This document shows, piece after piece, positions 1 to 64,000 of a DNA stretch of 64,000 nt (position 1 is its first letter; the number at the start of each line of letters is the position of its first letter). The stretch is from the NCBI GenBank assembly GCA_037833965.1, contig AP031352.1, positions 724,501-788,500 of the forward strand, written 5' to 3'. A program made the position numbers and the translations under genes. The stretch comes from Marchantia polymorpha subsp. ruderalis (Eukaryota > Streptophyta > Marchantiopsida > Marchantiales > Marchantiaceae). The notes beneath the pieces are model-generated. The model worked only from the letters and a program-made list of their open reading frames with translations. It was not told the DNA's origin and made no database searches.

Positions 1-237
1 CGAATAGCCTTCAATAAACCCACTTAAATTCCATGCGCTGTGGCTCCAATTCTCCATCTTTGCACGTTCGAATCACATCATACCTGGATTGAAAAATAAG
101 CGTCAGCCTCGTAAGTGACTGCGGCGAAGAGCAGCATATGCTCGTCTGGGTTGATCCGGATCAACCTCGCTGCTGAGGATCCTGTTTACAACATGAGATC
201 GTGATGTAAAAGAGTTTCACGACAACACCTTCAGTGT

Positions 238-849
238 CTAGCCAAGAAATAGAGCTTCCACCACGTGCGCTCCTTGCAGGAGTTTATATACAGGAAAGTG
301 CTTGTGGACAAACTCGCCTGCGTAATCACCAGTTAGCACCTGATTCGGAAGGATGCTAATTAGCTGGTTTGGGTGACATTCAGTTTCTTGGGTTGCTGTT
401 AACCACGGGGGACAATCATCATCTCCTAAAACATCATTATAATCAGCCATTGTGAGATCAGAGTTTTTAGCTCGAATATTAGGCTGGTGTCTCCTACTGT
501 GAAATGTCGACTGAGTTTTCCAGCCCCAATTGTAAAAACAAGAGTGTTTGAAAGATTGAGATTCAGTAATTGCTTGAATAGAGCTTGTTTTGTGTTTGGA
601 ACTGATCAAACCCGCTTTATATTGTCTGATCATGACATTCAAGGCGCGTAAGTTGCACCTTTGACTTCGCGAAACCTGACACATATACTTATCGGCAAAG
701 AAGGTACTTACGGATATAAGATACAGTATGGACTCGATGTGGAATTGAATGACCGATTCGGAATTTGACAATTGATTCAAAGCCCCGAGCCCGTACTGTT
801 CCTCACACGTTATTGAATCTGCAGCAAAGTTCATGCACAATCTGGTCAA
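238..849 (-). CDS. uncharacterised ORF, about 200 codons
   Basis: I do not recognise this protein. The minus strand is open for about 200 codons; the first ATG is near 834 and the stop lies at 238-240. The C-terminal half, after a second Met near 450, looks more protein-like than the N-terminal half. It has an acidic start (MADYNDVLGDDDCPPW) and ends in GDYAGEFVHKHFPVYKLL. A good GT donor (CCGTAAGT on the minus strand) occurs near 711, so the true gene may be spliced and only part of this frame coding. No signal peptide or membrane segment is evident. It could be one exon of a gene extending left of the window, or chance. Function unknown. Confidence 0.25.
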   Translation of the reverse strand: MTRLCMNFAADSITCEEQYGLGALNQLSNSESVIQFHIESILYLISVSTFFADKYMCQVSRSQRCNLRALNVMIRQYKAGLISSKHKTSSIQAITESQSFKHSCFYNWGWKTQSTFHSRRHQPNIRAKNSDLTMADYNDVLGDDDCPPWLTATQETECHPNQLISILPNQVLTGDYAGEFVHKHFPVYKLLQGAHVVEALFLG

Positions 850-2640
850 CTTTAATGGTCCACGTTAGAGCTGCGTACTTTGTCCGGGCATTTGGTAAGT
901 ACTGCGACTGGCGCTGAGGAAACTTCAGTATTAGAGTCGGGTCAGACTTTGATATTGACCCATTGGCCGTGATATGCTGTACACTTTAGCTCCTCAAGGT
1001 TTGCTTGCATTAGGATTTACTTTCAAGTAATTCTCGGGATCCTTGCATGCATTACACTTCTTGAAAAAATGACTATTTGTGCTGTAAGAACGACGAGGCG
1101 AGGGTCGAAACATGACACACATATGTTTTAATTTTTTTTCAAGGGTATATTGTCTTACCTCATTTCTAGTAAGTATTACACTGTACTTAGAGAAGCTGGT
1201 TATATTTCAATTTCGTTTACCTGGGTTGCTATCCTTGTAACACTAACCGCGAAGAGCAAGAAGAATTTCGATTGTTTTCGTCAAGATTTCATTTTTCGAC
1301 TAATAATATATACTTGTATCACAATAGTGGTATTGTGAGTTGATCCAAGACTTTTGTTAAGCTCAAGTTACTCATATTTCAACTGAAATTTCTATATAGT
1401 CATTTGGAGAGATGATTGTTATCACATTTAGATATGGTTGCATCCAATGTCAATCCTGGTTTTAGGATGTTGTAAAACATCAATGTATTAACTTCATGAT
1501 CATACAGCAATGCATCTGCGATCAAAATTATTATTTTTAATTAAAAAATGTGTATCCTACAAGACAAGGTTTGTAATTGTTGTGTTTCTCCCTTCAGTTG
1601 AATCTTACATAAAACATGAAATCGCCATCATCATATTATTCAATCAACATGTCTGCATGTGTTATCTGCTTGAAGAAAAACATAGACATCTTGACTGATT
1701 TTAGAAACAAAGTCTTTATACAAAACACACCAAATACAATAGATTCAGATAGAAAAACATGAAAACAAAGTAAACATGATGCATATACCAAAATAAATAA
1801 CTTATTCAATACCAGTTGCAATATTTAATGGCAAGAAATCAATCTAGATTAACAGACTAATTCAAAGTCACTAATTTTATTTCGAAAAAGAAATTATAAT
1901 GATCAAAATTTATATGTAAATACCATCTAATGTCAAATTTATAATATTGATTGTAAAATAAATTTATAATTTAGAAATAATTGTATCGATGTTATTTTTG
2001 CAAAATAATTTATCCTCTAGTGTTGATTTTTTAAATTCTAAACACATACATTATTGATAGTTTTGTAAAGCTTAAAATATTTTGAACTTAAACTGCAAGT
2101 CCCAACGAATTAGAATTCTGCAAATTTGATAGACCAGCCATATGATTAATAGACTTCTTGTATATGTTTCATTAATTCATCAAAATTCATATCAATATTG
2201 ATATTTTCAAGAATCAATGATATTTTTTTGACATTGATATGATCATGAATCACTTTTTTAAAGCAATATATAAAATGATTGAATATCAAGAGCTATACTT
2301 TCAAGCACTAAAAATATAATCTTTCATATACATACAAGTAAATATGTATATTTGGGATACAAGTAGAATATTTTTATAATCAATGCATCGGTTTGGAACT
2401 GATCAATCCGTGCAATAAACGAAACGTTTTTGTATTTATGATAAAACTAATGCCATTTAGTATTTTGTTTGCTTTCACATTTAAATGTTCACATAATGTA
2501 TTCCTAAGTAGTGAGGAAATTTAAAGAAATATAATCATAGCGTATTAAAGATACAGTTTTTGAAATAAACCAAGCAAACTCGTTTTATCTTAACTTACAA
2601 AAAAATTCAAGATCACATGATAATTTGTTCAATTGTATTG
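850..2640. other. non-coding stretch, strongly AT-rich from about 1,130
   Basis: I see no gene here. From about 1,130 to 2,640 the sequence is visibly AT-rich, with many short A and T runs and only short chance ORFs. It resembles the other AT-rich blocks in this window (19.1-20.2, 48.1-50.6 and 59.9-61.6 kb). Confidence 0.6.
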
Positions 2641-3590
2641 TCATGTAGTTTCGAGTCGGCTCACGCAGTCTAGGCACTTACTATATTTAGACGTGGAGTT
2701 AGGGTTCGGGTCACGAGGGGTATACAGTCGGGGACGGCTCAAAGAACGTTAGTTCTTCGAGTCGAGCCTGAAAGCGTTGGGAGCGTAGAGCGACTTTCCC
2801 CTTTGCGTCGACCTGGATTCTCCGAGTGTGGAGTGGGTTGGGCTTGACTCATGTTTGTGACGGTAACGGTTTGTTGCCATTAGGGTTATTGACCGACGGG
2901 AATTCCAGTGGGGAATCTCCCGTTTATTTCACTCGAAAAACTCTCGACGTTTTTGTGTGTAACCGTTTTACGTTCTGTTTTGCCTCTTCGTGTTTTTGTC
3001 GTGTGTTTCTCTCTTTTGTGGTTTGTTTATACCTCTGGGCAATTTTTGTAGGTTTTTGTACTTGAGAGTATGAGGAAATCATAGTTTTGAATCGAGAAAT
3101 AGGTGCAGAGAGATTCTCAGATTTGATGTTCGGAAGTAGGGATTTTGAAGATTGAGTCGGACTCTGAAAACTGAAGTTTCAGGAATTCAGTTTTGTTTCG
3201 TGTGGCATCGAAGGGCACGGTAGAGGTTTGGGTTCAGATTTTGAAACGCTGAAAAGTGCTTTTGATTCACTGGAATCAGTGACAGAAATACTGGGAAAGA
3301 TGTTGGATTTCGGTTGGTAATATTTCCACGGGAAGAATCAGTCCGAAGCTTGATTTGGTTTGTTCGTTTGGTTCGCGGGACGAGGCTGGACTGCTGTGCG
3401 GTGATTGCATCCTCTGAGAACTTGCAGTCAGCACACTCTGTTTGCCCGAAGATGGAAATCTCAAAAGTATGCGTTCGAGAAATTTCGTGAATTGACAGGA
3501 ACACTCGAGGTGATTAAGATCCGACTGTACCACTATTTCGAAAACGTGAGGCGTCACTTCCTTGCGCACACAGGGTTATCAATTGCATGA
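2641..3590. other. more GC-balanced, T/G-rich non-coding block
   Basis: Composition changes sharply at about 2,640 from AT-rich to mixed sequence. Short ORFs occur in several frames, but none looks like a conserved protein. It may be the end of a decayed repeat; I could not find a matching second copy in the window. Confidence 0.35.
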
Positions 3591-3599
3591 CCTGTCGAT

Positions 3600-4090
3600 T
3601 CTAGCAGAGAAAACGCTCACATTGAATTGCTCGAAGTCGGCGGCCTGCTTCTTCGCAGCCTCGGGAGTCACCAAAGCAGCGTTGAGCGTCTCAATCACCT
3701 TGGGATGCTTGTACTTGTACTAAACGCAAGCATAGGAGTTTATTATGGCAGTGGTAGCTGAATTCACCAACTGGCTATAAGTGTCAGCTCGGAAATCCGT
3801 CAGCGCGCCCAACAAAGAGCGGTTCAGACGCAGGTTCCACACCATCTAGATGCGAATGTGGGGACTTAAGCTTCTCTGTATTTGACCCTTCACTATTTCC
3901 AACCGCTCCTGTAACAGATCTACAATCGGTGTCGAGCGAAGAACAGGTGGCCTTGCTCGTCGGACCAAATTTGCTAGTGTCTGAGGAGGCATCTTTGAAA
4001 GAAAGCTGGCGAAATGTGTTCAGAGTCTTACTCGCAGAAGGTGGTCTTGCGGGAGGCTTGCTTGTAGAGGGTGGAGGCGGAATCTAACTA
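3600..4090 (-). pseudogene. possible decayed coding fragment, family unknown
   Basis: Minus-strand translation gives protein-like pieces: one containing STLYKQASRKTTFCE (about 4,085-4,035), one beginning MPPQTLANLVRRARPP (about 3,990-3,850) and one containing NRSLLGALTDFRADTYSQ and KHPKVIETLNAALVTPEAA (about 3,840-3,610). The pieces follow each other in order but do not form one continuous frame. Charged and hydrophobic residues are spaced like helices. I cannot name the family; a decayed host gene or decayed mobile-element gene is equally possible. Confidence 0.25.
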
Positions 4091-4309
4091 GTCAGATTCG
4101 AGGGGTAAGGAAACAAGTGCCGCTTCGATATTAAATACTTCCGGGGCTGAACCTGCCATGGAGTGGCGTAGTCTGGATTATTGAATGCGCAGCGAGGCGA
4201 CCTGCAAAAGTGTTGGCGGTGATCGTAAGCATGATCACCAGTCCCTAGAGAAGCTGTGGCAATTGCTTTCGTGGGCAACTTAAACTGTTGATGTGCTACA
4301 CCACCACAT

Positions 4310-4360
4310 TTTGTGAGAGTGTAAGTATAAGAGTGTAAGTATAAAAGAGGAGTAAATATA
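4310..4360. repeat. short imperfect tandem repeat
   Basis: The unit agtgtaagtata occurs twice in a row, followed by related purine-rich units with TATAA cores. It has no evident gene association. Confidence 0.5.
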
Positions 4361-4611
4361 AGAGGAGATCTACATGCACTTCACCTCTACGGGCTCGCTA
4401 TGTATACTTCACAGTTATTGGAGTTTGGTTTACAGGCCAAGGAGTAGTATGTGAGTATAATCCAGATGTGGAAGTTTGAGCCTAAATCATACTTCTGGTC
4501 CTGCTAGTGAGAGTACACGTACACATCAGATGACCTCATCAGAGTCATCAAAGACTATTCGCTCATTCTGGGAGAGCACTGCGGAGGTCCTGCCAGCTTT
4601 TTGTCGTCCTT

Positions 4612-4619
4612 TATAAATA
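4612..4619 (+). promoter_or_regulatory. TATA-box-like TATAAATA
   Basis: A good plant TATA match, followed about 30 bases later by pyrimidine-rich sequence. No convincing ORF follows within 800 bases, so this may be a non-coding or dead promoter, or chance. The 4,360-5,080 interval otherwise shows nothing I can support. Confidence 0.25.
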
Positions 4620-5774
4620 CGTCTCGGTTTGTGTTCGGTAGTCTCCTCTTCTATCCACCACCTTGCTTAGGAATGTTTCTGTTCCTTCGGAGGTGAAGCT
4701 CCGGCAGGCATGCAGGCAGAGTGTGAAAGAGAAAAAGCATCCTCCTCATTGAAGTTGTTAGGTAATACTCGTGCTGGCAGAAGGGAGATAAGACGAAAGG
4801 AGGAAGTACTCCATTAACCTCCTTTTGTATCTCCCGTGGGTCTATTCACGTCTATTCCCCATCGTCTTCATCGCGTTGAAAATGATGGTTGACGCAGATT
4901 AAAGAATTTGAGAAATCAATCTTTTTTATGTTGTAATGTATTGTATCAGGTGCTGTACCTGATGGGTATGTGTGGTAACACACTTTTTGTTTTTTTGCAG
5001 AATTTAAACAATTTTAGAAAACTAGTACCGAAGCAGTGTTTGTAGTTAGAAAAGGGTACGTTAAAAAGAGTGGATTGATGAGATCGGCACGAGGACACGA
5101 AGAATCACGTAGTCGAATGTACCAACGCCAATGTCTTCGGCGCCTTCGGCAAAAGCTCCTTTTCTGAGGTGTCTCTACTCACGCGCCTCCAGCGTATAAG
5201 GAAGCTACGCTTCCGGTGCAGACACCTAAGGAGGAGGTTTTGCTAAAGACGTCAGGAGAAGGGCCCGGACCTCTGAAGGCGTCCGACCATGAGTGCGCCT
5301 TCGGCGATGCGCCGCTAGCGCGGAAAGGGAAAACCTTCATAACGATCGGGATACACGGTAGATCCAGTGGGTTGAAGTCGCATTAGAAAGAGCTCGGGAC
5401 GCTCGTTCTAACGAGCCCAAGAGCGTCGGAGATGGATCAGGGACGGAGAAGTTATGAGCGTCGGAAAACTCGTAGCCGGACATGCGCCGTTCGCGCTAGG
5501 GTTCACAGCCGGAAAGGATTCCCGTACGCCCTCGGCGATGCGCCTTCGGCGGAATCACGCGCTCATAGGAGGAAACCAACTCAGAGTCGGAAGCGCCTTT
5601 GGCGGCTGTTCATGGAAGGAAAGCGCCGGTCGGATGTACGCCTCCGACGTGGCGCTGACGGCCGGATGCGCTGGCATGAGTTGCGCTGGCGGATATGCGC
5701 CGGCAGCAATGGACGAGGCATAAAGGACAAGATAAGCGGTACGACTGCGCGCCGGCGTAATTCGCTCCGACTAG

Positions 5775-8700
5775 ATGTGCGCCTCCAGCAAGGCGCCGAC
5801 GGATAAGGAACGCACCAGCGGCAACACGCCTCCGGTGAGGGACGGATTAGGAAAAGACAACATGGCCGACGTATACCCTGCGGCGGACTCGAGTCCGGAA
5901 GGTGGCGGCGGCGGGAGAATTCAACATTTACGCATGCGAATGCGCGCAGTGCGGAGACGTGAATTCGCGCATGCAAGGGGCGAACCGTTAGGCCGTATAG
6001 CCGGCTGCGTACGTTGTAACCAGTCAGAACGTTGGACGTTCTTGAAATCGGAGAAGAAAAGACTGCGCTCCAGTCTCATTCTCTCATTCTTGATTTCGCG
6101 ATTTCCAGTTTCCAAGATTACGCGCAAGAGCGGAGCGACCTGCAGTGAGAGGAGAGAGTGCGGAGACGAGTTGCGCAAGGATCTTGGCAGACCTTGGAGA
6201 GAATTGCGAGTAGCGATCTTGAGCTTGAGCGCAGAGAGAGTGAGCAGTCAGTGCTTGAGCGACCGACGCGCAGTGGCGATTGTGAGAGAGCGAGCGAAAG
6301 GGAGAACGTTTGTGTGTGCAGGCAACGCAATGTCGAAGGTTCCCCAGCTGCGAGTGTCTCCACTCAGGGTGCCGCAGATCGGTCTACGCGCATTTCAAGA
6401 TGTGCTGCTGAGGCTGAAGCTCGATTTTCTCCTGTGGGGATGGAACTGGACATGTTCGGAGATGGTGCGCGAGTATCTGCAGGAGAGACACAAGCCCTCT
6501 CGCGGATTCCGTCCACATCCAGAAAGATGGGACATTTGCAACTGGGCGCAGGTGTTGGGCAGGTGTGCCGGCGAGGAAGGGGATCTCCTCTTCGAGGCCG
6601 ATAGCGTGAAGGTGTCCCATGAGGAAGAAGTCTCCTACAATGAGCTCTTCAAAGTTGCCAGGCATCCCAAGAACGGTTTCCGGACACGGGATTACAAAGA
6701 TCGATTGCGGAGAAATGTCGCGACTGCATTGCTGCAGATATTGCAGCCGACCAAGACCGCTTACATGCATGGTTGGCAGGTAGAATTTGTGGAGCTAGTG
6801 TTGTCAGGAGCTCCAGTGCATTGGGCACGGCTCCTGTGGAAGGTGACACGCCAACATGCGCAAGAAGAGAAAGGAGGAACCCTCAATCATCTCTCGCCTT
6901 ACTTGATCGTGTTTTATCGGGCGATGGGATGTTTGACAAATGCTGAGAAAACACGGTTTCCGCAGCTGACCCGGAACTATCCAGGTAGATATTCGAGGGA
7001 GGCCGAAGTAGACACGGATCCGGACGAGGAACCTGCCAGTACGCCTCCGGCTCCGGCTCCGGCTCCAGCAAGAGCAGCAGAAGAACGTCGAATTGAGCGC
7101 ATTCCGCGAAAGCGGAAGTGGGATGAGAGACCTGAGGACAGGCAGCCGGAAGTGCCAGCTGCGCCGACTCGTGGTCGGCCCACCCCCGAGCCTCACAGTC
7201 GACCAAAACAGAGGGCACGCAAAATGCCAACTGGTACTGAGGAGACCGGGCGAACTCCGACCCGGCGGAATCTCACACAGGAGGAGATAATCGCGCAGAT
7301 TCTAGGGAAGACGACAGATACCTCTGCACAGAAGGCACCACGGCCTTCGGGAGGAGATGGACGGACTGACAGTCGGCCGACTGCGAGTCGGATGACTGAA
7401 GGCCGACAAGCGGAAGGAAGGCCAACTGAACGGCGCGTTGAACCGGACAGCAGGCCGGAAGCAGAAGAGAGTTTGGCTGACGAGCCAACAACCCTCAGAG
7501 GGTCGTCTTCGGCGGAAGGCACTTCTGGGAAAACGCCACCAGCAAGCATGCCAAGTGGAGTCAAGACGCGCAGGGTGTATCCGACTCCCAGTCGGACAAC
7601 TGCTGGTCGTCCGACTGCGAGTCGGACAACAGAGAGTCGGCCGGATTCGCCGACTGCGAGACGGATGGGGCCGACGACCAGTGTGCGGACGCCTTCGGCG
7701 GACGCACCTTCAGCGAAGACACCTTCCGCGCAGATTGCGCCAGAAGGGCAGGCAGCAGAAGCGGGCGGTGCAAAAGTGACAAGAGTCACTGCGGCGTCGA
7801 CCCCTTCGGAGACCGAAGATCGAGCCGGAACAGGGGCTCAAGTAGTGGGATCTCCCACTGCCCTGGATATTTTAGCCGGCAGCGGAGCGGCAGTCGCAGC
7901 GGAAGCTGCTGCGCGCCACAGTTCCAGGGAGTCGCCAAGGGATTCGGTGGCGACTGAAATCCTCGAGACTGAGGATGAGACGAGCTCGGAAGAGCAGGAA
8001 GCGGATTCGGTGCAGAAAACGCCAACAGGGGTGCTGTGCGAACAGATAGTCCCACTCCTGCGATATCTGGATCGCAAGACATCCAAATACGCGAGTGCTT
8101 TAAAACCGCAGTCTTATGTGGAGACTATCAGGAGAAGGACGAGGAGCAAGGTGGCAAGGTGGGCCTCTAGGTGCGGAGTATATGTGGATAGGAACACCGC
8201 CCTCCGACAACACCTGGCGGTCACACAGAAGCTATACCAAGCCTTGCAGCAGCAGAGGGAGGATGCGGCGACGAAAAGTCAGGCGGATGCCGAGCTAATA
8301 CGGGCAAAGATCGAGTCGGAATTGCAGGAGGAGCGGAGACAAAACCAAGTCCTAGCAGCCGAGCTTGCGCGCCAGACGCGCGCCTTAGAAGAAAGTCAAA
8401 GAGCCCGCAAGGAGGATGAGGAGTTGTTGCGCAACTTGCAATCCGAGTGCTCGGATTTGAGGGCACAACGTGCGGAAGCAGAAATGTAGTTGGCAGAGGT
8501 GGAGAGCAGCTGCAGGGCGCGAGGAGAGTTGGCGACACAGGTGACTCGTTGTCTAAAAGGATACGCCCGTTGGGAGGTGGCAGCTCAAGAGAGGATCACA
8601 CTCAGGGAGTTCGAGCTTCGGGCGGCGGCATTGACGGAGGGTGACAGTCGGAGTCGGCGGCGAGTGGCGAGGAAATTAGAAACCTTCTTGTCGGATGCGC

Positions 8701-8891
8701 GCGACACTATGGCGCACTTACAGGCGGAAGTCACCGCAGCGCTCCGACGCCTGGGGTTGCGCAGCCGGTCGGAAGACTGGCAAGGAAGGGACAGCGAGCG
8801 GAGTAGTCCGGCGCGCAGGAGGCGCAGCACCGGATCAGCCGAGTGCAGTAGAATAGTTTGGTTTCGCGCAGATGCTGCGAGTAGTAGATAG
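5775..8891 (+). pseudogene. large ORF of a liverwort multi-copy family; possibly element-borne; looks broken about once
   Basis: The protein is about 1,000 residues if read from the first ATG; a more likely start is the ATG at 6,330 (MSKVPQLRVSP), where family-like sequence begins. Order of parts: a conserved globular region of about 220 residues (about 6,330-7,000) containing NWAQVLGRCAGEEGDLLFE and VHWARLLWKVTRQHAQEEKG; a long Arg/Pro/Thr/Ser-rich disordered middle (7,020-7,950) with RPTASR-type repeats; then a coiled coil of Glu/Gln/Arg heptads (about 8,200-8,480) and a conserved tail (YARWEVAAQERITLRE; RRRVARKLETFL; RLGLRSRSED). From memory, unverified, similar predicted proteins are abundant in Marchantia. 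No catalytic motif is visible. It could be a structural protein of a mobile element or a host family spread by duplication. I treat this copy as a fossil. Confidence 0.5.
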
Positions 8892-9594
8892 GATAGCGTA
8901 GTGCTAGTTAGGATCTTTGAGGGTATAAAGTAGATCAAGGCGTTTTGCCTTGGGACTCTTCCAGTTTCGGAAGTGCAGATTAGGAACTCACTTTCTTGAC
9001 GTGTTTGTGCATTTTGGTCCTGGCACCACGTAGAGAAGCTGCAGCATAGCGAAGTTACCGTATGTTGTAGTTGAAGGCCTTCGGCTGAATGTTCAGAGCT
9101 AGTACCCGGTTAGAGACTTGAGTAGTGCGGATCTGCACCTGCGGGTGATTTCTGATGCTCAGAGCCGGCTGCGAGTTAGATACTTGAACAGTTCCCCCTT
9201 ACTCCTTCGAGTGACATATCCTGATTGTACTCCTACGGGAAGTTTCCCCTGAATGCCAATGTGAAGTTTCATTACTTCGTGTAAACCTTGGTTTGTAATT
9301 CAGGTTGTGTGTGTGTTACTGGATCGTGTTTCAGTAAGTTCTTAGTCGGGTCTGCACTCCCTGCGTTTGGTGTGATAGTCGAGGGTGACGTCCACGGCGT
9401 ATGTAGAGGCTTCGTTCCGAAGTGGGAAGTCCAGTCCGGGTACCCTACGCTAGTTCCTGGCGGAAGGGCAGTAAAAGCCGGAGTGGGAGGCACTACCTGC
9501 AGAACCTCTGAGTGAACTTTTGAGACACTTTCCTCCTGAAATCCGAAGCGGAGGTCCTGACCGACCTCCGAGTTGTGCTTTTTGCCAGTTTCAG

Positions 9595-9618
9595 GTGTGT
9601 GTGTGTGTGTGTGTGTGT
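9595..9618. repeat. (GT)n microsatellite
   Basis: About twelve uninterrupted GT units. Confidence 0.9.
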
Positions 9619-9770
9619 TGAGTGACCACGCTGTACCGTGCATCCTCCGAGCATCCTCCGAGTTGAGATCCTCCTCCGAGTCGAGCCTCCGAGTCGAGCA
9701 CTGCAGTATTTCTGGGAGTGACAGTCGCCTAGAATTCAAACTCTACAAAAGTCTGTTAAAACGTGACATT

Positions 9771-10575
9771 TTACTCTGTGTGTTGCCTCTGTCCCTGTGG
9801 GTTCGATCTTTTTACCACCATACTGCAGTTTTAGCCTTTGGTGGGTTATTACAATATGTTAGCGCATGCATCTGTGGGAGATGCAGTCGTAGATGAGATA
9901 CGGTGAAGCAAGATTATGGTTGCAACTCTGACATTTAAGGTCTGTGTTATGTCTCGGGAAGAGTGTGGTTGCAGCTTGGACATACTACATGACAGTCCCA
10001 GCGGCGTAGACAGTAAGAGTATAACACCTCTTTGCAATACTTTCTGAAGATTAGACTTATTAGTAGCTAAAAGTGCACTCAATGTGAGTGTAGATAACAA
10101 CCTATCATGGGCGGATGTAGGTAATGAAAAGTTGAGGGGAGATGAAATTCCATAAACTTCTGTTTAAAATGTTGTTGGGAGCTAGTAGATTACCTTTGAA
10201 GCTCTTGTAGCAGAGTTATAGTTATAGCAGAGTTTTCATCTATTCTTCTCAGGTTAGTATTCACGTCGATGTCCAATGTACCCTCAGTTAACTAGGATGG
10301 AATACTTTGAGCACAAGGTTTGGCAATTATTTCCTGTGCTACGCATTTTACAGTTGACTTTATATAGGTGTTAAAACTCTCTTCAGTTATCGTATCATTT
10401 TACTGTGGTAATTAAACATCAGTATAAGTTATGATAAAAAGGTTACTGGTGATCCTGTAACACTTTGTAATAGTTTATAGTTAAACTATTTTTAGTTTCC
10501 AATTTAGTGATCTAGTTTACAGATACTCTGTAAACAATCCTTGTACACAGTGAAGTGTTGACGTGTGAAGGGAAA
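9771..10575. other. non-coding stretch between the GC-rich block and the small acidic ORF
   Basis: No ORF with protein-like character is visible. The sequence is mixed and slightly AT-rich, and may be the 5' flank of the ORF that starts at 10,576. Confidence 0.4.
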
Positions 10576-10935
10576 ATGCCGCTTGGAGAAAAAGCGGACG
10601 ACAGTGATATACAAGAAATCCAGACAGTGGAAGTCATCAGCAACAAGGAACGTGATCAGGGGCAGGAGGTGACGGTGCAGCCTCAAGTAGAAGAGAATAC
10701 GGTAAACACTGCTGTGGTAGAAGAAAAAAATTCTGGGTTTGATTGGGACGAGGCACTAGCCGTAGAAAAACTTCTAGAGGAATCTGGCCTAGAGTACAGG
10801 ATATGTGAGGATGAATTACTCGACCTTCCGAAGGATATTGCTGATCATTTGAGAGATGTTCAGTATGTTCAAGATTGTCTTTCAGAAGAAATTCTTGTAC
10901 TAGAGAAATTTCTTGATAGTCTTCCAAAGGATTGA
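10576..10935 (+). CDS. small acidic hypothetical protein, 119 aa
   Basis: I do not recognise the family. The first ATG (10,576, context gaaaATGCC) opens a frame of 119 codons ending TGA at 10,933. The protein is very acidic, with a Glu/Gln/Val-rich N-terminal half without obvious structure. The C-terminal half looks amphipathic-helical: FDWDEALAVEKLLEESGLEY, then DELLDLPKDIADHL and VLEKFLDSLPKD. The LPKD motif occurs twice. No signal peptide, membrane segment or catalytic motif is visible. AT-rich sequence with TATATATA follows at about 11,037, and a purine tract at 11,117-11,155. It lies between two mobile-element blocks, so it may be a small host gene or an accessory ORF of an element. Confidence 0.35.
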   Translation: MPLGEKADDSDIQEIQTVEVISNKERDQGQEVTVQPQVEENTVNTAVVEEKNSGFDWDEALAVEKLLEESGLEYRICEDELLDLPKDIADHLRDVQYVQDCLSEEILVLEKFLDSLPKD

Positions 10936-11116
10936 TAGCAACTACCTGTAGCGTTTAGGCAAGAAGTACTGAAGGGATCGGGAGTTTGCACCCGGTCTCA
11001 TTACCTGTAAACTTGATGTGTTGAAAGCATTGTAAATATATATATGACATAGTCAAAATATTGAGCTTTCAGTGTGTAGTGTGTTTGTTGAGGGAAAGTG
11101 TGACCCCTGTGTGAAG

Positions 11117-11155
11117 GAGAAAAAAAAAAAGAAAAAAAGAAAAAAGTAGAAGAAG
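11117..11155 (+). repeat. purine-only (A/G) tract
   Basis: About 39 bases of only A and G, mostly A, just upstream of the retroelement block. It could be a retrotransposon polypurine tract, a poly(A) remnant or simple sequence. Confidence 0.5.
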
Positions 11156-11709
11156 TTTTCAAACACTTTTTGTTTGCAATTTGGTGAAGAGGGCATCATA
11201 GGCAATAGAGGCCCACGTAGATGGAGGACAATGGAGATCGAATCGGGATTGCGAAGCGATGCGATGTCCCGTGTGTGTTGACTTGTTTTGTGCTGTGTTT
11301 TCTTTAGACTGGAGAGTCGTTGCTAGCTGTTTGCTTGTGTTTGGATCCTCTCCAGTCTTGCTTCCTGGTGCGCGCCCGTGTAGGGGTGACGCTGATTTCC
11401 GGAGTAGTTTTACTCCTGTGTGCTGGCGATAGGGGGCTCGACTTGATCACCGGCCGGCATATCTATGTTTCTCTCACGGTGAGACTGGAGTGATGACCAG
11501 TAGACCGTGAGAGTCTTCTTGCTGTGATGACAGGTTAGGTTGCCCATACCCCTTAGCTAGTAGGGCTAGAGTAGCTTAGTGCGGCACGACGTTAGGGGCG
11601 GATTGGGTTATTGGGTGGAGATCTGGCAGTGGTGCTAGTTGAGGTCTCGTTATCACGGAGCAGTCTAGTGATCCTGTTGAGTACCGCGGTGGATTTACGC
11701 GGAGTGGGT

Positions 11710-13270
11710 TGAGGTATCGGCTACCTTCACCTATTTCGCCAGTTATTGCGGAGCAGGACCAGAGTGTTGCAGACACAGAGTCTTTGGTGGTGATATCGTC
11801 TACTGTTCCAACTCCATTGATTTGGGACATAGACGGGATGTACGGGGCCGTGAAGGGCCCTCGACGTTTGGTGGGCACCATCCAGTGCCCATCTGGTGCA
11901 GTGGGCACCATCGAGCTCGATGATTTTATTCAGGAGTTCGACACGTGGTGTGATATGCAGTTTCTGTGTAACTCCACGTTGTTTACACCCTTCTTTGCGT
12001 GGAAGGGGTTATTCCAGCATTTGGAGGGGCCTCCCATGGACGATTATCATGAGTTTGGGAGAGATTATGCTGCGGAGATTGATGCATGGAGGCGCCATTG
12101 GTCTCCTAACTACTTATTCATTACCCAGGGTGGGGTGGGTACCCGTGGAGGTGCAAGTATCGGCATCAGCGGAGGTGCGAGTAGTAGCATCAGCGAGGGT
12201 ACCAGTGGAGCAGTTGGCGCAACTGGTACTAATACCAGCAGCGGTACTGTTAGCATTGCCGGTGGCAGCACGAGGGGAGATGCTAGTGGCGTACCTTCGT
12301 TTAGCCCCATTCCTGAGTTTTCCAGAGATTGAGGAAGAATTATCATGGGGTGAAAACGGAGAAGTTGAGTAGCCTCCAGGAGTTTGAGCGGAAGACTGGT
12401 GAGAGTCTTCGTGAGGCATACACTTGTATGTGACGGCTAATCTCAGTTACTCACGGTGTGACTGAGGCACAGGCTGTCCAGTACTGGTATTGGATCTTGG
12501 ACAGAGAGTTGCGGAGGAGAGTGCGTGATGCTACTCTCATGAGCGACTCATCACCCACATTAGCCCATGTGTTTGCTCTTTCTGAGAAGATTGAGCTTAA
12601 CATGGTGGAGGAGAGGGTGGTGACGTCTACATTTGCGAGGGACACGACCACTACTTCGCGTATCCCACATAGCCCAGTACAGTCTCGCCCCATAAGTGGG
12701 AGTCGTGGAGGTCATACACGACATCCTTCAGGTCACAGAGAGCCTAGTGCGCGGCCACCACTGCCTTCATTTTTGGGCCAGCCACAGGAACCGTCATGTT
12801 GGACATGCGGAGGTAGTCATATGAGGAAGGATTGTCCCCAGGAGCGAGAGGGACAAACTCCACATGCTAGACCACAGCCAGCACAGATGACCTGTGATCA
12901 TTGTCATCGACTGGGTCACCCTCGAGAACGTTGCTTTGACCTTCATCCTAAGTTGAGATCTGGAGGTAGAGGTCGTGGAGGTGATGCTCCACGAGGCCGA
13001 GGTGGCAGAGGTGGTAGAGGTACCGGGGCCATGGAGCGTACCGCAACGAGTGCTACTTCCGTCACAGAGAGCGCTATGGCTGCTCGGATTGAGCAGTTGG
13101 AGCAGAGGCTTGCTGCTATGGCTAGTCTGGGGGCGAGCACTTCCACATCTTACGAGGGAGAGGATTTCTCCTATTTGGCCAGTGCAACACAGGTTGAGGC
13201 ATCAGTTGCAGTGACCAGAGGTGGTGCTCGCACTTCAGAGCCACGTGATGCGACTGTGGAGTTGGACCCT
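11710..13270 (+). pseudogene. gag region of the Ty3/gypsy fossil (capsid-like part, two zinc knuckles, RGG tail)
   Basis: The N-terminal part contains capsid-like helical sequence (ELDDFIQEFDTWCDMQFL, about 11,910-11,965) followed by a Gly/Ser-rich linker. The nucleocapsid part has two CCHC knuckles: CWTCGGSHMRKDC (about 12,797-12,835; CX2CX3HX4C) and CDHCHRLGHPRERC (about 12,893-12,934; CX2CX4HX4C). An Arg/Gly-rich stretch (GGRGRGGDAPRGRGGRG) follows. Zinc knuckles of this type package the element RNA in the family. The domain is broken as part of the fossil. Confidence 0.8.
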
Positions 13271-13699
13271 TAGAGGGATGAGAGTGGACGTCAGTCTAGA
13301 CTTCCCCAGTCCTTTTTGTTGTTAGAGGTGGGTAGCAGTTCATCTATGAGAACTGCACCGCCTAGTGACACTAGAGTGAGAACTGAGGTTCTTACATCAT
13401 CTGTTGTGGACGCAGACGTGCCATCTAGTGCAGTGATGCGGATGGCCACTTCAGTCTTGCGATCTCCATTGTTTTCAGCCACGGAGTTGATAGACTCTGG
13501 TATTGATTTGGCTCGAGTATTTCGGGTAGCAGCCACGTCGTGTGATCGTGGAAGAGTCGCTGCTACGAGTGCCGAGATACGTGAGGATACAGTTGAGGAC
13601 CCATCCTCAACGTCTACATTGTTCGAGGAGACGACTTGGCAGGCCGCAGGGGCGAGGATGGAGTCCTTACCAGCTCGCGCAACCATTGATCGCGAGAGT

Positions 13700-14200
13700 A
13701 TTGTTCCAGGTGTACGTATGGTGGACAATCGAAGTGGTCTATTTCGGTTAGTGAGTTCTACTGGACAGGTGTATGTCCCAGCCAGAGTTTTGTTGGATTC
13801 TGGTGCACAGCCCTTGATGTTGGGCAAGGCTGCATGCATTAGTTTGGGCATTTGGAGGTCAGAGTTGGAACCTTGCCCATTCCAGATCCAGACATCCCTT
13901 GGTGGCGCCAGCGATAGGTCTTACTTTATGACCAGGGAGAGCATAGCGGTGCAGTTGAGGCATGATCACCCTCATGATAGCTCGCAGTTTGGAGTTCGTG
14001 CTGTGGTTACATCAGCAGAGTCATATGATGTGCTTGTTGGTGGAGTGATGTTATACCCGATGGGGTTTCGGATGGACTATTGGACGGAGACTGCCGCATA
14101 TCGTCCTGGTTGGCAGTCCGGAGATGGACGTCTGAGCGAGCTGCCAGTGAGATTTATTTCTCGGGATCGACCTCTTGGATCTTCATCAGCGGTCTTGGCA
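13700..14200 (+). pseudogene. aspartic protease domain of the Ty3/gypsy fossil
   Basis: The retropepsin signature LLDSGAQPLMLG occurs at about 13,788-13,823. It is followed by the expected beta-rich sequence and a flap-like and C-terminal segment (SYDVLVGGVMLYPMGF). In the family this enzyme cuts the gag-pol polyprotein. It lies between gag and the methyltransferase. Confidence 0.7.
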
Positions 14201-14499
14201 TCTGTTGCGGGTTTTAGCGGAGTGCTTACCTGGCCCGATGACTTGTTGGAGGGGAACATGTCTGCCGACGATACCTCACTCTACGAGGATGTGGAGGAGG
14301 TTGTGAGTTTCACAGCGGCAGTGACTACACCCTTTGATGTTCCACTGTGGAGTTCGTGCCAGGCACTATAGTTGGAGGCTGATAGGTTGGTGAAAAAGGC
14401 TTGGAGTGAAGCCTCTTTACCAGCAGAGCCAGAAAGGACTTCAGCTGATCGGCTAGTTGGTGGTTCTAGCGCATTGTTTCCATTGGTTACTACACCTAT

Positions 14500-15650
14500 T
14501 GCATGGGAGTATTCCTCAAAGGGCGTTTGTTTGCTGGATCTTTTTGGTGGGATCAGCACAGGTTTGGCTGCGGTGTTGCAGTCAGGTATTCTCGTACGGA
14601 GATACTTGTATGTAGAGAAGGACTAGACTGCACGTCGAGTCTCTTCACGACATGTTGCACAGTTGATGCGGCGTTTTCCTTCGTTATTGCCGCGATCAGC
14701 TGTCCGAGGATTCAAGAAGGTGTTGCCTTCAGACATTTTGTTGCTGAGGGCGCCAGACCTTGACCGCGTTGGCCATATTGATATGGTGATTGCGGGCTGG
14801 CCATGTCAGGGACACACACGCGCTGGACATGGAACAGGGTTGCATGATCCCAGATCTATGATGTTTTGGGAGATGATGCGAGTGTTACGTCATCTCCAAG
14901 TGCAGCAGACACGTTCTCCAGCATACATTCTGGAGAACGTACCATTGTTGGATGACACTCGGGCCCAGTTGATGGCGAGTGTCCATCAAGTCCGACCATG
15001 GATTGGATCAGCAGTATTGTTGGATGCTGCGAGGGTTGTATCACGTGCTCATCGTGCACGTTTATGGTGGACCAACCTTTTGCCACGTGAGATATTGCGT
15101 CATGCCTATGATTCTGTGCAGCGTGATCCTACACTCACCGTTGACAGTATCTTGGATGTTTTCCGACACTCTCAGGTGGTGAGAGTTGCTGATATGTCGT
15201 CTATGGCATTGATGAACCGCGTAGGTCAGCCTCGAATGGCTTTACCTACGTTGGTCAGTTATCCGGCATCACATGCATATCGTGATGGTGGACCTGGACT
15301 ACTGTGGGATAGTACAGTATATCAGTTGGTGGAGCCCAACGCTGATGAGAGAGAGCGTGCGATGGGATTTATGACTGGTGTGACCGCAGCTGCTTCACGT
15401 CGTCAGGTTTTGGGTCAAGCTATGGACTTAAACTGCTTGACGTGGATTGTGAGCTTGGGTTTGGCGGAGCAACGTCGTTTGCGCATTGATTTAATGGTTA
15501 GTACACCACTTGTTAGCTCATTGCCTACCAGGACGGTAGTGACAATGGCTAGGGGCGACAGGCGAGATATTCGTCATCCTTGGAGTTTATGGGACGTGAC
15601 GAAAGGACTTGCCAAAGTTGCAGCCCATGCAGTTGGAGAGGATTTTCATG
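14500..15650 (+). pseudogene. DNMT3-like cytosine-5 DNA methyltransferase domain inside the retrotransposon
   Basis: The C5-methyltransferase motifs appear in linear order. Motif I (AdoMet binding) is LDLFGGISTGL at about 14,534. Motif IV has the catalytic Cys in GWPCQGHTRAG at about 14,795. Motif VI is ILENVP at about 14,930. A motif-VIII-like AHRARLWWTNL lies at about 15,047. A motif IX/X-like region with ERERAMGF and RRQVLGQAMD lies at about 15,345-15,430. AHRARxxW and the FxGIxTG form of motif I match DNMT3/DRM enzymes better than DNMT1 or CMT. The linear order I to X matches DNMT3, not the rearranged plant DRM order. In the family the enzyme transfers methyl from AdoMet to cytosine C5. 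Placement between protease and RT suggests it was made as part of pol. It is part of a broken element. Confidence 0.85.
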
Positions 15651-15849
15651 TGGAGGTGGCTACGAAGGAGGGTATGAAGAACCCTTCTTTGCAGGATGTA
15701 GCGTAGCAACCATTGACAGTGTCGCCTCCCTCTAGTGTGTATATGGAGGAGGAATGGAAGCCATTGATTGGTTCCCAGATCACATGAGGAGAGAGGCGAC
15801 GATTGACACGATTCCTACGAGACTATAGGAGTTGTTTTGCCTTTAGTAT

Positions 15850-16600
15850 GAAGGAGTTGGGTGCGTTGATTGGACCCGGTATACGGATAGAATTGGCTAG
15901 TGATACGCCAATCTTCCGTCGTCCTTATCGATATAGTGAGATGGAAAGAGATTTGATTCGGAGTAGGACGTTGGACCTACTGGATGTTGGATTAGTGGAG
16001 TTATCGCATGGTGAGTATGCGTCAGCCACTGTCATGCCGGTGAAGAAGGATGTACATGGCAACTACACGGATAGGCGCATGTGTGGAGACTACCGTCCTA
16101 TCAATCGGCAGACGAAGTCCGATAAGTATGCCATGCCTACACCTGAGTAGATCTTCAATGTGATGGGACATGCGAGGATTTCTAATACTTTGGATCTTCG
16201 GGCAGGATATCATCAGTTGCCAATTTGGGAAGAGGACAAAACCAAAACAGCGTTTTGGGGCGTTAACTCCCACGGCAAGGATTGTTTGTATCAGTGGCGA
16301 TTCTTACCCTTTGGGTTGAAGAATGCACGTGCCGAGTTTCAGAGGGTTATGGACAGAATCCTAGCGGGGCTGGATTTTGTCAGATGTTACATTGATGATA
16401 TCTTGGTGTTTAGTGACACTGTGGAGCAACACCAAATACATTTGCAGATTGTGTTTGAGCGATTGAGGGCTCATGGTTTGAGGTTACATCCTGGGAAGTG
16501 TAAGTTCTTCCAGGAGAAGGTTGAGTACTTGGGTCATGTGATATACCCAGGTGGTTTAGGAGTTCAGCAAGCAAAGGTGGAGGCTATTGCACGCATCCCT
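15850..16600 (+). pseudogene. reverse transcriptase domain of the Ty3/gypsy fossil
   Basis: Conserved RT blocks are visible: the fingers start (IELASDTPIFRRPYRYS), RMCGDYRPIN, LDLRAGYHQLPI, FLPFGLKNARAEFQR, and the catalytic box CYIDDILVFS at about 16,385-16,414. The later block LHPGKCKFFQEKVEYLGHVI is typical of Ty3/gypsy. Confidence 0.9.
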
Positions 16601-16789
16601 CGTCCCACGGATGTGAGTAGAGTTCGTGCATTCATGGGTTTGGCGAACTACTACCGGAGGTATGTGAAGGGGTTCAGTGCTATAGCCAAGCCTTTGAACC
16701 AGTTGCTGAAGTTAGATCAGGAGTGGCAATGGGGAGATGAGCAGGAGAGAGCTTTTGTTGAGCTCAAGGCCAGGTTGGTGGCCGCTCCC

Positions 16790-17200
16790 ATTTTGAGGAG
16801 ACCTATCAGAGGTCGTCCATACCAGTTGCACACTGATTGGAGTATGTTGGGACTAGGGGCGGTGTTGACGCAGCGTGATGATGAGGGCAAGGAGTTTGTG
16901 GTTGCGTACGCTAGTCGTTTGAACAATGCAGCGGAGTTGCGGTATAGTTCGTACAAGGGAGAGTGCTTGGCAGCGGTGTGGGCTGTGGCACACTTCAGGT
17001 GTTACTTGTTTGGTACGCAGTTCACCCTTGTTACTGATCATCAACCGCTCAAGTGGTTGATGGAGTCCGACAAGCTTACGGGGAAGCTTGCACGGTGGGC
17101 TCTCATCTTACCGGAGAACGACTTTCAGGTAGTGCATAGACCTGGAGTTGCGAACCTAGATGCCGATGGTTTGAGTCAGAACCCATGCACTAGCCAGGAG
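16790..17200 (+). pseudogene. RNase H domain of the Ty3/gypsy fossil
   Basis: LHTDWSMLGLGAVLTQRD, YSSYKGECLAAVWAV and LVTDHQPLKWL carry the Asp, Glu and Asp positions of the retroelement RNase H. The domain directly follows RT, as in all Ty3/gypsy elements. Confidence 0.85.
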
Positions 17201-17449
17201 GATGACACTGGAGCTAGATGGCATGGTGAGGTTGACAAGGAGATGGTGCCTGGTTGGCATGCATCTGCCTTCATGTGTTGGTTATGTGGAAACTCAAGCA
17301 AAGAGAATCATCTGACATCTTACTCTAGTCAGAGAATAGATGGTCGATCTTTAGATCTTGAGGTTGAGGATGGTGGTGTGGATCAGCGTGATGTTCACGA
17401 TGATGCATTGGTGTTGGAGTTCCTACGGACCAGCATGGTGCCAGGCACA

Positions 17450-18480
17450 GTGGGTGCGAAGGAGCGAGATCATGTTCTCCAACGGGCGAAGAGATACCGA
17501 TTGGAGGGATCACATGTTCTCCGAGTCTGGGAGGACGGTAGGGTACAAGTAGTACCACATCCAGCTCAGAGAGCACGCATTGTGAGGCATGCTCATGAGG
17601 AGTTGGGACATTTTGGAGTGAAGCGTACATATAGCTTACTCCTTGGTTAATATTGGTGGCGTGGTATGCATACTCAGGTACAGCAGTCGGTATCACGTTG
17701 CATGGTTTGCGATCGGGTGAGGGCATCATTCAATGCTTCGACACCAGTGTTACATCCATTACCCATCATGGGGTTGGGTTACCGTTGGAGTTTGGACTTC
17801 GCTGGACCACTACCTTTGACTGTACGACATCATCGGTATGTGTTGGTGATGGTGGAGCATTTCTCCAAGTGGATTGAGTTGGTAGCATTACCTGACAAGG
17901 CGAGTGAGGGAGTAGCGTATGCTTTCCTTGAAAGAGTGCTTAGTCACTATGGTGCACCAGCTGAGGTGTTGACCGATCAGGGGACGTAGTTTCAAGGTGA
18001 GTTTCAGGTCTTGTGTGACGAGGCGCTGATTGATCATCGGACCACATCGCGAGATCATTCACAGACGGATGCTTTGGCTGAACGTGTTGTACAGACGGTG
18101 AAGAGGGCGTTGCGCAAGTATGGCCTACAGAAAGGTCATCTTGGGGACTGGGATATCTAGCTACCGTGGTTGGCCATGGGATACCGGTTCAGTCGTCAAG
18201 CATCCTTGGCTTCCTTCTCACCATATTTTCTATTGTAAGGCCGAGATCCAGACTTGCCAACATCGATTCGTCGTGAGTCTAGCGAGGTGGTGAACCTTGA
18301 TGACCCGAATATGTGGGTGAGAGTATGTTCTCAGCGTGAAGAGATCTTTCAGAGAGTTATGCCTGCAGCGTTTGAGAATCTTGCGATTGCTCAATATAGA
18401 GATACATTGCGATATGCAACCATTCGGGGAGGAGGTTATCGACCATCGATTCGTAGATTTCATGTGGGAGACTACGTCTA
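17450..18480 (+). pseudogene. integrase domain of the Ty3/gypsy fossil
   Basis: The HHCC zinc finger begins at HAHEELGHFGVKRTY (about 17,589) and its Cys pair is in RCMVCDRV (about 17,698). The core follows: WSLDFAGPLPL with the first Asp (about 17,790), LTDQGT with the second Asp, and a Glu in the LAERVVQTVKRALRK helix. A C-terminal SH3-like segment (RFHVGDYVYL) comes before the PHD finger. Confidence 0.8.
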
Positions 18481-18679
18481 TCTATAGCAGACTGCACCGA
18501 CGACATTGGATGTGACGGTGGGACGCACAATCTTGCGAGTGCGGGAGGTGTTACCTTCTGGAGTTCTCATGTTGGAGGGTCGTGACGGCGTTGTTTGGAA
18601 GGATCATGTGCGCAATTGTGCGCCATGCCATCTCCGAAACGTAGATGGCACTATGGACCCAAGCTTAGCGATAGTACGT

Positions 18680-18835
18680 GCTGGCTTGAGGTGCATGTTA
18701 TGTGGGTCAGTTGGTCAGGCGGCCCGTATGTTGGTGTGTGATAGGTGCTCTAGGGGATGGCACATGTCGTGCCTAACTCCGCCTATCGATGTTATTCCGG
18801 CTGGACGATGGGTTTGTCCTCGATGTACTTCATAG
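18680..18835 (+). pseudogene. PHD finger at the 3' end of pol of the Ty3/gypsy fossil
   Basis: The spacing is a textbook C4HC3 PHD finger: CMLC, then CDRC, SRGWHMSC and WVCPRC. It lies where chromoviruses carry a chromodomain, after integrase. PHD fingers usually read the H3 tail, so a role in choosing chromatin targets is a reasonable inference but not shown. It closes the coding region of the broken element. Confidence 0.85.
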
Positions 18836-18989
18836 GGGTAGATGACTTGATCTTCACATGTTATGAATTGCAGATAGGCGACTAACGATGGGGCGACATA
18901 GCACCCGGCCTACTGGTTCGCGCACCCACAAAGGAATATAGCATGTAGTTGTAGATAGGGCTACATGGGAGTCAGAGGGACCTGACCGC

Positions 18990-19118
18990 CAGCTAGGGGG
19001 GCGAGTTGTGACATTTGAGTGTGTACTCTCTCACGCCTTATATGTGTGTATGTGTGTGGGTATGTGAGTAGCATGTCAGCGATGTAGAGTGTATAGCGAT
19101 ATGTATTCGCACGACACA
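18990..19118 (+). repeat. candidate polypurine tract and short 3' LTR of the Ty3/gypsy fossil
   Basis: A G-rich tract (taggggggcgag) is followed by a segment starting TGTG (19,007) and ending CACA (19,118). This is the usual place and shape for a polypurine tract and LTR. No matching 5' copy was found, so the LTR call is tentative. Confidence 0.45.
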
Positions 19119-20230
19119 TTAGTGATCATTTTACGAGTTATAGTGTTGATTTAATCAACAAACATATCTTTTGTTTCATGTGATATAATTTTCACAATAT
19201 AATCCATTTCAAATTTTGAAGATTCACAAAGCCATCAAAAAATTCAATATTTATCAATTTTGATTATTATTATGCAGTAGTTTAGTTAAAAAAAATAGTC
19301 AAAAAATTTGGAAATTTTGTTATAAAAGAATGTTCATATATGCAATAAGAAATATTAAAATTTATGAAATTTTTTATCTTCTTTTGGCTAAAAGAAAAGA
19401 AAGTAATTATATATAATTAATTAGTTATATATGTGTTTTGCTAGCTCTTCATGATCTTGTTAGGTCATAATTTAGTTTCATTGAAAGTATATCACTTACA
19501 TGATAATAACAACGTGCTCATAGTGATATCTACTACAATTTTTATCTACCATGAAATGCATGTACAAACATGATCAAACCTTGTATTTTTTGTTTATGGT
19601 TATTGTTCATGTATTTTGGAATTGTTTTCAACAATCATAGGAATTTTGATTACTTGTCAAGTTCTTACTTTTGTATATATGAAAGATTCACCTATATTCC
19701 TTGCTTAGATTCTTGTATTAATAAAATTTATTTTTTTCCATTTTTTATAAACCAATATCATATTGTAATAATTATGAATTTTTTTACCTGAAACCATGTT
19801 TAATTTTTAAATTTTAGTATCATCTTCTGAAAGTATTTATATCTATATACAAACAAGAATTTACAACATATGCAAAAATAATTATTCTTTAAATACAGGT
19901 TTGAAAAATATCAAAATAATGTTTATATTTCTTGATGTAATTATCGTATTCAAAATATATATTAATCTATTATGAAATTGTTTTTATTATTGAATCTCTC
20001 TCAATAAAACGATACTTATAAAAATTTATCTTTTAATGTAATCTGGTTATGGCAACAGATTCCCAGTATTGAAATAAATCAATTTAATTAAAGATTATAA
20101 GACAAGAAGATTACTTATTTAAAGTTTATACATTTTGCAATTGATTTTTTTTATTTATTTGGGAAAGGTTCACATTTTTATTTAGCGACATATTTGACAC
20201 CTCATTGAAAATGTGAATCATATACTTAGA
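19119..20230. other. AT-rich block without genes
   Basis: Visibly AT-rich sequence, with no ORF that looks coding. It ends where the beta-tubulin 5' region begins. Confidence 0.6.
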
Positions 20231-20772
20231 ATGGATGGCTTACCGGAAGCGAACATATGAGCCCAGGTCCATTCTGCGTCTTCCCAAAGGCTTTCAGATC
20301 GATTTCGAGACATTTCGGAGCTCGTCGACGGTTTCAACCGTTCGCAACAAACTGGCCGAAAAACAGTTCGTCTCCCACCGACGCCGTTCAAAGGGCGTCG
20401 CGTTCGTCGTCACTGCAGGCCATTCCGCATTCCAGCTTTCGGTTCGCTTGAACCGAACAGTTCTCACTCGTCGCAGCAAAGCTTGCAGGCTGTGCCCTTT
20501 GGGTATCTGCGTCCGAAATCGTCGGCTTCGGCGGAGTCCTCGGATCCGTGTCTTCTGCAGTCCCGAGAGCGACCTCGAGAAGCCATAATCATCCGCTGCT
20601 TCTGAGGAGCTTTCTGCTGAATTTGGGTCCCCGTTGAAAGGCTTATGAGAACGAAACGTGGATCTGCATGCCCTTTACTTCTGGAGAAGCTAGACGCCAC
20701 TGCGCGCAGTATCGTCATATCTGTCCGATCCGTTTGCCTTCTCAATCGAGCTTGTATTGGAGAAAGTGAAGG
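20231..20772 (+). promoter_or_regulatory. beta-tubulin upstream region and probable 5' UTR
   Basis: Composition rises sharply from AT-rich to mixed at about 20,230. ORFs on both strands here have no protein-like features. I see no clear TATA box. The last part is presumably 5' UTR, ending in gaaagtgaagg just before the ATG. Confidence 0.4.
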
Positions 20773-22823
20773 ATGAGAGAAATCGTCCATATCCAAGGCG
20801 GGCAGTGCGGTAATCAGATCGGCGCCAAGTTTTGGGAGGTGATCTGTGACGAGCACGGAGTGGACGCGTCCGGTTCTTATCATGGAGACTCGGATCTTCA
20901 GCTCGAGAGGATCAATGTGTATTTCAACGAAGCGGTTGGAGGCCGCTACGTTCCACGAGCGGTGCTCATGGATTTGGAACCTGGCACCATGGACAGTCTG
21001 CGGTCCGGGCCGTATGGACAGGTTTTCAGGCCCGATAACTACATCTTTGGCCAAACGGGTGCCGGCAACAACTGGGCCAAGGGCCACTACTCCGAAGGAG
21101 CCGAGCTCATAGACTCTGTTCTCGACGTCGTGCGCCGAGAGGCCGAGAGCTGCGACTGCTTGCAAGGTATGTGATTCTGGCCGATCGTCACTCCTCGGCC
21201 ATCTGTAGAGCTTCAGAAGCCCATTCCCATGATTTGGTTGATGAACTCGATGGGTCGCCGATTTTAGTGTGACTTATTTACCTTCCCCATGTTTTATTTC
21301 GTGCTTCTCGTGCAGGCCATATTCTCGAATGTTGATGATCGTCAACACAGCTTAATTTCTTTAATCTGGACTTACGGAACCAGCTTGCAATTGGTAACCG
21401 CGGATTCCATGGACCTCGATCGCGAGCCTGAGGAATCTTCTCCCGCCAGCCAGCTTGCAACACATCCGCGTGATTCAAGATGTTTTGAACCGGATGGTGT
21501 CACAACAACTGTCTGTCTTGCTTGCCAACAAGTACTGCAGCTGCTGTTTCGTGGTACTAGGTTCTCCTTGCCTAGTTCGGAAGACTAATTCTTTTGGCAG
21601 GCTCTTGGTAGTGCAGCTTTCTGCTGTACACTGAGGTCACAATTGTGCTGAGCCCCCATGCATCTGCGTGCAGGGTTTCAAGTGTGTCATTCCATGGGTG
21701 GAGGAACCGGAGCGGGAATGGGCACCTTGTTGATCTCCAAGATCCGCGAGGAGTATCCTGACCGCATCATGGTGACATTCTCGGTGGTTCCTTCGCCGAA
21801 AGTATCGGACACTGTGGTTGAGCCCTACAATGCAACCTTGTCCGTCCACCAGCTGGTCGAAAATTCAGATATGTGCATGATTTTGGACAACGAAGCTCTC
21901 TACGACATTTGCTTTCGTACACTAAAGCTCATGACCCCCACCTGTACGTACCTCTAATACTCTACCCTCCCTCCCACGCCATGATTCAGATGAACTCTTC
22001 CACTCACAGAATCGAGCTCAAACTGGATAGTCAGGAGAAGATAACTTCAAAGATTCAGTTCACCGCATGCATCCTTGACATATGTTCCCGGGCTGATACG
22101 AACCAATTCTGAAATCTTGTGATGAATTGCTCGCTGTTCGTTGCAGTTGGAGACTTGAATCACTTGATATCTTCAACAATGTCTGGAGTGACGGCGTGCC
22201 TGCGGTTTCCCGGTCAGCTGAATTCCGACCTGCGCAAGTTGGCAGTGAATTTGATCCCGTTCCCGAGGCTGCACTTCTTCATGGTGGGATTCACTCCGCT
22301 GACATCGCGTGGCTCACAGTCCTATCGGGCGATGTCGGTGCCCGAACTGACCCAGCAGATGTGGGACGCGAAGAACATGATGTGTGCGGCGGATCCACGC
22401 CACGGTCGCTACTTGACGGCGTCGGCCGTGTTCCGAGGCCGGATGAGTACGAAAGAAGTGGACGAGCAGATGCTAAACATCCAAAACAAGAACTCCTCGT
22501 ACTTTGTGGAATGGATTCCAAACAATGTCAAGTCCAGCGTTTGTGATATTCCACCCAAGGGCCTGCGCATGTCAGCCACTTTCATCGGCAACTCCACTGC
22601 CATTCAAGAGATGTTCAAAAGGGTGAGCGAGCAGTTCACCGCCATGTTCCGAAGAAAAGCATTCTTGCACTGGTATACTGGTGAAGGCATGGATGAAATG
22701 GAATTTACAGAAGCCGAGAGCAACATGAATGATCTCGTATCAGAATACCAGCAGTATCAAGATGCAACAGCCGATGAGGAGGACGAGTTCCATGATGAGG
22801 AACATGAAGAACACCACTTGTAG
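20773..22823 (+). CDS. TUB: beta-tubulin, 3 exons, 446 aa
   Basis: Encodes the beta subunit of the alpha/beta-tubulin dimer, which binds GTP and builds microtubules. Exons are 20,773-21,166, 21,674-21,943 and 22,147-22,823; introns are GT-AG and both junctions restore the family sequence (CLQG/F and PT/FGDLNH). Visible features: the MREI N-terminus used for tubulin mRNA autoregulation in animals, the signature GGGTGAG, and near-complete colinearity with plant and animal beta-tubulins. It differs from common plant isotypes: [38 protein letters not shown] and [17 protein letters not shown] look more like ciliated-organism tubulins. The tail is [16 protein letters not shown], with four His residues. 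A divergent, possibly sperm-related isotype is an inference. Confidence 0.97.
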
Positions 22824-22898
22824 ATTATCATAGTTCTCTCCAGAGCCGAATGTCAATTATTATACTACAGCGGTAGTAGACACCGCAGTCTGGACTAG

Positions 22899-22947
22899 TC
22901 CGGCTTTATATATGTATGTAGAATCTACATGCATATATACAGCCGGA
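22899..22947. repeat. 24-bp-arm hairpin just after beta-tubulin
   Basis: The arms 22,899-22,922 and 22,924-22,947 pair at about 22 of 24 positions around a single-base centre. It begins about 75 bases after the tubulin stop, so it is probably in the 3' UTR. It could be an mRNA hairpin or a tiny inverted-repeat element. Confidence 0.6.
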
Positions 22948-22949
22948 TC

Positions 22950-23640
22950 TACATTGTAGATGCTCGTGAACACATGGCCTTTGGATGTATAGTATTTGTG
23001 GACTAATTACTGGCCGAGATTTCCGCCATTTCTTCTTTCAACTCGAATTGTCGTTAAGTTCGGTCTTCTCATCTGCGTTTGAATTTATAAAGAGGTCCTA
23101 AAACATCTTCACCGTTGCTTCAAATAACATGATTTTACAATGGGCTGGTATGGAATTGTGAGTATCAAAGGAACCAATATTCATGAAGTAACTCACCACA
23201 TGATCATAAGATTTGAGGAATATTTCTGGAAGACGAAATCTCCAATAATGTTATTACAAATGTTTTATCGATTGGGAGCTGACAGAATTCTATTTAAATC
23301 CTACGGTAGGCTTGGTCTCTGCAAGCTAATTGAAGATAGTAGAGAGGATGAAACCTTTTAGAGAGAATTGATTCAGTTCGAGGATGTCGATGGATCAAAC
23401 TTTATCATGGACAGATGATACCGTAGAAGTTGACGAACATATACCACAGAATAATGGATGATTGTAACAACTTTCAAGACATAAGTTTACATTCATGTCA
23501 GAGTTCTTCGTTTGTTGATGTCAATGTCTCCTAACCAAGACTGGCTGAGGGCATTAGAATCTTATGGGACTTACAATTCAGCTGAAACCGGGCATCTCAC
23601 TAGGCTCCAGTAGGTTTTCTCCACTTTATTCAGCATCAAA
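22950..23640. other. non-coding interval after beta-tubulin
   Basis: Only short chance ORFs are present. One 73-codon frame (23,140-23,361) has no recognisable feature. Confidence 0.4.
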
Positions 23641-25520
23641 GTTGCAATAGTATTCATGAATTCACATTTTCCACAATGTACTATTTTTCATGAGATACTT
23701 CTGGAATATGTCCGGCACATGTCGGAATGAAGTTTCTTTGCTGTACATAACTACTGCTGCGCAATCGCATCGGTCTGTTTGGACAAAACAAAGTTTCATC
23801 AACATGTGTTGATAAGACTGATGCGGATTGAATGTCATATTTCAAAAGTTCTGTTGTAATTTCGAAGCAAGGGCTGCATAGAGGCCGTGATGAGAATATG
23901 TGCTGCCACATATTTCATTTAAGGTATTCTGCAGCGTTCATAACTCAGAGTGTGGTAGATCACACATTTGAAACATTCGGATTGGGCTAGTTTTTGCTAA
24001 ATTTGTACAAATTTTGTGCGAAATTTTGCTGAATAATATATACATACAACCAAAAAATACTTCGATTCCAATTTTCACATCACGTAGTAACAATCAGTAT
24101 TCCATCTTTTGACAATGATGATGTAGATTTTGCAAGACAATCTTTGGCACCCCAAACCCAGATCATCCTCGTCAGAAGTTTACAATCTTTGGCAATCGTG
24201 GATAAACGATCCACCTGTTTCCTGCTCTTGGTCGCTTTCTCGCTTCAGAAACTATTTTTAATTCAGAAGTCTTGTTCAGGTTGAATATATTGAGCGACTT
24301 CAAAATGACTATGTTGATTTTCCTGCCCAATGGCAACACTATCTGCCGTATCCAGAAGTACCCACACTAACACTTACCTACTTTTTCCTACAACTAAGTT
24401 CCGGCTGTGACAGATCCTACCCGAATTTCTCAACATAAAATACAATATCACACGTCAACTTTCTACCCTAAACCGCCGGTTCTTAGAAAATTTAGTATTT
24501 TCCAAGATGCATCCCGTTGGAAAATTTCAGAGAAATGCATAAGAGTAAGGTCACATTGTTCGGATTATGGAATAAAAGTAGCTTATAGTAAACGTAAAAA
24601 CTTTTAGTATTTGTGCAGCTTCACACGTCAAGTTTCACCCGACTTCTGTAGTAGCCACAATAATGTGCATGTTTTGCAGGAAACCCGATTTAGTTCAGAA
24701 GGAACCGCCTCTTTCTGTCAAAAGCGAAAGAATTTTGAATATACTGAGACCATGTAAATTTTCATCTACTATCCAGCATTGTTATATAGACAAAAACATT
24801 TCTGTACACACGTCCCATGTGTCACAATTGTTCTGCTGATGTCTATTACATAAATTGCCTTCCTCTCCTGTGTGTTTGCATATGATAATGTATGGATTTA
24901 ATTGCATGGGTCTTTCATGATAGTGTGATTTGGGTATACACAGAGTTGAAGAAACTTCCTTATATTGTCAACTTTCAATAACTTTCTGATTCTAACATGG
25001 TTACCACAAGAAAATTTGGCCAAGACAAAGAGATGTTTTGGATAGTTTGTCTATGATTGCCAAAGATAGTCACCCAAAACCTTCGTTCCTTTGTTGCAAA
25101 CATTGTTTTTAGCAAATTCAGCGTAATGTACAGCGTAAAAAGACACACAATTTCCATCTAATATGTGATCAGCTACACTAAGCTAGAAAAGTTCCAATTG
25201 CCAGAGATGGGAATATGTGGCAGAACGTGCTGGCACTTCACTTGGTTTGATATTACAACGGAGCTTTTGAAAGATGACAAATTCAGAGTCAGATCCCATG
25301 TTGACAATTTAGTTCTGACCGTATTCTTCCTTCTATCCAATCTGAAATCAATTACTCTGCAATTATATACAGTAAAGATACCCATTACGTAACGACATGA
25401 GCCGGACATATTCAAGAAGTATCCTGTAATCAATAATATTTTGTAAGATCTGTTCGAATTCATGGAAAAACTATTGCAATTTTGAAACTGGATAAAGTGA
25501 AAAAAAGCGCTGGAGCCTAG
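23640..25520. repeat. large diverged inverted repeat
   Basis: The arm at about 23,640-24,330, read on the minus strand, matches the arm at about 24,900-25,510 on the plus strand, in the same order of blocks. Examples are ttacaac(a/g)ga(a)cttttgaaa, gccggacatattc, gaattcatg and, on the Q side, atctttggcaatc. Identity is imperfect, so the copies are old. Short ORFs inside share the peptide ITTELLK because of this homology, not because they are genes. The centre (about 24,330-24,900) holds nothing I recognise. Confidence 0.65.
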
Positions 25521-25792
25521 CAAGATGCCCGGTTTAAACTTAAGTGGGTCTGACCGAAAACTTCCTTATGTACAGCGTGAGCTATCAATGCTCCATATAC
25601 AGACGAAAGAAAGCAGACGAAGATGATCATCACTCGCCCCAGAATTCTCCGTTTTCAATTCACCCGCCGTGACCACTTGCTGACAAGCCCAACTTTTCAC
25701 TGCAATCCATGCTGCTTCTCCTGCTGTCTGGAAACCCCAACCCTCTGTCTTCTCCACCACCATCTCTCCCAGAGACGTAGACAAACCTTCAG

Positions 25793-25950
25793 CTACACTT
25801 TGTACATGGCAGCGGCCACTGCTCTCGCCACCAGCTTCTTCAGCACCTCTCTGGGTAGAGCCCCGAGTTTTGCAGCTTCTAGGTCGTGCTTTTGTTGTTG
25901 AATCCACTCATCGAATGCCTTAATGACCTCAGTCGCCCACTCTCCGGCGA
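25793..25950 (-). pseudogene. short protein-like fragment downstream of the DUF3455 gene
   Basis: On the minus strand a 52-codon frame reads as a helical, charged peptide with VAGEWATEVIKAFDEWIQQ and GALPREVLKKLVARAVAAA, ending TAG at 25,793. It starts just after the stop of the DUF3455 gene in a different frame. It may be a remnant exon of another gene, a decayed copy, or a chance ORF in the 3' UTR. No family recognised. Confidence 0.25.
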
Positions 25951-25968
25951 CTCATGACACTCATTCGT

Positions 25969-26844
25969 CTACATCTGCTTGTAGAACACATAGAACGATG
26001 TGTACGACGAGCTAAAGGTAGCATTAATATCCGTAGGCGCAGTCGAAGTAGGCAGACCGTTCTTTGTGAACAGCCTTTGAACGTAGGTCACATCGCCAAA
26101 TAACCCACTGCATTCACATCCACAACATGGTGCCACATTTGCACCTCAGCTCTTCCTGCCCCGTGAATGCAATTGCAGTCACAGGCTGACTCGAGTCACA
26201 AGCTAAGGAGGAAACTTTGGTAGAATCCTAGTAAACGGACATGCCCAATTTACAAATCTTAGATTCGACCCACATTAAGGCATCAATCTGAAAATTTGCT
26301 CGAGCGCTGGGATTTCTTTCTCGAACATTTGACACAAACTCACGGTGGTGGAACTGATCAAACATGCAGAGGCAATTGGTGGGGGATTGAAGGGTCAGAC
26401 TCACCAGGAGCCTTGGGAATTGGTAGCCTCCAGCAGTACCCAGGGGATGTTATTGTTTTGAACCGGCGCGGTGAAGACGCGCTTGGCGGTGACAAGACTT
26501 CGAGGGCACGGTGTCTTCCAGGAAGGCTGGCCACCCTTGGGGTCAGCGTGCGGCAGGTAGAAGTGGACGCCAATATTCTCGAAGCGCGAATTGAAGAGCT
26601 CAGCGGTGGCGCTCGTCAGCACCCATGCCGTGCCGTTGGCGGTGTAATGCTGAGCACCCAGTCCGAAAAGCTGAGCGATGGGCACATTGCCCTGCGGAGG
26701 AATGAGCTCCGGGTCCAAATTGCTGGGAACGTTTACGGACTGCGCATCCTCTGCTGTGAAGAATCTGGTACACGCTCCATTGGCGCTCGATATCACCAGA
26801 GCCGCCAGCAAGCTCAGTGAAACCAGCGCGCTCGAGCTCGTCAT
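25969..26844 (-). CDS. secreted DUF3455 family protein, 2 exons, 192 aa
   Basis: Exon 1 is 26,844-26,405 and exon 2 is 26,107-25,969; the 297-base intron has GT-AG ends and the junction keeps the frame (QGS-C-GLFGDVTYVQRL). The N-terminus (TSSSALVSLSLLAALVISSANG) is a clear signal peptide, so the protein is likely secreted. The body has DUF3455 hallmarks: a GxxxxAQLFGLGAQHYTANG strand pair, AELF, an IPWVLLEA strand near residue 135, then FGDVTYVQRL and a C-terminal SSSYTSFYVFY before KQM and stop. DUF3455 has no known biochemical function that I can state; members occur in plants, fungi and bacteria. Two Cys in the mature N-terminal half may form a disulfide. Length is near the family norm, so the gene looks intact. 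Confidence 0.8.
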
Positions 26845-28620
26845 GGCTGCGAGTATGAGATGTCGTCAAGTTCTTCCCTGTGAGTGATTGGTGGCAAATT
26901 CGAAAATCCTCACTCCAGTTTGCCGAACGATGTATAGACTGTGCTCGAATGTCCTAATCAGACAGTGACTTTTATTACGTTTTTTCTTGAAAACTTTGAA
27001 GGGCAAAACTGAAGTTGGCAAAGGCAGTGCAGCACCCAGAGAGGAACCAACTGGTGACGGCTTCCCATTGAATGAAAGCATAGACACCTGGAGCTAGTTG
27101 AACCTTTTCGATCAATAGTGACCTCTGTTGCAGCGCTCTAGGGATGAAGGGCGGATGTAGAATAGACAAAGAGAAATTTTCATCCATACTTCCCATGGCC
27201 AAGCCTCTTAGGTATGATCTCCCCATAGAGTAGATAAACCTCGCAGGGCGACGACTGTGTCGTCGCTTTGAGCTGCTCACTGTCAGCTACAAGTGGTAAA
27301 AAACCTCACGGAACTTACACGAGAATTTAACGCGTCATAGCACGATTTACGATTTCATAGAAGTCAATCATGTGCAGCTCTTCTGATCAGTAGACGGCGG
27401 ATGACGCAGAGATTTCTTAATGGGCATAAAACTTAGAAATCCTTTGTCTCGTTGAAGGTTATGAATTGCAGAGAATACGAGTGTCAGTTTGAATAGTCAT
27501 AGATTTTGCGACCAAAAGACTCGGTAAGTAAGTCAACGTAGAGTCGTATGTGCCGTATATTCGGCTTGGTGCAAATTCTTGTACCCTGATCCTGTAAAAG
27601 TAACAATGATACAACTTTATATCATGTGACTATTGAACACTTCTCTAATAATCTTATCTCACTCTGTAGAGATATTTGTTTTTATTAGTTATTAAACATT
27701 GTTAAAACAATGGACAGTTTCATAATGGACAGTTTCATAATACTTGTTTTGAACACTGTCAGTACGACATTTGAGCGAAGCCGGCTCTTGGATATTTGCA
27801 TCACATTCTTCCTGCAAGGCTCTTTCTCCTTCAAATATTCGCCATATCTCTTACAGTCGAATGGGTCCTTCAAAACAAAAAGCAGATCTCTAATTCAATT
27901 ATCCGGATCCTGTAACATCTTCATTTCATATTATTTTTGGACAGGACAGAAATTGGATGGAGTAGATACAATCTCAGACCAAGGTCGCCTTAAGTTTCTC
28001 CAGACCTTGTGCAGGCCTCAAGATTTGGTCCAGGCAGTGATAAAGTAAAATCTGATGCTTGGAAACGTGGAGGGAGGTGGAAGAATCCTTTCAGACAAGC
28101 TAACAATAACCTCTTTCTCGAAGGGAGAAACAACACCTGTGGAAGAGGGTCAAGGTTGTGAGGACAAATTTGAAACCTGCGACCAGGACGCTGTTCACGT
28201 ATTTGGGTACTGGATGGACACGCCTACCTGTGAGGTCAACGGGTATTCTGATTGCAGATTAAGTATTATTCTTTGTGCCAGTATGTCTGACCAAAGTGCT
28301 AGCTTCATTATTTCTATGCGACGAAGTCTCGTATTTCAACGGCGACAGTCCTATCACAGCAGCTTTAGTAGACGCTCTCGGCTTCCAGAGTAACATTGGC
28401 ACCTGGGTTCGATGGAACCTTTGGGAGATGGCGAAAGCGTTTATTGTGATTGTGTAGTGTACATGCTTAATCAAATGTTCGGTTGTCTGGTACGATCCAT
28501 CCCTCTCCTCTTGTTTCTTTGGGAATTGTGTCTCAGTGGAAACAGAAGTTTTATGTGTATACTATGATTTTCTCGGATCATGATGCACATATGGTTCATG
28601 TTAGAAGGCCTTAGCTTCAT
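26845..28620. other. intergenic interval between the DUF3455 gene and the LINE
   Basis: A CTATACAT-like box near 26,931 (on the minus strand) could serve the DUF3455 gene. A direct repeat of ataatggacagtttcat occurs at about 27,708-27,740. ORFs up to 112 codons occur but have no protein-like pattern. Confidence 0.35.
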
Positions 28621-28660
28621 GAGTTTAGGGGTTTGACTTTGAACGGATATTATTGAGTTT

Positions 28661-29155
28661 AGGGGTTTGAGCATGAATCTTGCGGAGTCGATATCTTCTT
28701 GCTGGAGTGTCAACAGGAGCTCAGATTTGGTGGGCTTGTTCACGACGGTCGGGCGCACATACTTGCAAATTTACAACCTCAACGTAGCTGCTGTCAAGAA
28801 GTTGTCATTTCGAAACTTTGAGTTCAGGGGTTTGAGTATGAATCTTGCGGGAGCCATATCTTCTTACTGGAGTATCAACAGGAGTTGAGATTTGATGTGC
28901 TTGTTCACAACGGCCTGGCGCACATAATTGCAAATTTTCAGCCTCAACGGAGCTGCTGTCAAGAAGTTGTCATTTCGAAACTTTGAGTTTAGGGGTTTGA
29001 GCATGAATCTTGCGGGGGCCATATCTTCTTGCTCAAGTGTCAACAGGAGCTGAGATTTGATGGGCTTGTTCACAACGGCCGGGCGCACATACCTGCAAAT
29101 TTTCAGCCTCAACGGAGCTGCTGTCAAGAAGTTGTCATTTTGAAACTTTGAGTTT
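28661..29155 (+). repeat. three 165-bp tandem monomers at the LINE 5' end
   Basis: The unit starting aggggtttgagcatgaatct occurs at 28,661, 28,826 and 28,991, exactly 165 bases apart, with high similarity. A partial unit precedes it (28,621). Because 165 is a multiple of three, long minus-strand frames arise and should not be read as genes. Tandem 5' monomers carry the promoter in some mammalian L1 families; a similar role is inferred here. Confidence 0.9.
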
Positions 29156-29181
29156 GTGTAACATCTTGCAAAGTTGAGTTC

Positions 29182-29919
29182 ATGATGGATTTTGAAAACA
29201 AACTTCTCAATCTCGTGCAAACGGTTTTGGAGGAAATGAAAGTGCTACGCCAAGAATTCAAGGCACAAAATGTTGACTTGGCTGCTGCAAAAAATGAAAT
29301 CCGGGAGTTGAAGATTTCTCACAAAAGTTTTGAGAAGATCATGCTCCAAATCTCTGGATCTGTTGAGGACATTCAAGACAATGTTGGTTCTCAAGCTTCT
29401 ACTGTTACTACTCCTGCTTTGCATGAAGTGGTTGAAACTGTAAAGGTGATAATGAAGTCCTATGCTGAAGCTACCAAGTCTGCTCATATCTCTTTCTGTC
29501 GAGAGCAAGAGATTGAAAAGACTAATCAATTTGCTCGTATGAAGAATGTGAGGATTTCGGATCTACCTGAATCTGAGAAGGAAGAGGTGAAGAGTGTGGT
29601 CACCAAGTTCTTGACTGAAACACTTGATGTTCCTAATCCGGATTTGGCTCAAGCTTATCGTATTGGCAACAAAGGCGCACAACCTCGTGCCATTATTGTT
29701 AAGTTTGTGGATCAAGCTAAACGTGATATGGCTTTAGCTAACAAGGCCATTCTCAAGGGATGGAGGATTTGGTTAGATCCAGATCTTACACCTCTTCAAG
29801 TTGAAACAAGGAGGAAGGAGCTTGCAAAAGTCAAAGAAGCTCAAGATGCAGGTTTTGTAGCTTATCTACGTGATAATCAAGCTATTATCACCAAGAGGAG
29901 GAGACAATCATCAACCTAG
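29182..29919 (+). CDS. LINE ORF1 protein, 245 aa
   Basis: An ATG at 29,182 (a second at 29,185) opens 245 codons to a TAG at 29,917. The N-terminal quarter is coiled coil (LLNLVQTVLEEMKVLRQEFK onward). A central RRM-like region includes MKNVRISDLPESEKEEVKSV and ARAIIVKF-type strands (PRAIIVKFVDQAKRDMA). The C-terminal part is basic (ITKRRRQSST). This is the L1 ORF1 plan: an RNA-binding chaperone that coats element RNA. The frame looks intact. It is in the same reading frame as ORF2, separated from it by a single stop codon. Confidence 0.75.
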   Translation: MMDFENKLLNLVQTVLEEMKVLRQEFKAQNVDLAAAKNEIRELKISHKSFEKIMLQISGSVEDIQDNVGSQASTVTTPALHEVVETVKVIMKSYAEATKSAHISFCREQEIEKTNQFARMKNVRISDLPESEKEEVKSVVTKFLTETLDVPNPDLAQAYRIGNKGAQPRAIIVKFVDQAKRDMALANKAILKGWRIWLDPDLTPLQVETRRKELAKVKEAQDAGFVAYLRDNQAIITKRRRQSST

Positions 29920-32900
29920 CAATCCAAGAGGTTGAGGGTGTTGATATGGAACATAAGAGTCCTATCTACAACTAAGTATGTGATTGCGCATCCGATTTGG
30001 AAGATGGCGGACATCCTCAACATTGTTGAGACTTGGGAGCATGAAAGTAATGTTATTGGAGAGATACAAGAGTTTACTCTGGTGGGATCTACTTGGAACC
30101 ATAGAAATGGACGAGCAGGAAGAGGCTTTGGAGTCATTGCTACTTTCATCAGATCTGAACTTCTTCCTATGATACATTTGGAAAGCCAAGATATTGGGAA
30201 ACAATATCATTGACTTCGTCTTGGATTGATTGGAGGATCTTACAGTTATTTGGCAGTTTGTTACTTTGCACCATTATTCATGCAGATCTACTCCACAAGC
30301 ACTTGCAATCGAAGTCAACCATTCTATCGGCTCATAGGAGATGTTCTCAAATATCAAGACAAAGGTGAAGTTTTTCTTGTTGGAGACTTCAATGCCCGCA
30401 TACGTTCCGCTCAATTTACACAATTTGATAGTTATTTGTCTTCTCACTCTTTTGAAGAAAGTAGAGATAGTTTGTGGTCTAGAGTCTTTTGTGATTCTTG
30501 TACAAATGATTTGACTGAGCATTTCTTGACTTTTAGAGTCATTTGTAATCTGAAAGTTCTCAATGGTGTTTCTTTCTTTCCCAACTCTCACTCCAATACA
30601 TGTTTTTCCTCTAGTGGTCTTAGCACTATAGATTATCTTTTGTCCTCTGCCACTAATAGTTCATTTATCTCAGCGTTTGATATTCTAGAGCCTCAACCAG
30701 AATCAGATCATACACCTCTTTTATTTACTCTTTTGTTGTCAACGTCAATCCCTCTCCCTACATGTCACTATGTTTCTACTTCCCCCAAGTTTTGTTTAGA
30801 TACTAGTAAGAAGCAACTTTATAGTGAACATTTCCAAGACCTCTTGACTTGTACTACTTGGAGCCTTGATCCACATACATCTAGTTTGCAACTAACTGAG
30901 TTGCTCCAAAACTCTGCTTCTAAGTTCTTTTTGAGACATAAGACCAAGAGAGCTAGAGGTCTTCCTTGCAATGGATGGTTTGACTTTGATTGCAAGCAAG
31001 CGAGTGCGAGATCACTTGATAAATCCTTGGATCTTCACAATCGGTTGATTATGACAAAACTTTACAAAGACTTGGTGAAGTCCAAGAAACGAGCATTTTT
31101 GAGGCAGAAGCAAGAGTGTTTGACAAAGGAGCTCTTGGAGAATCCCAAATCCTTTTGGAGGCGGTTGGCAGTACGATCTTCTAAACCTACTCTTGATCCC
31201 AAGTCTTTGATTTCTTTTGTTGAAAAGCTTTATTTTTTTCTCAATGTTGCATCTATGCCATATTGTGAAGGAAATCCAGGCTTATTTTCAGAAGTTGAAG
31301 TGATGACTCAACTCAGACAATTGGCAAATGGTAAATGTGAGAATTTGGATGGACTTTCCATTGAACTTATCAAGTGGGGAGGAGATGCTATTGGGCCTAT
31401 ACTCACAAAAGTGTTAGAGGATGCTGCTATTCATGGCTTTCCTTCATCTTGGTCTCTACGGAAGATTGTTCCTATTCACAAATCTGGGAGCAAGACCTTG
31501 GTGACAAACTATCGCATTATCATGGTGGGTAGTATTTTTGCCAAGTTATTTGGGAAATTGGTGGAGTCAAAGTTGAACACATGGGCTGAATCTTGTCAGA
31601 AGAGAGCGTGGTTCCAAGCTGGTTTTCGTCCTACATTCAACACTATAGACCATATCTTGGTTTTACGTGTTCTATGGAAGAAATCCAAGGGTAATGGAAA
31701 AGCTTTGTTTTGTGCCTTCATTGATTTCAAGAAAGCTTTTGACACAGTACCTTGTGAGCTTTTATGGCAAAGATTGCAAACCATTGGAGTACCATCAAAT
31801 CTCTTAGCAGCGGTGGCTACATTATACGACTCAGTTCGGGCCAAGATCAACACTTCTCAAACCGAAGAGATTATCAGCACCATTGGAGTCATTCAAGGTT
31901 GTCCTCTCTCTCCTACTCTCTTTGAAGTTTTCATAGATGATATAGAAAGGTGGTTGGAGGATTGTGATAGCGAAGGTGCTAAACTTGGAGGCTTTGTCAT
32001 CAAAGCTCTTTTGTATGCAGATGATGTCATATTACTAGCACGTGATGCCACTAGTTTACAGAAACACCTTGACACTTTGGCTAGCTTTTGTACTCAAAAT
32101 CAGATGGAAGTCAATTTGAAGAAGTCCAAAGTCATTCTTGTGGGCACTAGATCCAAGCTCTCTTTCTATTACAAAGGATTAGAGTTGGAACAAGTGAAAA
32201 GTTACAAATATTTGGGCATTGATTTCTCATCTGATTATAGTTGGGCACTTTGTGTGCAAAAGAGGGTAGAAGTTGGTTTCAAAGCTCTATATTCATTGCT
32301 AAATAGATGTAGAGGAGCTCATCTAGTGTCTTAAAGTCTTAGGAAATTCTTATTCAGGAGCTTAGTGTTTCCCGTTATCTTATATGGAACACAGGTTCTG
32401 GTTGTAAGAAGACAGGTTGGAAGCGTTTGGAGAGGGTGCAAAAAATCTTCTTACAATAAGAATTGGGTGTGAGGACCCAAACTTCTTATGCAATTCTTCT
32501 TGCGGAAACAGGTTGTCTACCTCTTGAGGCTGAAGTTCTCTTTCTAAGTATCACTTACGTCAAAAGAGTGAGATCTCTTGATGCTTCTCGACTTCCTCTT
32601 GAAGCTTTGCGTGCCACACGTCCCAAGGGTTGGTTTGCAGATGTGGTGACTTGGTCTTTGAGGTGGAATGTGACGGAACTCGATTGGGAGTTGCAACCTA
32701 TTGCCCTACGCGAGCGTATTAAGGAGGAATTTCTCAGCATTATGTGGAGCAGACGAGGCACCAAGATGCAGTTTTATCAACTTCATGTGAATCCTATGCT
32801 TGTTTATTGTGAGCAAGGATACTTACTTGCAGAGATATCTACTTCTTTACGTCATATTATTGCTAGACATAGAACAGTATCTCATAGTCTTGGGATTGAA

Positions 32901-33137
32901 GAAGGGCGTTGGTTGAACATTGATATGAGTGAACGTATTTGTATGCTATGTGATGGAAAAAAAGTTGAGGATGAAGAGCATGTATTTCTTACTTGTATTA
33001 GGTATGTAGAGATTAGAGTGGCTCATAAAGTTGTTGATGAGAATTTTTATTCTTTGCTTCAGTTTGAACCTTATGATTTAGGTTGTTACATTAGGGATGT
33101 TATTAGTTACCGTTCTAGTGCTTTAGACACTAGCTAG
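29920..33137 (+). pseudogene. LINE ORF2: APE endonuclease, reverse transcriptase, CCHC; disrupted
   Basis: Endonuclease motifs: LIWNIRVL at the start, VETW, VGDFNARI, STIDYLL and SDHTPL (about 29,940-30,730). RT motifs: IVPIHKSG, FIDFKKAFDTV, IQGCPLSPTLF and LLYADDVILLA (about 31,440-32,040). The C-terminal zinc motif is CMLCDGKKVEDEEHVFLTC (about 32,941-32,995). No ATG precedes LIWNIR; translation would need read-through or re-initiation after ORF1. In-frame stops occur at about 30,211 (TGA), 32,332 (TAA) and 32,457 (TAA), with a frame change between the last two at about 32,400-32,425. The protein made target-primed reverse transcription possible in the intact ancestor. Confidence 0.85.
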
Positions 33138-33240
33138 GGGTTTCTTTTGGTTCTCTCCTTGTTTGGAGTTGGATTCTTTGTGTTGTGTTATTTAGCCTTT
33201 TGACCCTTTGGGTCCATCGGGCTTGATTTATTTACCATTA

Positions 33241-34460
33241 CCATGCGCTCATGCCTTTCGGTCAATCCGCTCAATATTTATTCCAAAACTGCATCTGGTC
33301 TAAATACAGGTTTGCTGCTCTTGAAAATGAATCAATCAGCCTTCAATGACCCCTCATGTTGTTTTGATCATGACAAGGCAGCTCTGGCCACCTTTATTGG
33401 TACATCAAGGATTCGCTGATTCTAAGTGTTTTATATCTCAATCAGCTCCAAACGCATTCATTCAAATCCTTGGCGTCCTGTCCTTGTTTTATCGATTGGC
33501 TTTATCATAAAGCGTTTATGTGATGTTTTGGTTATACATCTCCATTAGTTCTAGATACGCTTTGCAACTATCATCAATCTATTATCATTGCTTTCTTCGG
33601 TTCTAATTGTAAAATTGCTTTACATCCCTTGACCTAACTTGTATGGTTTTAACTCCTCTTGTTGATATCAAGGTTTCTGGTTTATACCCTGATAAGGTTT
33701 GCGAGGGATAGTGTTATACGCAAGCATTACATATATTATGCAGGTAACTTGATGGCTTTACAACAAGAGATTATTTGGTCATTATTTCATTATCATAAAT
33801 TGGTCGCAGAGCCTGAGATTACGAGATTCGTAAATCCTTTGACACCCTTTGCCTTTGTCAAAGACACTATTTTGACTCCCGCGTTAGTTACTCGTGCTCC
33901 TACATTGAGTGTCACATCATGATTGAATATCACCTAAGGTGCTAGATATTAGTAGAATGTCGGAGATAAGGAAAGACACATCGAATAGTTTCTCCAATAA
34001 TATTTGCGGAGATTTGTTTCGCTTGACTTATGTTACCATCATTCTTTAGATTCAATTATCTTTCAAGGAGCACATTAAAATTCCACGGTAAATTTCGTAG
34101 TTTAAGTGAAAAACCTCTCATCACTTTTGGGATAGAAGGTTCTTCACCTCTTTTTTTATTTAATATGTATGTGGGCGATAAAATCGCTCTTCATAGCGTT
34201 TCGTGCTCAATTATATATGTAACGAGTAACATAATGTATGAGAACTACAAGTAAGATTGGTTTTTATACACTTTTCAATTTTGGCATGTGCTACATATAT
34301 TGTTTACGCTCAAAGAACATTGTTATTGCCTTTGGTCACATAGTTATCCAACAAGAAGCCGTTGGGCTTAGGACTAAAATATCAAAATGCAAGATCTGAT
34401 CCTTATTGCAGATTACTACTGATTTTACTGTTGCGTTGAATCCCTCAAGATGAACTTAGG
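33241..34460. other. intergenic, no gene seen
   Basis: Mixed to AT-rich DNA with short ORFs only. I see no repeat structure of note until the direct repeat at 34,470. Confidence 0.4.
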
Positions 34461-34469
34461 ACTTTTGGA

Positions 34470-34532
34470 TTTTCATTGACATGACATGCGAAGTGAATGA
34501 GAATCTCATGTCTTTTCATTGACATGACATGC
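34470..34532. repeat. 20-bp direct repeat next to the palindrome
   Basis: ttttcattgacatgacatgc occurs at 34,470-34,489 and again at 34,513-34,532, two bases before the left arm of the palindrome. Confidence 0.9.
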
Positions 34533-34534
34533 AA

Positions 34535-34598
34535 ATAATGTGATAGCTCATTAGCTTGCAGAAGATATCTTTTGCAAGCTAATGAGCTATCACATTAT
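34535..34598. repeat. 64-bp near-perfect palindrome
   Basis: The left arm 34,535-34,560 and right arm 34,573-34,598 are exact reverse complements over 26 bases. The 12 bases between them contain the palindrome aagatatctt, so the whole 64 bases are self-complementary except for one G/T position, which would still pair as G-U in RNA. Confidence 0.95.
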
Positions 34599-34908
34599 GC
34601 TCAAGAATTCTGCCGAGTCCATTATAGTAGCAGCGAATGGTGAATATGAGCTCTCTTGTGAGTATGTTCGTTCATGTTTCGTGCTTTTGGGGAAGGTTTC
34701 GAAGTTCAAGAAGGACGGTAACCTGGATCGACTACGAGAAGTTTCATGATTTTGGTATACGTACGTATACGTTGTCTTTCCAGATTTACGGGGATTCTCT
34801 CATCTATATTCCTTTCATCTTTCCGTAAGCCAGAGTAACTCTGTGACTTTTTTAGCTCTTACTCCCGACAACAGATAGCTGACGTCACAAGTTTTAATCA
34901 GAATCAGA

Positions 34909-34944
34909 CGGTGATTCTGGCTTCTAAAGAGCCAGAAATCACCG
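34909..34944. repeat. short inverted repeat (hairpin)
   Basis: cggtgattctggct is followed seven bases later by its reverse complement with one extra base. It lies about 35 bases upstream of a TATA-like CTATAAAA. Confidence 0.6.
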
Positions 34945-34977
34945 GAGACTACATAATGCATACTCCCATCTGGGCTG

Positions 34978-34985
34978 TCTATAAA
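34978..34985 (+). promoter_or_regulatory. TATA-like CTATAAAA without a visible gene
   Basis: A good TATA match. No convincing ORF follows within 1 kb, so any transcript would be non-coding, or the match is chance. The 35.0-36.0 kb interval shows no other feature. Confidence 0.2.
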
Positions 34986-36039
34986 ACTGAGTAACTAGGC
35001 TTTGATCCCAAGGAGATTAGTGTTCAGGAGAGGAGACACCGAGCGTCTGTTGACTCTGGTGGATGCACCTCATAGCTGGTTACTGTAACACTCAGGACGG
35101 CTCTGAGACAGGACTGACCGAGACCTCCTCGATTTCCCTCTAATCTGCCTACACCATGAATCGACGGATGTAGTCATCGGTAGAAGTGCTGTTTTGTTCT
35201 GTATTAGCTATAGTCGATTTATCCTCAAAGCTACCAATCCTGAGGATTAGGTATCACCATCAGGTCGATGTCCGTGCTCTTCTGTGATATAAGATGATCT
35301 TTCTGTAGCGCGACTTGTATATTTGTCAATGTGACGGGAAGGGTAGATCGAGATATATTAGCTAGTGGACGGGGATTCACATTTTTATGGCCACAACATG
35401 GAGCTTTCTTCATCAATGTGAATTTTGGAACCTCTCATCAGTTTGATGATCGACTTACTCTACATTAAAAGAGAGAAGTTTATCCTGCTGTGTTTGTCCA
35501 CGCCGATCGACTTGAATATGCGCAGTATCTTTGCAGAACTTACATGAAGTCTTTAAGTACCTCATCATTCTAGAATTGGACCGTTGTTTTTAAGAGAGCT
35601 CTAGAGCTCCATTTTTCATTGCAGTGGGTGGCTGGTGCGAGGAGTTCGATCAATCTCACTCAAAAATGTTGCAGTGATTGAGCTCAGTGCTTGCTGTTCA
35701 AGTGGGCTGCTCCTTCCACCAATTTACCACCCAGTTTTTTTTTTAAATCAGCGCACGCCAGAGAGAAGTCTCGAACGACGAAAATGCATTCAGCAATTTT
35801 TCCACATTCCTCCCACATGTGCTATGATTGAGTGGTTCCTCCACAGGATATTCTCTTGAAACATTGGCCGAGGCTGAAAAATTCTGAGAAAATTTCCGTT
35901 CAAGGTCAATACTTCTGCACCACCGGAAGCCCTGGCTCCCGTGCTACTTGTTCTCCTCTGGACCCTATGGTGAAGGCCGGTTTCGAAGTCAAACTTCTAT
36001 CATAGCTCTTCCGTTCAGTAGGCGGACCAAGGTGTTGGT

Positions 36040-36172
36040 GCATCACAGATGCGACATCTCACAGTCCAATGCTACGAGCAGCCCTCGCCCTCGAATCAAA
36101 TATCATTAACATCAACATGAAGGTCGACGTAGTAGACACTACATTTGCATCTAGTCAAAAGGCTGAGAAATA
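36040..36172 (-). ncRNA. diverged U2-snRNA-like sequence (probable pseudogene)
   Basis: Read on the minus strand from 36,172, the sequence ATATTTCTCAGCCTTTTGAC, then a TGTAGT...TCT stretch, tracks the U2 5' end (stem I, branch-point recognition region) at roughly three of four positions. Similarity fades after about 80 bases, although GATATTTGATTCGAGGG still resembles the copy at 37 kb. The changes hit conserved bases, so it is probably a dead copy. Confidence 0.45.
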
Positions 36173-36894
36173 TGCAAATGTCACTATAAATAGGTCTACT
36201 GAACTTTTCATTCTCCCCCGGTATCGCCTCTAGGAGTGCGGGTTTATCCACGATGTCCCATGCAAGAACTTGATGGAGCCACAACTGAATCCACTCGCTT
36301 TCCTCTTTTTTTCTCGACAGACGGACCATTGATGTTGAAGAATCAAATCTACAGGAATGAAAGCAAGGAAGCTCGATGGGTATTCAAAGTTCAAGAACAA
36401 CTGATAAGATATGCTGAGTGAACTAAACCATCGAGCCAGACGTGAGACTGAACTTACTTTTGAGATTCGATGCACGATGATTCACTGGACTGAAGTTGCA
36501 GAGTTGAGCCTATGAAGCGGAATATTGGAGAAGTAGAAGACATGAGTACTGTTCGTGGAAGAAGTTCAGTCATGGATTATCGTTCGGTTGGAAATTCGAA
36601 AGTCGAAGCGTTCGAGCTCTAACGAAAAAAAACAAATAAACAAAGAGCATGTTAGCGTGAGATACTCCACATCAGGACAGGCTAATACGTTTGACAACCC
36701 TGATCTCTCTCCTCGGCTTCATTCAACACCGAAATTTGTTAGTCGATGTACCGGGCCGTGTATACAAGCAGGCTACATCTGCACATTAGTCAGGAAGACT
36801 AACTCCCAAGTACAGGCAAATTTTCCAGCATGCACAGAAGATGGGCATCAACAGAATCCTGATTGGGCTGATTGGTTTCCTCTGAGAGGAAAGG

Positions 36895-37087
36895 GCTGCG
36901 CATGCAAGGAAATAGTGCAATACCGAGGCTACGCTGGCGAGTCCGAGGCAGCAAGCTGTCCCATTGAACTCGCACCCGTGAAAGAAATTAGATTAATATC
37001 GTGAGAGTCGATGACCCTCGTATCAGATGTTAAACTGATAAGAACAGATACTACACTTGATCTTCGCCAAAAGGCCGAGAAAGGTAT
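36895..37087 (-). ncRNA. U2 spliceosomal snRNA-like gene
   Basis: The minus strand from 37,087 starts ATACCTTTCTCGGCCTTTTG and continues with the U2 5' domain, including GTGTAGTATCTGTTCTTATC, which contains the branch-point pairing GUAGUA. A hairpin GAGGGTC/GACTCTC, an Sm-like AATTTCTTT, stem III (GCGAGTTC/GGACTCGC) and the stem-loop IV loop TATTGCACTA (U2B''/A' site) follow in order. One change is visible in stem I (GGCGAAGATC where GGCTAAGATC is usual), and the Sm site is weaker than usual. I find no clear plant upstream sequence element (RTCCCACATCG) and only a weak TATA-like GATATTTT near -29. It may be a functional variant or a recent pseudogene. The 3' end is set from the usual length. 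Confidence 0.75.
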
Positions 37088-37955
37088 ATTAGTTGACGGG
37101 ATCTCGTGAAAATATCTTCCTCATTGCTATTCGGGTCATACGCTAGGCCTATGGGTTTATATGCAAACATTACGGTTTCTGCGAGCCACAGTTCTCCTTT
37201 GGTCTCTCTCGACGAGCATGATTATTGTTTTAAGTTAGCCCGAATTGCTGCCGGGGCACAGAGCTTCCATACATTCCTCTGTCCGGCATAATCAACTTTG
37301 CTTTGCAGATTAAGGCATTACAGCAAGATCTTATGTAACTTCATAGCATTTACTCGTGATTTCTAAGTCGGACTGAGCAACACTTAAGCCGTATCTCAAC
37401 AAGAGTACAGGGAGACTATTAATCATAAAATTTAATTCAATGGAAGAGTTCCGGAAGGATGTGATTTCAATTTGCCTTCCCTCTCTCTGCGTCTCCGTGA
37501 CTACGTAGCCTCATCTTATTTGTTAGGTTTCTTTATGTAGAATGTGAGAATTTGTCCCTTCCTTTTCGTCATTTGACTGTACTCTTTTCTTGCCTCTACT
37601 TTGATATGCCGTCTTCTTGAGAAGATGGTCGTTGGCACGGCCTCGAACACGGGTCGGCTGTCTGGGTTCACTACACTACTGGCGTTTACTGAACATCGAC
37701 GAAGGAGGTGGAGCTCGGACGCATGGGGTCGTAAGTTGTTATGCAGTTTAAGTGGAAGTCATACAGTTGGACGCATCTACAGTTAGAGGCGACTCAGCTG
37801 GTAACTGAGGCGCCTGTAACTTCGATGTGGAAGCCATTGACGTCCCCCGCTGCTGAAGGGGACATAAAACGCCGAAAGTGCCAGCAGTGAACTCGTCGTT
37901 GTTAACAATACTTTATTATGATATGATAGTGTTCGATCAATCGAATTATTCTTTG

Positions 37956-37986
37956 TGAAGAGGGTTTCACTGAGAAACCCTCTTCA
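37956..37986. repeat. 13-bp inverted repeat
   Basis: tgaagagggtttc (37,956-37,968) and its exact reverse complement (37,974-37,986) with a 5-base loop. It is terminator-like in shape but has no gene nearby. Confidence 0.85.
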
Positions 37987-39617
37987 TTGGCCTCCAATCG
38001 CATTGTTCTAACAATCTGCAGGTCAATAATCGACATCAAAATCAGTACACTCGTGGGCTAGGATAATATAAAGAATAGAAAAAAGGGAGATCGAGGGAAA
38101 TATTTTACAACCAAACGCTTGAAACTTTATTGCAAGGAAGCAAACCATGAGATAAACATGCTAGGTAATTTTGATATCTTACATGGATTGGGTTTTATTT
38201 TCTATTTTGAATTTAATGGGGCTAGCTCTTTGTTAAATATTGGTAAGATTCGATGACTTATTGCCACTCTATTCCTTTCTTACTTGTCCTCCCAAAATTT
38301 TGAATTATTGCTAGGTTTCTCGCATATATAATATGAAAATTGGAGATAGAGTAAGGTTCTGTAGTACTTTCAAACTTGATACCCTTGAAATCCCTACTCA
38401 CACCAGCAACTCGGTGCAAATGGCATGCAATGCTTGCTTCTCTAACCAAGGGAATACCAAGAATGCGTATGAGTACCGCATATCATACAGGTGCTTTGGT
38501 ATATTTTTGACACATTTAAATATATTTAAATTCAACATTAATTGATCTGATCAATAATCTTATCCACTTCTTGCTTGATAATATTGTCATATGATTTCAT
38601 CAGACATGCATGTGACTATTTGGCATAATTTCATCTCTTTGTACTCTCTGCTCATCAATTTTCTAGTTACTCAAAGTTGATACAAAAACATGACATTTGA
38701 ATGGATTCTTAAGATCAAACTAGTGTATCCTACCATGTTTAAAAAAGATATTAAGATACACTAAGTCTTACTTTTTGCCTAGTCAAGGGTTGGAAATATT
38801 GGCTTGAATCATCCATCTCTCCAACTTGAACAAGCTTTATTTTAAGACATGAATGAGATTAATATGATTCATATAGTTTTGAGTTATAAATTATAACTAA
38901 TTAAGAAGTCCATAGATATGAAACTTTTGCATGGCAAGAGAGTTCTCATACTCCACATGAAATGAATAAAATTATGCCTTCTTCTCCCATGCACTTTGGT
39001 ACTTATGTCATTGTAGATCTAAACTTGTATGGAAATTACCTTCTGCCTTTGGGAGCATGTAGGACTTGTGGTTACAGATAGCACACGTGACAAGTGAAGG
39101 ATGTATGATTATCAGGAATTTTTATATTGGACAATAGTCTCAATTACCTAAATTTAGGCGCATCAGAAATAATTAGTTTAGGTGGGGGCCAGATTAATGC
39201 TTTATTTAACAGAAATAAAGCATACACAAGGTATCTGAGATATCTTGTGGATAGACTCAAGGTGTACATGGAAGTCTGATGACCCAGTGGAGCATAAAGA
39301 ATTTAAAAAAGCTTCTGTCCTAATGATGAGGAGATCAAAGAGAGAAATGTAAATTGATCAAGCCAGCGGCAACAGCTGTAGCTCTCGGTGGATACTCTTA
39401 GAATACTTTTCTTGAATTAGTTGAGGATATCAAGCTTCTGAAGTAGTGAATAAAGAATCTCTTCCTCAAAATTTCTAATTACCAGCATGTCAGCTCGTAT
39501 ATCCAAATGTGAGAAAGAGACAACAATCCATTTGGAAGTAGACATTTGGAAGAGAGACATTTGGAAGTAGGTCCCAGTGCCCAGCAAACCTACTCGAAAT
39601 GCAATGGGATTCACAAG

Positions 39618-39654
39618 TGACACCCAATACATGCTAGACATGTATTGGGTGTCA
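39618..39654. repeat. 16-bp inverted repeat
   Basis: tgacacccaatacatg (39,618-39,633) and its exact reverse complement (39,639-39,654) around ctaga. Confidence 0.9.
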
Positions 39655-41871
39655 TTGTCAATAGTTGATATCCCAAACAATCGCACTCGTATGTCACAGC
39701 ATCATGTTCAGCAGAAATAAAACATTAGACAAGGTACAAAAATAAAGCACACACATACCCATGACACGAATAATTAACTTAAGCGCAACGTGGCGAATAT
39801 TTAGGTGAGTTATGCGGCGCGGACTACGATAGCCTATTTTAGGCATGCCAGGTGATTAGCTATCATGGTCATTTCCCATCTTTTCAGAGATATGTTGGTG
39901 TGCAATTTGAGGCACATATATATCTGCCTCAGGTTGTAGGTTATTGACATATTCCGCGTTCAGATCCTTAGGCTACAAGTATCCAGAAGAAGTTTGCCAG
40001 CAGCATGCTTTGCACATGTACATACTTCGAAGAGGATCAAGGTCCACTGAAGCATTTGACTTCGAACATTGTTGACTCAGCAGGTATGGAGACTCACAGC
40101 GTCTACTACTGCCTGGATTCCAAGGGCATTGTAGGTCCGTGCCACCACCTTCAGCAGCTCTTCACATTCAGTTGACGTTGTCAGTTGTCCTGTGAAACTG
40201 GGCACCTCGCCCTGACTGCCCGACCCTGTCTCCATTTGACCACCTCAGGATGGTCCATGTTCCATCTCAGACCACCATGCGATCAACCGCGCGGGTCCAC
40301 GTTCACCGTTCGATCCAGGTCTTTACCCTCAAGGTCAGAATTGACTCTGGCCTCCGCTCGTTCACGCGAAGTCCGAACGAGCGTAAGAAGCCGTCGAATA
40401 TCATACAGAAGTGAAGGCAAAGCATGAAGCATCATTGGGTTGCAGCTTCGTGTGCTGAGGGCAATGAGCACCTTGCTTGCATGGATATCGACTGGATACA
40501 AAGGTAAATGACAATATAGAATGGGAAGACCCCGTCGTGGCCGAAGGCAACCGTGTAAGATGTCGCTTGACCCCAATAGCATGAATCCAAGTCAGCATTG
40601 CATTTGACCGCAGCCAGCTACTTCAGTCGAGACTCGTGCATATAGGTGTGATCGGAGGCTGCAGTGGCTGCACTTTTGGGATTGGAAAGCCTTGGAATAT
40701 AATACTATACTTACTATCGGTCTGAGGTAAAGCGAATTTAAAGTACATTACGAACTTGGTGGAGTTGGTGGAAAATATACTCTTGTGCGAAGTTCATCCC
40801 CGCAAATCATTGCTTGGGTTGCTAACAGATATTTTTAGATTTTTTGACAATTTCGAGGTTCAGATAAGCATAGCCCTTCTTCCAAAAGATTCAGTTATGT
40901 TATAAAGCTGAAGATTTTTTTAGGGAAATTCTTGGAATACCATGGTTCATCATAGCAATATTTGATGGTGCCTTACCTTAGTTTTTGTAATCCATGTGGC
41001 TCTCCACAGTTCCAGTTGAAAAAGCAAAGCATTCAAATCTGGCCGTATAAAATACTAGGCTTGAGAAATCATTCTTGGACGAAAATATTCACTAGGAAAT
41101 CACTATTCAGACTTTTCTCACTGTGATAGCCCTTCTTGGCCTCTCAGACTTCTCTTTTCTATGTCTACCTCAGTCTGGCGTTCAGGAGGTTTGCTGCAGA
41201 TTTGCCCTACTCGCCACGAAAGTGTTTCTCACTTCGAACTCGGACACCCCAGGGAGTCTACTTGATGACTAGCATGGTGACCGATAACGGTGGTAATGTG
41301 ACGATATACTGTAAGTGGTAGACTCGTAGCTGTCTGTGAACTGCAACTTGTGTCGGCTTTCTGACAGGTCCAGTACCCCTTACTCCGAGACTCTTAATGA
41401 TGATATGCTCCAAGGCTAATAGTAAATTCGTATGCTTGTCACTGCTGGTCAATGCAAAGTGCAGTCCTGTACAATGGTGGCAGGGTCTTCAAAACCCAGA
41501 TGATCCAGCTAAAGAAGACCGAGTTCGATTGGCTGAAATAGCTTTAGATGGAGGTTTTCAGGTCGCGTGACACTTAACCCAAGCTGAACTGAATTGATCG
41601 ACTTAATGCTGACAAAACCAGCTCAGCCGTAGAATGTCTTCGTTACGTCCGTCAAAGGGATGCAAATCGTTGATTGGAGATATTCTAACAAGATTCCAGA
41701 GTGTGGATTCTGTACTTCCAATCGGTCAGACCATGCGAGCAGTCATGAAGCCGGTGAAATCGTAGCTATTCACCGAACCGTGCACTTATCTTCACTCTAT
41801 TGCTCTATCACCTACGAAACCCACATTCTAAAGCATCCACGAGAAACTGCAAGAATTTGGACATTTGGCAG

Positions 41872-41879
41872 TATAAATA
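41872..41879 (+). promoter_or_regulatory. TATA box of the lipoxygenase gene (TATAAATA)
   Basis: TATAAATA fits the plant consensus and lies about 780 bases upstream of the lipoxygenase ATG. A 5' UTR of about 170 bases would start near 41,905. A GT donor at about 42,072 and a tttctgcag acceptor ending at 42,604 fit a 5' UTR intron that joins it to the coding exon. Confidence 0.5.
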
Positions 41880-42425
41880 GCTCGGTGGTCCTCCATTCCG
41901 TTCCATGTGACTTTCAAACTACCTCATATAGAGCTTAATCAGAGGGACGATTCGGACACGACGGAATTGCATAAACGGATAAGGAGAACCTTGAGACATT
42001 TCCAGCTCGATCAGCAGCAGCGATCGAGCAGCAGATCAGCAGCGACCGAAGCACCGAGACGATCAGGAGAGGTCAGTCAGTCTTTTCCTGGTACGAGTTG
42101 AAGCATCGATTGTTGGTAGAATCATTAACATTATCTCATGACTGGCTTACTTCATAGCACCAGTAGTCAACCGACCCATGTTAGCGTTTGTACTTTACAT
42201 CCGTTGTGTATATATGTGCTGAGTTCAAATTTGCATATCTGTATGTCATTTTTTTCAAAACATCATTCGTTAGCTGAAGCGCTAGAATCGCCAGACATCT
42301 GCCTCGAGATTCTGTAAAGTCTACAGCATTAGTCATTAACTCAAGGATTTCTTCAACGACGGGTTAGTCAGAAGTTCTGTGGAACATATTGAATGCATGG
42401 CCAGATGGCGTACTTTCAGATGTGC

Positions 42426-42471
42426 TCATGCAGTTTGGATCCTCTCAGATAGGTTCATGCAGTTTGGATCC
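42426..42471. repeat. direct repeat in the putative lipoxygenase 5' UTR intron
   Basis: tcatgcagtttggatcc occurs at 42,426-42,442 and 42,455-42,471, 29 bases apart. Confidence 0.85.
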
Positions 42472-42647
42472 GTTCAAAGAAGAGCTTCTGCCATACTGAG
42501 AAAATAATTTTAGTTCGGGCCTTTCAAAAATCGAGCGAACTGTTTGTACACTTAGTGCCGCGTTAGATTCTTCTCTATCTCAAAAGTGCCTTCTGTTTCT
42601 GCAGGATCCAGCAAAATCAGTCCACGTGATTTCAGATTTATCTGAAG

Positions 42648-45600
42648 ATGGATTTACACACAGCGAGCAGACTACAGAGCGTGGTGGCATCTTCTAATTC
42701 AGGCGTCACGTCTTCGTGTGTACAAGCAACTGGTAAAGCTGTAGCAGTGAAATCTCAGAACTTGGGTGCGAAATTCTCTTCGATCAGCGGAAAGTCTCTG
42801 AACAATACTGTAGCGATCACCAGCAGACGCCTGAAGTGCAATGCGGAAGGTAGAACCACGGGTTTGAAGCTGCAGGCGGAGCTCAATCAATATAGCAGCT
42901 CGACTCAGACTGTACGCAAAACGGGTCCAGCAGATCCAAACGCTGTATCCCTGAAGGGCAAGTTCCAACTTTCTCGTTTGATAGGCCCAGCGGGAAGCCC
43001 ACCTTCGATCGAATTCCCTGTCTTCCAGAAGAATGTTGCGTTCACACTCGTCAGCACACTTGTTGATGGTAAGTCAGCTCACTTGCTGATTCAAGAAATA
43101 TCGACTTGGTTAATGCATAAGCGAGCTTGGTTTGTTTGAAAGATCATAAATGATCGGCGTGTTTGCATTACTTGCAGTTTGCACTTGATATTTATAACAG
43201 GACAATTGATTCATAAACGTGAAACTGGTTGGCATTGCTGGAAACAGGGGAGGGAAAGTTGAAGTTGAGTGCAAGGACTCAACTCGAAGAGAGCTGGAAG
43301 GCCCTGGATTTGGAGGATGGTAGCTATGTAATCTCGTTCTCTGTACCACGTGATTTCGGAGAGCCTGGTGCGTTACTTGTGGACAGTAGCAATAGCGAGG
43401 AATTCTATCTTCAGTCCCTAACTCTGAACTCTCCTGACTCGAGCACGGAGTACGAATTCGCCTGCAATTCTTACATAAATCAGAAGAAGCCTACCAGCAC
43501 ACCGAAGATCGACAATCAGATATCCGACACTGATCGCATATTCTTTACTAACAAGGTGAGAATGATCTCATGCACCATCTCTCTCGGAAACCGCAGTCTC
43601 AGAACTTGTGGGTCATGTACATTTTTCTGCACCTCTCTGACGTTTGGTGCCGATCCATTTATCTAGCTAGACTCATGAGCATTGCAACTTTCCAGTCTGG
43701 AAATAAGGCCGACTTCTAGATTCACATAACAAGTCGTTTGGAGCACTCCTTTCACGTTGTCTTTATTGACGTTCGTTACTGCGGCAGGTTTATCTTCCCA
43801 GTGACACGCCCCCAGGGCTTCAGAAATTGAGGACTCTGGAGATGGAACATCTACGAGGAGATGGCACCGGAGAAAGACAAGTTGCCGATCGGATTTATGA
43901 CTATGACGTCTACAACGATTTGGGTATCGTCGGTGTGGCCGAACGCCCGACTTTGGGTGGTCCTGAGAGACCTTATCCTCGAAGATGCAGAACAGGCCGA
44001 AAGATCGATCCAGGTGAGCGATGAGGAATTCTCCACAGATCATGATTTTCGTGAGATACTTAGTCCCTTTGCTGCACTATTCTGCAGATGAGTCCACATG
44101 ATGAAGTTTCACTAGATAACAATTTTCTCACCGGTGAGAGGAACTTGTTCCACTCACCAACTGAACTCAGAATACGTTTTAATTCAGTATATTCCGTTCA
44201 CTACTGTAGTTTTCCTACAGTTTAAATGCCGTCACCTCTTGGACCTATTAATTTAGAATCTTGAATCTTGAATTCGTCACATTAATCATTCCTTTTAGCT
44301 CGAACAATATTTTACTTTTCTATCGTAAGTCCAAAGTAATTGAGATTGTCGTTGGCTGGATCAGAGAGCGGCATGGAGGTACTTCCTCCAACTGGAGCTA
44401 AGAGTTACATTCCCCGAGATGAGGATTGGAACGGATCAAAGACCAAGGATTTTAATACTGACGGTCTAATCGGGCTCAGAGCAACTTTGTTACCCATTCT
44501 TCGAGAAAAATTCGATGAGACTCCAGATGATTTCGACACCTTTAAGGAGGTGTACAACCTGTACAACAAAGGATTAGATATCTTCCCGAAAAGTCCAGCT
44601 CTCCAACCGAGCGAGAAGGACATTGAAGCTGTTCACAACTTCCTGGAATCGCATTTGTACAAGGCCACTGGCGGCGTTCCTAATGGCAACTTCGACGTTA
44701 TTCAGTATCCGATTCCGCAACTCCTTCAAGGTAAGTTTGATTTAGACAAGTCCCTGATCAACTGTAGTTGCAATATCCATACATCCCCTGGAGGCTGAGG
44801 AAGTTTACAGTTCGCAATTGATTACGGTCCGATCGACTGAATTTTCTTGATATCTAAACGACTACTTCTATACCAACAGATGACCCCTTCGCTTGGACGA
44901 ACGACGAAGAGTTTGCTCGTCAAGCCCTCGCTGGTCCAAATCCGTCGGTCATAAGGAGAGCACAGGTCAGACGATTCAAGCATTGATCCGACTTTCTTCG
45001 TTTCCGTTCAGTCGACTTTCTGATAAGTGCCTTCAAAATTCAAGGTCCTTGGAAACATATAGTAATAAGTTTAATTCGATCTAGCAGTAATGGAACCTCG
45101 CAAGATGTTATATGCTTACATTTGTCCTGTTTTCTTCTTCATTAACAGTTTCCACCTACAAGCGAGCTTCCCGAAGAGGTCTACGGTCCAGCCACTGCTC
45201 TCACTGCAGAGCACATAGAACCATACCTCTCTTCCCATGGCAAGATGCTGACAGCGTCAGAGGTACTTTTCTTGTTCGTTCAATGCCATGTGAGTTTGAA
45301 TGTTGGGATAAAAGTCCGTCCGCTCTGTACACTAAATTTCGAGACTTACGGTTGAAGGCTAGAGTGAGGCTCAGCCGACATAGTTGTTTCATATCGCATA
45401 TATCGCTTGTGCTGTATCTATTTAACCCGTCGTGATTATCTGGTGGATGACTTCAGGCTCAAAGCGCAAAAAGGCTGTTCACAATCGACTACCGAGACAT
45501 CTACCTCCCCTACGTGACCAAGATCAGCACACAAACAATCACGAAGTCGAAGAGGCGTATATACGCACCTCGCGTCATATTCTTCTTGACAGATGACAAC

Positions 45601-47340
45601 AAGCTGAAGCCAGTGGCTATCGAGCTCTCCTTACCTCCTCAAGAAGGCCAGAAGGGATCTTACAACAGGGTCTTTACCCCACCCAAGGAAGAAAACGATT
45701 TCAGTTTTACATGGAGTTTGGCAAAATTTCACTTCAGCTCCGTAAACTTTGGTTTCCATGGGCTCATTTCTCACTGGTAAGTGGCGTGCAACATTATCAG
45801 CAAGTATTGAGAGAGAGCTCTTGTCTACAGGAGTATCTGATCATTGGGCATTCATTACGTAGTCATTGAGAAAATCCTCGTCTAAATTCAAACAGACTTC
45901 AGTGACGAGGTTGAAGCACACCTGAGTCAGGAGGGTCTTCCATCTAAGTACCAAATGTGGCAAGAATGTAAACTATGGGGATGAACGTGTCTACGTTTCG
46001 ATTTAGACACAAACCCTAGGGAAGGCTGCAGGTAATGTTTGGACTAAGATTCGTGTTATGGACCAAAAGTTGATGAAGATGCACTGACAGTCGGCTGTGT
46101 TTTTGGACCCGTCTGTTACAGGTTAAAAACTCATGCTGTCATGGAGCCATTTCTTTTAGCCAGTAACAGACAGCTCAGTGCAATGCACCCCATCTCTGTG
46201 CTCCTTTCTCCATGCTGGACGAACACAATGCGCATCAACGCCAACGCCCGTTCCACTTTGATAAACGCCGCACCAATTGGATCGCTCGAATCAAGCTTCA
46301 CCCCAGGACGTTACAACATGGAGATGAACTCTGTGGCGTATGACAAATTGTGGCGCTTCGACAAGATCGCTCTACCAGAGGATCTGCTCGACAGGTATCT
46401 AACTTCAATCACTTAGTGCTAAGGTGGAGCATAGAATGGTAGACTAAGTCTCCATGTCCAAACATGTTTGGAAAACAATCAAATCTGCACACTTCGACCT
46501 TCCACCGTGCTCAGCTGTTGGTGCTCCTTTTCATTCATGTGTCATGTCTCAAGTTTCTAAATACTAGTTGCACTGCAACTTTGCAGAGGAATGGCAGAGC
46601 CCGACTGCAATGAGCCAGGAGGTGTCAAGCTCGTGTTCGAAGACTACCCATTTGCCAAGGACGCGCTGGATGTATGGAACACAACCAAAGAGTATGTAAG
46701 CAATTACGTGAATCTGTTCTATTCATGCGACGAGCAAGTGCGGGAAGATGTGGAGCTGGAGGCGTGGTGGAAGGAGATCAGGGAGGTAGGTCATGGTGAC
46801 AAGAAAGATGAACCGTGGTGGCCATCTTGCCAAACCAAGGAGAGCCTCGTGGACATTTTAGCCACCATCCTCTGGATTGGTATCAGCCATTCTCCGGTCA
46901 ATTTCGGCCAGTACGCCTACGGAGGGTTCACGCTCAACTACCCTCCCTTGACCCGCGAGCTGATTCCCGAGCCGAACACCCGCGAGTACAAAGAAATGCT
47001 ATTCAATTTCGAGCGATATGTCCTGAAAACTACCGCCAGCCCCCAGCAGGCCGTGACGATCATGACCACAATGATGGTTCTCTCAAACCACGCCGAAACC
47101 GAGGAATACATCGGCTCGAGGAACGAGACCAACTGGACCTCCGATCCTGCAGTGAAGGCGGTGTTTGAGAAGTACGCCGATCAAGTGAGAGAAATCGCGA
47201 GGAAGATCGAGGAGAGGAACGCCGACTCGCAGCTGCAGAACAGACGAGGTGCTCTCGAGACTCCTGGGTACACCCTCATGTACCCGACGTCGGGGCGCGG
47301 AGTGACCGGGAAAGGAGTCCCTTGGAGCATTTCCATCTAG
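42648..47340 (+). CDS. LOX: lipoxygenase, plastid type, 9 coding exons, 955 aa
   Basis: Adds O2 to polyunsaturated fatty acids to make hydroperoxides, the entry to oxylipin synthesis. Exons: 42,648-43,068; 43,248-43,555; 43,788-44,013; 44,365-44,730; 44,880-44,965; 45,149-45,262; 45,457-45,776; 46,122-46,394; 46,587-47,340; all junctions are in frame with GT-AG introns. The Ser/Thr/Lys-rich N-terminus (about 80 residues) looks like a chloroplast transit peptide. A PLAT domain follows (about residues 100-245), then [12 protein letters not shown] and YIPRDE. Iron ligands are visible: both His in SHWLKTH, His and Asn in HSPVNFGQY, and the terminal Ile in [22 protein letters not shown] matches the family helix. 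Exon 4 is best started at 44,365, because an upstream acceptor would bring in a stop; this gives DPESGMEV. 9- versus 13-specificity cannot be decided by eye. Confidence 0.95.
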
Positions 47341-48080
47341 GCACAAAACCCGTACCCCCAAAATCCTGTGTAAGTAGTTTTGTATAATTGGGAGACTCTG
47401 AACTGCGTCAACCCCATCCAAAACCTTAAGCCCCGTTCTCAAAGTACCGCTGCGATGATGGTAGGACAGTAACGCAAGCAACAAAGATCCTTGCGCCATG
47501 TGCATCGCCGTAAGCTCCGGTAAATAGAAGAATCTCCACGGGGAGATTTGTGATCCAGTACTGAATTTTCACAATCCGCGTGCAGGATTTGGTAGCCCCG
47601 TGACTAGGATTGTGTATAGGTCAGAGCCCTGTCGATAGTTTTGAAATACACGTTCTAATTTTTTTGTGATTCGTCAATTCAATGAACAAACTTCTTCTGA
47701 AACTTTTTCTTTTGCTGGATCGAAGTAACATAAAGTATGATGAATCAAACACTGGAACAGCATCTTCGTCTCCGTCGACCGAGAGACCTTTCCGTCTATA
47801 AAATAAGGGCCCCCCATTAAGCATGGAATGAGGGCAATCGAGCCATCATTCCTCAACGATAGAACTCGCTGCTATTCATGTCTATGGCTGAATGATGTGG
47901 AAACACGGTGACCAATTAGAAGTCTAATGTGAACTACCTGCCATTTTTCCATGTGCGTGAAAAATTCGATGCATGAGAATAAAGTTTACGACATTGAAGG
48001 AATATGGAAATGGTTATTGATAAATATCTCATCTCACGTTGAGTGCAAACCTGCCTGTAGAGTCCATAGCACTGTTTGGA
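47341..48080. other. lipoxygenase 3' flank
   Basis: The 3' UTR is probably in the first few hundred bases. No gene is seen. Confidence 0.4.
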
Positions 48081-50560
48081 GAGCTAGAGCTCAGAGGATT
48101 AAGTTTAATTAGGGCTTTTGGGGTTTCAGTTTTTCAAGTTGCACCTTGAGTAGTGCAAGAAGTTGAAGTATTTGAGGCACAAAATAGATGTGGTTCTAAT
48201 GTAATCATTTATGTGACAGTGTTCATCTTCGTGTATTGATGATCGATTTGGGAGTTAAAAATATTGTAGTGATATAATTATGTTGGTGTATGATAGTGTG
48301 TATATTGATGTTGGATGTGATAGTGATGTATGGTGGGATGCAACATGCAATAAAGATTTATCTTAAGTAAAATATGGGAAAAAAAGTTTCATGTTAAAGA
48401 ATTTGTCAACAAAACTTTAATAAAGATTGGAAATTTATGAAAATAGTAAAGTAATTGTCACATATGAATTGATGGAATAACACAACGTGTAAATCTTAAT
48501 AATAACTAGACTTACAAACAAATTTTGTCACAAACTGCAGCCATAAGCTTTTTTTAAAGATGTGAATGAAGAAATATATTTTCCGAAAAAGCTAACTAAA
48601 CCAATAGAAACACTATTATGTAGTTAATGGTTAATCTTAATTGAATAAAAGAAAAAATAAAACGAAATTTTGTTCAATTAGCTTGTATTGAAATAATTGT
48701 AACATTTAATTCTGAAGATAAGAATAAATCTCAAATGATATAAAATTTCGAAAAAAAAATCTTTTTCTATTTGTATCTGATTAGATATCATTTAGAGATA
48801 ATGCATGATTATCAGTTTCTATACAAAAAGATATTGGATACGATGATCATTATTACGCTTTAATTTAATAGTTTAAATTTTCCTTAACTATAAAGGTGTA
48901 TTTTTAACTAATCTAGCTCTAGGATGAACAACTAGAAGACATACATATCACAAGATAATAATGATATTCTAAATCACATCAAAAAAAAATGATCATAATT
49001 TTCAAATTTAATTATATTCAATAATTCAAATTTTTCACTAACATAACTTTCTTGCTATTTAGAAATATGTTATCTTCAACTGATTCATTGATTATCTTGG
49101 TTTGAGCAACAAACGGAAAAAAAATTTATCATTCTTTTCTTGAGTTTTTTGATTTTGACAAATCTAAAGAAAGCACACTCATTATCAAATTGAAATTAAT
49201 TATCAAGTAATCAATTTTTATGATGGATAAAAACATTCATCAGACATTTTTGTATACAATGTATAATGATTTTGAATGTCTGTTTATATTTTTTTCTCAC
49301 TAACACAATTTTTAAATTTATTTGATTATGTTGAATCTCAACGATATTCTTCAGACAAGCTCATACATATGTGTTTCATCTCCACATGAGGTTATGTCCA
49401 CAACCAAGATTAAAAGTTTCACTAAAGAAAAGTTGTACATCATGTCTTCATATCCAAGTTCTCCCTTATCTCTTCACTGTGGCGTACATCTAAAACCAAA
49501 CAGAGACTTACTTGTACTCGGATTAAGTATACCTGAGTCTAAGTAAAATCCAAGCCTAACTATGACTAGACTAACTAATGCTTAATAAGATGCGAATCAA
49601 CCTAACACCTTGATGATTACAACTAAGAGTTTTTTTCAAATGATAACTTGATTCTAGTAAAAAAACTTTTTTTTTTTTTGTTTTTGTCTTTTAAACTATG
49701 TTTCATATAAACATTTGATATTTTATGTCATTGAATCAAGCAATATTGGAAATGTTTATATTTTTGTCATTATTTATTTAAATCTTTTACTTCTACATCT
49801 ACCTGTATAAAAATCTTAAAAGAACCTCAAAAGAAATAAACTGCTAACCTTTCAAGCAATAACAACTGTCGAGTTACATCCATATATTCTCCAATCGTAC
49901 AACATCATTAATTCATTAGGTAAATTAGTGATTTTTCATATACAAGAATGTAAAAATTATTCTAGCAAGTTTGCTAATAGGTTGTTATAGAGTGATTTTT
50001 TTTCCAAAACTTGAATAATAGCCTTAAAATTATTATTAAAACATAGAAAATTTGATTAAATTTTATTATTACCAATTGATCTTGAAATTATTACTTGGAT
50101 AATAATAGATTTTTGTTTGGAAATTTATTACAACCCTTGGTAGATATGAGTGAAAATGATTTCTTAAACTGTAAAATTGATTGAAAATTAGTAGGTAGAT
50201 TCTCACATAAAATGATATCAACTTCCATTAGGTTCATAATCATCTTTACGAAAGATATCATGAACTATGATAGACATGATATGTGATAAGTGAAGATGCA
50301 GCAGCTGAAGTTTCAATTACATGTTTTTAAATTTTTCATACTTTTATTTCCTAGCATTGAAATTACATTAAGTCATACAGAGATTTGAACATGTTCGTAA
50401 GAGATAAGATCAAAACTGACATAATGAATATTTTAATTTCATTTGTTGGTTATTCTATAGTCTCATCAATATGTTTTAAATATTTAACATATAACATATA
50501 ATAAACAGATATTATATATATTTATACAATATTTTACAGCGACCACATCTCGCGTTAAAA
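48081..50560. other. AT-rich desert
   Basis: About 2.5 kb of very AT-rich sequence with no coding-like ORF and only simple A/T runs (for example a T run at about 49,669-49,679). It has the same character as the other AT-rich blocks. Confidence 0.6.
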
Positions 50561-51100
50561 CGATCACAGACGCGTCACCTGTTATGCGAGGTACTTTGAC
50601 AAGCTTCAAAAACGTAAGAATGATTGTGTTTGTAACAAGGAGTGTGGAAATTGACTCCAGAAATAAATTGGCAGTTGATACTTGACCTTGTGTGCAAACA
50701 TAAGATTCATCTCTGGTTTCAATATGATATTTTTAACATTGGCCTATTTTATATAAAACCGAAAACTATGAATATAAATTTTACTACGAGAGATACAATA
50801 GTTTATTAGTTTCATTCATGTTCGGGCTGATGGAGTATTGTGGTATTATCCACTTAGAACCGGTTACTTCCATCTGTAGCAACAGGACAAATTAGTCAGC
50901 CCTTGAAGGTACTATGGGCACATGACGGACAATGTGAAAACGTGCTTGCTGCTCATTCGTCCATTGCCGTCTAAAAGACGAAAGCCCCGTTCAAGGCCAG
51001 GGCTACCAGGAAACGCTGGGGTCTGACTGGCTGGCCATTGGGCAACGCAAGCATGACACTTCGAGCGGATGAGTTTGGGCTTCCCGTCCGTGAACTTTTT

Positions 51101-51109
51101 AACACGTGG
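51101..51109 (+). promoter_or_regulatory. ABRE/G-box (ACACGTGGC) upstream of zeaxanthin epoxidase
   Basis: aacacgtggc contains the G-box CACGTG (51,103-51,108) and the ABA-response core ACGTGGC. It is about 430 bases upstream of the zeaxanthin epoxidase ATG. bZIP (ABI5/ABF) or bHLH factors bind such sites in plants; control of this gene is inferred. The rest of 50,561-51,534 has no gene. Confidence 0.45.
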
Positions 51110-51534
51110 CATGGCTATATTCGACTGCCATATTATATCTTTCCATCTCAGTCATCGCAGACAAGGGTATCACGAATGGTTTCGAAGATCTGAGGTCGAG
51201 GTGTCAGCCACGCAGCTTCCAGCAGAGAGATTTGGACCACAAACATAGATATTCGCAACTGTGTCTGATCTCTCGTATCCCACTTCCTGGGCACTTATAA
51301 TTGCAACGCAGCAGGAGATTCCATACTTGTGTATATTATAGGCCCGTAGTTTCGATCAGCAACGAGGTTGCGTTTCAGTCTGAAAACCGCTCGCTGGTTT
51401 AAAGGTCTGTGAGCGGTGGATGCGAGCCACGAGCAAAATCACGCCCCTGTCGGAAAATCAGCTTCTCGAGACTCTAATTGAGGAGCAGCTGCAATCGTAA
51501 AATCCGGGCTTTGGTTCTGAGTATTGTTGCCGTC

Positions 51535-54500
51535 ATGGCGGCGAGAGTTGCACTCTCATCCTCCCGCCTTCAATGTTTAGTCGGTGGTGGACACAGTGGG
51601 AAATTGTCGGATTCCGAGAGCCTCAAATTGGCACGGCCCGCAAGCAGTTGTAGATGTGGGCATGTGGAGAATTCTTTGAGGTCGGACGCGTTTGTGGGGC
51701 AAAGGTTGAGGAGTAAGGACGGCGCGTTGAAGTTGAAAAAAGTCGTGAGTTCTACCGTCAGGGCAGAGGCCGTGCAAGAAGTCTCTACGGCGAATTTTAG
51801 CACCGCAGCTGACTCTCAAGCCTCGTTAGAATCCTCGTTCAAGTATTCCGACCAAATTAGCAAACTGGTCAGTGGCAACCCCACTCGTCCTCTCAGACTG
51901 ATTATTGCCGGAGGAGGTATCGGAGGTCTGGTGCTTGCTCTCGCAGCCAAGAAGAAGGGGATAGATGTGAAGGTATTCGAGCGGGATTTGAGTGCAATTA
52001 AGGGTGAGGGTCAGTACAGAGGACCCATTCAGCTGCAGAGTAACGCGTTAGCCGCTTTGGAAGCAGTTGATGTCGATGTCGCCGAAGAGATCATGGCCAA
52101 CGGTTGTGTCACCGGAGATCGAATTAATGGTTTGGTAGATGGTCTGACGGGAGCCTGGTTAGTCCACTTTGCCCCTCGATTGTCCTTTTCGAAATTGACG
52201 CATTCCGATGCTGACGAAGCGTTTAGTCAACTTGACTTTCTAAGCTTGCTCCTCAACAGAGGCACTTCTGACTTGCCAGTAGAAATATCGACAGAGCGTG
52301 TAGGACGAATTGAGCTTCTGGGAGGATTTATGCCCATTTCTGAATTCTAGAGTAAATTTAAGGAACTAGACCTGCTTCGAGGGCAGAGCTGGTTCCAGAA
52401 ACTTTTACAAGTCGTAATGAGAGTTAGATTCGGCACATTAGAATTTTCATAAGATAATTCAATCGTGATACCTCGATCATACAAGTATTCTTGCTCAGGT
52501 TTCTAATTTGCCCAACACGCATCACAAAGTCTGGTGACAACAGGAAATTTTCTTCGGAGGATTTTCTTCTGAAGGCTCTACACTGTAGCCTCAAGCTCGT
52601 GCCTTGAAGCAATTCTGGGCGTTCTACAAATCACTCTACAAGCGTTGTGATAAGGGTCCTGAGCAAGGGAATTGATCTCTCCGTCTGACGGGGATGTTAT
52701 CCACTTGCCCACATGCGCAGGTACTGTAAATTTGACACTTTCACACCCGCTGTGGAGAGAGGGCTTCCAGTCACAAGGGTGATTAGTAGAATGACTCTTC
52801 AACAAATATTGGCCCGTGCCGTTGGAGAGGAGATTATCGAGAACAGTTGCAACGTCGTCGACTTTGAGGATGGCGATGATAAGGTTCGTTCTTGCTGTGA
52901 AGTAGATACCATACTATGTTAGGTTGACGTACACACGGACCCTGATCCGTTGCGTATCTCGAAGTGAGTCCAGTTTACAGAACTCAATTTGACGAGCGAT
53001 GAGATTAGCCACAATTGCAGGCTCTTCGCCGAGCTTACGTTAGCCGGAAATCAGATCTATCTTTGTACAGAATCGTGCTCCTTTCACAGATATCCCTGCA
53101 CCCAATTTTGGCCTATCAGTTTTGAGACCCAATTGAAATCGATAGGATTTTCCTTTACTCTTGTAGACCTTGCTCTCAGTCCTTCCATCCTGAATTCCTG
53201 ACAGGTTACAGTAGTACTCGAAGACGGCCGCCGCGTCGAAGGAGATCTGCTCGTCGGTGCAGATGGTATTCGTTCCAAGGTAAGATACCCTACTTTGTCA
53301 TGGACTTCGAAACTTACACTGGCGATTACAGCGAGATGGCCATCTAGATCCAAACGAGAAAACACCTTTGCGAAAGTAAGTAATTGTCAGACATTTGAAC
53401 GAAGTATATCAGGTTCCAAAGGGTTTTTCGCTGGATTCTCAAACGGGGTAACGAAGGCCGCAATAAGGTGAGAGGAAGTCTGTTGTAATCAGTACATGGA
53501 GAGTCAACACTTCACAGATAACTCAGAGCTATTTTAAAACTTCACGAACCAAAATGATGGAGGTAGCAGGCACTCCGATTCTTCTTATTTGTAGGACCGT
53601 GTGGATGGTACACGAAGGTTCTACTAGACTAGCACCCTAACAAGAGCGCAGGAGCTCGGGACAAGATCATTTTAAGAGGTGCACACACCCTGTAGCTCTC
53701 TATCCTGAGATACCATAAGCTTTGACACTGCTACAAATAATCTCTTGGGCTAACTTCAGTTTGGTCCTGTTATAGGTACGCACTAAACTACTTGGTCCCT
53801 CAGAGGCAACGTTTTCTCAGTACACATGCTACACGGGAATTGCCGACTTTGTGCCCGCCGATATTGAAACTGTCGGGTAAGTATGGTGTCGTCTGTCTCT
53901 CAAGACAGACAGTCTTAGATCTTCCACACTCCAGCCGGGCCTCTGAGTTCTGTAGACCATAGTTCGGGCACCCTACTTTCACCGTTTTCTAAGATGAGCA
54001 GCTACCTTTCAAACACGCTTAGGTCCCTATCACCTTTATCAGATTTGACGAAGACTGTTGTTGTGAAATTTCTGAAATAAAATTTCTAGGCTTCTATCAT
54101 GACCAGTGAACTTTTCGTGTCTGTTGATGTCCAGATACCGAGTTTTCCTTGGAAACAAGAAGTATTTTGTCTCGTCTGATGTTGGACATGGCAAGATGCA
54201 ATGGTATGCCTTTCACAATGAGCCAGCAGGAGGCGTCGATCCTCCAGGCGGTATGTTCTCTCTACCTGTGACGGGCGTCACTGATAGTCTTCGCCTCTAA
54301 CCGACTAAGTGAATAATGTTTGCTGAAGGCACTTAACCTAGCGTCTTGGCCTAAAATTGTGAAGCCTTTGCTTAATCTTAGTGATTCCTAACGACCTTCT
54401 GTCAGCCCGACCAGTGGGCTGCCTACAGCTGTGTAAGGTCTCTCTTGTCTGTACTTAGCGGACTATGTGTTGCCTCACAAGCTCTAGGGAAACTAGTGGA

Positions 54501-57500
54501 AGCTGTCGTTCCAGTAGTTTGCTCACTAGGTCATTGCTTACGACCGTCCTTCTCATTCTAACTTGAATTACGCACTCTTGCCAACTGACCATGATGTTGT
54601 GTGTCCGTTGTTGTTTTCAGGAAGAAAGGACAGACTAATGGATCTTTTTGGACACTGGTGTGATGGGGTGGTGGACCTGCTTCTTGCCACTCCAGAGGAG
54701 CAAATTTTACGGCGCGATATTTACGACCGAGTTCCAATAATGACCTGGAGCAATGGCCGAGTTACTCTATTAGGTGACTCTGCTCATGCCATGCAGCCAA
54801 ACATGGGGCAGGGCGGTTGTATGGCTATTGAGGTATGAAAAAATGGTTTCTTATCCTAAACTATCAAAATAGATTGGAGGATTCAAATTGGGCGTTGAGC
54901 TGGGTGATTCCAAAGCTTTAATTTTCTCTGCAGTCGAAGCGGCGCTATGCAGTACTCAAAGTTTGGGTCACGTCTTTGTGTTGAATTTATGTACATACAA
55001 GTAACTGCCAACAGCCAACAAAACCACAGTTTGTTGTTCCGACTTCTGAAAGATAGTCTCGAATTCGGTTTACAGGACAGTTATCAATTAGCCCTCGACC
55101 TGGAGAAGGCCATGGAGGGTGGAGATAAATCCGTCGACATTCCTGACATTCTCCGAAGGTATTTTGTCTATCTACGTGTGGTTTTCGACGAGTTCCGATG
55201 TAAACAGTCCAATATGAGGAAGTTACCTCGAAAACTACTACGTTTCATCTCGATTTAGTTTCGTCCTGCAATCCAGAATGATCATAGAAAAACACCCTGT
55301 TTCCATCAGGGTATGCTACTGAAGAAAACTTTAGTAAATTAGCTGGACATGTTCATCAGTCAAAATAGCGACCGATAAGCTGAGTATCTTCAGCACTTAG
55401 AATGTGAACTCCGGCTGATGGTTCATCCTGAACAAAAGGGACAGTACATCTTATGGACCAACTCTGAAGTTTGTAGCGCTCTTCTTAACTCACGTATGAT
55501 GACTAGGTGTCGTAAGTGAGAGCAACGACTTACCGACTTCCTAATTTTCCCTTGTGTCATATCATTCCACTCACTATTAAAATCTATTGCAGATACGAAA
55601 GCCAGAGGAGAATGAGAGTTGCAGCTGTACATGGTATGGCTGGCATGGCTGCCATCATGGCGTCTACTTACAAAGCCTACCTTGGTGAAGGTCTTGGTCC
55701 TCTTTCGGTACGAATCCGAATGCTTTCTTGATAACGGCCTGTGATTTCTGTTTACAGCATATTCAGCTTGCGCTGTTTACCTGTTTACAGTTCATGACAA
55801 TTTGTTTTCCATGTCCCAGGTCATACAAAAACTGAGGATACCCCACCCAGGAAGGGTTGCAGGACAGTTTTTCATCACTATTGGCATGCCTGTCATGCTC
55901 AGCTGGGTTCTTGGAGGCAACACGTAATGTTCATTTATCTCAGTACACGGAGTAACTTGCCTACATGTTGCGTGAATCGGTCGAATGTGCTTGAATGGTT
56001 AACTACGTTGTGGCAAGATCAGGAGATTATTACTCTGTGATGGAGCGTGCCTGTTTATTTGGCTCTCAGCTTTTCTCATATGAATGAATACCCCTTCTTT
56101 AACTATGATAAATCATCACCAAGCGCAGCTAGTCTCTTCAAAGCTAACTTCTCTATGACTTTCTTTTCAGGTTTGCTTTGGAAGGTCGGGCACCCCGATG
56201 CAGGTTAGAGGATAAGGTAAGAGTTCAAGCTATGTAGAATGCATGGAGAAGTTTAACTTGCTGTTTACTTTAGATCTGAATGATGTTTCTGACTTCTGCT
56301 CCGGAGCTTCCAAAACTGCATTCTTGGAGGGTTGTCATAATAATTCCATGTCTAGAACGCCATAAGGAACTTGTTGCTTATTTTGGGCAATTAACTATCT
56401 ATGAGTTGTGCCAGCTTCCTAGGCCGTTTCCCAAGAGACTGAATAGTATTTTCACGTATGGTATCGCGCTCTCTCACTAATCAAAGAAAAACAAATTGTG
56501 GCATAGTACAATATTAACTGCTTATTATGTTTCATGCGTGCAGGCGGATGATAATTTGAGGAAGTGGTTCTCAGACGATGATGCGCTAGAGCGTGCTACA
56601 ACTGCAGAGTAAGAAACCAGACTCAAGCCAGAATTTCCAGACCTTCTTCGCAGGATTATGCAGTGTAGAAACATCTTTTTCTTTAATCCTGAGAAGCATC
56701 TGCATCGCACACGAACTGCCACTGAATTCTCAAATGACATGACATTTGGTGGTGGGTGGTCCTGAAGGTGGTACTTGCTACCTGCGGGAGAGAGAATGCC
56801 AGTTGGAGACACGACTGCTTCTGGAAAGAAAATTATACGTATAGTAGGAATTGATTCCACGAAATCCACAGTTCTAGGGTAAGATTTCTTTCATCTTTCT
56901 TAATGCGCACCACATCAAGCACCGTTACTCTCAAAGTCTTTTCCTTTCCCGACGTATACTTTGATTCCTGGAGAAAAAAACTTCTTCAATCTTTTCTGAA
57001 CAATCCGGACCACCCCTCATACTTTTGTAATGTGATGAACGCTCTTGTCTGTGATAACATGAACCGAGGTTTCCGTGTCTGCAGGTGTGAAGAATGCAAG
57101 GATTCGGACGTGTACGCTGCAGTCGTTGCTGCTCCCGGAGTATGACATCCTGCTTATCCCAGCCCACTTGTCGGACATTGTATTTGCTGGACGGATAAAC
57201 ACATACTGGGAGAAAATATTTTATTGACACCAACTGAGCCGTGCTTCTAGTTGTCTTCTCAAAATTATTGAAGCTTTATGTATGCTGTGTTCTCCGGTCT
57301 AACTTTACAAAATCTGACTGCAGGTTTCGGAACGACATGCTCGATTTGATTTCACAGATGGTGCAGTTTTCATCACTGATCTGCAGAGCAAAAGTGGCAC
57401 TTGGATAACGAAGTAAGGAACCGTGGCTTTTACATTCCTGCATGAACTCATTTTGGACTAGATAGACTGAAGTAGTAACGAGCCTTAGCTCTTGTAAGAC

Positions 57501-57958
57501 CGAAGTGTATCTGCTTGTCGAGATTTCTGCATGCAATCATCTCCTTACTCGACGCAATTCACTATGTTTTGCAGTATTGATGGAGCACGTTTCCAAGCAC
57601 CACCATCAATCCCCGTACGAATTCACCAGGGCGACACCATCGAACTTGGTACATCTAAAGAGGTACGTCCAGCAGTCCCACACCCGATCGTGAGGGGATT
57701 CGGAGATTGATACTTTGGGTGTCATATTACCTTCAGTTGATCATTCAATAATGCTGAAACCAGGCTGGCTGCAAGTTAGTGTATTTTGCTTTAGGTGGGA
57801 GAATTAAACCATTTGCCTGAATTTGGCAGATGCGTACAATTGATTATCTCTTACTGTACCTGTGCTCTTTGTTGGATCAGGCTGCCTTTAGGGTCAAGCT
57901 GAGGAAGCCGGTGCAGGAAAGCGGGCAGGCTGCCCCATCTGAAGCAGTTGCCGCATAA
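51535..57958 (+). CDS. ZEP: zeaxanthin epoxidase, 16 exons, 707 aa
   Basis: A plastid FAD monooxygenase that converts zeaxanthin to antheraxanthin and violaxanthin (xanthophyll cycle, ABA precursor). Exons: 51,535-52,157; 52,721-52,883; 53,205-53,279; 53,776-53,876; 54,135-54,250; 54,621-54,832; 55,076-55,158; 55,593-55,707; 55,820-55,923; 56,171-56,216; 56,544-56,608; 56,768-56,878; 57,085-57,139; 57,324-57,412; 57,575-57,662; 57,881-57,958. All join in frame with GT-AG ends. I chose the ATG at 51,535 because the Ser/Arg-rich sequence after it fits a transit peptide. Visible: FAD fold [58 protein letters not shown], and [22 protein letters not shown]-terminal FHA domain (about residues 560-690) has SERHARFDF and SGTWITN. 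Length and order match plant ABA1; the gene looks intact. Confidence 0.96.
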
Positions 57959-59880
57959 GGGGGATTGAACAACTGTGTACTAGTAGCAAATGCCTCATTT
58001 ATGAACACAAGATTCTTGTTTATACATCACTTAAATCGCGCCTTCCCACGAAGGTTTCTTTAGAAGCTTAACTGTATACTAGATGTGCACTTGTACGTTT
58101 CGAGTGCGCATACTATTGCTCAAATTGACATCAACGATATTCTCACACGGTTGTCTAGTAGAGTCTAAATTTTGATTGTACCATTTGTTGAATAATCAAA
58201 TCCTTTTATTCTAGTCGGAAGATGGCCGTTGATCCATGTCACTTGATATATGCTTCATCTCGAATGTATAAAGAGCGGATCAAAAGTTGGCCACGGGATT
58301 GTTGTAACATCTTTTGTTCAACCTATCGTAGTGCGTTAACCTGGGGGTATTCTTAGTCTTTGCATGCCACGGGTCCTCCAGGGATGGCATGCAATGATTC
58401 TCGTTTTCCCCGAGTGTTTTTATTATTTCAGGCAAAGTAAATTTTATTCAACGTGTTCAACAAGCATCAGGCTTGCTTGGCCAATCAAGTAACAACAACC
58501 GATCAAAACCAGTCTGACAAAACTGTATGTTCGGCTGGATTAAAAGTAGACACCCTCAATCGCCAATATAGCTTCAGCACTGTTGACACGATACATGAAA
58601 ATTGAAAATTAAGCCCTCCGAAGTTCAGCCAAAAGGTGCTTTCATTCTATTCAGATCATGTCTGCGTAGTCGCCGAGTAAGATCATCGAATATGACGAAC
58701 TGGTGTATGCTATACTGATCTTACTCTAGCCATACGTCTTATTTACTCCTTAGTGGGCAATCATAATGGAGTGTCACAGCGTCGGAACTATTGTGAACAC
58801 GTCGATAATCGGCTTACTTTTGCACTTATTAACTTTTGTACTGATGACAAAAATTCACGTTTTTTCATCAACTCCAGGACCCCTATGACATATCACAATA
58901 AAAGTTTACAAAATGTAAGACTCCGCCCCTCATTTCCTTTTATACATCCAGATGATATAATTAAAGCATAGTCGGTACCTTTCTCAAGAGTGGAGCAGAA
59001 TTATTCATCATACAAAGCATCATTTTTCGTCGCTTGAACACGAATTGTCTTCAGGCTAAAGCTTTTTATACAGCGTGTAAACGTGCCAATCAAGAAAAGG
59101 AGACCAAGTTGGGACGACATCTAATCCTGCCCCCATGACCATCGGGTGCCGAATTGGTGCCGAATAGCGAAGATGAACAGCCTTTCCTGTTGGTCACGAA
59201 CAGTCAGGGTCATTCCACGTCAGATGGTACCGCTTACAAAATTGTCTTTACTGTCTGTTCTCACCTTCAACTCCTGTCGGACCTTTCAGCACGCCTTTCG
59301 ACGCAAGGAAGGAACCGTCACCACTGTTTTCAAACTGCGTGCACTAGTAAACGAGAGCTGCCCTCTGAAAACCTCAAAATCCAGCCAGATCCTGAGGAAA
59401 GTTTAAAAGTGCTCGAAGCGTTAACTTCAATCTGAAAAGTTGAAGGCCGAAATGTGTGAGCGAGGTTCCTAACTCTGGTGCCATTCTCGTCGTAGCATGT
59501 TTACCTCCGACCAGTTCCGCAACTTTTTGTCGAGCAATTGCAGGCAACAAGATTTGACGATTGACACGGATCTGATTTTGCGTTCGTACACACTTCTAGA
59601 GTAGTGACGAACTTTTACCAGTGGGAGCACCTGAATCAAGAATGCAGGCTTCAAGCAGAATTCACACCCAGAATCTTTCTGTCTTTCTTTCTATTTCCTT
59701 GGTCCATTATTCTACAAGCTGCAAAAGCTGTCACAGCTCATCTTTTCGAGCAGATGCTTGGGAAAGCCCAGGGTAGAGGGTTAGAACAAAAATCAATCTT
59801 TGCGCAGATACTCTCTTTCCTGCTGCAAAATCGTTACTTTGATAGTTCTACGACAATTACTATTTATTTCCAAATGAAAC
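57959..59880. other. intergenic after zeaxanthin epoxidase
   Basis: The first few hundred bases are probably 3' UTR and terminator sequence. A hairpin occurs at 58,360-58,394 (ttgcatgcca and its complement). Overlapping ORFs at 59,146-59,435 have no recognisable features and are in two frames, so I do not call a gene. Confidence 0.4.
58360..58394. repeat. 10-bp inverted repeat
   Basis: ttgcatgcca and tggcatgcaa around a 15-base GC-rich loop. Confidence 0.75.
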
Positions 59881-61650
59881 AGAATGTTTATCTCTACAAA
59901 TATAATTCGATATATCTTAAACGGTCAGTAAATAAAAACAATTTTTCATTCAAAGTCCTATTAAAAACCCTAAAGTTGTCCTTTTAAGAAAAACAAAATT
60001 TGATGGATCTGATTGCTGTATAATGTTTGAAATGAGTAAAAGAATTTCTCTAAAGTTGCTCCACTGACAAAATAAAAAATGAAGTATGTGACATAGAATG
60101 GAAAAAACTGTGTTGATATTTCTTATTATTGAAAATTTAATGCTTATGAATGATTCTTGATTTCTTGTTTCTTGAAATTATGGATAAAGAATATTTTATC
60201 ATATGAATCTTGTTCTTCAATATCCATTGGTTTATAATTTTGCATCTAAATACTCCATTGAACACCAAGGAAAAAATACACTGATATTAGAAAGATAAGT
60301 ATAAAAAGAAATTCAGATGTAAATTTGAAATTTTAATCGAAAGTGATGTATATGTATGTGTTGTTGCATGTAAAACACAGCACGTTTATGTTAAAAGTAG
60401 GTTTTTTCAATAGAAATAAGTACACTATCATTTTGTGATATCATAAAGCTTCATTGATGAGTTTATTCAAAAAAATTATACTATTAAAATTCCAACAAAA
60501 AATTCATTAATTTTGTACTTTCTAGAAAGTAAAAAATGTACAAATTTTGTGTTGTTGATGCCTTGACTATCTATGTTGAGTTTAACCTGGAATAAAAACT
60601 CATAATAGTTGTATTTTTCTTTAACATAGTCACATTGTACATATGTGAAAATACAACAATTCAATTTTAAATAGACCAACAGTTTATAGCATTTTCAGGT
60701 TCGAACCAATTTATATTTCTTGAACTCACAAATGCCCAATTTTTGATATATTTAATACAACACTTTATTCTTCACACAAACTTGTATAAATCTCTCTCTT
60801 CTACAAGTGTTACTCTGTACTTTTTGACTCATTTTTTTTCCTCAATTCCATATTTTCAATCTAAAGATTATTTCAACCTATAAGATTAAATCCAACCCAT
60901 GTGATTATCTTTTCCCGTACCACTTCATCTCTCTAATAGTAATGAGACGTTGAGCTAATGGTATAAATACACATAATAATATTGAATATGATCTCTTTCA
61001 ACATCAACATTATTATGCTTACTCGTTACTCATTATCTGATTACACCACAAAATCAAATATCTAATGCATTTTTTGAGTGAAATAGATAAATCATTTTTT
61101 TTATATTGATAGTTAAGATTGGTTCATAAATAATCACGAATGCCAAATACATAGATTTTACTTCTGAGTATTTGCAAGTCAACTCATTAGCATGTGATAA
61201 AGGTTCTCTACATGTTTTAATGCATGTTAATGTTATATCACAACTATTCTTTTGCAACATCATATTACTCTTTTGAATCTAAAATACTTTAAAATAGTCA
61301 CTTATTCTAATTAGTTTATATTTATAAACATCTAGATACATATAATCAGAAAAGTTTATGATAGATTTCAAATTTAGAAAATAATGATATACAAATCAAA
61401 GATCATGTTTGTAAAAAAATTTATGATTGCAAAGTTATGATTTTAAGCTGTTGTATACCACAATTTAATAAAACAATGTAATGAAAAGTAAATGATAATC
61501 TGATTTCAACCTTGATGTTATAAACATCATCCTTTCACACGCAATTGCTATCTTGGGGCTTACATCTTAACTTTTCAAGATGACATGTGATAAATATTTT
61601 GTATGATCTCGTAAAAGATGTATGAATTAAAAGATACGTCATGCTATTAG
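59881..61650. other. AT-rich desert
   Basis: About 1.8 kb, very AT-rich, without coding-like ORFs or repeats that I can define. Confidence 0.6.
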
Positions 61651-62486
61651 GATTTTGATTCTCGGTCGGTACTCTTCATCATGGACATCTAATTTGGACG
61701 TCGGATTATTGTCACTTACTCAAATGTACCGAGAGGGAGCTACCGGCAAGGTTGTTGTAAACCGACGAACTCATACATGACATGCAAATCCTGATACACA
61801 TTTGTTCCCTCGTTAATGTAGGAGTAATCATTTCTATCCATATATCCTAATCTCCCAGAATAGCTCTCCATTTAGAATAGTTACAAAGTTTGTCACTACT
61901 GCATCAGTTGTTGGAATAGTGTTGAAATCATCTTTGGTTAAAAGATACGTATCCCAGGTAATCTTGCAAAAAGATAGAGACCCCATCAATTCTTACCATG
62001 AAACCAGAGAATGAGAAGATGGGGCTATGCCCCAATAATTTGCGTCTAAAATTGAAGGCGAAGATAGTTGCAATAAGTGACTTCCACAAGGGAACATCCA
62101 TCATTACATGGTCTCCAAATTTGCATGCATGAGTCAAGTGTTGGAGAGATCACATCCTATGACCAGAGGTAGTTTTGTTCCTTCCGCCTCACTTTTACCT
62201 TAAACTGCAAAAAACACAAACATACGCCGCCCGTGCAGAACATGGCAGACAGTGCGGGTACCCATTGGATAATAAAAGCAAAGCCTGTTCTTGTTTGCTG
62301 AATTCCGATAAACTAAGCATATTGGTGCAAGCGTTGCTCACTTTTCATGCCAAATCTTGTATAAAATCACCTGCAGGGCCCACAGATATGGGTCCGTCCA
62401 ATGCGATGTTGATCATTGGTGGACCCCGGAACCTGGGACCCTCGTCTTTCTCTGTCCGTGTAACTTTTGCGAGAATGATTTAACCC
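61651..62486. other. upstream flank of UBP14
   Basis: Mixed composition and no gene recognised. ORFs on both strands are short and lack protein-like features. Confidence 0.4.
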
Positions 62487-62495
62487 AAACCCTAA
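62487..62495 (+). promoter_or_regulatory. telo-box AAACCCTAA upstream of UBP14
   Basis: AAACCCTAA matches the telo-box seen in many plant promoters of housekeeping and growth genes. It lies about 290 bases before the UBP14 ATG. Function here is inferred. Confidence 0.4.
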
Positions 62496-62782
62496 ACTAA
62501 GAGAAGAGAACAGATGAGGAGGAAAAGAAGGCGTTGAAGTTACCGGAAGCGGACTGGGGAACTCTATATACATGTCATCTCCCGCTACAAGTGGGTTCAT
62601 TAAGTGGAGAGTGTTGGGACAGAATTCAGATGGTGGTTGGATGATGAAGTTGATGTAAAATTCGGATGGGAAGGAGAAGAAGGAGGAGGGGCAGAGCACT
62701 GGATGCATAGGTAGACGGGCACATTGCGAGGAGTTTCTTTTCGCAACTTGTGGGGGTGTTGGGAATGGGTGTCGACGCAGCT

Positions 62783-64000
62783 ATGGAGCTTCTGCGCGCT
62801 CGGTTGAATCGAGTCCGCATTCCAGAGCCTTCCAATCGGATCTACAAGCAAGAATGCTGCATTTCTTTCCAAACCCCAGTGAGTTGCCTCAAGCCAGTTG
62901 AACTCAACCTCTTTGAGGTTGAGCGGATTCCTCATTGCTTCAAATTCTGGGGATTGAAATTCTTGATCGTCGTGGAAACATTCTGTTTCGTCGAGTCTTC
63001 TCCGTTTCTCTAGCTTCTTTGGAATTCTGTGTATGATGACCTACTTGTGTGCGATGCTCCATGAAATCACTATTCGAGTATCTGGTTGACGTTTTTTTGG
63101 GCTGTGACGTGTAACGCACTCAATGTCTACAACCTTAAGTCGCTTCAAACAGCTCAATTTCTCCATATTGCATGAGTTGTCTCCCATCCTCTCTCGTTGA
63201 CTTCTGGACGGTTGAAGTCAAATACCCGTGGATCTCAGAGCATGGTGAAAGGCGATATTGTTTATTCTATTTAGGGTTCGTACATTGTGGATATCAGGGT
63301 TCAATGATTTAATCCTTTACACGATTAGCTCATGATGTTGATTTCCCAAGCGTAAGTTTTATGTTCAATTGCTCAATTTTCGAAATATTAGCATCCTTTT
63401 GTCGTCTGGGCTACAACCGCAAGCTTTTGATAGCCTGGGCTTAACTGGACATATGGAAATCATATTTCTTTATTTGATTCTTGCAGTTTCGCTTCTTGAT
63501 TTCTAGCTTGGGAAATGTACACTGCTGTTTTTTTACTGAGGATCCTTACATTATCGAGTTCATGCTCTTGGTGTGCAGAGGTCAGAGGGAGGCCTTTTTG
63601 TGGATCTCAATTCCTTCCTTGCCTTCGGCCGGGAGTACGTTATGTGGAATCACAAGAAGACTGGAAACTCGGTTTATCTAAATATTAAGGAGAGGCCTAA
63701 GCCAGTCAGTGAAGATCGGCCACACAAGAAGCCCACATTGCTGGCAATTGGTATGTGTTCTTTGTTTTTTCAAAAGTTTCAGGCCCCTCTGCCATCCGTT
63801 ATGTTTGCACAGTTCTCGGGGGCGTACTTACTTCCCGCAAGAATTGAGTTTCTTGCATAATATATGAAACTTCAATGCTAACAGTACATAATTTGAATGT
63901 AGTTGTTTCAAGTATGGTGGATCACTGTCACACATATTGTTCTTGACTCGTTTAGTGTCTCATGGCTGCACAGGTGTTGATGGAGGTTTTGACACGAAAG
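62783..64000 (+). CDS. UBP14: ubiquitin-specific protease 14 (isopeptidase T type), N-terminal part, runs off the right edge
   Basis: In plants UBP14 (USP5/isopeptidase T relative) takes apart free, unanchored polyubiquitin chains. Only the N-terminal part is in the window. Exon 1 is 62,783-62,878, exon 2 is 63,579-63,750 and exon 3 starts at 63,974 and continues beyond 64,000; introns are GT-AG and keep the frame. The protein begins MELLRARLNRVRIPEPSNRI, then YKQECCISFQTP, RSEGGLFVDLNSFLAFGREY, KKPTLLAIGVDGGFDTK. This is closely colinear with Arabidopsis UBP14, which also begins MELLR, so I prefer the ATG at 62,783. An in-frame ATG at 62,765 would add six residues. The part seen belongs to the variant N-terminal UBP zinc-finger region; the catalytic Cys and His boxes lie outside the window. 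Confidence 0.93.

Follow-up and report, generated by a model that had tools for sequence, protein, structure and literature searches.

The stretch of DNA analysed here, 64,000 nucleotides of Marchantia polymorpha subsp. ruderalis (hereafter the window), raises the question of whether a retrotransposon of a bryophyte encodes a cytosine methyltransferase of its own, and what such an enzyme might do for the element. The presence of a decayed Ty3/gypsy-type retrotransposon carrying its own C5-methyltransferase domain was confirmed. The bryophyte host proposed in the original prediction was likewise recognised, the proteins nearest to the element being Marchantia gene models (Mp_*), with matches of up to 98.3% (P0009).

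Domain order and extent of the window copy

The domains follow one another on the plus strand, to which all coordinates below refer, in the predicted order gag, protease, methyltransferase, reverse transcriptase (RT), RNase H, integrase and PHD finger. Pfam searches on the open pieces of the window identified DNA_methylase (1e-9), RVT_1 (1.3e-27), RT_RNaseH (8.5e-34), rve (8.4e-10) and PHD (PF00628, 1.5e-11), whereas no Pfam match was obtained for gag and protease on these pieces. The gag region (11643-13273) was recognised by eye from its CCHC-type knuckles and the protease region (13274-14497) from a DSGA motif. The gag region is open in ORF1 of another copy, L042, where Retrotrans_gag is matched weakly (0.012, under the cut-off), and protease families were assigned to some relatives (P0028, P0032 and P0033). 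The full-length DNMT3-type C5 cytosine methyltransferase domain found by Pfam lies at 14498-15490, with bounds carried over from L042, and is followed by the stop of ORF1 in the context TAG-CAACCA (15704-15712), read as a putative leaky stop ahead of an in-frame ORF2. ORF2 contains the RT core with its YIDD motif (16172-16543), RNase H (16814-17110), the zinc-binding domain and DDE core of the integrase (17561-17986) and a C-terminal PHD finger (18692-18826). The zinc-binding domain is split by a stop in the window, and both its Integrase_H2C2 matches (1.8e-4 and 2.1e-4) are under the curated cut-off; the open copy L042 likewise has RT, RNase H and integrase in this order, with both the zinc domain and the DDE core.

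The element had been placed at 11250-19118. Its 3' end near 19116-19118 was retained, but its 5' start is probably far upstream, at repeat A, which gives a larger extent of about 2639-19116. The 5' terminal split direct repeat, A1 (2639-2924), starts with TGTCATG and shares 93.7% identity with repeat A in L042. It is followed by a first part of the 5' leader (2925-4970), of which 2928-3217 is common to copy L044 at 87%, then by an unrelated nested repeat of 4.9 kb that is not element sequence (4971-9853) and has copies elsewhere with the same bounds and 96-98% identity (17 scored out of 3512 candidates), and by a second part of the leader (9854-11642), common to L042 from 10295 on. Within this second part a 133-aa frame (10534-10935) is open, as it is in L042 and L044. 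At the 3' terminus, a split direct repeat B (19004-19116) ends with GCACGACA.

A decayed copy of a young family

The single frame from 12434 to 18835 of the window holds 12 stops. Two of them, at 15704 and 18833, lie where ORF1 and ORF2 terminate in open copies, and therefore ten are premature, in agreement with the "about ten" interruptions predicted; they include one in the gag region (13271), one in the protease region (14369) and a single one in the methyltransferase domain (14624). Between the piece 11643-12332 and the frame that begins at 12434 the reading frame shifts. The window copy is an old, interrupted member of the family, decayed mostly by C-to-T changes in CG and CHG contexts, a pattern that host methylation would explain even without the enzyme of the element.

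The description of the element as a broken fossil applies to this copy, whereas the family itself is young and abundant in this Marchantia genome. Of the 123 scored methyltransferase matches, 25 fall in open frames that are 1300 aa or longer, and some copies have near-identical repeats. Many copies with methyltransferase motifs between protease and RT, for which a search had been proposed, were found in the genome, with the methyltransferase inside one open gag-protease-methyltransferase frame. The insertion of a methyltransferase gene into one copy only is thereby ruled out, and chance is excluded as an explanation because the arrangement recurs in other copies. ORF1 (gag-protease-methyltransferase) ends with TAG-CAACCA and is followed in frame by ORF2 (RT-RNase H-integrase-PHD). 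The sequence TAGCAACCA is found in 33 of the 34 distinct copies, including that of the window, and TAG-CAACCA would, from its reading, be a leaky stop.

Split direct repeats at the termini

Ty3/gypsy elements have TG...CA ends and short target duplications of 4-6 bp. No direct repeats of at least 40 bp were found across 5000-26000 of the window, and identical LTRs at both ends are absent; the lack of ordinary LTRs around this element is explained by its split repeats together with the nested insertion. In L042 and L044 the repeats are arranged as A1-coding-B1-A2-B2, and L039 has B1-A2-B2 too, with 11 differences between its B1 and B2 over 119 sites; just one B is present in the window copy and in L041. 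The full order derived from the sequence is A1-leader-ORF1 (gag-protease-methyltransferase)-TAG-ORF2 (RT-RNase H-integrase-PHD)-B1-A2-B2. The element is therefore gypsy-type by its pol and is not a standard LTR element.

A deletion in an ordinary LTR element, or its insertion in tandem, could be thought to have produced the split repeats as an artefact, as B plus A together are as long as an LTR and start near TGTGACA past a purine-rich tract, and as only one B is seen in the window and L041. Such an origin is extremely improbable in view of the six other copies in which both ends could be read: all six have TG/CA termini with 4-bp target duplications directly outside A1 and the last B, and none has a B ahead of A1. 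Moreover, a B1-A2-B2 query gave 40 scored matches, all of full length; these are the best 40 of 787 candidates and therefore do not measure how frequent the arrangement is. The window copy departs from the six in its flanks, GTAT and CATT, which show no matching target duplication; one insertion might accordingly have supplied the repeat A at 2639 and another the body that ends at 19116. We consider this unlikely, since A1 is correctly oriented and followed by the start of the family's leader, and since the element without the nested repeat measures about 11.6 kb, close to L042 (11.9 kb) and L044 (11.5 kb). By its position, its orientation and the leader that follows, A1 appears to belong to the same insertion as the body.

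Class and conservation of the methyltransferase

Methyltransferase motifs were found in the window translation, as the original prediction had announced, namely FGGxSTG, PCQ, ENV and RAR, which are motifs I, IV, VI and VIII. Together with a C-terminal motif of GQAMD type, they stand in the ordinary order and not in the permuted order of the rearranged (DRM) methyltransferases. PDB profile and fold searches with the L042 domain identified DNMT3A/B as the closest solved C5-methyltransferases in both sequence and fold. The best BFVD fold match is a phage methyltransferase (E 8.3e-18, TM 0.64), from another library and not directly comparable with the DNMT3 matches; a phage-like donor may be compatible with the fold. 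A viral home of the element was looked for with one degenerate pattern, which gave no match in viral_contigs. For a C-terminal block present in some relatives, the fold search yielded no more than weak matches to class I methyltransferases, and the PDB gave no notable sequence match.

The catalytic positions are retained across the aligned set, and dN/dS values indicate that the methyltransferase is under purifying selection; the protease region was covered by the same analysis, in copies other than that of the window. In the nearer pair, L010/L042, it is constrained (p 3.5e-9), whereas the protease region shows no significant constraint (p 0.095).

Relatives and origin of the domain

An RT tree and a separate methyltransferase tree were built, as had been suggested. 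The quick methyltransferase tree comprised 63 element sequences, including some from Klebsormidium, Closterium, Sphagnum and Haematococcus, and the careful tree 26, with 13 outside rows that were DNMT3-type only and included Marchantia's own DNMT3. Left out were the dinoflagellate elements, those 13 relatives (of 74 carrying the domain) that covered fewer than 240 profile columns, and a candidate further host methyltransferase, L002, whose plus strand showed no methyltransferase frame. In both trees a fully supported branch sets the element methyltransferases apart, as one group, from the DNMT3-type rows, the only outside sequences. The K. nitens protein P0086 falls within this group (100/100), and within a larger RT group of PHD-bearing elements in the quick, midpoint-rooted RT tree. 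The methyltransferase distances follow the RT distances (Mantel r 0.785, 21 proteins). Since the element methyltransferases group together and their distances follow RT, the sequences suggest one old capture across green plants, not private to Klebsormidium.

Among the relatives, some of which stem from metagenomes, the domain is found either before RT or between RNase H and integrase. The latter order fails as a mark of all chlorophytes: P0136 and P0112 (a domain fragment only), whose Tetstr1 identifiers presumably denote Tetraselmis, have the domain before RT.

Comparison with known elements

The repeat order A-coding-B-A-B is shared with DIRS/PAT elements, from which the Marchantia element differs by its DDE integrase with zinc domain, its TG/CA ends and its target duplications; no Pfam match to a tyrosine recombinase was found in ORF1 and ORF2 of L042, where rve is present. 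Chromoviruses are Ty3/gypsy elements with a chromodomain after the integrase. The integrase of the Marchantia element likewise ends with a domain of chromatin-reader type, but this is a PHD finger, and the methyltransferase and permuted termini are further differences.

Methyltransferase-bearing retrotransposons in dinoflagellates and a charophyte alga, mentioned in the original prediction, are in print (PMC5890265). According to that paper, KnitGypsy-Dnmt3 of Klebsormidium nitens (de Mendoza et al. 2018) combines gypsy domains and a DNMT3-type domain in its polyprotein, with repeats arranged as in DIRS elements (figure legend) and purifying selection, all features shared with the Marchantia element; P0086 and the latter also share methyltransferase and RT ancestry. 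In contrast, the Marchantia element has a land-plant host and a high copy number, and its methyltransferase lies with Gag before TAG-CAACCA, whereas P0086, a partial gene model, has the domain with RT. The term PHD is absent from the main text on KnitGypsy-Dnmt3. SymbioDIRS-Dnmt3, for whose enzyme de novo CG methylation has been reported, and SymbioLINE-Dnmt also encode a cytosine methyltransferase but use tyrosine-recombinase or LINE machinery, and the dinoflagellate elements are stated to be unrelated to the gypsy element in RT (PMC5890265). The kind is thus known since 2018, and the prediction that bryophytes lacked a description held within the literature searched, supplementary trees lying outside its scope; within it, the bryophyte occurrence is new.

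Proposed life cycle and alternatives

We propose, with a probability of about 0.8, an autonomous Marchantia family of Ty3/gypsy type in which a DNMT3-type methyltransferase is the last part of the Gag precursor and a PHD finger ends the integrase, and which would follow the steps below. Occasional read-through of TAG-CAACCA would yield the ORF2 product and, being rare, would leave the methyltransferase in a Gag-like excess over RT. Minus-strand synthesis may be self-primed, a 12-nt stretch in A pairing with a site right after A1; the internal B1-A2 junction would then allow both termini to be restored, and the B/A junction would be the cutting site of the integrase. Carried in the particle, the methyltransferase might methylate the new cDNA, which may give it a host-like mark or favour its quiet settlement in chromatin that the PHD finger recognises. 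The enzyme would have been captured once by an old green-plant gypsy lineage and then inherited with RT.

The domain might instead be a passenger, or act on RNA or as a nucleic-acid binder, leaving the cDNA unmethylated. DNA methylation by the element's enzyme is a prediction from sequence, the tested SymbioLINE enzyme is reported to have shown no de novo DNA methylation in yeast (PMC5890265), and the domain of one relative, P0105 (Tetrabaena), is degraded as judged by eye; nevertheless, the retained catalytic positions, the purifying selection and the nearest solved relatives, which are DNA enzymes, make this rather improbable. Still less probable, indeed very unlikely, is a repeated capture, in which a DNMT3 gene would have been acquired separately by the elements of Klebsormidium, of the liverwort and of chlorophytes, every time from the element's own host. 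The two positions of the domain would fit such a history, as would the acquisition in the K. nitens lineage, described as independent of dinoflagellates (PMC5890265), but all element sequences lie opposite the DNMT3-type rows, that of Marchantia included, and their distances follow RT.

The single capture can be combined with the proposed life cycle in a joint reading that is itself tentative, and rather doubtful as a whole: a PHD-bearing gypsy lineage would have captured a DNMT3-type gene once, before the chlorophyte/streptophyte split, its place in the polyprotein would have changed and selection would have kept it; in Marchantia, Gag-like dosage through the leaky stop would bring many copies into each particle, and methylation of the cDNA would precede the cutting of a circle-like intermediate at the B/A junction and its insertion.

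Significance

In this element a DDE integrase goes together with split repeats, termini otherwise described chiefly for elements that use a tyrosine recombinase. Plant cells mark transposons mainly by DNA methylation, which makes it directly puzzling that selection should maintain a methyltransferase in one of them; any effect of the enzyme for the element, including methylation of its cDNA or a reversal of the usual role of methylation, is at present what we infer from sequence. Marchantia is open to transformation and editing, and work on catalytic residues, methylomes and transposition is therefore feasible in one organism. A parasite that carries the enzyme of its usual silencing mark, with some copies that are very recent, is thus open to study in a well-known laboratory plant.

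Results

The open pieces of the window element carry, on the plus strand, Pfam matches to DNA_methylase, RT, RNase H, integrase and PHD, the same domains and order as in the original prediction. The gag and protease also predicted there have motif and position as their basis, with no Pfam match in the window. A single frame from 12434 to 18835 contains 12 stops, two of which (15704 and 18833) are the counterparts of the ORF1 and ORF2 ends in open copies; ten are therefore premature, as expected from the claim of a fossil with about ten interruptions. The start of gag lies in a different frame.

Repeat A was located at 2639-2924, followed by the start of the family leader. A nested repeat occupies 4971-9853, with other genomic copies 96-98% identical along its length (3512 first-look candidates, 17 scored), and contains an open frame of 904 aa (5775-8489) that matches no Pfam family. 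Minus this repeat the element would measure ~11.6 kb, near the lengths of the family copies L042 and L044. The bases flanking its two ends do not match each other despite the fitting length, and repeat A and the body are thus likely, but not proven, to be a single insertion. The sequences on either side of the L042 insertion match positions 8504-9603 at 98%; L042 thus seems inserted in another copy of the nested repeat, with the corresponding empty site present in the window. The leader also has a 133-aa frame (10534-10935) that is open at equal length in L044 and at 130 aa in L042, a possible small accessory ORF.

The genome searched comprised 241.5 Mb in 9 contigs, and all family copy counts are lower bounds. 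The PF00145 profile yielded 290 candidates; scored matches numbered 123, host genes such as DNMT3 at L001 included, and 25 of them lie inside open frames of 1300 aa or more. The methyltransferase stretch of the window, used as DNA query, gave 446 candidates, and the 40 scored, the window itself included, all match the full query at 92-100%. Confinement of the domain to this copy, which had been proposed as a refutation, is thus not what was observed. One MARPO gene model matches an element copy at 98.3%.

In L042 and L044, the copies read end to end, A1 (292-293 bp) is followed by the coding part, B1 (119-120 bp), A2 and B2. The 3' end of copy L039 is likewise B1-A2-B2, and a single B is present in copy L041 and in the window. 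A 531-bp B1-A2-B2 query was matched at full length, once a base short, by the best 40 of 787 candidates, L042 among them; single-B copies would rank lower, so no share is given. The element ends are TGTCATG...GCACGACA, with ACACGACA in one copy. Target duplications of 4 bp flank all six non-window copies with both ends read (CACA, GGTT, TGTC, ATGT, AACC and CAGT), the first being weak because it lies in a CA run. A1 and A2 differ at 0/292 sites in L042 and 3/293 in L044, and B1 and B2 at 0/119 and 0/120, respectively; given this near-identity both insertions are recent. B1 and B2 of L039 differ at 11/119 sites. Directly after A1, L042 has a 12-nt site perfectly complementary to a stretch of equal length within A; in L044 this complement is kept in A2 and has one transition in A1, and in the window the site itself is altered. 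Such pairing would allow self-priming, a mode of the Tf1 kind.

ORF1 of L042 (1361 codons) encodes gag, protease and methyltransferase; the 1042 codons of ORF2, in the same frame and separated from ORF1 solely by a TAG, encode RT, RNase H, integrase and PHD. The stop and the following six bases read TAGCAACCA in 33 of 34 distinct copies and TAGCAACAA in one (35 rows were compared, L010 and L039 being the same insertion). UAG-CARYYA is the leaky-stop context of tobamovirus. Production of ORF2 would thus need read-through of the ORF1 stop, in which case the methyltransferase would be made at Gag dosage. In several relatives, methyltransferase and RT lie within one protein.

For about 2 kb, L042 and L044 have unrelated 5' leaders. 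Part of the L042 leader (L045, element positions 1164-1635) corresponds to six consecutive exons of the C8 host locus L047, with 96.7-100% identity. The six exons are joined and all five junctions fall at GT-AG introns of the host locus, so this sequence stems from a spliced host transcript copied into the element. The leader of another copy (L046, 1000-2990) is a mosaic of pieces present at several other genomic places, two of them possibly with an intron between them there.

The window differs at 173 of 7961 sites where the other available copies (at least three of four) agree, and 107 of these differences are C-to-T or G-to-A. Those with assignable context affect 25/555 CG, 22/560 CHG and 47/2325 CHH sites (CG and CHG versus CHH, p 4.6e-4). 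L039 has this bias too (p 4e-5); the young copy L044 has few changes, whatever the sequence context. This pattern is a trace of earlier CG and CHG methylation, for which host enzymes would suffice.

Discussion

The nearest relatives of the methyltransferase region are Mp_* proteins of Marchantia polymorpha subsp. ruderalis, with further matches in Sphagnum fallax (53%) and in metagenome proteins (31-69%). The ORF2 search gave 326 matches; the 120 listed include proteins from Calypogeia, Riccia, Klebsormidium, Closterium, Chara, Tetrabaena, Haematococcus, Chlamydomonas eustigma and (by identifier) Tetraselmis, and two pseudoscorpion proteins, both lacking the methyltransferase. This domain was detected in 74 of 157 proteins scanned, 36 of which also have RT, where it lies either before RT, as in both Tetraselmis proteins (a fragment in P0112), or between RNase H and integrase (Haematococcus, Tetrabaena, C. 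eustigma). In P0105 (Tetrabaena) it looks degraded, with RT, integrase and PHD still there. Six relatives (P0037, P0101, P0105, P0111, P0126 and P0155) match the DPWAG...SPWF pattern of a further C-terminal block, perhaps a second methyltransferase: the fold predicted for it (four sequences, pLDDT 78) has weak matches among class I SAM methyltransferases, the best at E 3.8e-4.

In the careful methyltransferase tree (39 rows), 26 element domains form one side of a 100/100 branch, the outside rows being DNMT3-type only, and the eight rows with an integrase-adjoining domain form one group (99/96; P0139 has no RT). The quick tree (76 rows) gave the same split with 63 element rows, P0136, P0106 and P0040 having long branches, and the quick RT tree placed 11 RT-first rows inside one 13-row group (99). 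Methyltransferase and RT distances are correlated in the 21 proteins with both (r 0.785; 0/9999 permutations). Trees and correlation fit one methyltransferase capture and joint descent with RT; horizontal spread of the element among green hosts is also possible.

De Mendoza et al. 2018 (PMC5890265) described KnitGypsy-Dnmt3, the methyltransferase-bearing gypsy element of Klebsormidium nitens, with DIRS-like repeats and purifying selection (Ka/Ks under 0.2), reported that a DIRS enzyme from dinoflagellates methylates CG de novo, and assigned acquisition of the methyltransferase to the K. nitens lineage, as an event independent of that in dinoflagellates. Our trees, built without dinoflagellate elements, have no bearing on that independence; they do indicate that the charophyte case extends beyond K. 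nitens. DNMT3 members in streptophyte retrotransposons are also mentioned in a 2025 paper. The original prediction knew of no bryophyte description, and our literature search, supplements being outside its reach, likewise found no bryophyte methyltransferase-bearing retrotransposon. With KnitGypsy-Dnmt3 covered by PMC5890265 and the search returning no bryophyte case, we therefore call the bryophyte element a variant, apparently undescribed in bryophytes, of a KnitGypsy-Dnmt3-like kind already in print.
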